The notes below the pieces were generated by a model. It saw only the letters and a list, made by a program, of their open reading frames with translations, searched no databases and was not told the DNA's origin. Position numbers and translations under genes: made by a program. A stretch of 48,335 nt of DNA from Gemmatimonadaceae bacterium (lineage in GTDB: Bacteria; Gemmatimonadota; Gemmatimonadetes; Gemmatimonadales; Gemmatimonadaceae), in assembly GCA_035606695.1 (NCBI GenBank), contig DATNEW010000035.1:116487-164821 (forward strand), read 5' to 3'. Positions 1-48,335 of the stretch are shown here, one piece after another. The stretch's first letter is position 1; every line of letters starts with the position of its first letter.

Positions 1-177
1 CTTCACGGAGAAGCGCTCGTGCGCGTCTCCCAGGGGTGGCATGCCGGATTCGTACGGTGTGTCTTTGACGGCCGAGGGCCGGGGGCGGAGTGTGAGGTGG
101 GAGAGCCCGAGCATCATCACCCCATTGAGGATGACGAAGCCGAGCAGGAGCAGGACTGGGAAGTACGTGTGAAGCAT
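1..177 (-). CDS. nuoA: NADH-quinone oxidoreductase subunit A (5' part)
   Basis: The first 59 codons of NuoA, a membrane subunit of respiratory complex I; the gene runs off the left edge. The start ATG at 177 is preceded by GGGAG four bases upstream. Residues 4-26 form one hydrophobic helix. After it comes the family signature TPYESGMPPLGDAHERFSVK, matching the conserved loop with PYE-G and GDA-ERFSVK found in NuoA proteins. The remaining two helices would lie outside the window. No frame break is seen. nuoA usually opens the nuo operon, so further nuo genes are expected to the left (inference). The gene is transcribed divergently from dcd. Confidence 0.88.
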   Translation of the reverse strand, partial: MLHTYFPVLLLLGFVILNGVMMLGLSHLTLRPRPSAVKDTPYESGMPPLGDAHERFSVK

Positions 178-251
178 GTGTCTCCCAACTTCGTGAAATC
201 TTTCACTAAGTCCAGCGTGGGAAAACTAATCAGTGCCTGAAACGCGGGTCA

Positions 252-406
252 ATGCGATGGGCGATGGGCGATGGGCGATGGGTGCTGGGCGTGATTCGTT
301 CTCGCGGTTGAGTGTCATGCGCCGTTCGCATAGCTTCACGCGTCCAATGGCCGACGCATGGCTGCGCCGAGCCCGCCCATCGCCCACCGCCCATCGCCCA
401 ACGCAT
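252..406. repeat. large hairpin made of 7-bp tandem units, upstream of dcd
   Basis: The left arm (252-289) contains four copies of GATGGGC-type units, ending in a variant copy. The right arm (371-406) contains the complementary CCCATCGC units. The arms pair over roughly 35 bp with a few mismatches and enclose a loop of about 81 bases. The dcd start ATG (405-407) sits at the outer edge of the right arm. The rest of the 178-404 gap shows no gene and no promoter I would defend, though it must hold the divergent nuoA and dcd start signals. Confidence 0.75.
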
Positions 407-959
407 GACCATCATGTCCGACCGCTGGATCACCCGAATGGCTCGCGACCATCGTATGATCGAACCGTTCGAGGACCGGCAGGTCCGCAAAGGCGTGATC
501 TCGTACGGCGTGAGCTCGTACGGCTACGACATGCGTGTCGCGCGCGAATTCAGGATCTTCACCAACGTCCTGAACTCGATCGTCGACCCCAAGGCGTTCG
601 ATCCGAAATCCTTCGTCGAATACGAAGGCGACGTCTGCATCGTGCCGCCTAACTCGTTCGCGCTCGCGCGATCGGTCGAATACTTCCGCATTCCGCGCAA
701 CGTGCTCACGGTGACCGTCGGCAAATCGACGTACGCGCGGTGCGGCATCATCACGAACGTCACGCCCTTCGAGCCCGAGTGGGAAGGCTTCGTGACGCTC
801 GAGATCTCGAACACGACGCCGCTGCCGGCGAAGATCTACGCGAATGAAGGCATCGCGCAGGTGCTGTTCTTCCGCGGCGAGGAAGAGCCCGAGGTCTCGT
901 ACAAGGACAAGGGCGGCAAATATCAGAGCCAGGTCGGAGTCACGCTGCCGAAGCTCTGA
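405..959 (+). CDS. dcd: dCTP deaminase
   Basis: Deaminates dCTP to dUTP (or directly to dUMP in bifunctional members), feeding dTMP synthesis in the cytosol. The 184-residue product has the trimeric dUTPase-like fold signatures: [14 protein letters not shown] near residue 28, [24 protein letters not shown], the block [20 protein letters not shown], and the C-terminal GGKYQSQ-GVTLPKL. ATG 405 (MTIMSDRWI) aligns with the usual N-terminus of this family; ATG 414 is the alternative. There is no good Shine-Dalgarno, and the start lies in the right arm of a large inverted repeat, which could affect initiation. Mono- versus bifunctional activity cannot be settled by eye. Confidence 0.93.
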
Positions 960-968
960 CGAAGCGCC

Positions 969-1012
969 CGTCAGCGCGTCAGCGCGTCAGCGCGTCAGCG
1001 TCTCAGCGTCTC
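969..1012. repeat. 8-bp tandem repeat (CGTCAGCG)
   Basis: Four perfect consecutive copies of CGTCAGCG (969-1000) are followed by degenerate TCTCAGCG and TCTC units. The repeat begins 10 bases after the dcd stop codon and lies in the 76-bp gap before the convergent gene ending at 1036. Confidence 0.85.
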
Positions 1013-1035
1013 GAGAGGGCGAGCCCGGCGAGCGC

Positions 1036-1353
1036 CTACCACTGTCCGAGCAATGCACCCTGAGCGTCGAAGAGAAACGCCTCGCGCTGCGCGAGGTACA
1101 GGCAACAGTCATTCGGGCGTTCCGGACAGACGACGACGACGTTCCATGGGCCCAGCGCTTCGTCCATCACCGTGAGAAAATTGGGACCCGGTCCGAACGT
1201 CCCGGCCGCCGGCGATCCCGAGAACGGCACCCCCGTCTGCGCCGGCGTGTAGGGCGGCACCCCGCTCGCACCGCCAACGACGGTCTCCGCTCCGTTGTTC
1301 ACGGTGATCGGGAGCGAATTCCAGGTCAGGTTGTAGACGTAGATGGAGGCCAT
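1036..1353 (-). CDS. hypothetical protein
   Basis: A 105-residue protein that I do not recognise. The start ATG at 1353 (MASIYVYNLTWNSLPITVNN) is chosen because upstream in-frame codons run into the foldback repeat at 1420-1621 and look non-coding; a GGGG lies just before it. No signal peptide or membrane helix is visible. The sequence is rich in Gly, Pro and Val, suggesting a small beta-rich protein. Three cysteines sit near the C-terminus (VVVVCPERPNDCCLYLAQRE). Codon use is GC-rich at third positions, as in the neighbours. It lies downstream of sdhB but is separated from it by the foldback repeat, so cotranscription is doubtful. Confidence 0.6.
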   Translation of the reverse strand: MASIYVYNLTWNSLPITVNNGAETVVGGASGVPPYTPAQTGVPFSGSPAAGTFGPGPNFLTVMDEALGPWNVVVVCPERPNDCCLYLAQREAFLFDAQGALLGQW

Positions 1354-1419
1354 GCCCCAACATGGCTCGCTCGGCCGAGTTCGGCAACCGGCGCGCGCAT
1401 TGGAGATTCCTAATGTCGC

Positions 1420-1621
1420 AGACCAGAAAAAGATCGCACGCGGACTAACGCTGGCACCGCACGGGCTAACGCGGACGAAAGCCACGGCCCCGGCACCGAG
1501 GCGAGAATCGGTTAGTGGACCCGCGGCTTTTCTTATTCTTTCGCTGTTGTGGTGTTCTGGTGTCGTCCGCGTTAGCCCGCGATGTGTCAGCGTTAGTCCG
1601 CGTGCGATCTTTTTCTGGTCT
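1420..1621. repeat. 59-bp inverted repeat with 84-base loop
   Basis: The left arm 1420-1478 and right arm 1563-1621 are reverse complements over 59 bases with four mismatches, all between the GACTAACGCTG and GGGCTAACGC blocks. Each arm itself holds two related blocks, GCGGACTAACGC and GGGCTAACGCGGAC. The loop (1479-1562) shows no gene. I see no target-site duplication and no terminal transposase-type ends. The element starts 6 bases after the sdhB stop codon, so its transcript would form a very long hairpin at the end of the sdh message. Confidence 0.85.
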
Positions 1622-1627
1622 TCCGCG

Positions 1628-2401
1628 CTACCCGACGCCTCCCAGCACCTTCTCTTCCCGCTTCTTCGCGGTCGCCACCAGATAATCGCGATTCATCCGC
1701 GCGATGGTGTCGATCGAAATCTCCTTCGGACACGCCTCCTGGCATTCGCCATACAGCGTGCAATGGCCGAACTCCTCGGCATCCATCTGCGCGACCATGC
1801 GCAAGGCGCGGCGCGAACGCTCGGGCTGACCCTGCGGCATCAAGCCGAGATGCGAGATCTTCGCCGCGGTGAAGAGCGAGGCCGAGCCGTTCGGACACGC
1901 CGCGATGCATGCACCGCACCCGATGCACGCCGCCGCATCCATCGAGGCGTCGGCGTCCTGCTTCGGAACCAGGATCGCATTCGCGTCCCGCGCGCCGCCG
2001 GTGTTCACCGAGACGTAGCCGCCCGCGGCGATGATGCGATCGAGCGCGCCGCGATTCACCACCAGGTCCTTGATCACCGGAAACGCGCGTGACCGCCACG
2101 GCTCGATGTAGATCTCGTCACCGTCCTTGAAGCTGCGCATGTGCAGCTGGCACGTCGCGGTGCCTTTCATCGGTCCGTGCGCGACCCCGTTGATCATGAT
2201 GCCGCACGACCCGCAAATACCTTCGCGGCAGTCATGATCGAACGCGATCGGTGCCTTGCCCGACTCGACCAGCGCTTCGTTCACCGTGTCGAGCATTTCG
2301 AGGAACGACATGTCCGGGCTGACGTCCGGCGCGTCGTAGCGCTCGAGCGCACCCGGTGCATCGGCGCTTGGTTGGCGCCACACGTGGAGTATCAACTTCA
2401 T
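1628..2401 (-). CDS. sdhB: succinate dehydrogenase iron-sulfur subunit
   Basis: Electron-transfer subunit of complex II, carrying electrons from the SdhA flavin to the membrane quinone site. The 257-residue protein has an N-terminal ferredoxin domain with the [2Fe-2S] cysteines C58, C63, C66 and C84 ([12 protein letters not shown]). The C-terminal domain carries C159-x2-C162-x2-C165-x3-C169 with C214, C220 and C224, the ligands of the 4Fe-4S and 3Fe-4S clusters. The start ATG at 2401 gives the usual beta-strand [10 protein letters not shown]. The 112-bp gap to sdhA is filled by a palindromic repeat whose arm begins 3 bases upstream of the start codon. Confidence 0.96.
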
Positions 2402-2404
2402 GCT

Positions 2405-2503
2405 GTCATCCCGAGCGAATGCGAGGGATCTGGTATCACGATAGAGAGGCCGGCTAGGCGCACGAGACGCAAGATGCCTCGTCGCTCCGCTCCTCGGAAT
2501 GAC
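2405..2503. repeat. GTCATYC-type palindromic element between sdhA and sdhB
   Basis: The left arm GTCATCCCGAGCGAATGCGA at 2405-2424 and the right arm ending CCTCGGAATGAC at 2503 are imperfect inverted copies, with about 50 bases between them. The same arm motif recurs elsewhere in the window (6104-6146, 14081-14093, 15521-15547, 22116-22251, 44439-44539). Here it lies inside the sdh operon and may set the relative expression of sdhB (inference). Confidence 0.7.
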
Positions 2504-2513
2504 GGGCGCTCGG

Positions 2514-4436
<1,923 letters not shown>

Positions 4437-4438
4437 GG

Positions 4439-5122
4439 CTAACGAATGAGGCCGACGATGACGCCGACCGGAACGAGCGTGAATCCCGCCCACAGCGCGA
4501 TCGCGACGATGGCCGCGACGCGGCGATGCAGCGGATTGGGCGACTGCTTGGCGTGGCCGAGCGTGCGCACCGACGACCAGGCGCCGTGATAGAGATGCAG
4601 TCCCAGAAACACCATCGCGACGATGTAGACGAGCGCCACCCACCAGATGCGAAAGCTCGCGACGACGTTGCCGTAGATGTCGTGCTGGCCGTGAATGTCC
4701 GTCATTCCGCGCCAACCCGCCGGATCGATCGTTTCCGTCGTGAAGTGCAGGATGTGGAAGATGATGAAGAGCAGCAGGAACACCCCGCCCCACTTCATGG
4801 TGCGCGACGCGAGCGTCGACACCTGCGGCACGCGGCGCTGATACCCGATCGGCCGCGCGGCTTGCGAGCGCATGGTGAGCTGATACGCCATCAGCACATG
4901 GAGCACGACCGACACGATCAGCACGATACGGACGAGCCACAGCAGCTCGCTCGCCGGGCCGTGCAGCATCGCGCTGTATTCGTTGAGTTTGGATTGACCT
5001 TCGAACGCCTGAAGGTTCCCGGCCACATGGAGGATCAGGAAGCCGATACCGATCAGCCCCGTCACCCCCATGATGATTTTCTTACCGATGGTCGAGCGGT
5101 AGAACGTCGCGAGCTGGCTCAT
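4439..5122 (-). CDS. sdhC: succinate dehydrogenase cytochrome b subunit
   Basis: Membrane anchor and quinone site of complex II. The 227-residue protein has five hydrophobic helices, at about residues 15-35, 60-82, 110-128, 158-178 and 203-225. This is the single-subunit, di-heme (type B-like) architecture rather than the SdhC plus SdhD pair. Candidate heme histidines occur in [22 protein letters not shown] and GLHLYHG. The gene starts one base after the mdh stop codon and ends two bases before sdhA, so mdh-sdhC-sdhA-sdhB is one transcription unit. Confidence 0.92.
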
Positions 5123-5123
5123 C

Positions 5124-6053
5124 TCACAGCTTCACGGCCTTCATCGGATCGCGGACTGCTTCGGCGCTCTTCTCGAGCGCGGCGCGTTCGTCCTTCGTGA
5201 GCTCGACCTCGATCACCTTCTCGAGTCCCTTGCGTCCAAGCTTGCACGGCACGCCAAGGAACAGGCCCTTCATGCCGTACTCGCCGTCCAGCCAGGCGGC
5301 GCATGGCAGAATGCGCCGCTGATCGTTGACGATCGCTTCCGCCATCTGCACCGCGCCCGCCGACGGCGCATAGTATGCCGATCCGGTCTTGAGATGCTTC
5401 ACGATCTCGGCGCCGCCGTTTCGCGTGCGGTCGACGATCGCGTCGAGCTTGCTCTTTTCCATGAGCTGCGTGATGGGAATCCCGCTCACGCTCGTGTAGC
5501 TGATCAACGGCACCATCGTGTCGCCGTGGCCGCCGAGCACCATGGCCTGAATGTCACGCACCGAACAATCGAGCTCCGTGGCGAGGAACGCGCGATAGCG
5601 CGCGGTGTCGAGCACTCCGGCCATGCCGAGCACGCGCTCGCGCGGGAAGCCGGTGACTTCTTTCGCGACGTAGCACATGACGTCGAGCGGATTGGAGACG
5701 ACGATGACGATCGCCTTGGGCGACGTCTTCTTGATCTCTTCCGACACCGACTTGACGATGCCGGCGTTGGTGTTGAGCAGATCGTCGCGCGACATGCCCG
5801 GCTTGCGCGCGATGCCCGCCGTGATGATCACGATGTCCGAATCCGCCGTCTCGGCGTAGCCGTTCGTGCCGATGATGCGCGAATCGTAGCCTTCGATGGG
5901 CGCCGACTGCCACTGGTCGAGGCCTTTGCCCTGCGGCACGCCTTCGACGACGTCCACCATCACGACGGTGCGAGCGAGCTCTTTCTCCGCGACGCGCTGA
6001 GCGGTCGTCGCGCCGACATTGCCCGCGCCGACGACCGTAATTTTGTTGACCAT
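5124..6053 (-). CDS. mdh: malate dehydrogenase
   Basis: Interconverts malate and oxaloacetate with NAD. The 309-residue protein has the nucleotide motif [10 protein letters not shown] at residues 7-16 and D34, which selects NAD over NADP. R83 and R89 in [11 protein letters not shown] bind substrate, with R152 near TARYR, and H176 in [10 protein letters not shown] is the catalytic base. The arginine-containing loop (IARKPGMSR) marks it as a malate dehydrogenase of the LDH-like group. It leads directly into sdhC, placing two consecutive TCA-cycle steps in one operon. Confidence 0.95.
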
Positions 6054-6103
6054 GTTGGGTTCGCTTTAGAGGTGAGGTACGAAGCGAAAGCTAACAACTT
6101 CGA

Positions 6104-6146
6104 GCCGACGCGCGAAGCTTCGCTCCGGATGACAAACAGTCATCCG
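6104..6146. repeat. diverged GTCATCC palindromic element at the moaA stop
   Basis: On the minus strand the moaA stop codon lies in GGATGACTGTTTGTCATCC, a 7-bp stem with a 5-base loop. It continues into GGAGCGAAGCTTCGCGC, which contains a further palindrome. This resembles the dispersed GTCATYC elements and could act as a weak transcript end between moaA and mdh. No poly-T tract follows. Confidence 0.5.
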
Positions 6147-7162
6147 CCACGCGTGTGCATCTCCAGATGCGGATCGCGCTTCAACCGCTCGATGCCGACG
6201 AGCACATCGCGCTCCGGCACACTCGCCCGCACTTCGGCACCGCGATCGCGCCGAGCCGACCAGACTGATTCGATGATGTGGGCGATCTCCTCGTCGGTCG
6301 CGCCGTCTCGCAGCGGCCCGCGGAGATCCGTGCCGCGCGGCGAGTAGAGACACAAATACCACAGTCCGTCGGCGGTGAGGCGGCTGCGATCGCACGTGCG
6401 GCAGAAGGGCGCGGTCGTCGACGCGATGATGCCGAACGTCGTGCCGTCCGACAACCGGAATCGCTCGGCCGGCGCGGCGTCGACCGGCGCGAGCGCCTCG
6501 ATCCACCCGAACCGCTCCTCGAGCCGCGCGAGCATCTCGGCGCGCGATACAACCTGGTCCATCGACCAGTGTGTCGCGCCGCCGACGTCCATGTACTCGA
6601 TGAAGCGCACTTCGGCGTTCACGGCGCGGCCGAATTCGATCAGATCCGCGAGCTCGTCGTCGTTGCGGCCGCGGATGACCACCGAGTCGAGCTTGGTCGC
6701 CGTGAAGCCTGCGTCGCTCAGCGACGCAATGCCGCGCAGCACGCGGTCGTGCAGCGAACGACGCGTGAGCTCGGCGAAGCGGTCGGGTCGCAGCGTGTCG
6801 AGGCTCACCGTCACGCGCCGAAGACCCGCGGCGCGCAACGCTTCCGCATGCTCGGCCAGCAGCACGCCGTTCGTCGTCATCGCGAGATCGCGCACACGCT
6901 CGTCTTCATCGAGCAGCCGAATGAGGGTCGGCAGGTTGCTGCGCAGCAGCGGCTCGCCGCCGGTGAGGCGAATCTTGTCGACGCCAAGCGAAGTGAAGAT
7001 CCGCGCGACGCGGGCGATCTCCTCGAAGCTGAGCAGGTCGGCGCGCGGCAGCCACTCGTAGCTCTCCTGCGGCATGCAGTAGCGGCAGCGCAGGTTGCAG
7101 CGATCGGTAACCGAAATCCGAAGGCTGCCGAGCGGCCGGCCTAGTGCGTCGGGTCGACCCAT
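6140..7162 (-). CDS. moaA: GTP 3',8-cyclase (molybdenum cofactor biosynthesis)
   Basis: Radical SAM enzyme starting molybdopterin synthesis from GTP with MoaC (not in this window). The 340-residue protein has the N-terminal cluster motif C22-x3-C26-x2-C29 (CNLRCRYC) after RISVTDR, a GGEPLL SAM-binding motif, the C-terminal cluster cysteines in [13 protein letters not shown] with a further downstream cysteine in LWYLCLYS, and the conserved C-terminal Gly-Gly. The start ATG at 7162 lies inside moaE, giving a 22-base overlap. Confidence 0.95.
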
Positions 7163-7557
7163 TCACGCCTCCCGTCGACGTAGTGCTCGCGCTTCCAGAT
7201 CGGCACGCGCTTCTTGAGCTCCTCGATCACGTAGCGGCTCGCGTCGTATGCCTTGCCGCGGTGGGGGTGTGCAACCGCGATGACCACGCTCGCGTCGCCA
7301 AGCGCGAGCGTGCCGATCCGGTGCTCGACGACGATGTCGTCGCTGCCAAAGCATTCGACCGCCTCGCGCGCGATCGCATCGAGCTCACGCTCGGCCATTC
7401 CGCGATAGGCGCTGTATTCCATGCCGGTCACCGTGTGTCCGTCGTTCACGTTGCGCACGGTGCCGACGAACACGATGGCCGCGCCGTTCGCATCGTTGGC
7501 GACTTCACGAAGCAGTGCGGCCGGATCGAGCGCGCGCTCGACGATCGCGGTGCGCAT
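7141..7557 (-). CDS. moaE: molybdopterin synthase catalytic subunit
   Basis: Large subunit of molybdopterin synthase, which transfers two sulfurs from MoaD thiocarboxylate to precursor Z. The 138-residue protein shows FVGTVRN near residue 30, the [20 protein letters not shown] segment, and the active-site lysines in [15 protein letters not shown] 7557 is preferred over the TTG three bases upstream because it overlaps the moaD stop as ATGA. Confidence 0.95.
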
Positions 7558-7799
7558 CAACCACCCGCAACTGGTGGAATGATCGCGACTTCGTCGCCCG
7601 GCGATAGCCGGAAGTCGCGTTTGGCGTAGCTCTGATTTACCGCGACGAGCGGCTCGTCCGGCAAACGCTCGGCACCAGGCAACGTGCGGACGCGTCCCAT
7701 CAACTCGCCGACCGTCGAGCCGTCGTCGAGCTCGACCGAAAGCGAGCTCGTGCCGAGCTTGTCGGCGTAGGAAGCGAAGAGGAGGACGGAGATTTTCAT
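7557..7799 (-). CDS. moaD: molybdopterin synthase sulfur carrier subunit
   Basis: Ubiquitin-like sulfur carrier of 80 residues. It ends in the Gly-Gly (PPVAGG) that is adenylated and thiocarboxylated before sulfur is passed to MoaE. The frame begins MKISVLLFASYADKLG, a typical beta-grasp first strand. It is the first gene of moaD-moaE-moaA; a large inverted repeat built of 8-bp units starts five bases upstream of the ATG. Confidence 0.94.
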   Translation of the reverse strand: MKISVLLFASYADKLGTSSLSVELDDGSTVGELMGRVRTLPGAERLPDEPLVAVNQSYAKRDFRLSPGDEVAIIPPVAGG

Positions 7800-7803
7800 G
7801 AAG

Positions 7804-7927
7804 CGGGCGTATGGGCGTATGGGCGTATGGGCGTATGGGCGAACGTCAAAGAGCCTAGCGCGACTCGCACGAATATTATCCTGTCGGCACGCCCATGCGC
7901 CTACGCGTCCATACGCCCATACGCCCA
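7804..7927. repeat. large hairpin made of 8-bp tandem units, upstream of moaD
   Basis: The left arm 7804-7842 contains four GTATGGGC units. The right arm 7890-7927 contains the complementary GCCCATAC-type units with several substitutions. The arms pair over about 38 bp around a loop of about 47 bases. The design matches the hairpin at 252-406 next to dcd, although the unit sequence differs. Confidence 0.75.
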
Positions 7928-7934
7928 GTCAACC

Positions 7935-7973
7935 CATAAACGACAACGGCCCGATGCCATTCGCATCGAGCCG
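7935..7973 (-). terminator. probable terminator after the HU gene
   Basis: On the minus strand the 27-base hairpin at 7947-7973 has CGGC and CGATGC paired with GCATCG and GCCG, with one internal mismatch. It is followed by TTGTCGTTTATGGG. It lies 27 bases past the HU stop codon. The T-tract is interrupted, so efficiency is uncertain. Confidence 0.5.
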
Positions 7974-7999
7974 CGCATGAAATCGGAACGCGAAAGTGC

Positions 8000-8338
8000 T
8001 TATGCCTCCGAGAGTTCCTCTTCGTCCTCGAGCTGACTGATGTCGACGCCGGCGACCATGGCGCGCAGTTCCTTCGAGGGCTTGAACACGGGAACGGGCC
8101 GGGCCGAGACTTCCACCGGTGAGCCGGTCCGAGGGTTCCGCGCCATGCGTGTCTTGCGATGGCGAATCTTGAAGGTGCCGAACCCGCGCACTTCGATGTT
8201 CTTTTGCGTCTGAAGCGCTTCCTTGATCGACTCGAGAAACGCGTCGACCACGCGGGCGCAATCTTTCTTGGAGATCATCGGCCCAGCGGTGCGGGAAATC
8301 TGAGCCGTGACGCGTTCGACCAGGTCAGCTTTGGTCAT
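8000..8338 (-). CDS. HU/IHF-family DNA-binding protein
   Basis: Small nucleoid protein that bends DNA. The 112-residue product has the dimerisation helices (MTKADLVERV, VDAFLESIKEAL), then IEVRGFGTFKIRHRKTRMARNPRTG, where the DNA-contacting arm with the conserved RNPRTG lies. It ends in an acidic tail of about 20 residues (QLEDEEELSE), longer than in typical HU. GAGG seven bases before ATG 8338 is a good ribosome-binding site. The gene follows carA by 73 bases and is followed by a candidate terminator, so it probably ends the secG-carA-HU unit. HU versus IHF subunit type cannot be decided here. Confidence 0.93.
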   Translation of the reverse strand: MTKADLVERVTAQISRTAGPMISKKDCARVVDAFLESIKEALQTQKNIEVRGFGTFKIRHRKTRMARNPRTGSPVEVSARPVPVFKPSKELRAMVAGVDISQLEDEEELSEA

Positions 8339-8411
8339 TCGAATGCCTCATGTTCAGGCGCCCTGGGAGGGGGGCACGCTTACCGAACTTAGCGACGTTA
8401 ACTCTTATGTG

Positions 8412-9557
8412 TCAAGAGTTTGGCTCACTTGATGGCGTCGACGAGCCGGCGTGGGAACGAACGGTTTTGATGAACTCGTCGAACAGCGGGCGGGCGTCGT
8501 GCGGCCCGGGCGCCGCCTCGGGGTGGTATTGCACCGCAAAGATCGGCCGTTCGCGATGCTTGAGCCCTTCGACCGTGCCGTCGTTGAGATTCACGTGCGT
8601 GACCTCGAGCTCGGGCGCCCCTGGAATCGCGGTCTCGGTGCCTTCGACCGCGAATCCGTGATTCTGCGAGGTGATCAGGACGCGTCCCGTCGCGATCTCC
8701 TTCACCGGGTGATTTCCACCGCGGTGGCCGTACGGCATCTTCACCGTGCGCGCACCGTACGTGAGCCCCAAAATCTGATGTCCCAGGCAGATACCAAAAA
8801 TCGGCACGCCGCGGTCCGCGATTTCGCGCACGATTTCCGGCGCATACGTCACCGCGTCGGGATCGCCGGGGCCGTTCGAGAGGAACACGCCGTTCGGTTC
8901 GAGACTCAGCGCTTCGTCAGCCGTCGTTTCGGCGGGAATGACGGTGATGCGACACTCGTGTTCGGCGAAGAGCCGTAAGATGTTGCGCTTGATGCCGTAA
9001 TCGTACGCGACGATGTGATACGGCGCATCCGGATTGCCCCACGTGTAGCGCTCCGGCGTCGAAACGACGGATGCGAGGTCGAGGCCTTCCATCGGCGGAC
9101 AGGCATCGAGCACGGCGAGCGCTTCGCGCGTCGGCTCGGTGCCGAGGGCGATGACACCGCGCATCACGCCGGCGCTGCGGAGATGTCGCGTGAGGCGCCG
9201 CGTATCAACTTCTTCGAGCGCGGGAACTTGTGCCTCATCGAGCCACGTGAGCAAATCGCCTTCGGCGCGCCAGTTCGAGTACGTGCGCGACAATTCGCGC
9301 GCGACCACGCCGGCCACCTGCGGCCGCGCCGATTCGGGATCGGCGGTGTTGACGCCGTAGTTGCCGATCATCGGCGCCGTCATCACCACGATCTGTCCGC
9401 GAAATGACGGATCCGTAAAGACTTCCTGATAGCCGCTCATGTTCGTCGTGAACACGACCTCCGCCACTGTGGTGGCTTCGGTTGTAGCTATTTGACCACG
9501 AAAAAGGGTTCCGTCTTCGAGGAGAAGGAACCCTGGCCGTCCACGACGCTGAGCCAC
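8412..9557 (-). CDS. carA: carbamoyl-phosphate synthase small subunit
   Basis: Glutamine-hydrolysing subunit that supplies ammonia to CarB for carbamoyl phosphate (pyrimidines, arginine). The 381-residue protein has the N-terminal CPSase domain (FTTNMSGYQEVFTDPS) and a class I glutaminase domain with the nucleophile in FGICLGHQILGL and the catalytic His-Glu in YHPEAAPGP. The start is GTG 9557, five bases after the secG stop. carB is not adjacent and not in the window. The C-terminus ends in a short Ser-rich tail. Confidence 0.95.
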   Translation of the reverse strand: MAQRRGRPGFLLLEDGTLFRGQIATTEATTVAEVVFTTNMSGYQEVFTDPSFRGQIVVMTAPMIGNYGVNTADPESARPQVAGVVARELSRTYSNWRAEGDLLTWLDEAQVPALEEVDTRRLTRHLRSAGVMRGVIALGTEPTREALAVLDACPPMEGLDLASVVSTPERYTWGNPDAPYHIVAYDYGIKRNILRLFAEHECRITVIPAETTADEALSLEPNGVFLSNGPGDPDAVTYAPEIVREIADRGVPIFGICLGHQILGLTYGARTVKMPYGHRGGNHPVKEIATGRVLITSQNHGFAVEGTETAIPGAPELEVTHVNLNDGTVEGLKHRERPIFAVQYHPEAAPGPHDARPLFDEFIKTVRSHAGSSTPSSEPNS

Positions 9558-9562
9558 GTGAG

Positions 9563-10018
9563 TTACGGCTTCTTCGTCGCAGGGTTCGCCGGCTGCGTGG
9601 TCGTTGCCGGAGGTGTCGCTGCACCTGGCGCTGCACCTGGCGCCGCACCAGTAGCGGGGGTGTTCGCGCTAGGCGCCGGTGAAAGCGGAACCGCGGGATT
9701 CGCACCGCCCGCCGGTGCTGCCGGCACGGGCGCGGTTGCCGGAGCGAACGTCTGATCGAGCACCGACTTGGGTGCACGGCCGCGCGTCGAAGCGAGCGCG
9801 AGCAAGAACGACAATCCGAGGAACAAACCGCCGCACCACCAGCTTGCCTTCGTCAGCAGGTTGCCCGTTTGCCGGGTGCCCAGGAACGAGCTTGCCGAGC
9901 TGGAGACGCCACCGAACGACGCCGCCATTCCACCGCCCTGACCGGACTGCATCAGCACGGCGACGATGAGGATGATGCTGTCAATGACGAGAAGGATGAG
10001 AAGGATGGTATACAGCAT
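9563..10018 (-). CDS. secG: preprotein translocase subunit SecG
   Basis: Auxiliary subunit of the SecYEG channel. Residues 3-23 and about 60-80 form two transmembrane helices, separated by the conserved loop MQSGQGGGMAASFGG and FLGTRQTGNLLTK. At 151 residues it is about twice the usual length. The extra 65 residues are an Ala/Pro/Thr-rich, low-complexity C-terminal tail including two tandem PGAA units. The identification rests on the first 85 residues. A promoter lies about 35-65 bases upstream. Confidence 0.88.
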   Translation of the reverse strand: MLYTILLILLVIDSIILIVAVLMQSGQGGGMAASFGGVSSSASSFLGTRQTGNLLTKASWWCGGLFLGLSFLLALASTRGRAPKSVLDQTFAPATAPVPAAPAGGANPAVPLSPAPSANTPATGAAPGAAPGAATPPATTTQPANPATKKP

Positions 10019-10052
10019 CGGGCTGGCTCAGCGTGGCGGGATGTAAGCCTTA

Positions 10053-10082
10053 AATATCACAAGACTTAGCCCGTGTCGTCAA
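10053..10082 (-). promoter_or_regulatory. sigma70-type promoter of secG-carA-HU
   Basis: On the minus strand TTGACG (10077-10082) is followed after 17-18 bases by TGATAT/GATATT (10053-10059). It lies between the tpiA stop and the secG start, giving a leader of about 30 bases. This implies that secG is separately transcribed from the glycolytic genes upstream. Confidence 0.55.
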
Positions 10083-10111
10083 GTGTCGTGTACCGGCGCG
10101 TGGCGGCGGTC

Positions 10112-10861
10112 TCAGGTGCGACAGGTCGTCACCCACGCGTCCACGTCGAGACTCGCCCCGCCAACCAGCAAGCCGTCGACCCACTCCGCGGACAACAGCG
10201 TCGAACAGTTGCCCGGTGTGACGCTGCCGCCGTAGAGGACCGGTGTCTCATTCGATGCAGCTCCGACAATTTCGGCCATCGCCTGTCGAATGACGGAATG
10301 CACCGCGTTGGCGTCGTGCGGCGTCGCGGTCTTGCCGGTGCCAATCGCCCACACCGGCTCGTATGCGATCGCCATGGCGGCAATCGCATCGGTCGCGAGC
10401 TCCGACACTCCGGCGCGCAGCTGACGCACCACGACGTCGTTCGTGATGCCCTGCTCCCGCTCACTCAACAGCTCGCCGACGCACAGGATCGGAGTGAGAC
10501 CGTGGCGCACCGCGGCCGCGCATTTCTTCGCGGTCTGCTCATCGGTTTCGCCGAAGACGTGTCGACGCTCCGAGTGGCCGACGAGGACGTAGCTCGCGCC
10601 GGCGTCTTTCGCCATCGGCGCCGAGTTCTCGCCGGTGAATGCGCCTTTGTCTTCCGTCCAGATGTTCTGCACGCCGAGCGCGATGTCGGAGCGGCTCGCG
10701 AGCGCGTGCGCGACGGTCGTCAGCGAGAGCGCGGGCGGGAAAAAAATGATCGTGCGGTCCGAGCGCGGCGCCCATTTCGCGGTGAACGCCGCCATGAACG
10801 CGCGGGCCTCCGTCGGCCCGAGATTCATTTTCCAATTTGCCGCGAAGATGGGGCGACGCAC
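10112..10861 (-). CDS. tpiA: triosephosphate isomerase
   Basis: Interconverts dihydroxyacetone phosphate and glyceraldehyde 3-phosphate. The 249-residue TIM barrel has the substrate lysine in AANWKMN, the electrophilic histidine in VGHSERR, the catalytic glutamate in AYEPVWAIGTGKTA and the phosphate loop VLYGGSV. The start is GTG 10861, 14 bases after the pgk stop, with no clear Shine-Dalgarno. It is the third gene of gap-pgk-tpiA. Confidence 0.96.
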   Translation of the reverse strand: MRRPIFAANWKMNLGPTEARAFMAAFTAKWAPRSDRTIIFFPPALSLTTVAHALASRSDIALGVQNIWTEDKGAFTGENSAPMAKDAGASYVLVGHSERRHVFGETDEQTAKKCAAAVRHGLTPILCVGELLSEREQGITNDVVVRQLRAGVSELATDAIAAMAIAYEPVWAIGTGKTATPHDANAVHSVIRQAMAEIVGAASNETPVLYGGSVTPGNCSTLLSAEWVDGLLVGGASLDVDAWVTTCRT

Positions 10862-10875
10862 GTGAGTATTGATCG

Positions 10876-12069
10876 TTACTTGTCGTCGAGCGCGGTGACG
10901 CCGGGCAGCGCCTTTCCCTCGAGGAATTCGAGCGAGGCGCCGCCGCCGGTCGAGACATGGCTCATCTCGTCCGCGAGGCCGAGCTCTTCGACGGCCGCCG
11001 CCGAATCGCCGCCGCCGACGATCGTCGTCGCGCCTTTTTTTGTGGCCTCGGTCATCGCGTGCGCGACGGCCTTCGTGCCGGCGTCGAACGGCTTGGTCTC
11101 GAAAACGCCCATCGGTCCGTTCCAGACGACCGTCTTCGCGGCGCCGATGATGCGCGCGAATTCCTGCGCCGACCTGGGACCGATGTCGAACATCGCTTCG
11201 CCGGCGGGAATCGCGTCGCGCGCGACGGCGTGGCTCTTCGCCGCCTCCTCCAACGATGGGGCGACCAGCGCATCACTCGGCAACACGAGCTTCTTGCCCC
11301 CGCGCGCGAGCAGGTCTTTCGCCATGTCGACTCGATCCCCTTCGACGAGCGACTTGCCGGTCTCCAGACCCATGGCGCGGAAGAACGTGCATGCCATGGC
11401 GCCGCCGATCACGAGCTGATCGACGTTCGGCAGCAGCTGTTCGATGACGTCGATCTTGCCCGAGATCTTGGCGCCGCCGAGCACGGCGACGAACGGGCGT
11501 TGAGCATTCTCTAATGCGTTGCCCAGGTAGTCGAGCTCCTTCTGCATGAGCAGGCCGGCGACGGCGGGCTTGAGGTGGTGCGCCACGCCTTCGGTCGACG
11601 CGTGCGCGCGATGCGCCGAGCCGAATGCGTCGTTCACGAAGAAGTCGCCGAGCTGCGCCAAACCCCGGGCAAGGCGTTCCTCGTTCGCCTCTTCGCCGCC
11701 CAGGAAGCGCGTGTTCTCGAGCAACACGACCTGCACGCGATCGTCGTGCGTGGCTTTCACGGCTTCGTCGCTGTCGGTGCTCTCGACGAACCCCACTTTG
11801 ACGTCGGGCAACAACTCCTGCAGCCGGCGCGTGACGGGCTGGAGCGAATACTTGGCTTCGGGTTTTCCCTTCGGCCGCCCGAGGTGTGACATGAGGATGA
11901 CGCGCGCGCCTTTGGCGAGCAGCGCCTTGATCGTGGGCAGCGCGGCGCGAATACGCGTGTCGTCGCCGACCTGTCCGTGCTCGAGCGGCACGTTGAAGTC
12001 GACGCGGACGAGGGCGCGGCGGCCTTTGATTTCGGCGGCGGAGAGATCGTTGATGGTTTTCTTATTCAT
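10876..12069 (-). CDS. pgk: phosphoglycerate kinase
   Basis: Makes ATP and 3-phosphoglycerate from 1,3-bisphosphoglycerate. The 397-residue two-domain protein shows VRVDFNVP near the N-terminus, MSHLGRPKG, LLENTRF, LGGAKISGKIDVI, VVWNGPMGVFE and the C-terminal nucleotide loop GGGDSAAA. ATG 12069 (MNKKTINDLS) is chosen over the upstream in-frame ATG at 12105 because the extra 12 residues fall in an intercistronic hairpin and are not part of the family. Confidence 0.96.
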   Translation of the reverse strand: MNKKTINDLSAAEIKGRRALVRVDFNVPLEHGQVGDDTRIRAALPTIKALLAKGARVILMSHLGRPKGKPEAKYSLQPVTRRLQELLPDVKVGFVESTDSDEAVKATHDDRVQVVLLENTRFLGGEEANEERLARGLAQLGDFFVNDAFGSAHRAHASTEGVAHHLKPAVAGLLMQKELDYLGNALENAQRPFVAVLGGAKISGKIDVIEQLLPNVDQLVIGGAMACTFFRAMGLETGKSLVEGDRVDMAKDLLARGGKKLVLPSDALVAPSLEEAAKSHAVARDAIPAGEAMFDIGPRSAQEFARIIGAAKTVVWNGPMGVFETKPFDAGTKAVAHAMTEATKKGATTIVGGGDSAAAVEELGLADEMSHVSTGGGASLEFLEGKALPGVTALDDK

Positions 12070-12107
12070 GCTTGCCGAAGCAATTGAGCGGAGGAACAAC
12101 GACAAGG

Positions 12108-12149
12108 TCTGACCAAATCCGACAACGTCGGTTTCCCGACCTGGTCAGA
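12108..12149. repeat. intercistronic double hairpin between gap and pgk
   Basis: An outer stem TCTGACCA/TGGTCAGA (12108-12115 with 12142-12149) encloses an inner stem CCGAC-AAC-GTCGG (12119-12131). It lies in the 117-base gap of the gap-pgk-tpiA operon. No poly-T follows on the minus strand. It could be a processing or stability hairpin that sets gap above pgk-tpiA (inference). Confidence 0.55.
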
Positions 12150-12186
12150 TCGTGTCTGACGTGGTCGTCGAATCATTTTTGTTGCG

Positions 12187-13215
<1,029 letters not shown>

Positions 13216-13220
13216 TTATT

Positions 13221-13367
13221 GTTCCTTGCTTCGGCGCTTCGCACCTCCGCTCGGAATTTCACCGATCGAGTTCCTTGCTTCGGCGCTTCGCACCTCCGCT
13301 CGGAATTTCGCCGATCGAGTTCCTTGCTTCGGCGCGTTGCTCCGCTCGCCCCTACGCTCGGAATTCT
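13221..13367. repeat. three tandem copies of a 49-bp element
   Basis: Copies begin at 13221, 13270 and 13319. The first two differ at one position; the third is diverged in its middle. Each has the form GTTCCTTGC, a CTTCGGCG/CGCTT core, and CTCGGAATT. A single copy of the same length and ends lies at 16236-16284, and an inverted 39-base version at 38547-38585. The third copy overlaps the comF stop codon. The array fills the comF-gap space, so any gap promoter lies within or just after it. Confidence 0.88.
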
Positions 13368-14085
13368 AAATTCTGTCAGTGATTGCCGGCGCGCGGCCGA
13401 AGGTCACAAAACTAACAATGCGTGCGCCGCCATCGCAGAGCGCGGCAGCACACGCGTTCAATGTGGCGGCAGTGGTGACGACGTCGTCGACCAGCACAAC
13501 GTGGCCGCCGCGAAGCACGTTTCGCGCCGATGGACTCGCGCGAAACGCGCCCGAAACGTTGCGGAGGCGCTCCCCCGGTGTCAACCGCGTCTGCGTCTCG
13601 GTGTACCGCACGCGTTCCAATGCATCGACGAGCAACGGCACGCGCCAATGACCGGCGAGCGCGCGCGCGAGCAGCTCACTCTGATTGTACCCGCGCTCGC
13701 GCCGGCGCTTCGCCGACAGCGGAACGGGAATCACCGCGCGGCGCTCCTCGATGACGTCGATCGGCCACGAGGCGCGGCTCATCCGCAGGGCGAGCTCGGG
13801 CGCCACCGCGTGCCAGCCGAGGTATTTGAGCGTGTGCACGATGCCGAGTCCGACGTCGCCGGCCGCCCAGCAGACGCTGCGTGCGGCGCGCACGTAAGGC
13901 GGGAGCAATTCGCACCAACGACAGGCGTGCCCATACGTGGGATGACCGCACCGATCGCACCGCGGTGCCGGCAACAGCGGCAAGCGGGCCCAGCATGCGC
14001 CGCAGACGAGTCCCGTTTCACGCCGGTCGAGCAAACGGTCGCAGACTGGGCAGGCGCGCGGAAGGAATAGCTCCAGCGCGGTCAT
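13366..14085 (-). CDS. ComF family phosphoribosyltransferase-like protein
   Basis: A 239-residue homologue of ComF/GntX, linked in transformable bacteria to uptake of single-stranded DNA. The N-terminal zinc-ribbon part has CPVCD, CGACW, CDRCG and CRWCE pairs. The C-terminal phosphoribosyltransferase domain has IPVPLSAKRRRERGYNQ, the PRPP loop VVLVDDVVTTAATL, and TFGRAP at the end. ATG 14085 lies inside a GTCATCCTGAGCG repeat arm, and the stop codon lies in a 49-bp repeat, so both ends of the gene touch repeats. Other competence genes are absent from the window. Confidence 0.87.
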   Translation of the reverse strand: MTALELFLPRACPVCDRLLDRRETGLVCGACWARLPLLPAPRCDRCGHPTYGHACRWCELLPPYVRAARSVCWAAGDVGLGIVHTLKYLGWHAVAPELALRMSRASWPIDVIEERRAVIPVPLSAKRRRERGYNQSELLARALAGHWRVPLLVDALERVRYTETQTRLTPGERLRNVSGAFRASPSARNVLRGGHVVLVDDVVTTAATLNACAAALCDGGARIVSFVTFGRAPAITDRI

Positions 14086-14120
14086 CCTGAGCGCTGACAG
14101 CGCTGACAACGAAGGACGGG

Positions 14121-14942
14121 TCAGGCTGACGTGGCGGCCTCCCACATCACACTCCGCAGCGCGTCGGACCCGAGAGCGTGGCCGAACCATCGCTCGAACG
14201 CCAGTGCGCCTTGCTCGACCAGCATCGGCAGCCCATCGATCGCACGAATACCGCGATCGCGCAGCGTTCGCACGAAGCGAGTCTCGCCGCGGGCGTATAC
14301 GAGATCGAAGACGAGCGTATCCGGCCCAAGCACGGAGGGGTCGAGCGGAAGATCGTCGGTCCGGATTCCAATGGACGTTGCATTCACGACAAGCTGTGCG
14401 CCTTCGATGACGCCGACGTCATCAACCGGTTGCGCCACGGTACTGAATCGCTCACACAGAATTCGCGCGCGCTCCGGCGTGCGATTGAAGACGTGCGCGT
14501 AGCACCCCGGCCACGCTTCGACCGCGGCGAGCACCGCCGCGGCAGCGCCGCCCGCGCCAAGCACGCCGATGGTGATGTCGCGGGGCTCGAGAATGAGTCG
14601 AGCTCGCACGGCGGCGTCGAATCCGCCAACGTCGGTGTTGTCGCCGACCAACCTCCCTTCACCGTCGACCCAGAACGTGTTTACCGCCCCGACGCGGCGC
14701 GCGAGCGGAGTGAGCACGTCACACGCGTCGTGCATGCGCTCCTTGAACGGCACTGTCACGTTTCCCGCGACGCCTTCGCCGCGCAGCTGCGCGATCACGG
14801 TCTCCAGATCATGCGGCGCGACGTCGACTGGCTCGTAGCGGACGTGGATACCCGCAGCCTGAAGCGCCGCGTTCTGAAACGTGGGAGACAGGGAGTGCAC
14901 CACGGGATGTCCGAGCAGCACGAGCCGCTCGGGGACACGCAT
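14121..14942 (-). CDS. aroE: shikimate dehydrogenase
   Basis: Reduces 3-dehydroshikimate with NADPH in aromatic amino acid synthesis. The 273-residue protein has the substrate site LGHPVVHSLSP at the N-terminus, the catalytic Lys in NVTVPFKE, the Asp in GDNTDVGGF, the Rossmann motif GAGGAAAA, and NRTPERA, typical of NADP binding. ATG 14942 starts MRVPERLVLL. The frame is open upstream through a 9-bp tandem repeat (translated as repeated Ala-Gln-Asn), which I treat as non-coding. Confidence 0.92.
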   Translation of the reverse strand: MRVPERLVLLGHPVVHSLSPTFQNAALQAAGIHVRYEPVDVAPHDLETVIAQLRGEGVAGNVTVPFKERMHDACDVLTPLARRVGAVNTFWVDGEGRLVGDNTDVGGFDAAVRARLILEPRDITIGVLGAGGAAAAVLAAVEAWPGCYAHVFNRTPERARILCERFSTVAQPVDDVGVIEGAQLVVNATSIGIRTDDLPLDPSVLGPDTLVFDLVYARGETRFVRTLRDRGIRAIDGLPMLVEQGALAFERWFGHALGSDALRSVMWEAATSA

Positions 14943-14970
14943 GTCGCTCGCTCCGCTCGCTTCGCTCGGT

Positions 14971-15010
14971 GCGTTCTGTGCGTTCTGTGCGTTCTGTGCG
15001 TTCTGTGCGT
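14971..15010. repeat. 9-bp tandem repeat upstream of aroE
   Basis: Four perfect copies of GCGTTCTGT (14971-15006) plus a partial fifth lie in the 89-bp gap between ywlE and aroE. The unit is a multiple of three, so length changes would keep any upstream in-frame start in phase with aroE. Confidence 0.88.
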
Positions 15011-15031
15011 CCACGTCCGCCGTATCGCGCC

Positions 15032-15502
15032 TCACTCGGCGCGCGAGCCGCGCTCCGCGGTGATGCGATCGAGCACCCGGCGGATTTCTTCCTCGAGCTC
15101 GTCGGCGGTCGCGCGATACACCTCGAGCTCCGCGCCGATCGGATCGCTGATCGGCCGCGTGGACTGACCATGTGAGGCGTAGTCGGACAGCAGAAACGCC
15201 TTGCCCGCGCCGCCGAGTGCTTCGATTCGCTCGAGGTGGTGTGGCGCCATCGCGAGGATGAGATCTGCATCGCGCACGAGATCGCGCGTGAGCGTCTGCG
15301 CCGCGTGGCCGCCCAGGTCCATGTTGCGTTCGATGCCGACGAGCAGCGATCCGTCGCTGGCCGGCGAGCCGTCGTGCGCGCTCGTGCCGGCGCTCAACGC
15401 CTCGACGTCGTGCAGGCCGCGCTCGATCGCGATCTTGCGCGCGATGGCTTCGGACATCGGGCTGCGACACGTATTGCCGGTGCAGACGAATAAAATCTTC
15501 AT
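15032..15502 (-). CDS. low-molecular-weight phosphatase, YwlE-like (probable protein-arginine phosphatase)
   Basis: A 156-residue LMW phosphatase. The P-loop C7-T-G-N-T-C-R13-S is followed by the general-acid Asp in ISDPIGAELEVY. Residue 11 of the loop is Thr, the residue reported to give Bacillus YwlE its selectivity for phosphoarginine, whereas tyrosine phosphatases usually carry Ile there. The C-terminal ELEVYRATADELEEEI also resembles YwlE. The gene follows tsaC, the same neighbourhood as ywlC-ywlE in Bacillus. ATG 15502 is used; the longer frame starts in repeat DNA. Arginine kinase McsB is not in the window, so the activity remains inferred. Confidence 0.85.
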   Translation of the reverse strand: MKILFVCTGNTCRSPMSEAIARKIAIERGLHDVEALSAGTSAHDGSPASDGSLLVGIERNMDLGGHAAQTLTRDLVRDADLILAMAPHHLERIEALGGAGKAFLLSDYASHGQSTRPISDPIGAELEVYRATADELEEEIRRVLDRITAERGSRAE

Positions 15503-15520
15503 AAGTGTCCTGTCCTGTTT

Positions 15521-15547
15521 GTCATCCTTCGCCTCGCTCAGGATGAC
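15521..15547. repeat. short GTCATCC palindrome between tsaC and ywlE
   Basis: GTCATCCT and AGGATGAC arms enclose TCGCCTCGCTC, 18 bases upstream of the ywlE start. It is the shortest complete member of the dispersed GTCATYC family in this window. Confidence 0.7.
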
Positions 15548-15557
15548 CGCACGGGCA

Positions 15558-16229
15558 TCACGCATCTCCGATCAAATTGGGCACGCTCTCTCGAAGGACC
15601 TTCGCCGGGATTTCGCCCGGCCGAATGACGCGAGGCAAGCGGCCCGTGCAATCCAGCACCGTCGATGGCTTCGAGTGATTGAGCGATCCGCCGTCGAGCA
15701 CGCGCAGCTGGCCGCGCGCGACGGCGTCGCTCCATTGCTCAAGAATCTCTCGCGCGGAGTTGGCGGGCGGAACCCCCGGACGGTTGGCGCTCGTCGAAGT
15801 GATCGCGTCGCCGTGCGCGCGAATCAACCGCGCGACGGCGGGATGACTCGTCCATCGCACCGCGATGCCGCCTTCGGGTCCGCGCAACCGATCGGGCACC
15901 CGGTTCTCGCCGCCGGGCAACACGAGCGTCAGCGGCCCGGGCCAGTGACGCGCGACGAGATTCGTCGCATACGATGGCAGACGCAGCGCGAGCCGGTCCA
16001 CCATGTCCGGGCCGGCGATGAGCAGCAAGAACGGCTTTCCGGGCGGGCGATTCTTGAGTCGCACGAGTGCGTCGACCGAGTCGCGATCGATGCCGCCGCC
16101 AAAGCCGTACACCGTTTCCGTCGGATACGCGAGCACGCGACGCGTCTCGATCTGCGCGAGCGCGGGGCGAATCGCGGTCTCGATTTCTTCGGGGGACCAG
16201 AATGGGATCGAGAGCGTGTCGACTCTCAC
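15558..16229 (-). CDS. tsaC: L-threonylcarbamoyladenylate synthase (Sua5/YciO/YrdC family)
   Basis: Makes threonylcarbamoyl-AMP for the t6A modification of ANN-decoding tRNAs. The single-domain, 223-residue protein shows VLAYPTETVYGFG, the KNRP-GKPF substrate motif, GPLTLVLP and ITSTSANRPG. It lacks the C-terminal domain of longer Sua5 proteins. GTG 16229 (VRVDTLS) is chosen because GAGGA lies eight bases upstream. That ribosome-binding site is the end of a dispersed 49-bp repeat. A further GTG at 16268 lies inside the repeat. Confidence 0.9.
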   Translation of the reverse strand: MRVDTLSIPFWSPEEIETAIRPALAQIETRRVLAYPTETVYGFGGGIDRDSVDALVRLKNRPPGKPFLLLIAGPDMVDRLALRLPSYATNLVARHWPGPLTLVLPGGENRVPDRLRGPEGGIAVRWTSHPAVARLIRAHGDAITSTSANRPGVPPANSAREILEQWSDAVARGQLRVLDGGSLNHSKPSTVLDCTGRLPRVIRPGEIPAKVLRESVPNLIGDA

Positions 16230-16235
16230 GAGATG

Positions 16236-16284
16236 GTTCCTCGCGCCGGCGCTTCGCTCCGCTCGCACCTTCGCTCGGAATTCC
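16236..16284. repeat. single copy of the 49-bp element
   Basis: It has the same length and end motifs (GTTCCT ... CTCGGAATT) as the array at 13221-13367. On the minus strand its terminal GAGGAACC serves as the probable ribosome-binding site of tsaC. Confidence 0.75.
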
Positions 16285-16299
16285 GCTGCGAGGGTGGGA

Positions 16300-17025
16300 T
16301 CATTCCGGCAACAGAAAATGCGCTTCGGCGCGCGCGAAGTCCCGCTCCTCGGTGATCTTCATCGCGCGCTCGCTCCCGCGGACCACGCGCACCGGCAGCC
16401 CGAGTCGTTCGCACAGCGCGGCGTCATCGGTGGCCGAGAGATGCTGCGTCTTGGCGTCGCGATGCGCACGCTCGATGAGCGCGCGCGGAAAGCCCTGCGG
16501 CGTCTGCGCGCGCCACAAGCGTTCGCGATCGATCGTGCGCACGATGGTGCCGTCGGCGTCCACTTCCTTGAGCGTGTCGACGACGGGCAGCGCGGCGATC
16601 GTCGCGCTGCCGGTGCGCACCGACTGCACGACGCGGTCGATCGTCTCGTCGCCGACCAGCGGACGCGCGGCATCGTGCACGAGCACGATCGCCGCTTCGT
16701 CGGGAAGGTCCTCGAGCCCGTTGCGAACCGATTCCGTGCGCGTGCGGCCACCCGTCGAGATCATCAAGCGATCGATGTCGCACTGGAAGATCCACGGTGG
16801 CGGATCCGCCGCATATTCGCGCGGCAACACACAGACGACAGAGATCACGTCCGGGCGCGCCATGAACGTCTGCAGGCTATGCAGGAGCGCGGGCTTCCCC
16901 GCCACCCAGCGAAACTGTTTGAGCTCGCCGCTCTCGCTGTCCTGCGCGACACGGCTGCCACTGCCTCCGGCGACGATGACGACACCAACGTCGCGCGCGG
17001 CGGCCGATGTTACCAGGTCACTCAT
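16300..17025 (-). CDS. ispD: 2-C-methyl-D-erythritol 4-phosphate cytidylyltransferase
   Basis: Third step of the MEP isoprenoid pathway, making CDP-methylerythritol. The 241-residue nucleotidyltransferase has the CTP loop VVIVAGGSGSRV followed by LKQF, TGGRTRTESVRNGL, the metal-site LVHDAARPLV, AQTPQGFP and SATDDAAL. The ATG overlaps the radA stop as ATGA. ispF is not in the window. Confidence 0.94.
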   Translation of the reverse strand: MSDLVTSAAARDVGVVIVAGGSGSRVAQDSESGELKQFRWVAGKPALLHSLQTFMARPDVISVVCVLPREYAADPPPWIFQCDIDRLMISTGGRTRTESVRNGLEDLPDEAAIVLVHDAARPLVGDETIDRVVQSVRTGSATIAALPVVDTLKEVDADGTIVRTIDRERLWRAQTPQGFPRALIERAHRDAKTQHLSATDDAALCERLGLPVRVVRGSERAMKITEERDFARAEAHFLLPE

Positions 17026-18419
17026 GCAAAAAGTCGCTTGAGCAAATCCTGAATCGTGCGCACGGGCACGAGCTCGACCTCTCGCGACACCCGCTTGGGC
17101 ACGCCGCGCTCCGCCAGATACACGCGCCGGAGTCCCATGTTGGCGGCTTCGGCGATTCGCCGATCGACCTGCGAGACGGTGCGTACCTCGCCGCCGAGCC
17201 CAACTTCGCCCACGAAGACGGCGTCGGTGGCGAGCGGGCGGTCGTACACGCTCGATGCGAGTGCCGCCGCGACCGCGAGGTCCCCGCCCGGCTCTTGCAG
17301 GCGCATACCGCCGACGACGTTCAGAAAGACGTCGAGCTGCGCGAACGACAATCCCGCGCGCTTGTCGAGGACGGCGAGCAGCAAGGCCAACCGGCGACCG
17401 TCGAATCCCGTCGCGACGCGCTGCGGCGTGCCGAAGCCGGCTTTGGCCGCGAGTGCCTGGATCTCGACGAGCACCGGGCGCGTGCCTTCGAGCAGCGCGG
17501 TCACCGCGCTTCCCGATGCGTGCGACGCGCGATCGCCCATGAACAACTCGGAGGGATTCGCCACCGGTTCCAACCCGCTCTCGAGCATCCGGAACACGCC
17601 GATTTCATCAACCGAACCGAAGCGATTCTTCGTCGCGCGCAACACGCGATGATCGAGCGTGGTTTCGCCCTCGAAGTAGAGCACCGTGTCGACGATGTGC
17701 TCGAGCGTCTTGGGCCCGGCAATGCCACCGCCCTTCGTGACGTGCCCGACGACGAACACGGTCGTTCCACTTTCTTTCGCGTACCGCATGAGCCGTGCGG
17801 CGCACTCGCGCACCTGGCCCACGTTGCCGGGCGCACCCTCGAGATCGGCGGTGAACACGGTTTGAATGGAATCGACGATCAACACCGCGGGATTCACGGT
17901 GGCCGACGTCGTGAGAATCGTCTCGAGATTCGTTTCGGCGAGCAGCGAGACTTCAGACGCGCTGTCTCCGAGCCGGTCGGCACGAAGCTTCACCTGGAGC
18001 GGCGACTCCTCTCCGCTTGCGTAGAGCGTCGCGTGCCCCGCCGCCTCGAGCTTCGCGGCGACCTGCAGCAGCAGCGTCGATTTGCCGATGCCGGGTTCGC
18101 CGCCGATGAGAATCATCGAGCCGGGAACGATGCCGCCGCCCAGGACGAAATCGAATTCATCGAGGCGGGTTTTCCAGCGTTGCGCCTGGGAGCCGGTGAC
18201 CTCACGGAGCCTCGGCGTTGGGGCGACGCTTCCGCCTTCGGCGAGCGTACGCGCCCCCCCGATTCGGCGCGCGGTCTTGCTGCCGGAGACCGCGAGCTTG
18301 GGCGCGGCGATCTCCTCGACGAGTGTGTTCCACTCGCCGCAGGTCTCACACCGTCCTTGCCACTTGGAGTACTCGGACCCGCATTCGGTGCAGCGGTAGA
18401 CCGTCTTGGACTTCGGCAT
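17022..18419 (-). CDS. radA: DNA repair protein RadA
   Basis: RecA-like branch-migration helicase acting in recombination. The 465-residue protein has an N-terminal zinc finger (CTECG ... CETCGEW), the Walker A GGEPGIGKST, Walker B VLIVDSIQT, the RadA-specific KNRFG motif in ATKNRFGSVDEIG, and a Lon-protease-like C-terminal domain (GLSFAQLDVFLNVVGG, FVGEVGLGGEVR). ATG 18419 (MPKSKTVYRC) is chosen over a GTG 18 bases upstream because the family begins just before the zinc finger. Confidence 0.95.
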   Translation of the reverse strand: MPKSKTVYRCTECGSEYSKWQGRCETCGEWNTLVEEIAAPKLAVSGSKTARRIGGARTLAEGGSVAPTPRLREVTGSQAQRWKTRLDEFDFVLGGGIVPGSMILIGGEPGIGKSTLLLQVAAKLEAAGHATLYASGEESPLQVKLRADRLGDSASEVSLLAETNLETILTTSATVNPAVLIVDSIQTVFTADLEGAPGNVGQVRECAARLMRYAKESGTTVFVVGHVTKGGGIAGPKTLEHIVDTVLYFEGETTLDHRVLRATKNRFGSVDEIGVFRMLESGLEPVANPSELFMGDRASHASGSAVTALLEGTRPVLVEIQALAAKAGFGTPQRVATGFDGRRLALLLAVLDKRAGLSFAQLDVFLNVVGGMRLQEPGGDLAVAAALASSVYDRPLATDAVFVGEVGLGGEVRTVSQVDRRIAEAANMGLRRVYLAERGVPKRVSREVELVPVRTIQDLLKRLFA

Positions 18420-18432
18420 GGGAGGAAAGTTA

Positions 18433-18486
18433 GCCACGGACGGAGGCGGAACAGCTTACCACGGACTTGACGGACGACCACGGACA
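18433..18486. repeat. imperfect CCACGGAC direct repeats
   Basis: The word CCACGGAC occurs at about 18434, 18457 and 18478, spaced roughly 21-23 bases apart and separated by related GGACGG/GACGGACGA words. It lies immediately upstream of radA. It may be an operator-like array or a degenerate repeat. Confidence 0.4.
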
Positions 18487-18530
18487 GGCCGGAGACGGCG
18501 TTCCTGGTGAACGGCGGTCGATTGAATGAA

Positions 18531-18577
18531 GAACACCCTCGGGACGCTTCCATCACCGAAGCATCCCGAGGGTGTTC
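18531..18577 (-). terminator. 20-bp stem hairpin after dnaB
   Basis: 18531-18550 pairs with 18558-18577 with one mismatch, around a 7-base loop. On the minus strand the stem ends ...GGTGTTC and is followed by TTCATTCAATC, a short T-rich tail. It lies 97 bases past the dnaB stop and probably ends the pepA-to-dnaB transcription unit. No other gene lies in 18438-18673. Confidence 0.65.
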
Positions 18578-18673
18578 AAAAGAACTCATGTGCAACGCAG
18601 TTACAAACGCCGTCTCCGTACCGATCCGTGCATGTCCGAACGGTCCGTGGTCGATTTCGTTATGCGCGACGGC

Positions 18674-20080
18674 CTATCCTCTCTGGGTATACGACTCGAA
18701 CCGCGTGTACTGCTTGTGAAAGAACAAATTCACCATGCCCGTCGGACCATTCCGTTGTTTTCCGACGATGACCTCCGCCTTCCCCTCGAGCGAATTCCCG
18801 TCCTTGTCCACCGGGCCGTCGTAGAACTCCTGCCGGTAGAGGAACATGATCAGGTCCGCGTCCTGTTCGATCGCGCCCGACTCGCGAAGGTCGGAGAGCT
18901 GCGGGCGCTTGTTGTCGCCCGTTCGCTGCTCCGGCGCGCGCGAGAGCTGCGACAGCGCCACCACCGGAACGTTGAGCTCCTTCGCGAGCGCCTTGAGGCC
19001 GCGTGAGATCTGGCTGACTTCCTGTTGGCGGCTCTCGACGCCGGCCGGCCCCGCCATGAGCTGCAGGTAGTCCACGATCACCAGGCCGACGCCCGCGTCC
19101 GACTTGAGCCGGCGCGCCTTGGAGCGCATTTCCAGAATGCTAATACCAGGAGTGTCATCGATCCACACCGGTGCCGAGCTCAGGATGCCCGCCGCGCGCG
19201 CGAGGCGCGGGAAATCGTCGTCGCGCAGCATGCCCTTGCGGAGTTTCTGCGCGTCGATGCGCGCCTCCGACGTGATCATGCGTTGCACCAGCGACTCCTT
19301 GCTCATTTCGAGCGAGAAGAACGCCACCGGCACGTTGTGCTCGATCGCGGCGTACTGCGCGATGTTCAGCGTAAACGCCGTCTTTCCCATCGACGGACGC
19401 GCCGCGACGATGATCAGGTCCGCCGGCTGAAACCCCGACGTCATCTCGTCGAGATCGCCGAAGCCCGTCGCGACGCCGGTGATCGTCTTGCCACCTTTCT
19501 GCAGCGCCTCGATGCGTTCCATCGTCGGCCACAGCAGCTCCTTGATGCGCGTGAACCCGTCGCGCGTCTGCTGCTGCGCCACCTGAAAGATCTTCGACTC
19601 CGCTTCGTCGAGCAGCGCGTTCGCCGTCAACTTGCCTTCGAACGCTTCGCTGACGATCGACGTCGAGACTTCGATCAGGCGGCGGAGAATCGCCTTCTCG
19701 CGCACGATCTGCGCGTGATACTCGATGTTCGCCGCGGTCGGCACCGCGTCGACGAGAAAGCCGATGTAGTCCTTGCCGCCGCTCGCATCGAGCTCGCCGC
19801 GGCGACCCAGCTCGTCGGAGAGCGTGAGCGGATCGACGACACCGCCGCGCTCCGCGATCGTCACCATCGCGCGGAAGATCCGCCGGTGCCGCTCGGCGTA
19901 GAACATGGTGTCGTCGACGAACTCGACCGCGCGGAGCACCGCGTCCTGGTCGATCAACATCGCCGAGAGTACCGCTTGTTCGGCGTCCTCGGAGTATGGC
20001 GGACGCCGGTCGCGATACGGATCACGCCCCAGGCTGGGGGTCTGCGGCGCCGGTGAGTATTCGATGGGCAAGCTGGACAT
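18674..20080 (-). CDS. dnaB: replicative DNA helicase
   Basis: Hexameric 5'-3' helicase of the replication fork. The 468-residue protein has an N-terminal collar domain (PPYSEDAEQAVLSAMLIDQDA), a linker helix, then a RecA-type motor with Walker A AARPSMGKTAF, Walker B VIVDYLQLM, the conserved SQLSRAPEQR and DLRESGAIEQDAD, and a C-terminal KQRNGPTG. No intein interrupts it. The ATG at 20080 has GGGAAG directly upstream and lies 59 bases inside the uracil-DNA glycosylase gene. Confidence 0.96.
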   Translation of the reverse strand: MSSLPIEYSPAPQTPSLGRDPYRDRRPPYSEDAEQAVLSAMLIDQDAVLRAVEFVDDTMFYAERHRRIFRAMVTIAERGGVVDPLTLSDELGRRGELDASGGKDYIGFLVDAVPTAANIEYHAQIVREKAILRRLIEVSTSIVSEAFEGKLTANALLDEAESKIFQVAQQQTRDGFTRIKELLWPTMERIEALQKGGKTITGVATGFGDLDEMTSGFQPADLIIVAARPSMGKTAFTLNIAQYAAIEHNVPVAFFSLEMSKESLVQRMITSEARIDAQKLRKGMLRDDDFPRLARAAGILSSAPVWIDDTPGISILEMRSKARRLKSDAGVGLVIVDYLQLMAGPAGVESRQQEVSQISRGLKALAKELNVPVVALSQLSRAPEQRTGDNKRPQLSDLRESGAIEQDADLIMFLYRQEFYDGPVDKDGNSLEGKAEVIVGKQRNGPTGMVNLFFHKQYTRFESYTQRG

Positions 20081-20909
20081 CTTCCCAAGTCGGGCGCTTC
20101 CACGAGGGATTACGAAGAAGCGCCGCGGGGTGGTAAGTAACGACTAAAGGCACCCCGTGATACCGGTGCACCTGGCCGCGGAGTTTTCCGATCGGCGTTT
20201 TTGTAGAGAGGAGAGTCTGGGCTGCGAACGTGCCGAGTGCAAGGATCACTTTCGGTTTGACGAGCTCGATCTGGCGAATGAGGTACGGACTGCACGCCTC
20301 GACCTCGTTTGGCATCGGATTTCGATTGCCGGGCGGCCGATGCTTCAGAACGTTGCAGATGAACACGTCCTCCCGCGCCAACCCGATGGCGCCGAGAATT
20401 TTTGTGAGCAACTGGCCGGCGGCTCCGATGAACGGCCGTCCCGTTTCATCTTCGGTCGCGCCTGGCGCCTCGCCGACGCACATGAAGTCCGCGTCGGGAT
20501 TCCCTTCGCCCGGCACGGGGTTGAGCGCGGTCGAATACAGCGGGCATCGCGTGCACGAAGCGACGTGCGCCGCGATGTCATTGAGCGAATCGAGCTGCTC
20601 CATGGTGACGCCGACAGGGTTCGACGGGGCTGCCGTCTGTTTTGTTGGCATGGCGTCGGGCGTCGCTCCCGCCGCGCGCAGCGCGGTGCGCCAATCGCCC
20701 ACTTGTGGATCGTTCAAATCGCGAACGGGCGCCGCCACGTCGTCTTCGACGGCACGCGCGCGAGCGTCGCGGTTTCCCGCCGCCGTCTCTCGCTTGCCCG
20801 CCAGCAACGTCATCGCCTCATCGACCGACATGCGATCGAGCACGAGCTCCGATTCGCCCATCTCGCGCCGCTGCTCGAGGTAGCGCCGCAACAGATCCTT
20901 AGCGTCCAC
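20022..20909 (-). CDS. uracil-DNA glycosylase, family 4 (iron-sulfur)
   Basis: Removes uracil from DNA. The 295-residue protein has a variable N-terminal 110 residues (an acidic, low-conservation linker after MDAKDLLRRYLEQRR), then the family 4 core: the cluster pair CTRC, motif A GEAPGATEDETGRPF, FIGAAGQLL, CNVLKHRPPGNR and the second cluster cysteine in EVEAC, and motif B YHPAALLR. The start is GTG 20909, overlapping the coaBC end by 11 bases. The 3' end overlaps dnaB by 59 bases. Confidence 0.92.
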   Translation of the reverse strand: MDAKDLLRRYLEQRREMGESELVLDRMSVDEAMTLLAGKRETAAGNRDARARAVEDDVAAPVRDLNDPQVGDWRTALRAAGATPDAMPTKQTAAPSNPVGVTMEQLDSLNDIAAHVASCTRCPLYSTALNPVPGEGNPDADFMCVGEAPGATEDETGRPFIGAAGQLLTKILGAIGLAREDVFICNVLKHRPPGNRNPMPNEVEACSPYLIRQIELVKPKVILALGTFAAQTLLSTKTPIGKLRGQVHRYHGVPLVVTYHPAALLRNPSWKRPTWEDVQLAHRILTGAADPQPGA

Positions 20910-22101
20910 CGATCAATTTCTCCACGCGATCGAGAATGGCATCGGCCACGTCAGCCTTGGACATGAGCGGCAACTGTTCTTCGCCGCCGTCGCGCATGAG
21001 CAGCGTCACGCGATTGGTGTCGACGCCAAAGCCGGCGCCGGCTTCAGTCGCATCGTTGACGACGATCATGTCGAGCTCCTTGCCGGCGAGCTTCTTTCGT
21101 CCGCCCGCGAGCACGTCGTTCGTCTCGAGCGCGAAGCCGACGATCACCGATCCCGCTTTCCGCGCCGACGTCGTGGCGCGTAGAATATCGGGCGTCGGCG
21201 CCAGCGCCAGCGGCGCCGGCGACTCGGTCTTCTTGATCTTCAACGCCGCCGGTGCGGACGCACGAAAATCGGCCGGTGCGGCGGCCATCACCAACACGTC
21301 TGATCGCGGGAGCAATCGTTCGACCGCCGCGGCCATGTCGTCCGTGGACTCGACGCCGTGCACCGCGACTCCTGGCGGCGCCGGCACGGCGAGCGGTCCC
21401 GCGACGAGATCCACCGTCGCGCCACGACGCCACGCCGCGGCCGCGAGCGCCACACCCATTCTGCCGCTGCTGTGGTTCGAGATGAATCGTACGGGGTCGA
21501 TGGCTTCGCGCGTCGGCCCTGCCGTCACCAGCACGCGCCGGCCGCCGAACCCCGCCGGCTCCAGTAAGCGGCTTACATGAGCAAATATTATTTCAGGTTC
21601 CGGCATACGTCCGGGGCCGCTGCCTTCGCCCGCGGCGAGCGCGCCTTCATCCGGCTCCAGCACACGATTCCCGAGCGACCGCAGATGCGCGACGTTCTGT
21701 TTCGTCTGCGGATGCGCCCACATGTGATCGTTCATCGCGGGCACGAACAGCACCGGCGAGCCCGCGGCGAGCAGTGTCGCCGAGAGCAGATCGTCGGCCT
21801 GCCCCGTCGCGGCGCGCGCGAGAAAATCGGCCGTCGCGGGCGCGACGACGATCGCATCCGCCTCGCGCGCCAATTTGATGTGATCGAGCGCCCGGCCCGC
21901 GTCGAACAGACCCGTGTGCACCGGACGGCCCGTCAGCGCCTCGAAGGTGATCGCGCCGACGAATTCCGTCGCCGCGCGCGTCATCACCACATCCACCTGG
22001 GCGCCCGCCTTGCTCAAGAGCCGCGCGAGCCACGCGGACTTGTAGCTCGCGATCCCGCCGGTGATGCCGAGGAGGATGCGTTTGCCGGTGAAAGGGCGCA
22101 T
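20899..22101 (-). CDS. coaBC: bifunctional phosphopantothenoylcysteine decarboxylase/synthetase
   Basis: Two consecutive steps of coenzyme A synthesis. Residues 1-185 are the flavoprotein decarboxylase CoaC, with LLGITGGIASYKS, the catalytic histidine H74 (DHIKLA) and PAMN at 121-124. Residues 185-400 are the synthetase CoaB, with VTAGPTREAIDPVRFISNHSSG, the acyl-intermediate AALKIKK region and ALETND. The flap motif reads AAGEGSGPGRM, so the cysteine seen in E. coli (ACGDIGPGRM) is missing, and the whole protein contains no cysteine. It sits downstream of yicC-gmk-rpoZ, a common order. No clear Shine-Dalgarno is seen before ATG 22101. Confidence 0.94.
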   Translation of the reverse strand: MRPFTGKRILLGITGGIASYKSAWLARLLSKAGAQVDVVMTRAATEFVGAITFEALTGRPVHTGLFDAGRALDHIKLAREADAIVVAPATADFLARAATGQADDLLSATLLAAGSPVLFVPAMNDHMWAHPQTKQNVAHLRSLGNRVLEPDEGALAAGEGSGPGRMPEPEIIFAHVSRLLEPAGFGGRRVLVTAGPTREAIDPVRFISNHSSGRMGVALAAAAWRRGATVDLVAGPLAVPAPPGVAVHGVESTDDMAAAVERLLPRSDVLVMAAAPADFRASAPAALKIKKTESPAPLALAPTPDILRATTSARKAGSVIVGFALETNDVLAGGRKKLAGKELDMIVVNDATEAGAGFGVDTNRVTLLMRDGGEEQLPLMSKADVADAILDRVEKLIGGR

Positions 22102-22115
22102 GGGGGAAAAAATAT

Positions 22116-22251
22116 GTCATCCCGAGCGGAGGCGCGAAGCGCCGAAGTCGAGGGACCCCCGTCCCGACGGAGGAGCCATACGCAGCGCTCCGCTGAGAAG
22201 GGGGTCCCTCATGCGCCCAGAGGGCACCCGGCTCCGCTCGCTCGGGATGAC
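22116..22251. repeat. 136-bp GTCATCCCGAGCG palindromic element
   Basis: It begins GTCATCCCGAGCG and ends CGCTCGGGATGAC, with GGGACCCCC and GGGGGTCCC forming a second, inner inverted pair around 22163 and 22200. It occupies most of the rpoZ-coaBC gap. It is the best preserved large member of the dispersed family. Confidence 0.8.
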
Positions 22252-22279
22252 AACCGAGCGCGCTCGCGATAACTCGAGC

Positions 22280-22489
22280 TTACTCAGCCCGTCGGCGCGG
22301 CACCACGTGGTACACGATGTCGCCCTTCGACAGCTCTTCCAGCGACCGCGTCGTCAGCTTCTTCTCGCGCGACGACGAACGGTCGCGCGGAAACTCGTTG
22401 AGCACGCGCGCATACTTCGCGGCGACGAGCACTCCGAGATACTTGTTGGCGGCATGCTTGGCGATCTCGCCCGGCGTAAACACTCGCAT
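22280..22489 (-). CDS. rpoZ: RNA polymerase omega subunit
   Basis: A 69-residue omega subunit, which helps assemble the beta' subunit. The conserved helix AANKYLGVLVAAKYARVLNE corresponds to the N-R/K-Y/F-x-LV-xAAKRAR core of the family; the tail SLEELSKGDIVYHV is less conserved. Its place directly after gmk and before coaBC supports the call. The start ATG at 22489 lies 14 bases after the gmk stop codon. Confidence 0.87.
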   Translation of the reverse strand: MRVFTPGEIAKHAANKYLGVLVAAKYARVLNEFPRDRSSSREKKLTTRSLEELSKGDIVYHVVPRRRAE

Positions 22490-22503
22490 GATGTCGTCTC
22501 TCG

Positions 22504-23148
22504 TCAGCTCGATGAATGGTGATGCACGGCCTGCTCCAGCCGATGAACCAACGCCTCGACGCTCTGCCGGAGCCCGGCCAGCCGAGCTTGGCTGACCACC
22601 TCCGCGTCGATGATCGAATTCACCCGCTGCACAGCCTGGTCGAGGTTGTCATTCACGACGACGTACTGGTATTCCTCGACCGCCCGCAATTCCTGCAATG
22701 CGGAATGTAATCTAGCGACAAGCTGTTGGGGGGACTCGGTTTTGCGGCTCTGGAGCCTGTCCAGGAGGACTTCCCCCGAGGGCGGGAGCACAAAGATGGT
22801 CACCGCCTTGGGAAAGACAGCCTGAATCAGCCGAGCCCCCTGCACGTCGATGTCCAGAATGACGTGGCGGCCGAGGCTCAGAACCCGCGAAATCTCGCTC
22901 TTGAGCGTCCCGTACAGGTTCCCGTGCACTTCCGCCGACTCGGCGAACTCGCCGGCGTCGCGCCGGGAGATAAATTCTTCTCTCGTGAGGAAGTAGTAAT
23001 CCTTGCCATCCACCTCGCGCGGCCGCGGCGACCGGGTCGTGCACGAGACCGAGTAGCCGACGTCGGCGCGCCGCTCCAGCAGTAGCCGCGCGATGGTCGT
23101 CTTTCCGCCGCCCGACGGAGACGACAGGATGATCGGAAACGGATTCAC
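22504..23148 (-). CDS. gmk: guanylate kinase
   Basis: Phosphorylates GMP to GDP with ATP. The 214-residue protein has the P-loop SSPSGGGKTT at residues 9-18, the GMP-binding region SCTTRSPRPREVDGKDYYFL, LDIDVQGA and the lid segment RLQSRKTES. The start is GTG 23148, overlapping the yicC stop as GTGA. The C-terminus ends in a histidine/serine-rich HHHSSS. Confidence 0.95.
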   Translation of the reverse strand: MNPFPIILSSPSGGGKTTIARLLLERRADVGYSVSCTTRSPRPREVDGKDYYFLTREEFISRRDAGEFAESAEVHGNLYGTLKSEISRVLSLGRHVILDIDVQGARLIQAVFPKAVTIFVLPPSGEVLLDRLQSRKTESPQQLVARLHSALQELRAVEEYQYVVVNDNLDQAVQRVNSIIDAEVVSQARLAGLRQSVEALVHRLEQAVHHHSSS

Positions 23149-24017
23149 TCCACGTTCTCCGACTGCTCGCGAATCCGCTCCAGCTCTTCCTTGATCACGA
23201 TGACGTCCTGCAGGATCGCCGCATCGTTCGCCTTGCTGCCCGTGGTGTTCGCCTCGCGCAGCAACTCCTGAAGCAGGAAGCCCAGGCGCTTCCCCACTCC
23301 ATCGGGCGAGGGCGACGCGAGCGCCGCGCGAAACGCCACGAAGTGCGAGTGGAATCGGCTGATCTCTTCCGACACGTCGAGCCGGTCGGCCAGCACCGCG
23401 ATCTCCTGCGCCAGCCGCTGCTCGTCGAGGGCGATCCCGCCGGCGAGCTCCTGCACGGACGCCCGCAACCGATCCCGCTGCTCCACCAATCGCCCCGGCG
23501 CTCGCACGGCGATGCGGTTCACGGCGTGCTCGATGATTCCCAAGCGTTCCTCGAGATACGTCTTGAGCCGCGCCCCTTCGGCTGAACGCATCTGGTCGAG
23601 CGCGGTGAGCGCTCGTTCGACGATGTCGACGAGCTCCGGCGCGGTGCCTTCATCGCTCTCCTCGCCGCTCGTGATCACCTCGGGTAAGCGAAGCACCGTC
23701 CCGACGTCCACCGCGTCATGCAGATCGAACTTCTGTTGCAAGGCGCGAATCTGCTCGACGTACAATCGAAAGCGCTCTTCGTCGATGTGCAGCGCGTCGC
23801 CCGTGTGGCGCTCGACGCGCGCCGTCAGCGTGGCGTGTCCGCGCGCGATGCCCTTGCGCATCGCCTCGCGCACTTCCGCCTCCCAGCGACTCAGCTCCGA
23901 CGGCAACTTGATCGACGGATTGAAGAATCGGTGGTTGACGGACCGCACCTCCACGGAGACGTGCGCGCCGCCCACGTCGCCGTCGGCCGAGCCGAAGCCG
24001 GTCATGCTCTTGATCAT
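23145..24017 (-). CDS. yicC: YicC family endoribonuclease
   Basis: A 290-residue YicC/YloC protein; E. coli YicC and B. subtilis YloC are reported RNA endonucleases. It has the N-terminal MIKSMTGFGSA, EVRSVNHRFFNPSIKLP, and the C-terminal family block GKRLGFLLQELLREANTTGSKAND, with acidic residues in the last helix (VIVIKEELERIREQSENVE). yicC-gmk-rpoZ-coaBC is a widespread gene order and supports the call. Confidence 0.94.
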   Translation of the reverse strand: MIKSMTGFGSADGDVGGAHVSVEVRSVNHRFFNPSIKLPSELSRWEAEVREAMRKGIARGHATLTARVERHTGDALHIDEERFRLYVEQIRALQQKFDLHDAVDVGTVLRLPEVITSGEESDEGTAPELVDIVERALTALDQMRSAEGARLKTYLEERLGIIEHAVNRIAVRAPGRLVEQRDRLRASVQELAGGIALDEQRLAQEIAVLADRLDVSEEISRFHSHFVAFRAALASPSPDGVGKRLGFLLQELLREANTTGSKANDAAILQDVIVIKEELERIREQSENVE

Positions 24018-24063
24018 TGGACGGAGCCGCTCCAGAAACGTGATGAACCCGAGTCGCGCATCG

Positions 24064-26052
24064 TCAATCGACGAACGACCAGCGCACGCCGTAGAAGTTG
24101 GTCTGCCGTGGCATCAGGAAGCCAGGGACCTGCGAGTATCGCTCGCCGAGCACGTTGCGGAACTGCCACGAGATGGTGGCGGTGAGAATGCGAATCTCGA
24201 GGAGCGTCGAGATCGTGCGATAGCCGAGCGCCGTCGACGGCACCACGTTCGTCGTGCTCACGGTCGCGCCGTTGTCGAAGGTCGTGACACCGACCGGGAA
24301 TCGCACGTTCGAGCGATACTCGTGAATGAGCGACGCCATGATGCCCAGGTGCCCGGACGGGAAACGATCGAGCATGTTCGTATGCACGTACAACTCGGTG
24401 CGCGTTTGATACCGCGGACGATAGTAGCCGAGCGTGTCGTTCCAGCGCACGGCCCAGGCGTCGATGTGAATGAGACGCCACACCTGCCCGCGAATGGCGG
24501 CGGTCGCCCCGGTCACCGGCGCTTCGCCCACTCGCGCGAACGTGGTGTCGTACACGTTGGGCGGCGTGAGCGATGCGCTGTCGCGCTTCAGAATCCCGCC
24601 CAGGAACCAGAGATTCTTGTAGCGAACCCCGGCTTCGGCGCGAAGGTACGACGCCGTGAAGCTGCTGTCCTTGATGCGGGAGTCCGTGCTGCGTCCCGCG
24701 CTCGCCAGCACGCTGACGAACGGCAACGGATTGAATTGCGCGGTGACGTCGGACCGGGAGATGGAATCCAGGTCCTTCGCTTGCGTGAAGGCGCTCACGC
24801 CAAACGGTCCCCACGCAAAGCTCCCGCGCGCCGAAGGCGAATTGATCGACTTGCCGCCGCCGCTCAAGAGCCGCTCGGTAAGGCTGACGCGCAACGGTCC
24901 GCGCACGGTGCCGCCGGTGATCAGATACTGTGAACGATACGTGCTCGTATCGAGCGGCTGATTGTTGAACGCCGTGTCCGCCGCGGTTTTCGGAAAGGCA
25001 ATGACGCTGTCGGTTCGGACGCCCGTATAGTCGTACTTCGAGGCGCCGGCCATCGCTTGCAGCCAAAGGTGGCTGGTGTCGGGATCGGCGTAGCCGACGC
25101 GGAAGTACATGTCGGTGCGCGATGACGCGACATTGGGCATCGAATCGCCGCCGACTCCCGGATCGCGCCGCGTCAGGTCGCGCGTGCGGCTGATGTGCGA
25201 CAGAAAACCATCGACGCTGAAATTCGGCTTCGCCCAGCCCAGGCGCGCGACCGTTCCGGTTTGTGTGCCGCTGCCGCCGAGGACCTGTGCCGGATTGCCG
25301 GCGTTGTTCTGTTGCGCGCCGAATTGAATGTCTTCGCCGTGATTCAACCGCTTGCCGTAGAAACCGCGGTACATCGTCGTCGCTTGATCGCCCGTGCTGA
25401 CATCCGTTCGCGTTTCCGGATGCGTGTTCCGCTGGCGCCACGTTCGCAGATATACGCGCACTTCGCTGGCGGTCGGCTCGATCGTCGCCTCTTCCATTCC
25501 CCACAGGTTGACTTGCGTGAGATCGAGCGCGCCGTGATTGCGCGGATCGAGTCCGAGATACTCGAGGCCGTCGATGAAGACGCGCACGCGGCGGATGTCG
25601 CCCATGTATGCGTCAGTCGCGGGCGACGGCAGCCACCCCGAATGAAACGACGTCAGACCGGGCACGCGCTCGAGCAAGTCGGCGAGCGTGAGCGCGCCGG
25701 TGGCGAACAACGAGTCGCGGTCCCAATGCAGCGAACGTCCGATCGCGAGCTCCGTCGGCATCTCGGCGTGCGCGATCGGCGCCTTGATCGTGTCGGGACG
25801 TATCGTGTCCTTGGCGATTGGATGCAGCGAATCCTTCTTCGCCAGCGTGTCGCGAAGAATGGAATCGGCGCGCTGCGGAATCGGCACGAGGATGGTGTCG
25901 CGCTTCTTCACCGTGTCCGGACGCACGGGCACCTGCGCGCCGACGGTGTGCGGCCGCGCCTGCAAAACGGCCCCGGCCAGGAGCAGGCCGAGGCCGAAGC
26001 GTCGCCCGCGCGCCGCACGCGCGAGGGCGCGAAGGACTCGCGATGACGTCAG
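24064..26052 (-). CDS. outer-membrane protein with TonB plug-like domain
   Basis: Secreted protein of about 662 residues. An N-terminal signal sequence (about residues 1-35: Arg-rich, then GLGLLLAGAV, ending VGAQ) is followed by an Asp/Thr-rich linker with repeated DTI/DTL/DS words. A plug-like domain comes next (LTLADLLERVPGLTSF, VRVFIDGLEYL), and then about 450 residues of alternating beta-strand pattern ending in an aromatic RWSFVD, typical of a beta-barrel. The barrel is shorter than in classical TonB receptors and no TonB box is visible. No ATG or GTG lies near the signal sequence. CTG 26052 overlaps the pepA stop as CTGA and has GAGGA eight bases upstream; the ATG at 26172 lies deep in pepA. 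Ligand unknown. Confidence 0.75.
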   Translation of the reverse strand: MTSSRVLRALARAARGRRFGLGLLLAGAVLQARPHTVGAQVPVRPDTVKKRDTILVPIPQRADSILRDTLAKKDSLHPIAKDTIRPDTIKAPIAHAEMPTELAIGRSLHWDRDSLFATGALTLADLLERVPGLTSFHSGWLPSPATDAYMGDIRRVRVFIDGLEYLGLDPRNHGALDLTQVNLWGMEEATIEPTASEVRVYLRTWRQRNTHPETRTDVSTGDQATTMYRGFYGKRLNHGEDIQFGAQQNNAGNPAQVLGGSGTQTGTVARLGWAKPNFSVDGFLSHISRTRDLTRRDPGVGGDSMPNVASSRTDMYFRVGYADPDTSHLWLQAMAGASKYDYTGVRTDSVIAFPKTAADTAFNNQPLDTSTYRSQYLITGGTVRGPLRVSLTERLLSGGGKSINSPSARGSFAWGPFGVSAFTQAKDLDSISRSDVTAQFNPLPFVSVLASAGRSTDSRIKDSSFTASYLRAEAGVRYKNLWFLGGILKRDSASLTPPNVYDTTFARVGEAPVTGATAAIRGQVWRLIHIDAWAVRWNDTLGYYRPRYQTRTELYVHTNMLDRFPSGHLGIMASLIHEYRSNVRFPVGVTTFDNGATVSTTNVVPSTALGYRTISTLLEIRILTATISWQFRNVLGERYSQVPGFLMPRQTNFYGVRWSFVD

Positions 26053-27557
26053 CGTGTGCGTCCTCGCACGAGCTCGACGAACGTTCCAACGGGCACGCCG
26101 GTCGGTCCCCGCGGCACCGTGCCCAGATCCGATTCCGTGTACGCCGTTCCCGCGATGTCCAGATGCACCCATGAGTAGCCTTCGGCGAACTCCTTGAGGA
26201 AGAGCGCCGCGGTGATGGTGCCCGCGGGCCGTCCGCCCGAGTTCTTGATGTCCGCAACGTCGGACTTGATGAGATCTTTATAATCGTCCCACAGCGGCAG
26301 CGGCCACCCCGGTTCACCAGAGCGCTTGCCCGCGTTCAGCACTTCCTGCACCAATGCTTCGTCGTTGCCCATCACGCCGGTGGCGGTGTGTCCGAGCGCG
26401 ATGACGCACGCACCCGTCAGCGTCGCCGCGTCGACCACCGCGTCAGGCTCGAAGCGCTTGGCGTACACCAATACGTCGGCGAGAACGAGCCGGCCTTCCG
26501 CGTCGGTGTTGATGATCTCGATGAATTTTCCGTTCGACGCCTGCACCACGTCACCGGGCTTCACGGCTTCGCCCGAAGGCATGTTGGTCGTCGAGCCGAT
26601 GAGACCCACGACGTTGACCGGAAGTTCCAAACGGCCGATCGCTTCCATGGCGCCAAGCACGCCGGCGGCGCCGCACATGTCGAACTTCATCCACTCCATG
26701 CCCTGCGCGGGCTTGATGGAGATGCCGCCCGAGTCGAAGCAGAGTCCCTTGCCGACGAGCGCGATCGGTTTGCCGTCCTTGGGCCCGCGGCGATACTCGA
26801 TCGCGATCAGCTTGGGATCCTGCGTCGTGCCCTGCGCGACGCAGAGAAACGATCCCATCTTTTCGCGCGTCATCGCCTCGCGATCGAGCACCGTGATCTG
26901 CATGCCGAATCGCTTCGCGATGTCGCGCGCGGTCTCGGCGAGATAGTCCGGCGTGCAGATGTTGCCGGGCAGCATGCCCAGGCGGCGGGCGAGCGAGTGG
27001 CCTTCGCCGATCGCCTGCGCGGCGCGGACGCCGGCGTTGTTGGCGTCGGCGTTGGCATTGAGAATGGTTGCCTGGTCGAGCGGCGCGCGCTGCTCTTCGG
27101 CGGGCGGCGCCGTTTTCATTTCTTTAAAGTCCCATGCGCCGGCGATGAGCCCGAGGCCGGCGGCTTCGACTTCGTCCGCCGTCATGGAACCCGCGACGAA
27201 TGCCAGTCTGCCGACGCCCATGCGATTCGCCTGCCGCGCCGCGATGGCGCCCGCACGGCGCAACGCGGAGGCGCGATCGGCGGCCGGCCCCATGCCGACG
27301 AGCAGAATGCGCTCGACGCCTCGCTCGCCGCCCGCGAGATGCAGCGTCTCGTCTCGACCGCCGCGGAAGTCGCGGCGGGAGAGGACTCGTCCGAGCGCGC
27401 CGGACGTGACGGCGTCGATCGGCTGCAGGTCGCTGGTCAACGTCGGTGCGCTCGAAGACGCGCTGGCGGGCGTGCTGGCGAGCGCGATGACGAGCAGCGG
27501 CGTCTCGAGCGTGCCGAAGTCGGACGGCAGCGCCGCGGCATTCAACGTGAGGGTCAT
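26049..27557 (-). CDS. pepA: leucyl aminopeptidase (M17 family)
   Basis: Cytosolic two-metal aminopeptidase releasing N-terminal residues. The 502-residue protein has a variable N-terminal domain (residues 1-160) and a catalytic domain with LVGKGLCFDSGG (metal Lys and Asp), MKFDMCGAAGVLG and the family signature NTDAEGRLVLAD. ATG 27557 (MTLTLNAAAL) starts the conserved region; 73 further upstream codons are Arg/Ser-rich and look non-coding. It is followed by the plug-domain protein with a 4-base overlap. PepA proteins can also bind DNA, but nothing here tests that. Confidence 0.95.
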   Translation of the reverse strand: MTLTLNAAALPSDFGTLETPLLVIALASTPASASSSAPTLTSDLQPIDAVTSGALGRVLSRRDFRGGRDETLHLAGGERGVERILLVGMGPAADRASALRRAGAIAARQANRMGVGRLAFVAGSMTADEVEAAGLGLIAGAWDFKEMKTAPPAEEQRAPLDQATILNANADANNAGVRAAQAIGEGHSLARRLGMLPGNICTPDYLAETARDIAKRFGMQITVLDREAMTREKMGSFLCVAQGTTQDPKLIAIEYRRGPKDGKPIALVGKGLCFDSGGISIKPAQGMEWMKFDMCGAAGVLGAMEAIGRLELPVNVVGLIGSTTNMPSGEAVKPGDVVQASNGKFIEIINTDAEGRLVLADVLVYAKRFEPDAVVDAATLTGACVIALGHTATGVMGNDEALVQEVLNAGKRSGEPGWPLPLWDDYKDLIKSDVADIKNSGGRPAGTITAALFLKEFAEGYSWVHLDIAGTAYTESDLGTVPRGPTGVPVGTFVELVRGRTR

Positions 27558-27609
27558 GGGTGCGCGTGATCCTGTCGCCGGCGGCGACGATTGAAACCGG
27601 TTGAAGCCG

Positions 27610-28857
27610 TTAAGCCGACATGCCCTTGATGATCCCGTCGCCGAAGCCGGACGTCGAGACTTCGGACGCGCCGGGCATCTGGCGGGCGAGATCGTACGTG
27701 ACCCGCTTCGACTTGATGGCGTTCTCGAGGCCGCGCTCGATGAGCCGCGCGGCTTCATTCCAACCCATATATTCAAACATCATCACACCGGACAGGATGA
27801 CGCTGCCCGGGTTGATCTTGTCGAGATTGGCGTACTTGGGCGCGGTGCCGTGGGTCGCCTCGAACACGGCCACGCCGTCGCCGACGTTGCCGCCGGGCGC
27901 AATGCCCAGTCCGCCGACCTGCGCGGCCGCCGCGTCGGAGACGTAGTCGCCGTTCAGGTTCGGCGTCGCGATGACGGAATACTCATCGGGGCGCAGCAGC
28001 AGCTGCTGGAACATCGAGTCGGCGATGCGATCCTTGATGATCACCGCGTCGGCGCGCGCGCCCGGTCCGCCCTTCGCGAGGTCGGCTTCACTCACCAGCG
28101 TATCGGCGTACTTCTCGCGCGCCAGGTCATAGCCCCAGTCGCGGAACGCGCCTTCGGTGAATTTCATGATGTTGCCCTTGTGCATGAGCGTCACCGAGGG
28201 CAGGTCGTGCTTGAGCGCGTAACGAATCGCCATGTCGATCAGGCGCTTCGAGCCGAATTCCGACATCGGCTTGATGCCGATCGCCGAATGCTCGCGGATG
28301 TCCTTCTTGAATTCCTTCTGGATGAAGTCGCGGAGCTTGTCGGCTTCGGGCGATCCCGCCTTCCACTCGATGCCGGCGTACACGTCTTCGGTATTCTCGC
28401 GGAAGACGACGATGTTGAGCTTCCCCGGATCCTTCATCGGGCTGCCGACGCCCTCGAAGTAGCGGACGGGGCGAATGCAGGCGTAGAGGTCGAGGACCTG
28501 GCGCAGCGTCACGTTGAGCGAGCGAATGCCGCCGCCCACCGGCGTCGTGAGCGGACCCTTGATCGAGACGCGGAATTCCTGCATCGCGTCGACCGTTTCC
28601 TGCGGCAGCCAGTCGTTGTAATTCGTGAAGGCCTTTTCGCCGGCGAAGACTTCCATCCACGCCACGCGGCGTTCGCCGCCGTACGCCTTTTCGATGGCCG
28701 CGTCGAACACACGCACGGACGCGCGCCAGATGTCGGCGCCGGTCCCATCGCCTTCCACGAACGGGATGATCGGATTGTTCGGGACGTTGAGCACACCCTG
28801 CTCGTAACCGATGCGTTCTCCGTTCGACGGAACCTTGGCGAGCTTATACGTGGCCAT
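27610..28857 (-). CDS. icd: isocitrate dehydrogenase (NADP)
   Basis: Oxidises isocitrate to 2-oxoglutarate in the TCA cycle. The 415-residue protein has [12 protein letters not shown], the substrate serine in GGGIRSLNV (the residue phosphorylated by AceK in E. coli), [20 protein letters not shown], and [17 protein letters not shown]. The Lys-Tyr in that last motif corresponds to the E. coli residues that select NADP. A terminator lies just upstream, so icd has its own start of transcription within the 26 bases between that hairpin and ATG 28857, or is read through. Confidence 0.96.
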
Positions 28858-28883
28858 GACGCTCGAGTGTTTGTGAAAGCACG

Positions 28884-28916
28884 AATAAAAGAGGGCGCCG
28901 AAAGCTATCGGCGCCC
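28884..28916 (-). terminator. rho-independent terminator before icd
   Basis: On the minus strand GGGCGCCGA (28908-28916) and TCGGCGCCC (28893-28901) form a perfect 9-bp stem around TAGCTT, followed by TCTTTTATTC. It lies 25 bases past the stop of the secreted-protein gene at 28942. Confidence 0.85.
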
Positions 28917-28941
28917 GTGTGCCCCTTCAAGTAAAGCGGTG

Positions 28942-29691
28942 TCAGCGCTTCTCACAACTCATTCCAGCGAATCCACCGTTCATGTGATCGAGGAGCTCGC
29001 CGCTCGGCACGATGCGCCAGGATCGTCCGCGTGCACGGAGCGTCAGCACGCGGTGAGTCATGTACATGGCCACGTCGTCGCTGACTTTACGAGCGTCGTC
29101 GACGATCGCGTACGCCGTGGTATCGTCGCTGAAGGCAACGCCCTTCACCACCTGCCTGGGCATGGACTCGGGCGGAGGCAGCGGAGACAGTGCGCTGCAG
29201 TTCGAGCGCTTCCACGCTTCGATCATGCGGTACCGCGGGTCCTTCGCCTCGATCCATCGCGCGAGCGCGTCGTGCGGATCGAGGGCAACGAGCTCCGCCG
29301 CAGACGTGATACGCGCGTACTCATGTCCGTAGTACAGGAATGGATCGTCGTTCGCGCGCTTGTTGAGTTGCTGCACCTGCCATTCGGCGACGATGCGCGG
29401 CATCGTCGTATCGGTCGCCATGTACTCTTCGACGCTCCACCTGTGCGGTATGGCGCTACGCAGGTTGCCGATCTGCTGGTGGAAATACCGCGCGAAAGGC
29501 TCGAAGATGACGAACGCCGCCGCGGAGTCGTAGTGCTGGGCGCCGACGGCGGTATAGAAGGAATCGAGAACGGCGCGCACGGCGCGTTCGTCAGGCTTCG
29601 CGCGAGATTGTGCTCGCGCCGGCGCCGGGGAGACACCCGCGATTACTGCCAGGATGAGCAGGCAGGCGGCCGTAAGGATAGGCGTTTTCAC
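28942..29691 (-). CDS. secreted hypothetical protein
   Basis: A 249-residue protein. GTG 29691 gives a clean signal peptide: VKTPILTAACLLILAVIAG and cleavage after APARA. The mature part starts with RAVRAVLDSFYTAV, which resembles the opening helix of NTF2/SnoaL-like proteins, and ends in VLTLRARGRSWRIVPSGELLDHMNGG, also compatible with that fold. The family is not certain. A pair of cysteines (SNCSAL, MSCEKR) could form a disulfide. The frame is open for 141 codons upstream, but that part has no coding character. It has its own terminator and is monocistronic. Confidence 0.7.
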   Translation of the reverse strand: MKTPILTAACLLILAVIAGVSPAPARAQSRAKPDERAVRAVLDSFYTAVGAQHYDSAAAFVIFEPFARYFHQQIGNLRSAIPHRWSVEEYMATDTTMPRIVAEWQVQQLNKRANDDPFLYYGHEYARITSAAELVALDPHDALARWIEAKDPRYRMIEAWKRSNCSALSPLPPPESMPRQVVKGVAFSDDTTAYAIVDDARKVSDDVAMYMTHRVLTLRARGRSWRIVPSGELLDHMNGGFAGMSCEKR

Positions 29692-30214
29692 GCTGGCTCG
29701 GCTAGGTGTGTCGAGGAAGAAAACTGTCCTTGGGGGCGCGGCATCGCCAGTAGTCGCCGCCGACGGAATTAGTTGCGGGGTTCTACGCTGGGCTTTGGCA
29801 GTCGTCACAGGACGAGGTTTCGGAGTTCCAACGGGGCGGGCTGCCGGCCCATCATCTTTGTTTCGCACGCGACACGAGACGGTCGCGAGAAGGCCGCGCC
29901 GGCACGCGTACGTGTTCCAATGCGCGCGCGGCTGTCTCGACGCGAACCCCAGACAGCGCGTCACTCCAGCGAGAACAGGATCGGAGAACAAATCGGTGCG
30001 GTTCGCATGAGATTTCTCGACCCCCGTATCAGATAGGCGATCACCAGACGTTCGCCCCAGGATTGTGGTCCGCACGGGCTGCAGCGTTACGAACCAAGTC
30101 CTGTGTCGCAACATGGCCCTCTAATAATATATCTTGAAAATTGCATTAGTGATACTTATAGTCGGCGTCGACTACTGATTCGTCCATGACCATGCGCCAT
30201 GACTTGGGGCCTGT
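29692..30214. other. 523-bp divergent intergenic region
   Basis: Lies between the secreted-protein gene (minus) and the protease gene (plus). No convincing ORF or RNA gene is visible. The right half, from about 30118, changes abruptly to A/T-rich sequence with the protease promoter. A short palindrome GTCGGCGTCGAC lies at 30161-30172. Confidence 0.6.
30134..30162 (+). promoter_or_regulatory. sigma70-type promoter of the protease-lipoprotein pair
   Basis: TTGAAA (30134-30139), a 17-base spacer, and TATAGT (30157-30162), in an A/T-rich stretch. It would start transcription about 45 bases before the protease ATG. This is one of the best consensus matches in the window. Confidence 0.65.
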
Positions 30215-31552
30215 ATGCGTCACCGCAATCACATCGTGCTCAATGCGTTTGCACTCGGCGTTCTGGCCTGCAGCAACGACAGGCCGACCAGCCCGCGTTT
30301 CGCGGCTGCAGCCGTCGGCGTTCGCAGCTTAGGCACTCAGCCAGCCTCCCCGCTGGCGATTGGCGCTATTGATTCCATTTATCTCGCGATTACTGGTAGC
30401 TCGCCGGAGTTTGGCGGCATTGCCGCGGATCCCGACGATGGGATCGAACTCATGCTCACGGACACGCTTCGTCAATCTGAAGTGCGGGCAACTGTCTTGG
30501 CGGCGCTTGGTCAGCGTTTTAGCGCCCGGCACGCCGCCAAACCGTGGCATCGCGTTTCGGTCAAATACTCGTACGCGACACTGGCGGCATGGCGAAACGC
30601 CCTAATGGCTCCGGTCCTCAACGCGCCCGGCGGAGTGGGTATCGGTATCGATCACCGACGTAACCTCGTTCGAATCGGCGTTGCCGAAGATTCGACGATT
30701 GGAGCCACACGGGCCAAAGTCGCGCAGCTAGGAATACCGGAGGATGCTGTTCTCATTGAGGTGCAATCTCAGCCGCGACGCTTGAGTGGGACCCTCTGGG
30801 ACACCTACCGACCGACTCGTGCTGGTTTTTTTATTGGCGTCTACTATACGGGGGGCGCTAGCGGCTGCACGCTCGGGCCGGTCGCGCAGGTCGGGCTTTC
30901 GTACTATTTCCTCACGGCAGCACACTGCACTGATGACTTTGGACTTAACGACCACAGTACCGTTGCACAAACAACCAACGGCCCCACAATCGGTTTTGAG
31001 ACTGGCCTCAAGAGCCCACCCGGGTTTTTCTCGACGGGGCATTGCGACGCCGGCGCCCCCACATTCTGCGTCCACTCGGATGTCGTCGTAATATCGTACG
31101 CGATCGGCGTAACGAACGATCTCGGAACCATCGCGAGAACCATCAACAAAAACCAATTCGCGAATGGCTCTCTATTTTTAAGTTCGCCCGATTATACCAC
31201 CATCGATAACGTGGAGGGCCATTCGGGCCAGGGCGCCGCACAAACTGGCTACGAAATCGACAAAGTCGGAGCTATTTCGGGCTGGACATACGGTTACGTC
31301 CAAGATCCTTGCTATACGTACAATGTTGCCGGCTCGGACCAGCGCAATGTGTGCTTCTACAATGTGAACGGCGCGTCATCCAATGGCGACAGCGGAGCAC
31401 CGACGTTCGGGCCACCGACGAGCTTTGTCGGTGCGACGCTCTTTGGCGTTCTATCGACTGGGACATCCGCGTCTTTCCAGTACTCTTCAATGACCGCGAT
31501 CTTCAGCGATCTGAGTCTCAGTCCCAGCTCGTGGTTCTTCTGCGCGTGTTAG
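30215..31552 (+). CDS. secreted trypsin-like serine protease (S1 family), probable lipoprotein precursor
   Basis: A 445-residue precursor. Residues 1-19 form a lipoprotein-type signal (FALGVLAC, lipid Cys19). Residues 20-200 look like a propeptide. The protease domain follows, with catalytic H237 (LTAAHC), D289 (SDVVVI) and S393 (NGDSGAPTF), resembling bacterial streptogrisin/alpha-lytic-type enzymes. Eight or more cysteines suggest disulfides, including C218/C238 around the histidine loop and C443/C445 at the end. Third codon positions carry more A/T than in surrounding genes, suggesting transfer (inference). A stop codon lies four bases before the lipoprotein gene. Confidence 0.85.
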   Translation: MRHRNHIVLNAFALGVLACSNDRPTSPRFAAAAVGVRSLGTQPASPLAIGAIDSIYLAITGSSPEFGGIAADPDDGIELMLTDTLRQSEVRATVLAALGQRFSARHAAKPWHRVSVKYSYATLAAWRNALMAPVLNAPGGVGIGIDHRRNLVRIGVAEDSTIGATRAKVAQLGIPEDAVLIEVQSQPRRLSGTLWDTYRPTRAGFFIGVYYTGGASGCTLGPVAQVGLSYYFLTAAHCTDDFGLNDHSTVAQTTNGPTIGFETGLKSPPGFFSTGHCDAGAPTFCVHSDVVVISYAIGVTNDLGTIARTINKNQFANGSLFLSSPDYTTIDNVEGHSGQGAAQTGYEIDKVGAISGWTYGYVQDPCYTYNVAGSDQRNVCFYNVNGASSNGDSGAPTFGPPTSFVGATLFGVLSTGTSASFQYSSMTAIFSDLSLSPSSWFFCAC

Positions 31553-31556
31553 CGCC

Positions 31557-32048
31557 GTGTCGAGACTACGGAGCGTGCTCGCCACATTCCTGATAGTAAT
31601 CCCAAGCTGCGGTTCGCCTCAGCCGGACCTGTTCGTTCAATGCACGCGTCCCGATACGTGGGTGATTCATGACGGCAAGGCTGACACGATCCAGGTCTGC
31701 ATCCGAGGCCGAATTACCACGCGAGGTCGACGAGTTGCCGAGATTGAGTTAGACCTCTACAACGGGGGAGCCGATGTTACGCGATTCTGGGCATCGGCTC
31801 GGCCTCCTCATGTCGAATTCAGCTTCGTGAACGAGTCCGGTAAACTCCTCTGGCAAACACCTGATACCCAGCCGCGCTCTATGATTCTGTCGCTATTATC
31901 CCTGGCGCCAGATCAAACACTGCCACTCAGAATGTCAGATGACATCGGATCAGTTGCACTGGACGAGCATTCGCGTGTCCGCGCCCGAATGCAGTTGAAC
32001 CATGCGAGTTTTGAAACTTCGCTGATCCGGCTGTCCAGAATTCGTTGA
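31557..32048 (+). CDS. putative lipoprotein
   Basis: A 163-residue protein with GTG start 31557, four bases after the protease stop. Residues 1-18 form a lipoprotein signal with lipobox VIPSC (Cys18). The rest is beta-rich, with VCIRGRITTRGRRVAEIELDLYNGGAD and VEFSFVNESGKLLW. This pattern is seen in immunoglobulin-like or protease-inhibitor-like exported domains, but I do not recognise the family. Its tight coupling to the protease suggests a functional partner such as an inhibitor or chaperone (inference). It shares the lower G+C character of the protease gene. Confidence 0.65.
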   Translation: MSRLRSVLATFLIVIPSCGSPQPDLFVQCTRPDTWVIHDGKADTIQVCIRGRITTRGRRVAEIELDLYNGGADVTRFWASARPPHVEFSFVNESGKLLWQTPDTQPRSMILSLLSLAPDQTLPLRMSDDIGSVALDEHSRVRARMQLNHASFETSLIRLSRIR

Positions 32049-32139
32049 TGCTGCGTCGCTTTTCGCCGCGACGACTGCTTGCCGCGACGACAAAAGCGTC
32101 CCGGCTGCCTCGATCACGAACTGCAAGATTTGTCTTCAA

Positions 32140-32223
32140 TGCCCAGGGCGAGACTCGAACTCGCAAGACCCGAAGGTCGGGGGATTTTGAGTCCCCTGCG
32201 TCTACCAATTCCACCACCTGGGC
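32140..32223 (-). tRNA. tRNA-Leu (anticodon CAA)
   Basis: An 84-nt class II tRNA on the minus strand. The acceptor stem is GCCCAGG/CCTGGGC with discriminator A at 32140. The D-loop is GGTGGAATTGGTAGAC, and the anticodon stem GGGGA/TCCCC has loop CTCAAAA (anticodon CAA, reads UUG). The long variable arm is CCGACCTTCGGGTC-type, and the T-arm contains GTTCGAGTC. The 3' CCA is not encoded. Confidence 0.95.
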
Positions 32224-32233
32224 TCGAGTGCGC

Positions 32234-32262
32234 AATGTAGCGGTCGTGACGCGCGCGCTCAA
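32234..32262 (-). promoter_or_regulatory. tRNA-Leu promoter
   Basis: On the minus strand TTGAGC (32257-32262), a 17-base spacer and TACATT (32234-32239) lie 10 bases before the tRNA 5' end. The site lies in the short gap after the stop of the Spy-like gene. Confidence 0.6.
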
Positions 32263-32273
32263 CGCCGCGGGCG

Positions 32274-32867
32274 TTATTGCGCCGGCGGTGGCCCCGGCGG
32301 CGGTCCGCCTCGACGACCCTGCGCAGTCAGATCCGCGATGCGGTGTTGCAGCTGCTCGCGCAGGGCCATGTACTTGGCGCGCTGCACCGGATTCAGGAAC
32401 GCCGACAGATCCTTCTGCTCGCCCTCGAGGATGTCGGCGCGCTTGCGCTCTCCCTGCACGAGCCGGTTGAGATACTGATCCACCTTCCCCGCATCCGGCG
32501 TGGCCGTGGTATCCTCGAGCAGCGCGCGAAGTCCCTGCCGCGCCTCGCGCTCGTCGCGCTGCATGGACTGACGCTGCTGCTGGTACTTATCGTCGACCTG
32601 CTTGAGCTGCTTCGCCTGATCGTCGGTAAGGGCCAGCTGGCGCCGCACGACTTCGGCGAAGCGATCGCGAATCTGACGGCGCAGCGCCTGTTGCGGATCC
32701 GGCGCACCGCGACCCGCGCGACCACCGGCGGCACGTCCCCGACCGCCGGCGATGCGAGCGGAGTCATTTCGGCGGCCACCGCCGCCCTGCGCCTGCACCG
32801 TACCGCCTCCGGCCAGCAGCGTCGCCGCCACCGCCACCGCGAAGAGAGAGCGCGCGCGGGCATTCAT
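32274..32867 (-). CDS. Spy/CpxP-like periplasmic protein
   Basis: A 197-residue exported protein. A signal peptide (SLFAVAVAATLLAGGGTVQAQ) is followed by a Gly/Arg-rich stretch. Then comes a long helical region with ALTDDQAKQLKQVDDKYQQQRQ and LNPVQRAKYMALREQLQ, matching the LTxxQ-type repeats of Spy/CpxP/CnrX proteins. It ends in GGPPPGPPPAQ. It follows the anti-sigma factor with an ATGA overlap. In that position it may act as a periplasmic sensor or chaperone controlling the sigma factor, as CnrX does in metal resistance (inference). No metal-binding His/Cys cluster is visible. Confidence 0.78.
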   Translation of the reverse strand: MNARARSLFAVAVAATLLAGGGTVQAQGGGGRRNDSARIAGGRGRAAGGRAGRGAPDPQQALRRQIRDRFAEVVRRQLALTDDQAKQLKQVDDKYQQQRQSMQRDEREARQGLRALLEDTTATPDAGKVDQYLNRLVQGERKRADILEGEQKDLSAFLNPVQRAKYMALREQLQHRIADLTAQGRRGGPPPGPPPAQ

Positions 32868-33598
32868 CAGATATCTCCTGAGGTCCGCGTGTTGATGCGC
32901 AGCGACACCGGTTCGGGTTCCGCGACCGGGACCGCCGGCAACTTGTCGATGTCCTGCAGCAACGCCTTCAATTGCGATTCACTCAAATTCGACAAACTCG
33001 CGTCGCTGGCCGACACGGCCGGAGTCGTTTGATCGGCAGTCGTCGCGGCGACCTCCGTCGCACTCGGGTGCACTGTCGGCGCCGGCTGCGTCCGCGGAGC
33101 AGCGCCCGCCACCACGGCCGCATTCGGCGACGAGCTAACGCCAATCGAACTATCGGGCACCCGCGTCGTCGACGCGGACGCCGTGACGGTCGAGGAGGCG
33201 GCGCGAATGGATTCCGAGGATTCCGTCGCCGACGGACCACGATTGAGCAGCGCCACCGAGCTGCCACCCGCCACGAGCAGCGTCACCGCCGCCGCGACCC
33301 GCCAATCCGCCCACACCCGACGCCGCGGATCGAGCCGCACGACGCCAGGAACAGCAGCAACAGCGTGACCGCTTTGCGCCGGCGGCTTGGGCAGCGCCTG
33401 CATCACGAAATTCAAATCGACGCGCGGGGTGCGCGCTTCGATCGCCGCGCGAACCTCGGCGAGCAGGGCGAGCTCGTCGCGGCAGTCGACGCAGTCGGCG
33501 AGATGCGCCATCACCTGCGCACGCACGCCGTCGTTCAGGCGCTCGTGCAGCAGTTCCGGCAATCGATCGCGGATTTCCGCGTTGGTGCAGTCATTCAT
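32867..33598 (-). CDS. zinc-finger (HC2-type) anti-sigma factor
   Basis: A 243-residue single-pass membrane protein. The cytosolic N-terminal domain has HLADCVDCRDELALL, the H-x3-C-x2-C zinc-binding motif of anti-sigma factors. A membrane helix lies at about residues 100-117 (VAAAVTLLVAGGSSVALL). The periplasmic part is Ser/Ala/Thr-rich and ends in a short conserved-looking segment (LSESQLKALLQDIDKLPAVP). The gene overlaps the sigma gene by 8 bases (ATGAATGA). It very likely sequesters that sigma factor. Confidence 0.88.
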   Translation of the reverse strand: MNDCTNAEIRDRLPELLHERLNDGVRAQVMAHLADCVDCRDELALLAEVRAAIEARTPRVDLNFVMQALPKPPAQSGHAVAAVPGVVRLDPRRRVWADWRVAAAVTLLVAGGSSVALLNRGPSATESSESIRAASSTVTASASTTRVPDSSIGVSSSPNAAVVAGAAPRTQPAPTVHPSATEVAATTADQTTPAVSASDASLSNLSESQLKALLQDIDKLPAVPVAEPEPVSLRINTRTSGDI

Positions 33599-34154
33599 CG
33601 AGAGACTCCTTCACGGCGCGCATGGCGTTGTGATAGTGCACGCGCGCGGCGCCTTCCGTCGTGCCGACCGCGTCGGCGATTTCCTTGTACGACATTCCTT
33701 CCGTCACACGCAACGTGAACACCTCGCGCTGCGTCGGCGACAGGCGCTCGACGGCCTGCTGCAACCGAATCTTCGTTTCGTCGGCGACGACGCTGTCGAG
33801 CGCATCGTACTCCGTTGCCGCGTCGCCTTCCTTGACTTCATCGCGATCGCGCCGCCGCTTCTCGGCGCGCCGCCGGTCCAGGAGCAACCGGCGCTCGATC
33901 GTGAACAACCACGTTCGAAATGAGCTCTCGCCGCGAAACCCGTCGATCGAGTTGAATGCGCGAACGAACGTGTCCTGCACCAGCTCGTCCACCTCGTTGC
34001 GTTCACCGGAGCTGACGGCGAAGCGCGCCAGAGCCGACGCGTGCCGCTCGACCAACTCCGAGGCCGCACGCTCGTCCCCAGCCCGCCATTTGGCGATGAG
34101 CTCCCGGTCGCGGTCGTCATCGCTTCCCTTTCCCCTCCCCTGGGCATCGCTCAT
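33591..34154 (-). CDS. ECF-family RNA polymerase sigma factor
   Basis: A 187-residue extracytoplasmic-function sigma factor. Region 2 contains DELVQDTFVRAFNSIDGFRGESSFRTWLFTI. An acidic linker follows, and region 4 contains LSPTQREVFTLRVTEGMSYKEIADAVGTTEGAARVHYHNA, the helix-turn-helix that reads the -35 element. ATG 34154 (MSDAQGRG) is used; a TTG lies nine bases upstream. It heads a three-gene operon with its anti-sigma factor and a Spy-like protein, implying control by envelope stress. A TATATT box lies upstream without a clear partner. Confidence 0.92.
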   Translation of the reverse strand: MSDAQGRGKGSDDDRDRELIAKWRAGDERAASELVERHASALARFAVSSGERNEVDELVQDTFVRAFNSIDGFRGESSFRTWLFTIERRLLLDRRRAEKRRRDRDEVKEGDAATEYDALDSVVADETKIRLQQAVERLSPTQREVFTLRVTEGMSYKEIADAVGTTEGAARVHYHNAMRAVKESLDE

Positions 34155-34260
34155 TCGGTCCAACAGGTAGACGCCACGGGCACTCGGCCGTTAAGGTGTT
34201 CGCGGACTGGCGGCAATATACATCCCACGACGTATTCCACTCCCTATCTCCAGACGTGCC

Positions 34261-34926
34261 ATGCCGATAGAACGAATCGCCCACCGGGGAGCCAAGCGGG
34301 AGTTGCCCGAGAATACGATCCCCGCGTTTCGGCGGGCGTTCGAGCGCGGGGCGGATGCCATCGAGCTCGACGTTCACGCCACCTCGGACGGGGTCGTCGT
34401 CGTCCACCACGATCCCGGCGTTCGTCGTGGCGTGCGGATGGTCGAGATCGCTGAGACGCTGATCGACGGGCTCGGCACCCTGGACGGCGGGGGCCCAGCC
34501 CGACTGGCCGACGTCCTCGCCATGGTCCCGGCGAACCGAACCGTCTACGCGGAGATCAAGGGTCATGGCATCGAACGACTGGTGGCCGATTGCGTTGCCG
34601 CCGCGCCGCAAACCGTTCGCTGCGCCGTGCACTCGTTCGATCACGGGGCGATCGAAGTCATGCGCGACATCGCGCCCAACATTCCGCGCGGCGTTCTCTT
34701 CGAGAACGACACAGCCGGCATTCTCGACGTCATGGCGCGAACCGGCGCGCGCGACGTATGGCCCAACTGGAAGCTCGTCGATGCGTCGCTCGTGCACGCC
34801 GTGCATGATGCGGGCGGTCGCGTCATCGTGTGGACCGTGAACGACGTGGACGTCGCGCGCCGGCTGAGTGAGATCGGCGTCGACGGATTGTGCGGTGACG
34901 ACGTCCGCCTCTTTTCAGATTCCTGA
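34261..34926 (+). CDS. glycerophosphodiester phosphodiesterase
   Basis: Hydrolyses glycerophosphodiesters to sn-glycerol 3-phosphate and an alcohol. The 221-residue TIM-barrel protein has the catalytic HRG (IAHRGAKRELPENTIPAF), ELDVHATSDGVVVVHHDP with the metal-binding and general-acid residues, AEIKG in the middle and WTVNDVD near the C-terminus. No signal peptide is seen, so it is likely cytosolic (UgpQ-like). It is divergent from the sigma operon across 106 bases. Confidence 0.93.
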   Translation: MPIERIAHRGAKRELPENTIPAFRRAFERGADAIELDVHATSDGVVVVHHDPGVRRGVRMVEIAETLIDGLGTLDGGGPARLADVLAMVPANRTVYAEIKGHGIERLVADCVAAAPQTVRCAVHSFDHGAIEVMRDIAPNIPRGVLFENDTAGILDVMARTGARDVWPNWKLVDASLVHAVHDAGGRVIVWTVNDVDVARRLSEIGVDGLCGDDVRLFSDS

Positions 34927-34967
34927 TCCGCCCAGTCTGGCTCACGCCACCCGTCGCAGGTACGTTC

Positions 34968-36482
34968 GTGCCCAACCTCAACCACGATCGGATGCCACGA
35001 CTCTCGACGCGGCTCTTCCTCGCCGCGCTTTCCGCTTCGCTCCTCGGCGCATCGAGCTGCACGACGACGGCGCATGCTGCGTCGCAGCCCAGTCCACAAA
35101 CGCCGGCACCGCCGGCTGCGTCGACGACGCCGGCGGCTGATACCGGCAAATCGCCGCCACCCGGTCCCGGTGCGCTTTCCACGCCGCTCGCCGACCCATT
35201 TCCGAGCACGTACAAGCCGTTCGCGTCAACCCCGACGTACATCTACAACGTCACCATTCTCACCGCGGCGGGGCCGGCGATTCACAACGGCGCCGTCGTA
35301 TTGAGCGATGGCAAGATCGCCGCGGTCGGCACGACGGCGATGGACGTTCCAGCCGGCGCCGTTCGCATCGACGGCAACGGCAAGTATCTCACGCCGGGAA
35401 TCATCGACGTTCACTCGCATCTGGGCGTTTACGCCGCGCCCGGCGTCGACGCATTGAGCGACGGCAACGAGGCGACCAATCCCACGACGCCGTACGTGTG
35501 GGCGGAGCATTCGGTGTGGCCGCAGGATCCACAGTTCCCGCGCAATCTCGCCGGCGGTGTCACGACGCTGCAGGTGCTTCCAGGTTCGGCGAATCTCATC
35601 GGCGGCAGAAGTGTCGTCCTCAAGGTCGTGCCCGCGCGCACGGTGCAAGGCATGAAATTCCCCGGCGCCAAATACGGTCTCAAGATGGCGTGCGGCGAGA
35701 ACCCCAAGCGCGTCTACGCGCAGCGCGGTCCGTCGACGCGCATGGGCAACGTGGCGGGCTATCGCGCCGCATGGATTGCGGCCGAGGAGTATCGGCGGCG
35801 CTGGGACAAGTGGAACGCGGATCACAAGGGCGATCCGCCGTCGCGCGACCTGGGCAACGAGACGCTCGCGGAGGTGCTGCGCGGCAACATCCTCGTGCAC
35901 AACCACTGCTACCGCGCCGACGAGATGGCGCAGATGATCGACATCGCGCACGAATTCGGCTACAAGATCCGGGCATTCCATCACGGCGTCGAAGCGTACA
36001 AGATCGCCGACCTGCTCGCGAAAGAAGGTATCGGCGCCGCCGTGTGGGCCGATTGGGGCGGCTTCAAGATGGAAGCGGTCGACGCCATTCGCGGCAACCT
36101 GGCACTGCTCCAGCACGCGGGCGTGAAGACGATCGTGCATTCCGACGATCCATCCGGCTCGCAGCGCTTGAACCAGGAAGCGGCGAAAGGCATGGCCGAG
36201 GGGCGCAAGCTCGGCATCACGATCTCGGACGACGAGGCGATCAAGTGGCTCACGATCAATCCCGCGTGGGCGCTCGATCTCGATCGTCAGATCGGCTCGA
36301 TCGAGACCGGCAAGAATGCCGACGTCGTCTTGTGGTCGGGCAATCCGTTCAGCGTCTACACGCGCGCCGAGAAAGTGTGGATCGACGGCGCGATGTTGTT
36401 CGATCGGCTCGATCCGCAGCAGCGCTGGCGCACCGATTTCGAGCTGGGATTCATTCCCGCCGACCGTGGAGGGAGCCGCTGA
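34968..36482 (+). CDS. exported amidohydrolase family protein
   Basis: A 504-residue metal-dependent hydrolase. The N-terminus has a lipoprotein-like signal (LFLAALSASLLGASSC) and a 45-residue Pro/Ala/Thr linker. The catalytic barrel keeps the metal-binding H149-x-H151 (IDVHSHLG), H311 and H313 (LVHNHCY), H338/H339 (RAFHHG) and the Asp in VHSDDPSG. The C-terminal composite domain ends in GKNADVVLWSGNPF. GTG 34968 has GCAGG upstream; ATG 34992 is an alternative start. Substrate unknown; dipeptidase- or imidazolonepropionase-like. It overlaps the next, degenerate paralogue by one base (TGATG). Confidence 0.9.
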   Translation: MPNLNHDRMPRLSTRLFLAALSASLLGASSCTTTAHAASQPSPQTPAPPAASTTPAADTGKSPPPGPGALSTPLADPFPSTYKPFASTPTYIYNVTILTAAGPAIHNGAVVLSDGKIAAVGTTAMDVPAGAVRIDGNGKYLTPGIIDVHSHLGVYAAPGVDALSDGNEATNPTTPYVWAEHSVWPQDPQFPRNLAGGVTTLQVLPGSANLIGGRSVVLKVVPARTVQGMKFPGAKYGLKMACGENPKRVYAQRGPSTRMGNVAGYRAAWIAAEEYRRRWDKWNADHKGDPPSRDLGNETLAEVLRGNILVHNHCYRADEMAQMIDIAHEFGYKIRAFHHGVEAYKIADLLAKEGIGAAVWADWGGFKMEAVDAIRGNLALLQHAGVKTIVHSDDPSGSQRLNQEAAKGMAEGRKLGITISDDEAIKWLTINPAWALDLDRQIGSIETGKNADVVLWSGNPFSVYTRAEKVWIDGAMLFDRLDPQQRWRTDFELGFIPADRGGSR

Positions 36483-37768
36483 TGCGCCGCTTCATGAGCA
36501 TTCTCTTATTGCCGCTCTTGCCTGCCCTCGCGGCCGCGCAGACGATCGCCATCACGGGCGCGCGCGTCTTCCCGGTGAGCGGACCGGTGATCGAGAACGG
36601 CACCGTGGTGATCCGCGATGGAAAGATCGCGGCGGTCGGTGCGAACCTGGCCGTGCCCGCCGGCGCGCAGCACATCGACGCCACCGGCAAATGGGTCACG
36701 CCCGGGCTGATCGACGCGGAGACACAGCTTGGGCTGTTCGACATCGCGTATGGCTCCGGCCCGACCGACGTCGCCGCGAAAGGGCCGACGCCGAACACCG
36801 CCCTGACGCCGTCCTTCCGCGTCTGGGAGGGCGTGAATCCGCGATCGATCTACGTCGCGCCCGCGCGGCAAGGCGGCGTCACGAGCGTCATCGTCGCGCC
36901 GCAGACCAACAACGTCGTCGGCGGCCAGATGGCGCTGATCGACCTCGTCGACGGCGCACTCGGCGACCAGCTCATCAAGGCGCCGACGGCGATGTTCGCC
37001 AACTTCGATGCGCCGCCGGGCGACCAGATCGGCGCGCGGGGCGAGTTGTTCGCCAGACTGCGAGAGTTGCTCGAGGACACGCGCGTGTACGCGAAGAACC
37101 GCGCCGCGTTCGAGCGCAACCAGTCGCGGCCGTTCGTGGCCGGGCGCCTGGATCTCGAGGCGATGATCCCGGTCGTCGAAGGGCGGCTGCCCTTGATGCT
37201 GCAGGCGAGCCGCGCGAGCGACATCGAGACGGCATTACAGATCGCTAAAGAGTATTCTATAAAACTCATCCTCACCGGCGCGGCCGAGGGGTGGCTCGTC
37301 GCCGACAAGATCGCCGCCGCCAGGGTGCCGGTGCTGGTCGGCGCCATGAACAACATTCCGCTCTCGTTCAACACGCTGGGCTCGCGCCAGGAAAATGCCG
37401 GACAGCTTCGCGCGGCGGGCGTGTCCGTCGCCATGATCGGCAATGCGGGCGGCGGCGACGAGGAGCAGTTCAACATCCGCAACATCCGTCAGGAAGCGGG
37501 CAACGCGGTCGCGTACGGCCTGCCGTGGGCCGAAGCGTTGCGTGCGGTGACGCTGGCGCCGGCCGAGATCTTCGGCGCGGCGGATCGGGTCGGATCGCTT
37601 CAGCCGGGACGCGAAGCGAACGTCGTCATCTGGAGCGGCGATCCGTTCGAGCTGAGCACGACGCCCGAACATGTGTACGTCCGCGGGCGCGAGTACACCG
37701 CGCCCACGCGGCAGGATCTGTTGGAGCAGCGCTACAAGACGTTGCCGCCGGAGTACCGGCGGCCGTAG
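36482..37768 (+). CDS. exported amidohydrolase-like protein, metal site lost
   Basis: A 428-residue paralogue of the preceding gene. A signal peptide (MSILLLPLLPALAAAQ) is followed by the amidohydrolase fold (ITGARVFPVSG, GKWVTPGLIDAETQLG, and REANVVIWSGDPFE at the C-terminus). Where the neighbour has HSH, this protein has E80-T-Q82. The later histidines (VHNH) are LQAS, the HH of RAFHH is missing (LTGAAEGW), and the SDD aspartates align with GNAG. The frame is intact and well conserved elsewhere, so this looks like a retained non-catalytic partner rather than a decaying gene. The two probably form a heteromeric exported complex (inference). Confidence 0.88.
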   Translation: MRRFMSILLLPLLPALAAAQTIAITGARVFPVSGPVIENGTVVIRDGKIAAVGANLAVPAGAQHIDATGKWVTPGLIDAETQLGLFDIAYGSGPTDVAAKGPTPNTALTPSFRVWEGVNPRSIYVAPARQGGVTSVIVAPQTNNVVGGQMALIDLVDGALGDQLIKAPTAMFANFDAPPGDQIGARGELFARLRELLEDTRVYAKNRAAFERNQSRPFVAGRLDLEAMIPVVEGRLPLMLQASRASDIETALQIAKEYSIKLILTGAAEGWLVADKIAAARVPVLVGAMNNIPLSFNTLGSRQENAGQLRAAGVSVAMIGNAGGGDEEQFNIRNIRQEAGNAVAYGLPWAEALRAVTLAPAEIFGAADRVGSLQPGREANVVIWSGDPFELSTTPEHVYVRGREYTAPTRQDLLEQRYKTLPPEYRRP

Positions 37769-37779
37769 TGCGCCGGCGG

Positions 37780-38112
37780 TTACGGCGTCGTGGGCGGCTC
37801 TGCGGCCTTCGACGCCGGCGGATCGAACGGATTGACGCGCCCCTGCGCCGCCTCGGCGATCAGCGTCTCGAGGCGCGCGACCTCCGCCTCGGCTGCCGTC
37901 AGGTTGTTGATGTGGGCCGTGTACTCTTCGGCGGGCAGATCTGTCCCGCCTTTGCGCGCGCGAAATACCGCGTAGCCGAAGCGTTGGGCGAAGCGATCTG
38001 CCGACTGCCGCGCGCGATACAACTCCAGCCGCAAACGGCCTTCATCGAGCGCGCGCTGCGCCGATTTTCCCGCGCGATCGAGTTCCTGCCGCAGTCTGTC
38101 GAGCAATGCCAT
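37780..38112 (-). CDS. small coiled-coil hypothetical protein
   Basis: A 110-residue protein. GGAGG six bases upstream of ATG 38112 is the strongest Shine-Dalgarno in the window and fixes the start. The sequence is charged and helical (DRLRQELDRAGKSAQRALDEGRLRLELYRARQSADRFAQRFG, then LTAAEAEVARLETLIAEAAQG), with a Pro-rich tail ending at 37783. It has no cysteine, signal or membrane helix. I do not recognise a family. It is convergent with the amidohydrolase pair, 11 bases away, and is isolated from rpmA by a terminator. Confidence 0.75.
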   Translation of the reverse strand: MALLDRLRQELDRAGKSAQRALDEGRLRLELYRARQSADRFAQRFGYAVFRARKGGTDLPAEEYTAHINNLTAAEAEVARLETLIAEAAQGRVNPFDPPASKAAEPPTTP

Positions 38113-38195
38113 GTGAAACCTCCGCGAGAGTGGCCCCTGAGTATCTACGGGCCGCGATGCCAATGGTTGCAGTGGGTTCAACCGGGTTGCAAACG

Positions 38196-38228
38196 GGAAG
38201 CCCCCGCCGATGAACGGCGGGGGCTTCC
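38196..38228 (-). terminator. terminator of the ribosomal L21-L27 unit
   Basis: A perfect 14-bp stem, 38196-38209 with 38215-38228, encloses a 5-base loop. On the minus strand it is followed by CGTTTGC. It lies 29 bases past the rpmA stop. Confidence 0.78.
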
Positions 38229-38257
38229 TGACGTGCGTCTTCGGCGAGGTCCGAGCC

Positions 38258-38530
38258 TTACGCCGCCGACGTCGATTCGGCCGGATACACGCTGACTTTG
38301 TATCTCGACTTGCTATGGTGCTCGAACTTCACCGTGCCGTCGATCAGCGCGTAGATCGTGTAGTCCGTGCCCAGGCCGACGTTGCGGCCCGGGTGCCACT
38401 TGGTGCCGCACTGGCGGACGATGATGTTGCCGGCCACCACTTTCTCGCCGCCGTACTTCTTCACGCCGCGGTATTTCGGATTCGAATCGCGGCCGTTGCG
38501 CGATGAGCCGACGCCCTTTTTATGTGCCAT
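38258..38530 (-). CDS. rpmA: 50S ribosomal protein L27
   Basis: A 90-residue L27 at the peptidyl-transferase centre. It starts [17 protein letters not shown], so the N-terminus is the short form without the cleaved Firmicutes leader. [21 protein letters not shown] and [12 protein letters not shown] are family blocks. It follows rplU with a 76-base gap that contains an inverted copy of the 49-bp repeat family. Confidence 0.96.
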
Positions 38531-38546
38531 AAGAAGATTAAATGAA

Positions 38547-38585
38547 GAATTCCGAGCGTAGGTGCGAAGCGCCGAAGCGAGGAAC
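38547..38585. repeat. inverted 39-bp copy of the 49-bp repeat family
   Basis: GAATTCCGAGCGTAGGTGCG...GAGGAAC, the reverse complement of the core at 13221-13367, between rplU and rpmA. Confidence 0.75.
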
Positions 38586-38606
38586 GATGTCGTCCTCGTA
38601 TCTCGC

Positions 38607-38924
38607 TCAGCCGAGGGAAATGTCGTTGATGCGGACTTCGGTGAAGCCCTGCCGATGTCCACGCTTGCGCGCGTAATTCTTTCGGCGCTTCTGCTTGAAG
38701 ACGATGATCTTGTCGCCGCGTCCATGCCGCACGATCTCGCCCGTGACGGTGGCGCCGGACAGCGAGGGGACGCCGGTCTTGACGTTCTTGCCGTCGTTGC
38801 CGAGCAGCACTTCGTTGAATTCGATCTTGCCGCCGGCTTCGCCGGCGAGCGACGGGATCTTGTAGGTGCGGCCCGGCTCGACACGGAACTGCTTGCCGCC
38901 GGTTTTGATGATGGCGTATGGCAT
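38607..38924 (-). CDS. rplU: 50S ribosomal protein L21
   Basis: A 105-residue L21, a 23S rRNA-binding protein of the large subunit. It begins [18 protein letters not shown] and ends with the typical basic segment [23 protein letters not shown]. The product is full length. A promoter lies about 50 bases upstream of the ATG, although rng reads in the same direction, so the gene may have two transcripts. Confidence 0.97.
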
Positions 38925-38971
38925 GGAGTACGTACGAAAAGGCTCTGAACTTCGTGCGGGGTTAGCCTCTA

Positions 38972-39000
38972 AACCTAGATAACATCGGCGTTTGTGTCAA
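38972..39000 (-). promoter_or_regulatory. sigma70-type promoter of rplU-rpmA
   Basis: On the minus strand TTGACA (38995-39000), a 17-base spacer and TAGGTT (38972-38977). The leader of about 40 bases contains AGGCT ... AGCCTTTT, a 5-bp stem followed by T's, possibly a weak attenuator. Confidence 0.6.
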
Positions 39001-39073
39001 CAACGGCAGGCCACCCGGGCTCGAGCGTGCGGGCGTCTGGCCCTCTCGTTCAAGCTCAACCGTGCCAGACCGA

Positions 39074-40630
39074 TCACGCCACCGCGTACTGCTGCGTCAC
39101 GTCGCGCCCGGCCGACTTCACGACCAGCTTGAATTCGTCCGGCTTGAGCAGCGGATCATCACGAAGCTCCAATCCGAATCCCACGGCTTTCTCGAGCTTC
39201 TTCAGCAAGTCCTTCTCGTTCTCGAGCACGTACATCGCCACTTCGGGATGAATGCGCACCACGAGCGGATCCTTGCGGCCCTCGAGACCGACGCGGCGAA
39301 TCGAACGCTCGACGCGCCGTGCGATCGTCTCCGCCGTGAACACACGGCCCGTCCCGTGACAGGTCGGACAGGCTTCGGTCATGTTCTGGAGATGGCTCTG
39401 CCGCACGCGTTGGCGCGTCATCTCGATGAGACCGAGCTCGCTCACGGCGAACGCCTTGGTACGCGCGCGATCGCGGCCCAGGTGCGTGCGCAGCTCCTGC
39501 AGCACCTTGTCGCGATTCGCCTTGGTCTCCATGTCGATGAAGTCGCAGACGATGATGCCGCCCAGGTCGCGGAGGCGCGCCTGGCGAGCGACTTCGCGCG
39601 CCGCCTCGAGATTGGTGCGGAGAATGGTCTTCTCCGGATCCTTCTTGCCCGTGTAGCGGCCGGAATTCACGTCGACCGAGACGAGCGCTTCGGTCGGCTC
39701 GATGATCAGGTATCCACCCGACGGCAGATCGCAGCGGCGCTTGAACAGATCGCGCAGCTCCTGCTCGATGTTCGCCTTGTCGAAGAGCGGCGTCTGCTCC
39801 TCGTACAGCTTGATGCGATCCATCAGCTCGGGCGCAATGCCCTTCAGGTACTCGAGGATCTCGTTGTAGACCTGCTTCGAGTCCACGGTCACCTGTTCCA
39901 CCTTCGTGCTGAACACGTCGCGCATGAGGCCGCGCGTGAGGCTCGTCTCGCGGTGGATGAGATTCGGCGCGCGCACGAAGTGCGTCTTGCGCTTGATTCG
40001 CTTCCACTGTCCGATGAGCGTGGTGAGCTCGCGTTCGAGCGTCTCCTTCGTCACGTCTTCGCCGACGGTGCGGACGATCACGCCGCCCGAATCTTTCGGC
40101 AGCACTTCCTCGACTTGCGCGCGCAGACGTTTGCGTGCTTCGCGATCGCCGATCTTGCGGCTCACGCCGACGCGTTCGGCGAACGGCATGAAGACCAGGA
40201 ATCGTCCGGCGAGTGAGACCTGCGCCGTCACGCGCGGCCCTTTGGTCGAGATGGGCTCCTTCGACACCTGAACGACCAGGTCCTGGCCGCGCTTGAGCAC
40301 GTCCTGAATGGTCGGCGCCTTGGTGCGCTGACGGCGTCCGCCGCCGTGCTCGTCGGCATCCTCGTCGGCGTCATCGTCGTGATCGCCGTCGTGCTCGTCC
40401 TCGGGGTACACGAGATCGGACGCGTGGAGAAACGCGCTCTTCTCGGTCCCGATGTCTACGAATGCCGCCTGAATGCCCGGCAGTACCGCTTCGACGCGTC
40501 CCAGGTAGATGTCGCCGACCATGCGGCGGGCATCGGGACGATCGACCAGAAGTTCAGCGAGCTGGTCGTCCTCGATGATGGCGACCCGCGTCTCGCGCGG
40601 GTTCGCGTTGATCAAAATTTCTCGTTTCAT
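39074..40630 (-). CDS. rng: ribonuclease E/G family endoribonuclease
   Basis: Processes rRNA and degrades mRNA. The 518-residue protein has the S1 domain start MKREILINANPRETRVA, GDIYLGRVEAVLPGIQAAFVDIG, the catalytic aspartates in SVDVNSGRYTGKKD and CDFIDMETK, and the zinc-link ACPTCHGTGRV. It lacks the long C-terminal scaffold of RNase E, so RNase G fits better. The S1 domain carries an unusual acidic insert of about 20 residues (PEDEHDGDHDDDADEDADEH) followed by basic residues. ATG 40630 begins the conserved domain. rng-rplU-rpmA is a common order. Confidence 0.95.
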   Translation of the reverse strand: MKREILINANPRETRVAIIEDDQLAELLVDRPDARRMVGDIYLGRVEAVLPGIQAAFVDIGTEKSAFLHASDLVYPEDEHDGDHDDDADEDADEHGGGRRQRTKAPTIQDVLKRGQDLVVQVSKEPISTKGPRVTAQVSLAGRFLVFMPFAERVGVSRKIGDREARKRLRAQVEEVLPKDSGGVIVRTVGEDVTKETLERELTTLIGQWKRIKRKTHFVRAPNLIHRETSLTRGLMRDVFSTKVEQVTVDSKQVYNEILEYLKGIAPELMDRIKLYEEQTPLFDKANIEQELRDLFKRRCDLPSGGYLIIEPTEALVSVDVNSGRYTGKKDPEKTILRTNLEAAREVARQARLRDLGGIIVCDFIDMETKANRDKVLQELRTHLGRDRARTKAFAVSELGLIEMTRQRVRQSHLQNMTEACPTCHGTGRVFTAETIARRVERSIRRVGLEGRKDPLVVRIHPEVAMYVLENEKDLLKKLEKAVGFGLELRDDPLLKPDEFKLVVKSAGRDVTQQYAVA

Positions 40631-41062
40631 TGGTTCGCGACACGTCCACGGGGCCCGGCGACTCGGAGGTCCTGGTGCGTCGGATATCAGGGTGTTGTGC
40701 GGCGAGCCGAATGAATTGCATGCGTGGCATGCCCGCAGCCGCGAACGGCGGGTTCGCTGTTCGCGCGCGGTACTCGGCAACTCGCAAGAGGAAGGTCCTG
40801 AGAGCCGATGTGATCGACCACGTCGGTTCCGGCTGGAATGCGCAACGGCGCGCGAACGACGACAAGTGGGTCGTCGGTAGTCCCAGCGTGGATCGGAGCG
40901 ACGTGCGATCGGCCCGAGTGAACAGGCCGTGCACCGGAAGCAGGACGAGCGCGATCAGCGCGGCCAACACAGCTTCGGCCGACGATTCACGCCAGGTGCT
41001 CACGCCCCCACTCGAGTCGCCGAGGGGCTGCGGAGCGATAGAAAACGAAAAAGAAGGCACTA
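40631..41062 (-). other. 430-bp region upstream of rng, possible long leader
   Basis: Between rng and acyl-CoA dehydrogenase. A minus-strand frame from GTG 41060 stays open past the rng start but has weak coding character: one hydrophobic stretch (VLAALIALVLLPV), then Arg/Ser/Thr-rich sequence, and no Shine-Dalgarno. I prefer a long 5' leader of rng over a gene; RNase E genes elsewhere are autoregulated through such leaders (known family behaviour). The segment 41063-41147 holds the promoter and a partial repeat arm. Confidence 0.35.
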
Positions 41063-41068
41063 GTGACT

Positions 41069-41097
41069 AATTAAGCAGCGAACTAGAGATTTGGCAA
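41069..41097 (-). promoter_or_regulatory. candidate promoter upstream of rng
   Basis: On the minus strand TTGCCA (41092-41097), a 17-base spacer and TTAATT (41069-41074), in an A/T-rich patch. Transcription would start near 41062. Confidence 0.45.
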
Positions 41098-41147
41098 TGA
41101 CTTAGAGCACAACACGTCTTCCTGAGCGAAGCGAAGGATCTCGTTGG

Positions 41148-42365
41148 TTAGTCCGCAAGTTCCTTCAGGAGATGCCGGGCGATGACGATCCGCTGGATCT
41201 CCGACGTGCCCTCGCCGATCTCGCAGATTTTTGCATCGCGCATGAACCGCTCGACCGGGTAGTCCTTCGTGTACCCGTAACCGCCGTGCAGCTGGACCGC
41301 GGCGATCGTCGCGCGCATCGCGAGCTCGGAGCAGAAGAGCTTGGCCATCGCGGCTTCCTTGCCGAACGGCCGTCCGTTCTGCGCGAGCCATGCGGCGTGA
41401 TACATCAAGTGCTTTCCCGCCTCGATCTCCGTCGCCATGTCGGAGAGCTTGAACTGCACGCCCTGGAAGTTCGCGACGGGCTGCCCGAACTGCTTCCGCA
41501 CGCTCGTGTACTGCAGCGCCTGCTCGAACGCCCCTTCGGCGATGCCGAGGGAGAGCGATGCGATGCCGATGCGTCCGTTGTCCAGCGTCTTCATGAAATT
41601 CACGAAGCCCTTGCCCTCTTCGCCCAGCAAATTCTCGGCGGGAACCTCGACGTCTTCCATGATCAGCTCGCACGTATCGGACGCACGCCACCCCAGCTTG
41701 TCTTCTTTCTTGCCGGCGCGGAATCCCTTGAGCGCGGGCAGTGACGGCTCGTGTCCGACGCCCGCGGCGCGTGCGCCTTCGGGATCGTTGGTCGGCTTGG
41801 TGAGAATGAACGAGCTGATGCCCTTCGTACCCTGCGACGGATCCGTCACCGCCGTGACGACGAAGATCTCGCCGACACCGCCATGGGTGATGAATCGCTT
41901 GACGCCGTTCAGCACATAGTGGCCGTTCTTGCGCACCGCCGTCGTGCGCGTGCCGCCGGCATCGCTGCCCGCATCCGGCTCGGTCAAGCCGAAGCCGCCC
42001 ATCACACGGCCCGTGGCCAGGAATGGCACGAAGCGGCGCTTCTGGTCGTCGTTGCCGAACTTCACGATCGGCGAGGTGCCGAGCGTGGTGTGCGCGGAAA
42101 TGCTGAGACCGTGCGACGCGTCGACCTTGGCCAGCTCGTGGATCACGATCATGTAGCTGATCAGATCGAGACCGGCGCCGCCCAGCTCCTCGGGCCACGG
42201 AACGCCGAGCAGTCCGAGCTCGCCCATTTTGCGAATGTTCTCCCAGGGGAACTTCGCTTCGGCGTCGTACTTGGCGGCGACGGGTGCGACTTCGTCACGG
42301 GCGAACTGGCGAACCATTTCGCGCGTGGCGAGGTGATGTTCGTTGAAGTAGAGCGCGTCGTCCAT
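41148..42365 (-). CDS. acyl-CoA dehydrogenase
   Basis: FAD enzyme introducing the alpha,beta double bond of acyl-CoA. The 405-residue protein has [28 protein letters not shown] (flavin/substrate loop), [43 protein letters not shown] and GEGTSEIQR, whose first Glu aligns with the catalytic base of short-chain enzymes. A central insertion of about 20 residues ([19 protein letters not shown]) is present. The ATG overlaps the recQ stop (TAATG). Short- or branched-chain substrate is likely but not proven. Confidence 0.94.
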
Positions 42366-44443
42366 TAGGCCGCTTCCGTTTCGTCGTAACTCCGCAACAC
42401 TTCCAGAAACCTATCGCCGTACTTCTCGAGCTTGGCCGGTCCCACTCCACGAATCTGTCCAAGCGCGTCGACGTTCGTTGGACGCCGCACCGCCATTTCA
42501 GCGAGCGTGCGATCGGGAAACACCACGTACGCCGGCACTTGGTCTTCGCGCGAGATGGTTCGGCGAAGATCGCGCAGTCGCGCGAGCAGCGCTTCGTCCG
42601 CGCCGGAGAGCGTCGGCGCTTCGTCGTCCTGTCGTACCGGCGCATCGCCGCCGCGGCGCCGACCGCGCGGCTTTTCCCCGGCACGTCGTGACGACGGCGC
42701 CGCGCCCGCCTCTATCTCTACGCGGGAACCGAGGCAATTGTCACACCCGGCGCAGGAGGTGCGCGCCGCGGGGTCGCCGAAGTAGCGCAGCACGAACCCG
42801 CGCCGGCAACCCTTGGTGTACGCGTACTGCTGCATGGCGTCGAGCTTCTGCAAATCTGCCTTGCGCCGTCGGTCGATCGTGGTCCAGTCGATCTTGAACG
42901 CGGTCAGCGGCTTCTTGGGCGCCGTGAGCGCGGCGCCCGAGCCGCACCGACGCCACTCGAGGAACTGGCGCGATTGCAACGCGTCGAGGATCGGCATGGC
43001 CCCGACCGTCCCGCCGAATCCCGGCGGTAAGCCGTCGAGGTCAACCGGCGCTCCGTCGCTGAGGCCGCTGCCCGCGACACGCCAGAGCGCGCGGAGTAGC
43101 CCGAGCTCGAGCGAGTCATCAGCGGTGCCAAGCTCGCGCTTGATGCGATCCGGCGTCGCCATGAGTCGAATCATCACGCGGCCGCCGCCTTCGAGCTCGA
43201 CGCGGTACGCGCCGGCTTGTGTCAGAATTCGTAATGTCGATTCCACCTCGCGGCCGGTGGCTTTGGTCTTGAGCCGGCCCGCGATTTCGTCGGGCGACAG
43301 CGCCACCGCCCCTTCACGATCCGCGTTGCGCTGGAGCGTCGTGTACACCTCTTCCACGAGCGAGCGCTCGGGATACGCGCCCTTGATGAAGAATTCGTGG
43401 GTGAATCGATCGGGAAACGCATGCAGGAGATAGCAGGCGGCGGGCAGTCCGTCGCGGCCCGCGCGCCCCGCCTCCTGATAGTACGCCTCGAGCGTGCCGG
43501 GCATGGCGTAGTGAAGCACCAGGCGCACGTTCGCCTTGTCGATGCCCATGCCGAACGCGTTGGTCGCGACGATGGCGCGCACCTTCTCGGACATGAAGGC
43601 GTCCTGCACCTCGTGCCGGCGCTCATCATCCAGGCCGGCGTGATAGGCCGCCGCCGGAATCTTCGCGCGCTCGAGCAGCATACCGATGCGCTCGACCGCT
43701 TTGCGCGTGGACGCGTAGACGACCGCCAGACCTTCGTTCGCGCGAAGCAGATGCACCAGCGCGTCGTCCTTGTCACTCTCCGTGCGCGTCGGCACGACGG
43801 CGTACGTGAGATTCTTGCGATCGAATCCGGTGATGATCGTCGTCGCATTGTCGAGCTTGAGCTGCGTGACGATGTCGCTGCGCACGTGCGGCGTCGCCGT
43901 CGCCGTGAGCGCGATTGTCGGCGGCCACCCGAGCTTCTCCCGCACCTGCGCAATGCGCAGATAGCTCGGCCTGAAATCATGTCCCCATTCGCTGATACAG
44001 TGCGCCTCGTCCACCGCCAGGAGCGAGATGCCCGCATCGCGCAGCCGCTCGGCCGTGGTTCCGGCGTCGAAGCGTTCGGGCGCGACGTAGAGCAGCTTCA
44101 CGTCTCCCCGAATGGCCCGCGCCAGCCGATCAGAGATCTGTGATGGGGTCAGCGTACTGTTGACGAACGTCGCGGGCAGCCCGCGCGCCGTGAGCGCGTC
44201 GACCTGATCCTTCATCAGCGAGATGAGCGGCGAGATCACGACGGTGAGCTTGGGCAGCATCAGCGCCGGCACCTGATAGCACAGCGACTTGCCGCCGCCC
44301 GTGGGCAGCACGACCATCGTGTCGCGGCCGGCGAGGACCGACTCCACCGCGGCCTCCTGGCCGGGGCGGAACGCGGGATAGCCGAAGTGCTCGCGCAGCG
44401 CGGCGCGCGCATCTTCGAGCGTGTGGTGTGGTTGCTGTGTCAT
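42365..44443 (-). CDS. recQ: ATP-dependent DNA helicase RecQ
   Basis: 3'-5' helicase of recombination repair. The 692-residue protein has the RecQ motif 0 [14 protein letters not shown], Walker [50 protein letters not shown], then the RQC zinc site ([21 protein letters not shown]), and a C-terminal HRDC domain ([17 protein letters not shown] ... [18 protein letters not shown]). A basic linker separates RQC and HRDC. ATG 44443 lies in the CTCGGAATGAC arm of a palindromic repeat. The frame opens 17 codons further up, inside the repeat. Confidence 0.95.
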
Positions 44444-44539
44444 TCCGAGGGAGCGTGAGCGACCGAGGAATCTTTCGTCACGGCAGAGGGACAACCCTCA
44501 GACCAGAATAATGGATTCCTCGCTTGCGCTCGGAATGAC
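44439..44539. repeat. GTCATTCCGAG palindromic element at the recQ start
   Basis: The left arm GTCATTCCGAG ... GAGGAATC (44439-44472) and right arm GGATTCCTCGCTTGCGCTCG through AATGAC (44513-44539) are inverted, around a 40-base centre. The recQ ATG (44441-44443) is part of the left arm. It fills most of the gap to the U32 gene. Confidence 0.8.
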
Positions 44540-44568
44540 GGCATTGCGAGGAACATCATATTGCCGCG

Positions 44569-47061
44569 CTACACCGCACGCGCGAAGTGCCCGCGCGTGA
44601 ACTCGCCCTTGAACAGCTCGCGCACCGCGTCGACGTCCGGGCGCGCACCCGCAGCCAGTGCGTCGAGCGCGCCACGATACCCGCGTACGATCGATGCGAC
44701 GTCGTCGACCGCGACGTTGAACACCATGTGATACCCGCGAAGCCCCAAGCGCCACAGCTTCGGCAGAAACTCCGAGCCGTCCACCGGACGTGAATGCAGC
44801 AAGCGATTGCGGCATGCGGAATCCGTCGCGACCGGGAATGTGTACCCCGCGGGATCGGTGAGCTCGACGTTGGTATGCTTCTGGACGCAGAGATCACGAC
44901 ACGTCGTCGGCGTGCGGTCGAATGCCGCCGACAAGACGCAGTGCTCGATCGTCATGCCTTCGGGGCGGCCATACAGGAATACGTCGAAGCCGTTGCCGTC
45001 CCAGGGCGATACCAGCTGCGCGAGCTCGTCCGCCGTCAGCTCGACCGAAGCGACGATCCGTCGCGCGCCAAGCCGAAAGATTTCGGCCGCCGTGTGTGCG
45101 TTGAACGCGTTGACGGCGTAATCGGCGGTCACGTCCCGGCCCGCCCGCCCGAATTCGGAAACCAGCCCGAGGTGTCCGCTCAATAACGGCAAGCCAAGGT
45201 CCAGCCACTTCTGCACGGCGCGCCGCTCCTCGGGGCGCACGATCGTCGGTGTGCGCAAGCGAAGCGAGACGGCGCGCGCGCGGAGTCGCTCCTCGAGCGC
45301 GCGCACGCGGGCAACGGGCGGCGCCGGATGACGCAGGAACGGATCGAACACGATCTCCGTCGCTCCCGCCTCGGCTGCGGCATCGGCGTCCTCGATGCGA
45401 AACACCTGCGCGCTGAGGTGAAATGGCGCGACGGACGATTCAGTCGAGTGCGCGACGGTCGGAACCGCATTCACCGCTGCTTCGATCGTCGCGCGGCGCT
45501 CGGCATGTCTCGCCTGCTCCGCCCAGTCGCGCCGCATCATCAACTCTTCCGCGGCTTGCTGCCGCAGATGATTGAGCTCGCTCACCGGGAGAAACATTCC
45601 GGGCGTCAACGCGGTGACGTCGAGCGCACCGAGCACGAACGGCGTATCGCCGAGCCGGCCGATCTGCTCGCGGAGTGCGGCCGCGTCGAGCGGGCGTTTG
45701 CTCGCCGGCGAGAGCGTGATCTCCGTGCGAACTGTGACTGTCTCGCCGTCGGCGCTGAAGACGCCCTTGAGTGGCGTGCCGGGCGCGCCGAACAACCGTA
45801 CGTCGAGACGGGACTTGCGCGCGCGAATTTCCGCGGGAAGCGAGGCGTACGTCGCGCGAGCGCGCTCGAGCAGCTTCGCGTGGGTCGATCGCACGACCCG
45901 CCAGCCCGTCGCCACGCGCGTGCGGGTGGGGATTGCTTGCCGCACCGTCGCACGCTTCGAGAGCGTGCGTACTTCGGCGACCGTGAATCCGGTGGTCGGA
46001 CCGCCGACGCCTTCCGGCGCCTCGAAGCCGAGTCCATCGCCGACTTCGATCGGCGCGCTCACGTCGACGATCAGTTCGCCGCGCTCGTAACCGACGACCG
46101 AGCCCAGTACGACGCCGCGATTGTCCGGCTGCGTTCGCGTGACGTAGTGACGCCCGTCGCGGCCGCCGTACATCCCGCCGGTGAAGCCGCGGCTGAAGAT
46201 CTGCACGAGCGGCTCGACTTCCTCGTCGCTCGGACGAAACGCTTCGCCGCGCTCGACGTGATTCAAGAACTCGCGATAGGATTTTGTAACGGTCGCGACG
46301 TATTCGGGCTTCTTCTTCCGCCCCTCCACCTTGAGACAGCCCACGCCCGCCTCGGCGATCGCGGCGAGATGCTCGTAGGCGCCCAGGTCTTTGCTCGAGA
46401 TGAGATACCCGCGGTCGAGCTCCGTGCCGTTCGTGACGTCGGTCAGGACGTAATCCTTGCGGCATGATTGCGCGCAGGAGCCGCGATTGGCGCTGCGCTC
46501 GGAGATCATCCCGGACATGAAGCATTGCCCGGAGTACGAGATGCACAGCGCGCCGTGCACGAACGTCTCGAGCCCAAGATCGGGAACCGCGGCGCGAATG
46601 GCGCGAATGTCCTCGAGCGTATTCTCGCGCGCGAGCACGACGCGCTCGATACCGATGTCCTTCATCACCGCGGCGCCGGTTTCGTCGTGCACCGTCATTT
46701 GCGTCGAGCCGTGAATCTCGAGCTGCGGATAAACGCGCTGAATCAACCGAACGAGCCCCACATCCTGCACGATCACGGCGTCGATGCCCAAATCGACGGC
46801 CTCGCCGAGTAGCAGGAGGGCGTCGACGAGCTCGGTGGGCTTGATGAGGATGTTGAGGGTGAGGTAAATGCGTTTGCCGCGCTCGTGCGCGATGCGGCAG
46901 GCTTCGCCGAGCTCGTCCATCGTGAGCTGCGCGCCTTCGTCGCGGGCGTTGAACCGCGACGCGCCGAGGTAAACGGCGTCCGCGCCGTTCGCGACCGCGG
47001 CCCGAACGGCCTCGAGCGAGCCGGCCGGAGCGAGAAGCTCTGGGATGCTGCGGTGTGCCAT
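44569..47061 (-). CDS. U32 family peptidase-like protein (RlhA/YdcP type)
   Basis: An 830-residue protein. The N-terminal TIM-barrel (IPELLAPAGSLEAVRAAVANGADAVYLG) carries the U32 signature ETFVHGALCISYSGQCFMSG and NRGSCAQSCRKDY, four cysteines expected to hold an iron-sulfur cluster. A middle domain (residues about 340-560) resembles the collagenase-like extension of long U32 proteins. The C-terminal part has a second cysteine group (CVLSAAF, TTCRDLCVQKH, SACRN). Long U32 proteins such as E. coli RlhA hydroxylate 23S rRNA C2501, so a tRNA/rRNA hydroxylation role is more likely than proteolysis (inference). ATG 47061 begins the conserved region. Confidence 0.9.
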   Translation of the reverse strand: MAHRSIPELLAPAGSLEAVRAAVANGADAVYLGASRFNARDEGAQLTMDELGEACRIAHERGKRIYLTLNILIKPTELVDALLLLGEAVDLGIDAVIVQDVGLVRLIQRVYPQLEIHGSTQMTVHDETGAAVMKDIGIERVVLARENTLEDIRAIRAAVPDLGLETFVHGALCISYSGQCFMSGMISERSANRGSCAQSCRKDYVLTDVTNGTELDRGYLISSKDLGAYEHLAAIAEAGVGCLKVEGRKKKPEYVATVTKSYREFLNHVERGEAFRPSDEEVEPLVQIFSRGFTGGMYGGRDGRHYVTRTQPDNRGVVLGSVVGYERGELIVDVSAPIEVGDGLGFEAPEGVGGPTTGFTVAEVRTLSKRATVRQAIPTRTRVATGWRVVRSTHAKLLERARATYASLPAEIRARKSRLDVRLFGAPGTPLKGVFSADGETVTVRTEITLSPASKRPLDAAALREQIGRLGDTPFVLGALDVTALTPGMFLPVSELNHLRQQAAEELMMRRDWAEQARHAERRATIEAAVNAVPTVAHSTESSVAPFHLSAQVFRIEDADAAAEAGATEIVFDPFLRHPAPPVARVRALEERLRARAVSLRLRTPTIVRPEERRAVQKWLDLGLPLLSGHLGLVSEFGRAGRDVTADYAVNAFNAHTAAEIFRLGARRIVASVELTADELAQLVSPWDGNGFDVFLYGRPEGMTIEHCVLSAAFDRTPTTCRDLCVQKHTNVELTDPAGYTFPVATDSACRNRLLHSRPVDGSEFLPKLWRLGLRGYHMVFNVAVDDVASIVRGYRGALDALAAGARPDVDAVRELFKGEFTRGHFARAV

Positions 47062-47090
47062 AAGCGTTGAAATATAACGGCTTACGGCGC

Positions 47091-47258
47091 TCAGGATGAC
47101 ACGTTGTCGTTTTTTTTCCAGAACCTCAACAGGAACGCCGCCGCGAACAATCCGAGGCCGATCCACGTCAGCCGCCCGTCGTTCCCGCGCATGCCGAAAC
47201 CCCACGCGACCAGGCCGACAATCAGCAGCGCGATCTGGATTGGCGTGCGGTGCGCCAT
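47091..47258 (-). CDS. small two-helix membrane protein
   Basis: A 55-residue ORF starting MAHRTPIQIALLIVGLVAWG. Residues 7-22 and 32-45 form two transmembrane helices joined by a short polar loop (RGNDGRLTW); the C-terminus is FWKKNDNVSS. AAAGGAG five bases upstream of ATG 47258 is a strong Shine-Dalgarno. The last codons and the stop lie in a GTCATCCTGAGCG repeat arm. Function unknown. It is in line with the AtuA pair upstream, 10 bases away. Confidence 0.75.
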   Translation of the reverse strand: MAHRTPIQIALLIVGLVAWGFGMRGNDGRLTWIGLGLFAAAFLLRFWKKNDNVSS

Positions 47259-47268
47259 GAGTACTCCT

Positions 47269-47661
47269 TTATTCCTTCGGCGAGCGCGTGTATGCCGGCC
47301 ACTGCTTTTTGTACCCGGGCACTCCGAGGCGCTTCGCCGCGTCGTCCGGTACGTCGATCTCCATGCGCAGCATCGCCGTCGAATAGACCTTGCCTTGCGC
47401 GTCCGTCTTGAGCGACAGCGTGCCGCCGCCGTCGAGCGCCCCGTGCAACAGGAAGTTGAGCGCTTTCAAATTCGGAAGCTCATATCGCTCCACCGGACCG
47501 TCGATCACGCCCTTGAAGTGCGCTTCAACTGCAGGCAGCGTCACGTACTCGCGGAGCAGGTCGTACCACTGTGGTTGGAGCGCAATGAGGCCGACGTTTG
47601 CGGTGTCCCCCTTGTCGCCCGAGCGCGCGTGCGCGATGTCCAATAGCCGAATTCGTGTCAT
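47269..47661 (-). CDS. AtuA C-terminal-like domain protein
   Basis: A 130-residue protein resembling the separate C-terminal (ferredoxin-like) domain that accompanies AtuA/DUF1446 proteins. It contains [21 protein letters not shown] near the start, [19 protein letters not shown] in the middle, and ends [13 protein letters not shown]. The ATG overlaps the upstream AtuA stop (ATGA). In Pseudomonas, AtuA belongs to acyclic terpene (citronellol/geraniol) use, but family members are widespread and the substrate here is unknown. Confidence 0.82.
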
Positions 47662-48335
47662 TGGATCTCGACCTTCGTCTGAACCACCGTCTTGTCGACG
47701 AGCGCCGGCCAGTACGCGACGATTTCTTCGACCTTCGGCCGGCCACCGGCGAAGCCCGTCACGCTCGGTGGACCATTCAGGACGAGCGGCGCGAGCTCGC
47801 GCGTGAACCGCTCGACCGCGGCCTTATCGCCGCCGCGCACGCCGAAGCGCAGCTGTACTTCCGGCGGATCGTGCGACTCGCCGGCGAGGCGGCCATGCGT
47901 CGCCGACACGCCGACGAATTCGGTGAGGATGTGATCGAATTTGAGGCCGAGGCGATCGAGACGCTCGCGCAGGACGCGGTCGGCGAGTTGCGCCTTGGGA
48001 TACGCATCGGGCCACGCGTAGACGAGCGTGCCGACCGCCTTGAAGCCGGCGCGGTACGCAATCGACACCTTGAGCTTGTCGGTCGGCGGTCGTCCCTTGA
48101 TGCCGAACACGCGTACGCGATTCTCGCCGGCTTGCTCCAGGTGAATCGTCGTGAAATCGGCAACGACGTCCGGCGTGATGTACGAGCGCGGATCGCCCAT
48201 CTCATACACGAGCTGCTCGCTCACTGAAGGCACGGAGATGACGCCGCCGGTCTTCGGATGCTTGTAGATCACGAACGTGCCGTCGGCGTGCCCTTCGACG
48301 ATCGGATAGCCGACGTTCGCGAGATCCGGAATGTT
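47658..48335 (-). CDS. AtuA-like (DUF1446) acyl-CoA-related protein, 3' part
   Basis: The final 225 codons of a gene that continues past the right edge; the frame is open to the last base ([20 protein letters not shown]). Family features: [40 protein letters not shown] and [14 protein letters not shown]. It is split from its C-terminal domain, which is the next gene. The acyl-CoA dehydrogenase at 41148 could be a pathway relative, but six kilobases and several genes separate them. Confidence 0.82.

Follow-up and report, generated by a model that had tools for sequence, protein, structure and literature searches.

In cyanobacteria, the STRR heptamers and heptamer hairpins are tandem heptamers which sometimes flank a hairpin on both sides. 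G-rich heptamer repeats of the types GGGAATC and GGGGA(C/T)T have been described in Xanthomonas and Nostoc (Rehm et al. 2015, PMC4692102). According to that report, the Xanthomonas repeats are dispersed and mostly intergenic, have free letters in the unit (GGGANTN) and consist most commonly of four units, and the GGGAATC repeats obey a rule as to the side of the ORF on which they lie, no function being known for them. Two Xanthomonas genomes were found to contain 70 and 75 convergent pairs, for which stem-loops are possible; Xcc and Xac have one unit in common, and for 83% of the repeats in Xcc there is a matching one in Xac (PMC4692102). TAACTGA direct repeats occur in Beggiatoaceae, Cyanobacteria and Bacteroidetes (MacGregor 2015, PMC4679880). 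These resemble the repeats studied here in forming many short heptamer arrays, mostly a few bases before start codons, but they are direct (with one indirect repeat), not G-rich, and have one unit across phyla. In the literature searched we found no earlier account of such repeats in Gemmatimonadota, these two studies being the near cases, and the closest published case is that of the GGGAATC repeats of plant-pathogenic Xanthomonas.

The locus described here lies between moaD and the gene of an HU-type protein in the genome of a soil bacterium of the Gemmatimonadaceae (Table 1). The named contigs with the best matches to the MoaE protein of the window belong to Gemmatimonadaceae/Gemmatimonadota. 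By the window we mean the whole stretch of DNA that was analysed (48,335 nucleotides).

Table 1. Features of the dcd and moaD loci, in coordinates of the window
Feature	Position	Strand	Remark
nuoA fragment (Oxidored_q4)	1..177	-	
(GGGCGAT) array upstream of nuoA	254..291	+	sister example
Inverted partner of the 254..291 array	374..404	-	directly before dcd
dcd (dCTP deaminase)	414..959	+	
moaD (ThiS family, PF02597)	7557..7799	-	start codon at 7799, 5 bp off array 1
G-rich array 1, (GGGCGTAT)x4.6	7805..7841	+	G strand directed away from moaD
Loop between the arrays, 47 bp	7842..7888	.	
Degenerate inverted array 2, ACGCCCAT x4.9 on the + strand	7889..7927	-	G strand is the minus strand
Terminator-like hairpin of the HU gene	7947..7973	-	outside the arrays; by eye; counterpart in congeners
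HU-type DNA-binding protein gene (PF00216)	8000..8338	-	upstream of the array region, stop at 8000

Tandem-array detection gave a period of 8 for both arrays, with 100% matches in array 1 and 74% in the inverted, degenerate array 2. As arms of a hairpin, 7805-7841 and 7890-7926 (37 nt each) have a complementarity of 86% and a spacing of 48 nt. Folded as RNA, the array region reached -75.7 kcal/mol (z -7.3) on the minus strand and -81.9 kcal/mol (z -9.4) on the plus strand, and none of 200 shuffles folded equally well. The structure of the loop alone was not unusual (z +0.66); we infer that the moaD promoter may be located inside it. Arrays of period 7-9 number five in the real window, where inverted pairs occur at two loci, dcd and moaD, whereas 60 second-order Markov copies of it contained neither arrays of this period nor inverted pairs. 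These results bear out the tandem-unit hairpin which the initial annotation had noticed beside moaD. An Rfam search of window positions 7000-8800 returned best hits of 20-22 bits against cut-offs of 40-90, none of them above the gathering score. The detector found no array at the orthologous moaD sites of four relatives (G002, G003, G004 and G005), thus the array is not needed there.

The units at moaD and dcd had been regarded as two independent sequences. They do differ, GGGCGTAT being 8 bp and GGGCGAT 7 bp long, but they are not unrelated, since GGGCG is common to both. Some other repeats were seen in the window. A CGTCAGCG array of period 8 (969-1012), without GGGCG and without a clear inverted partner, starts 10 bp past the dcd stop codon, a 49-bp unit is present in 2.3 copies at 13221-13335, and GTGCGTTCT is repeated 4.7 times at 14969-15010. 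Upstream of nuoA, a near-palindrome (ACTTCGTGAAATCTTTCACTAAGTCC, 188-213) is nearly unchanged across G002-G005; it resembles the Rex operator.

The moaD hairpin belongs to a dispersed, lineage-specific family of G-rich repeats. The sequence GGGCGTATGGGCGTATGGGC has 82 exact places in the source genome (G000; 5.9 Mb, 50 contigs), overlapping places within one array being counted apart, and none in 58 relatives, five of which are congeners. Counted in the same way, GGGCGATGGGCGATGGGC has 36 exact places, in the source genome only among the seven searched; GGGGCGTC is a further recurring octamer unit. We read 917 kb of the source genome, of which about 270 kb was chosen around known arrays, and the stretches picked by round coordinates were on contigs that already bore matches. 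In these loci there are 113 arrays with at least three GGGCG cores, heptamer and octamer together. As in Xanthomonas, we are dealing with tandem units that carry a G-tract, have a 7-bp period and occur at more than 100 sites; the units, however, are GGGCGNT, GGGCGTAT and GGGGCGTC instead of GGGNATC or GGGGAYT, thus the repeats are of the same kind but are not the same repeat. The heptamer consensus GGGCGNT has six positions that are 95-100% constant, with C, G and T about as constant as the G-tract, and a free one (A 96, C 41, T 38 and G 17 in 192 internal units taken from 54 arrays selected for GGGCG cores). Among uninterrupted arrays with at least three cores, most heptamer arrays consist of four units (24 of 41), a preference again reminiscent of the Xanthomonas repeats; the octamers differ, with five units in 12 of 36 arrays and four in 5 of 36. 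As far as the sequence goes, a quadruplex motif is matched by four GGG tracts with 4-5 nt between them.

For the initial annotation, further examples in the genome and an excess over chance were what would support its reading, and both were found. In 648 kb picked regardless of arrays (window included), we counted 17 arrays with at least three GGGCG cores at 7- or 8-bp spacing, compared with none in Markov sequence and one with the reversed core, and the same scan yielded six inverted pairs, all with the G-rich arm first (G-first). Three G000 contigs end and one G002 contig begins within an array (L019, L021, L194, L157), therefore the assemblies may undercount long arrays. The unit AGACGGA, taken from a named relative (L113), was present in one of 59 genomes. 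We also considered whether freedom from stop codons is a rule for the units; 13 of the 15 listed units fit, both GGGTNTA forms tried fail, and the rule was dropped.

The orientation of paired arrays was uniform. Among 46 pairs not more than 300 bp apart in the loci read (one arm with at least three cores, the other with at least two, some pairs sharing an arm), 40 were G-first, six were direct and none was C-first. The 917 kb contains 83 clusters. Both orientations occur in 37 of these, always with the G-rich arm first (22 codirectional, 6 convergent and 6 divergent regions, 2 in predicted ORFs, 1 at a contig edge); 11 of the 37 have an arm of just two cores. Convergent pairs on opposite strands are another likeness to Xanthomonas. 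The remaining 46 clusters have no inverted partner. The idea that all hairpins are G-first was rejected: among perfect intergenic stems of at least 9 the source genome shows no bias, with 14 that are G-first, 15 that are C-first and 6 that are equal. Such stems lean to G-first in G002 (20, 11 and 8) and G003 (12, 7 and 1) but not in G005 (4, 7 and 4), so that hairpins of some species may have a mild general lean.

The arrays are located at gene ends. At 47 stop-side edges the G-rich strand reads outward, towards intergenic DNA, and at 15 it does not; 39 of the 47 fall within -1 to 7 bp of the stop codon, compared with a median intergenic gap of 72 bp. Six of the 15 reversed edges are within 5 bp of the stop, and the 15 include the single array at C8:100328. 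On the start side 49 edges read outward and 13 the opposite way, 21 of the 49 at 0 to 8 bp, although gene starts are rough, the genes having been called with a home-made codon model. The Xanthomonas repeats likewise follow a rule of position and strand with respect to ORFs. None of the 22 genes that begin directly beside a C-sense array has a Shine-Dalgarno-like word, compared with 72 of 226 genes that have more than 60 bp upstream. Sixteen of the 83 clusters (14 single clusters and two pairs) fall inside predicted ORFs, which sets them apart from the mostly intergenic repeats of Xanthomonas; some of them are close to where the predicted ORF begins or ends and could lie beyond the actual gene. 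In the arrays inspected within predicted ORFs the C-rich strand is in sense (12 of 12). Arrays in long ORFs (L017, L018, L021, L193, L223 and others) translate to AHTPxRPYA-like peptides.

Congeners have other units in the same layout. The unit GGAGAGA has 17 exact places in G003 and is absent from six other genomes; the seven paired loci of G003 (from 11 listed pairs, one locus having been read twice) are all G-first. The array density of G003 is biased upward because some of its stretches were picked for GGAGAGA arrays already known there, and the reversed-core control (26 arrays, against 27 with the core) is uninformative because the GGAGAGA unit reads alike backwards. G002 has GGGTNTA at 15 places, again absent from six other genomes. 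A scan of 486 kb for this unit found 12 arrays, compared with none in Markov sequence and two with the reversed core, and the six paired loci of G002 are all G-first; the GGGCG-core scan of this genome gave six arrays (Markov 0, reversed core 2), with two G-first pairs and one direct pair. G005 is poor in arrays: the general detector found one in 220 kb, and 237 kb contained two GGGCG chains and one GGGT chain of at least three cores, without a pair.

In some cases the different units are at the same site. The nuoA-dcd region carries a GGGCGAT pair in the source genome, a GGAGAGA pair in G003 and a GGGTNNA pair in G002; in G004 no 6-9-bp array was detected there, with a CCACG run nearby, and G005 has no array. 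The single GGGCGTAT/GGGGCGTC array at C8:100328 corresponds to a GGGGAGA pair in G003 (L267), the short GTGAGGTC array at L032 to another GGGGAGA pair in G003 (L268), and GGAGAGA-type arrays at L295 of G003 to a GGGTNNA pair in G002 (L249). At dcd and at L249, the arrays of G002 were recognised by eye, and the core scan recovered them too. In G003 loops (e.g. L268, 1224-1249), heptamers of a second family (GTCAGAC-like) appear by eye to be nested inside the GGAGAGA/GGGGAGA pairs. Comparison of 53 orthologous junctions between the source genome and G003 showed arrays in both genomes at three, in G003 only at three (two of them weak), in the source genome only at one and in neither at 46 (Fisher one-sided p 0.003, for a small sample with enriched ascertainment). 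At 23 junctions shared with G002, four had an array in the source genome only and 19 in neither; for 32 junctions shared with G005 the figures were four (moaD counted twice) and 28, and for 28 junctions of G003 and G002 they were four, in G003 only, and 24. These counts are too low, because degenerate arrays, for example those of GGGTNTA in G002, escape the detector. The layout is therefore not one descended sequence, since congeners bear other units, at nuoA-dcd on the same site.

The initial annotation concluded from two units with one architecture that some mechanism creates such structures, and proposed inverted copying of a tandem array. The congener units agree with its statement that simple descent is insufficient; inverted copying, for instance by a template switch at a quasi-palindrome, by which an array would be copied onto the other strand and the arms would be alike, now appears improbable. 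The arm statistics cover 36 of 40 pairs, a small sample from which four pairs without a callable unit were dropped and in which some pairs share an arm. The two arms agree in period in 31 of the 36 pairs, compared with 18.0 expected (none of 10,000 permutations was as high), and the modal unit is the same in 10 of 36, where 5.7 would be expected (p 0.03); the 37 mixed clusters among 83 are probably more than scattered arrays would give. The excess in modal unit is, however, carried by the agreement in period: within period 7 the unit was shared by 2 of 15 pairs (2.9 expected) and within period 8 by 8 of 16 (6.3 expected), thus, for a given period, the arms of a pair resemble each other in exact unit no more than arrays of different loci do. 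The variable letters of the two arms did not agree in register, with p values of 0.23 and 0.90 (13 pairs in each case), and mixed pairs exist, with one heptamer and one octamer arm, with GGGGCGTC facing GGGCGTAT or, in G003, with a GGTGGAAC array opposite a GGAGCGCT array. Because the within-period unit and register tests were negative, it is not evident that either arm was made by inverted copying of its partner; moreover, such copying alone would not forbid C-first pairs. Equal periods are compatible with pairing between the arms or with both having arisen at the same time, and the matching of periods suggests that pairing itself matters. A mobile hairpin element that inserts whole, with arms and loop, is unlikely. 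REP/BIME elements, which are dispersed intergenic hairpins associated with a RAYT transposase, MITEs, and the eukaryotic foldback transposons, whose inverted arms of short tandem repeats enclose a variable loop, would be the models. In favour of insertion, a 201-bp region with arms and loop at C8:104385 is matched in G003 by genes that overlap by 4 bp, an exact or near copy of a terminator-like stem (GGGCGACGGA..TCCGTCGCCC) is present in 10 of the 37 mixed clusters, and the same stem (GGGCGACGG..CCGTCGCCC) has 15 exact copies in the source genome (e.g. C9:31775 and C15:282500) and none in five congeners; the G002 arrays have, by eye, an inner AGGGAAGGT-like core in common. On the other hand, the Y1 transposase domain (Y1_Tnp, PF01797) has no match in G000, G002, G003, G004 or G005 and one in G001, which makes a Y1 transposase a poor candidate for the spreader and spread by RAYT unlikely, judging from the genome sequences. 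Apart from the terminator-like stem and the pairs that share an arm, few of the 37 loops are alike, so that a shared sequence between the arms, which foldback elements and MITEs would have, is mostly lacking, and transposition together with the loop is not supported in general. Clusters without a partner are common (46 of 83), and the dcd loop looks, by eye, like the conserved dcd promoter.

That the moaD hairpin is the intrinsic transcription terminator of the HU gene is highly improbable: it lies between HU and moaD and is very stable, but by eye no T-run follows the stem, and HU has, again by eye, a separate hairpin that lies clear of the arrays and recurs in congeners lacking them. A more serious possibility, though one we hold to be doubtful, is that the arrays are neutral slippage repeats only, and that their layout is what was left after harmful orientations were removed, without a job of its own. 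The scarcity of arrays in G005, the many orthologous junctions without arrays, and L195/L269, where G005 has a lone GGGCG seed between stop and start and the source genome an array, are as expected from slippage. Independent events should, however, result in a different unit at each locus and not in one octamer at dozens of loci, nor would slippage account for the constancy of the C, G and T positions, which is about that of the G-tract, or for the recurrence of arrays at the same junctions in the source genome and G003. Another reading is that a trans-acting, lineage-specific process (templated addition of repeats or directed inter-locus conversion) writes and rewrites G-rich repeats at fixed gene boundaries, lengthening the 3' G strand outward from the gene in the manner of telomere repeats. 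We give this idea little credence; if it were true, sister species would end up with different words at the same sites.

The explanation towards which we lean, with some reserve, is that a lineage-specific repeat family spreads and slips, that selection at the RNA level filters its orientation, and that the hairpin may serve as a transcript boundary. It starts from what was observed, namely the dispersal, orientation, gene-edge position, hairpin potential and species-specific units of the arrays. The hairpin would consist of two separate arrays of one family (the heptamer GGGCGNT and the octamers GGGCGTAT/GGGGCGTC) at the edges of an intergenic region, and the family itself probably arose by slippage expansion and copying between loci. 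Given the observed orientation, selection probably keeps 5' leaders and coding RNA C-rich, which would avoid G-rich RNA that forms quadruplexes, resembles Shine-Dalgarno sequences or bears ATG, and it probably keeps RNA just past stop codons G-rich. Two arrays per intergenic region would then give a long G-first hairpin. Its likeliest job would be that of a transcript boundary: read-through RNA would fold up, and RNA starting in the loop would have only an unstructured C-rich leader. Effects at start codons alone do not set the orientation, because convergent regions are also G-first (6 of 6), which the arguments from translation leave unexplained. Nor can an RNA boundary be the whole reason, because the hairpin of a divergent region is off any single normal transcript, yet all six of these are G-first. 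The 15 reversed stop-side edges, such as C8:100328, likewise count against this explanation.

Compared with Xanthomonas, what is new here is the occurrence in another phylum, a class of octamers parallel to the heptamers, an orientation rule (G-first) that was counted, and sister species with different units, at nuoA-dcd on one and the same site. An architecture of the Xanthomonas type thus recurs in another phylum with other units and a single orientation rule, and congeners carry different units at the same site, at nuoA-dcd in three species and at a few more junctions in two. Since the layout can be separated from the sequence, the decade-old question of what role such repeats have and how they spread through a genome becomes testable by comparing sister species.
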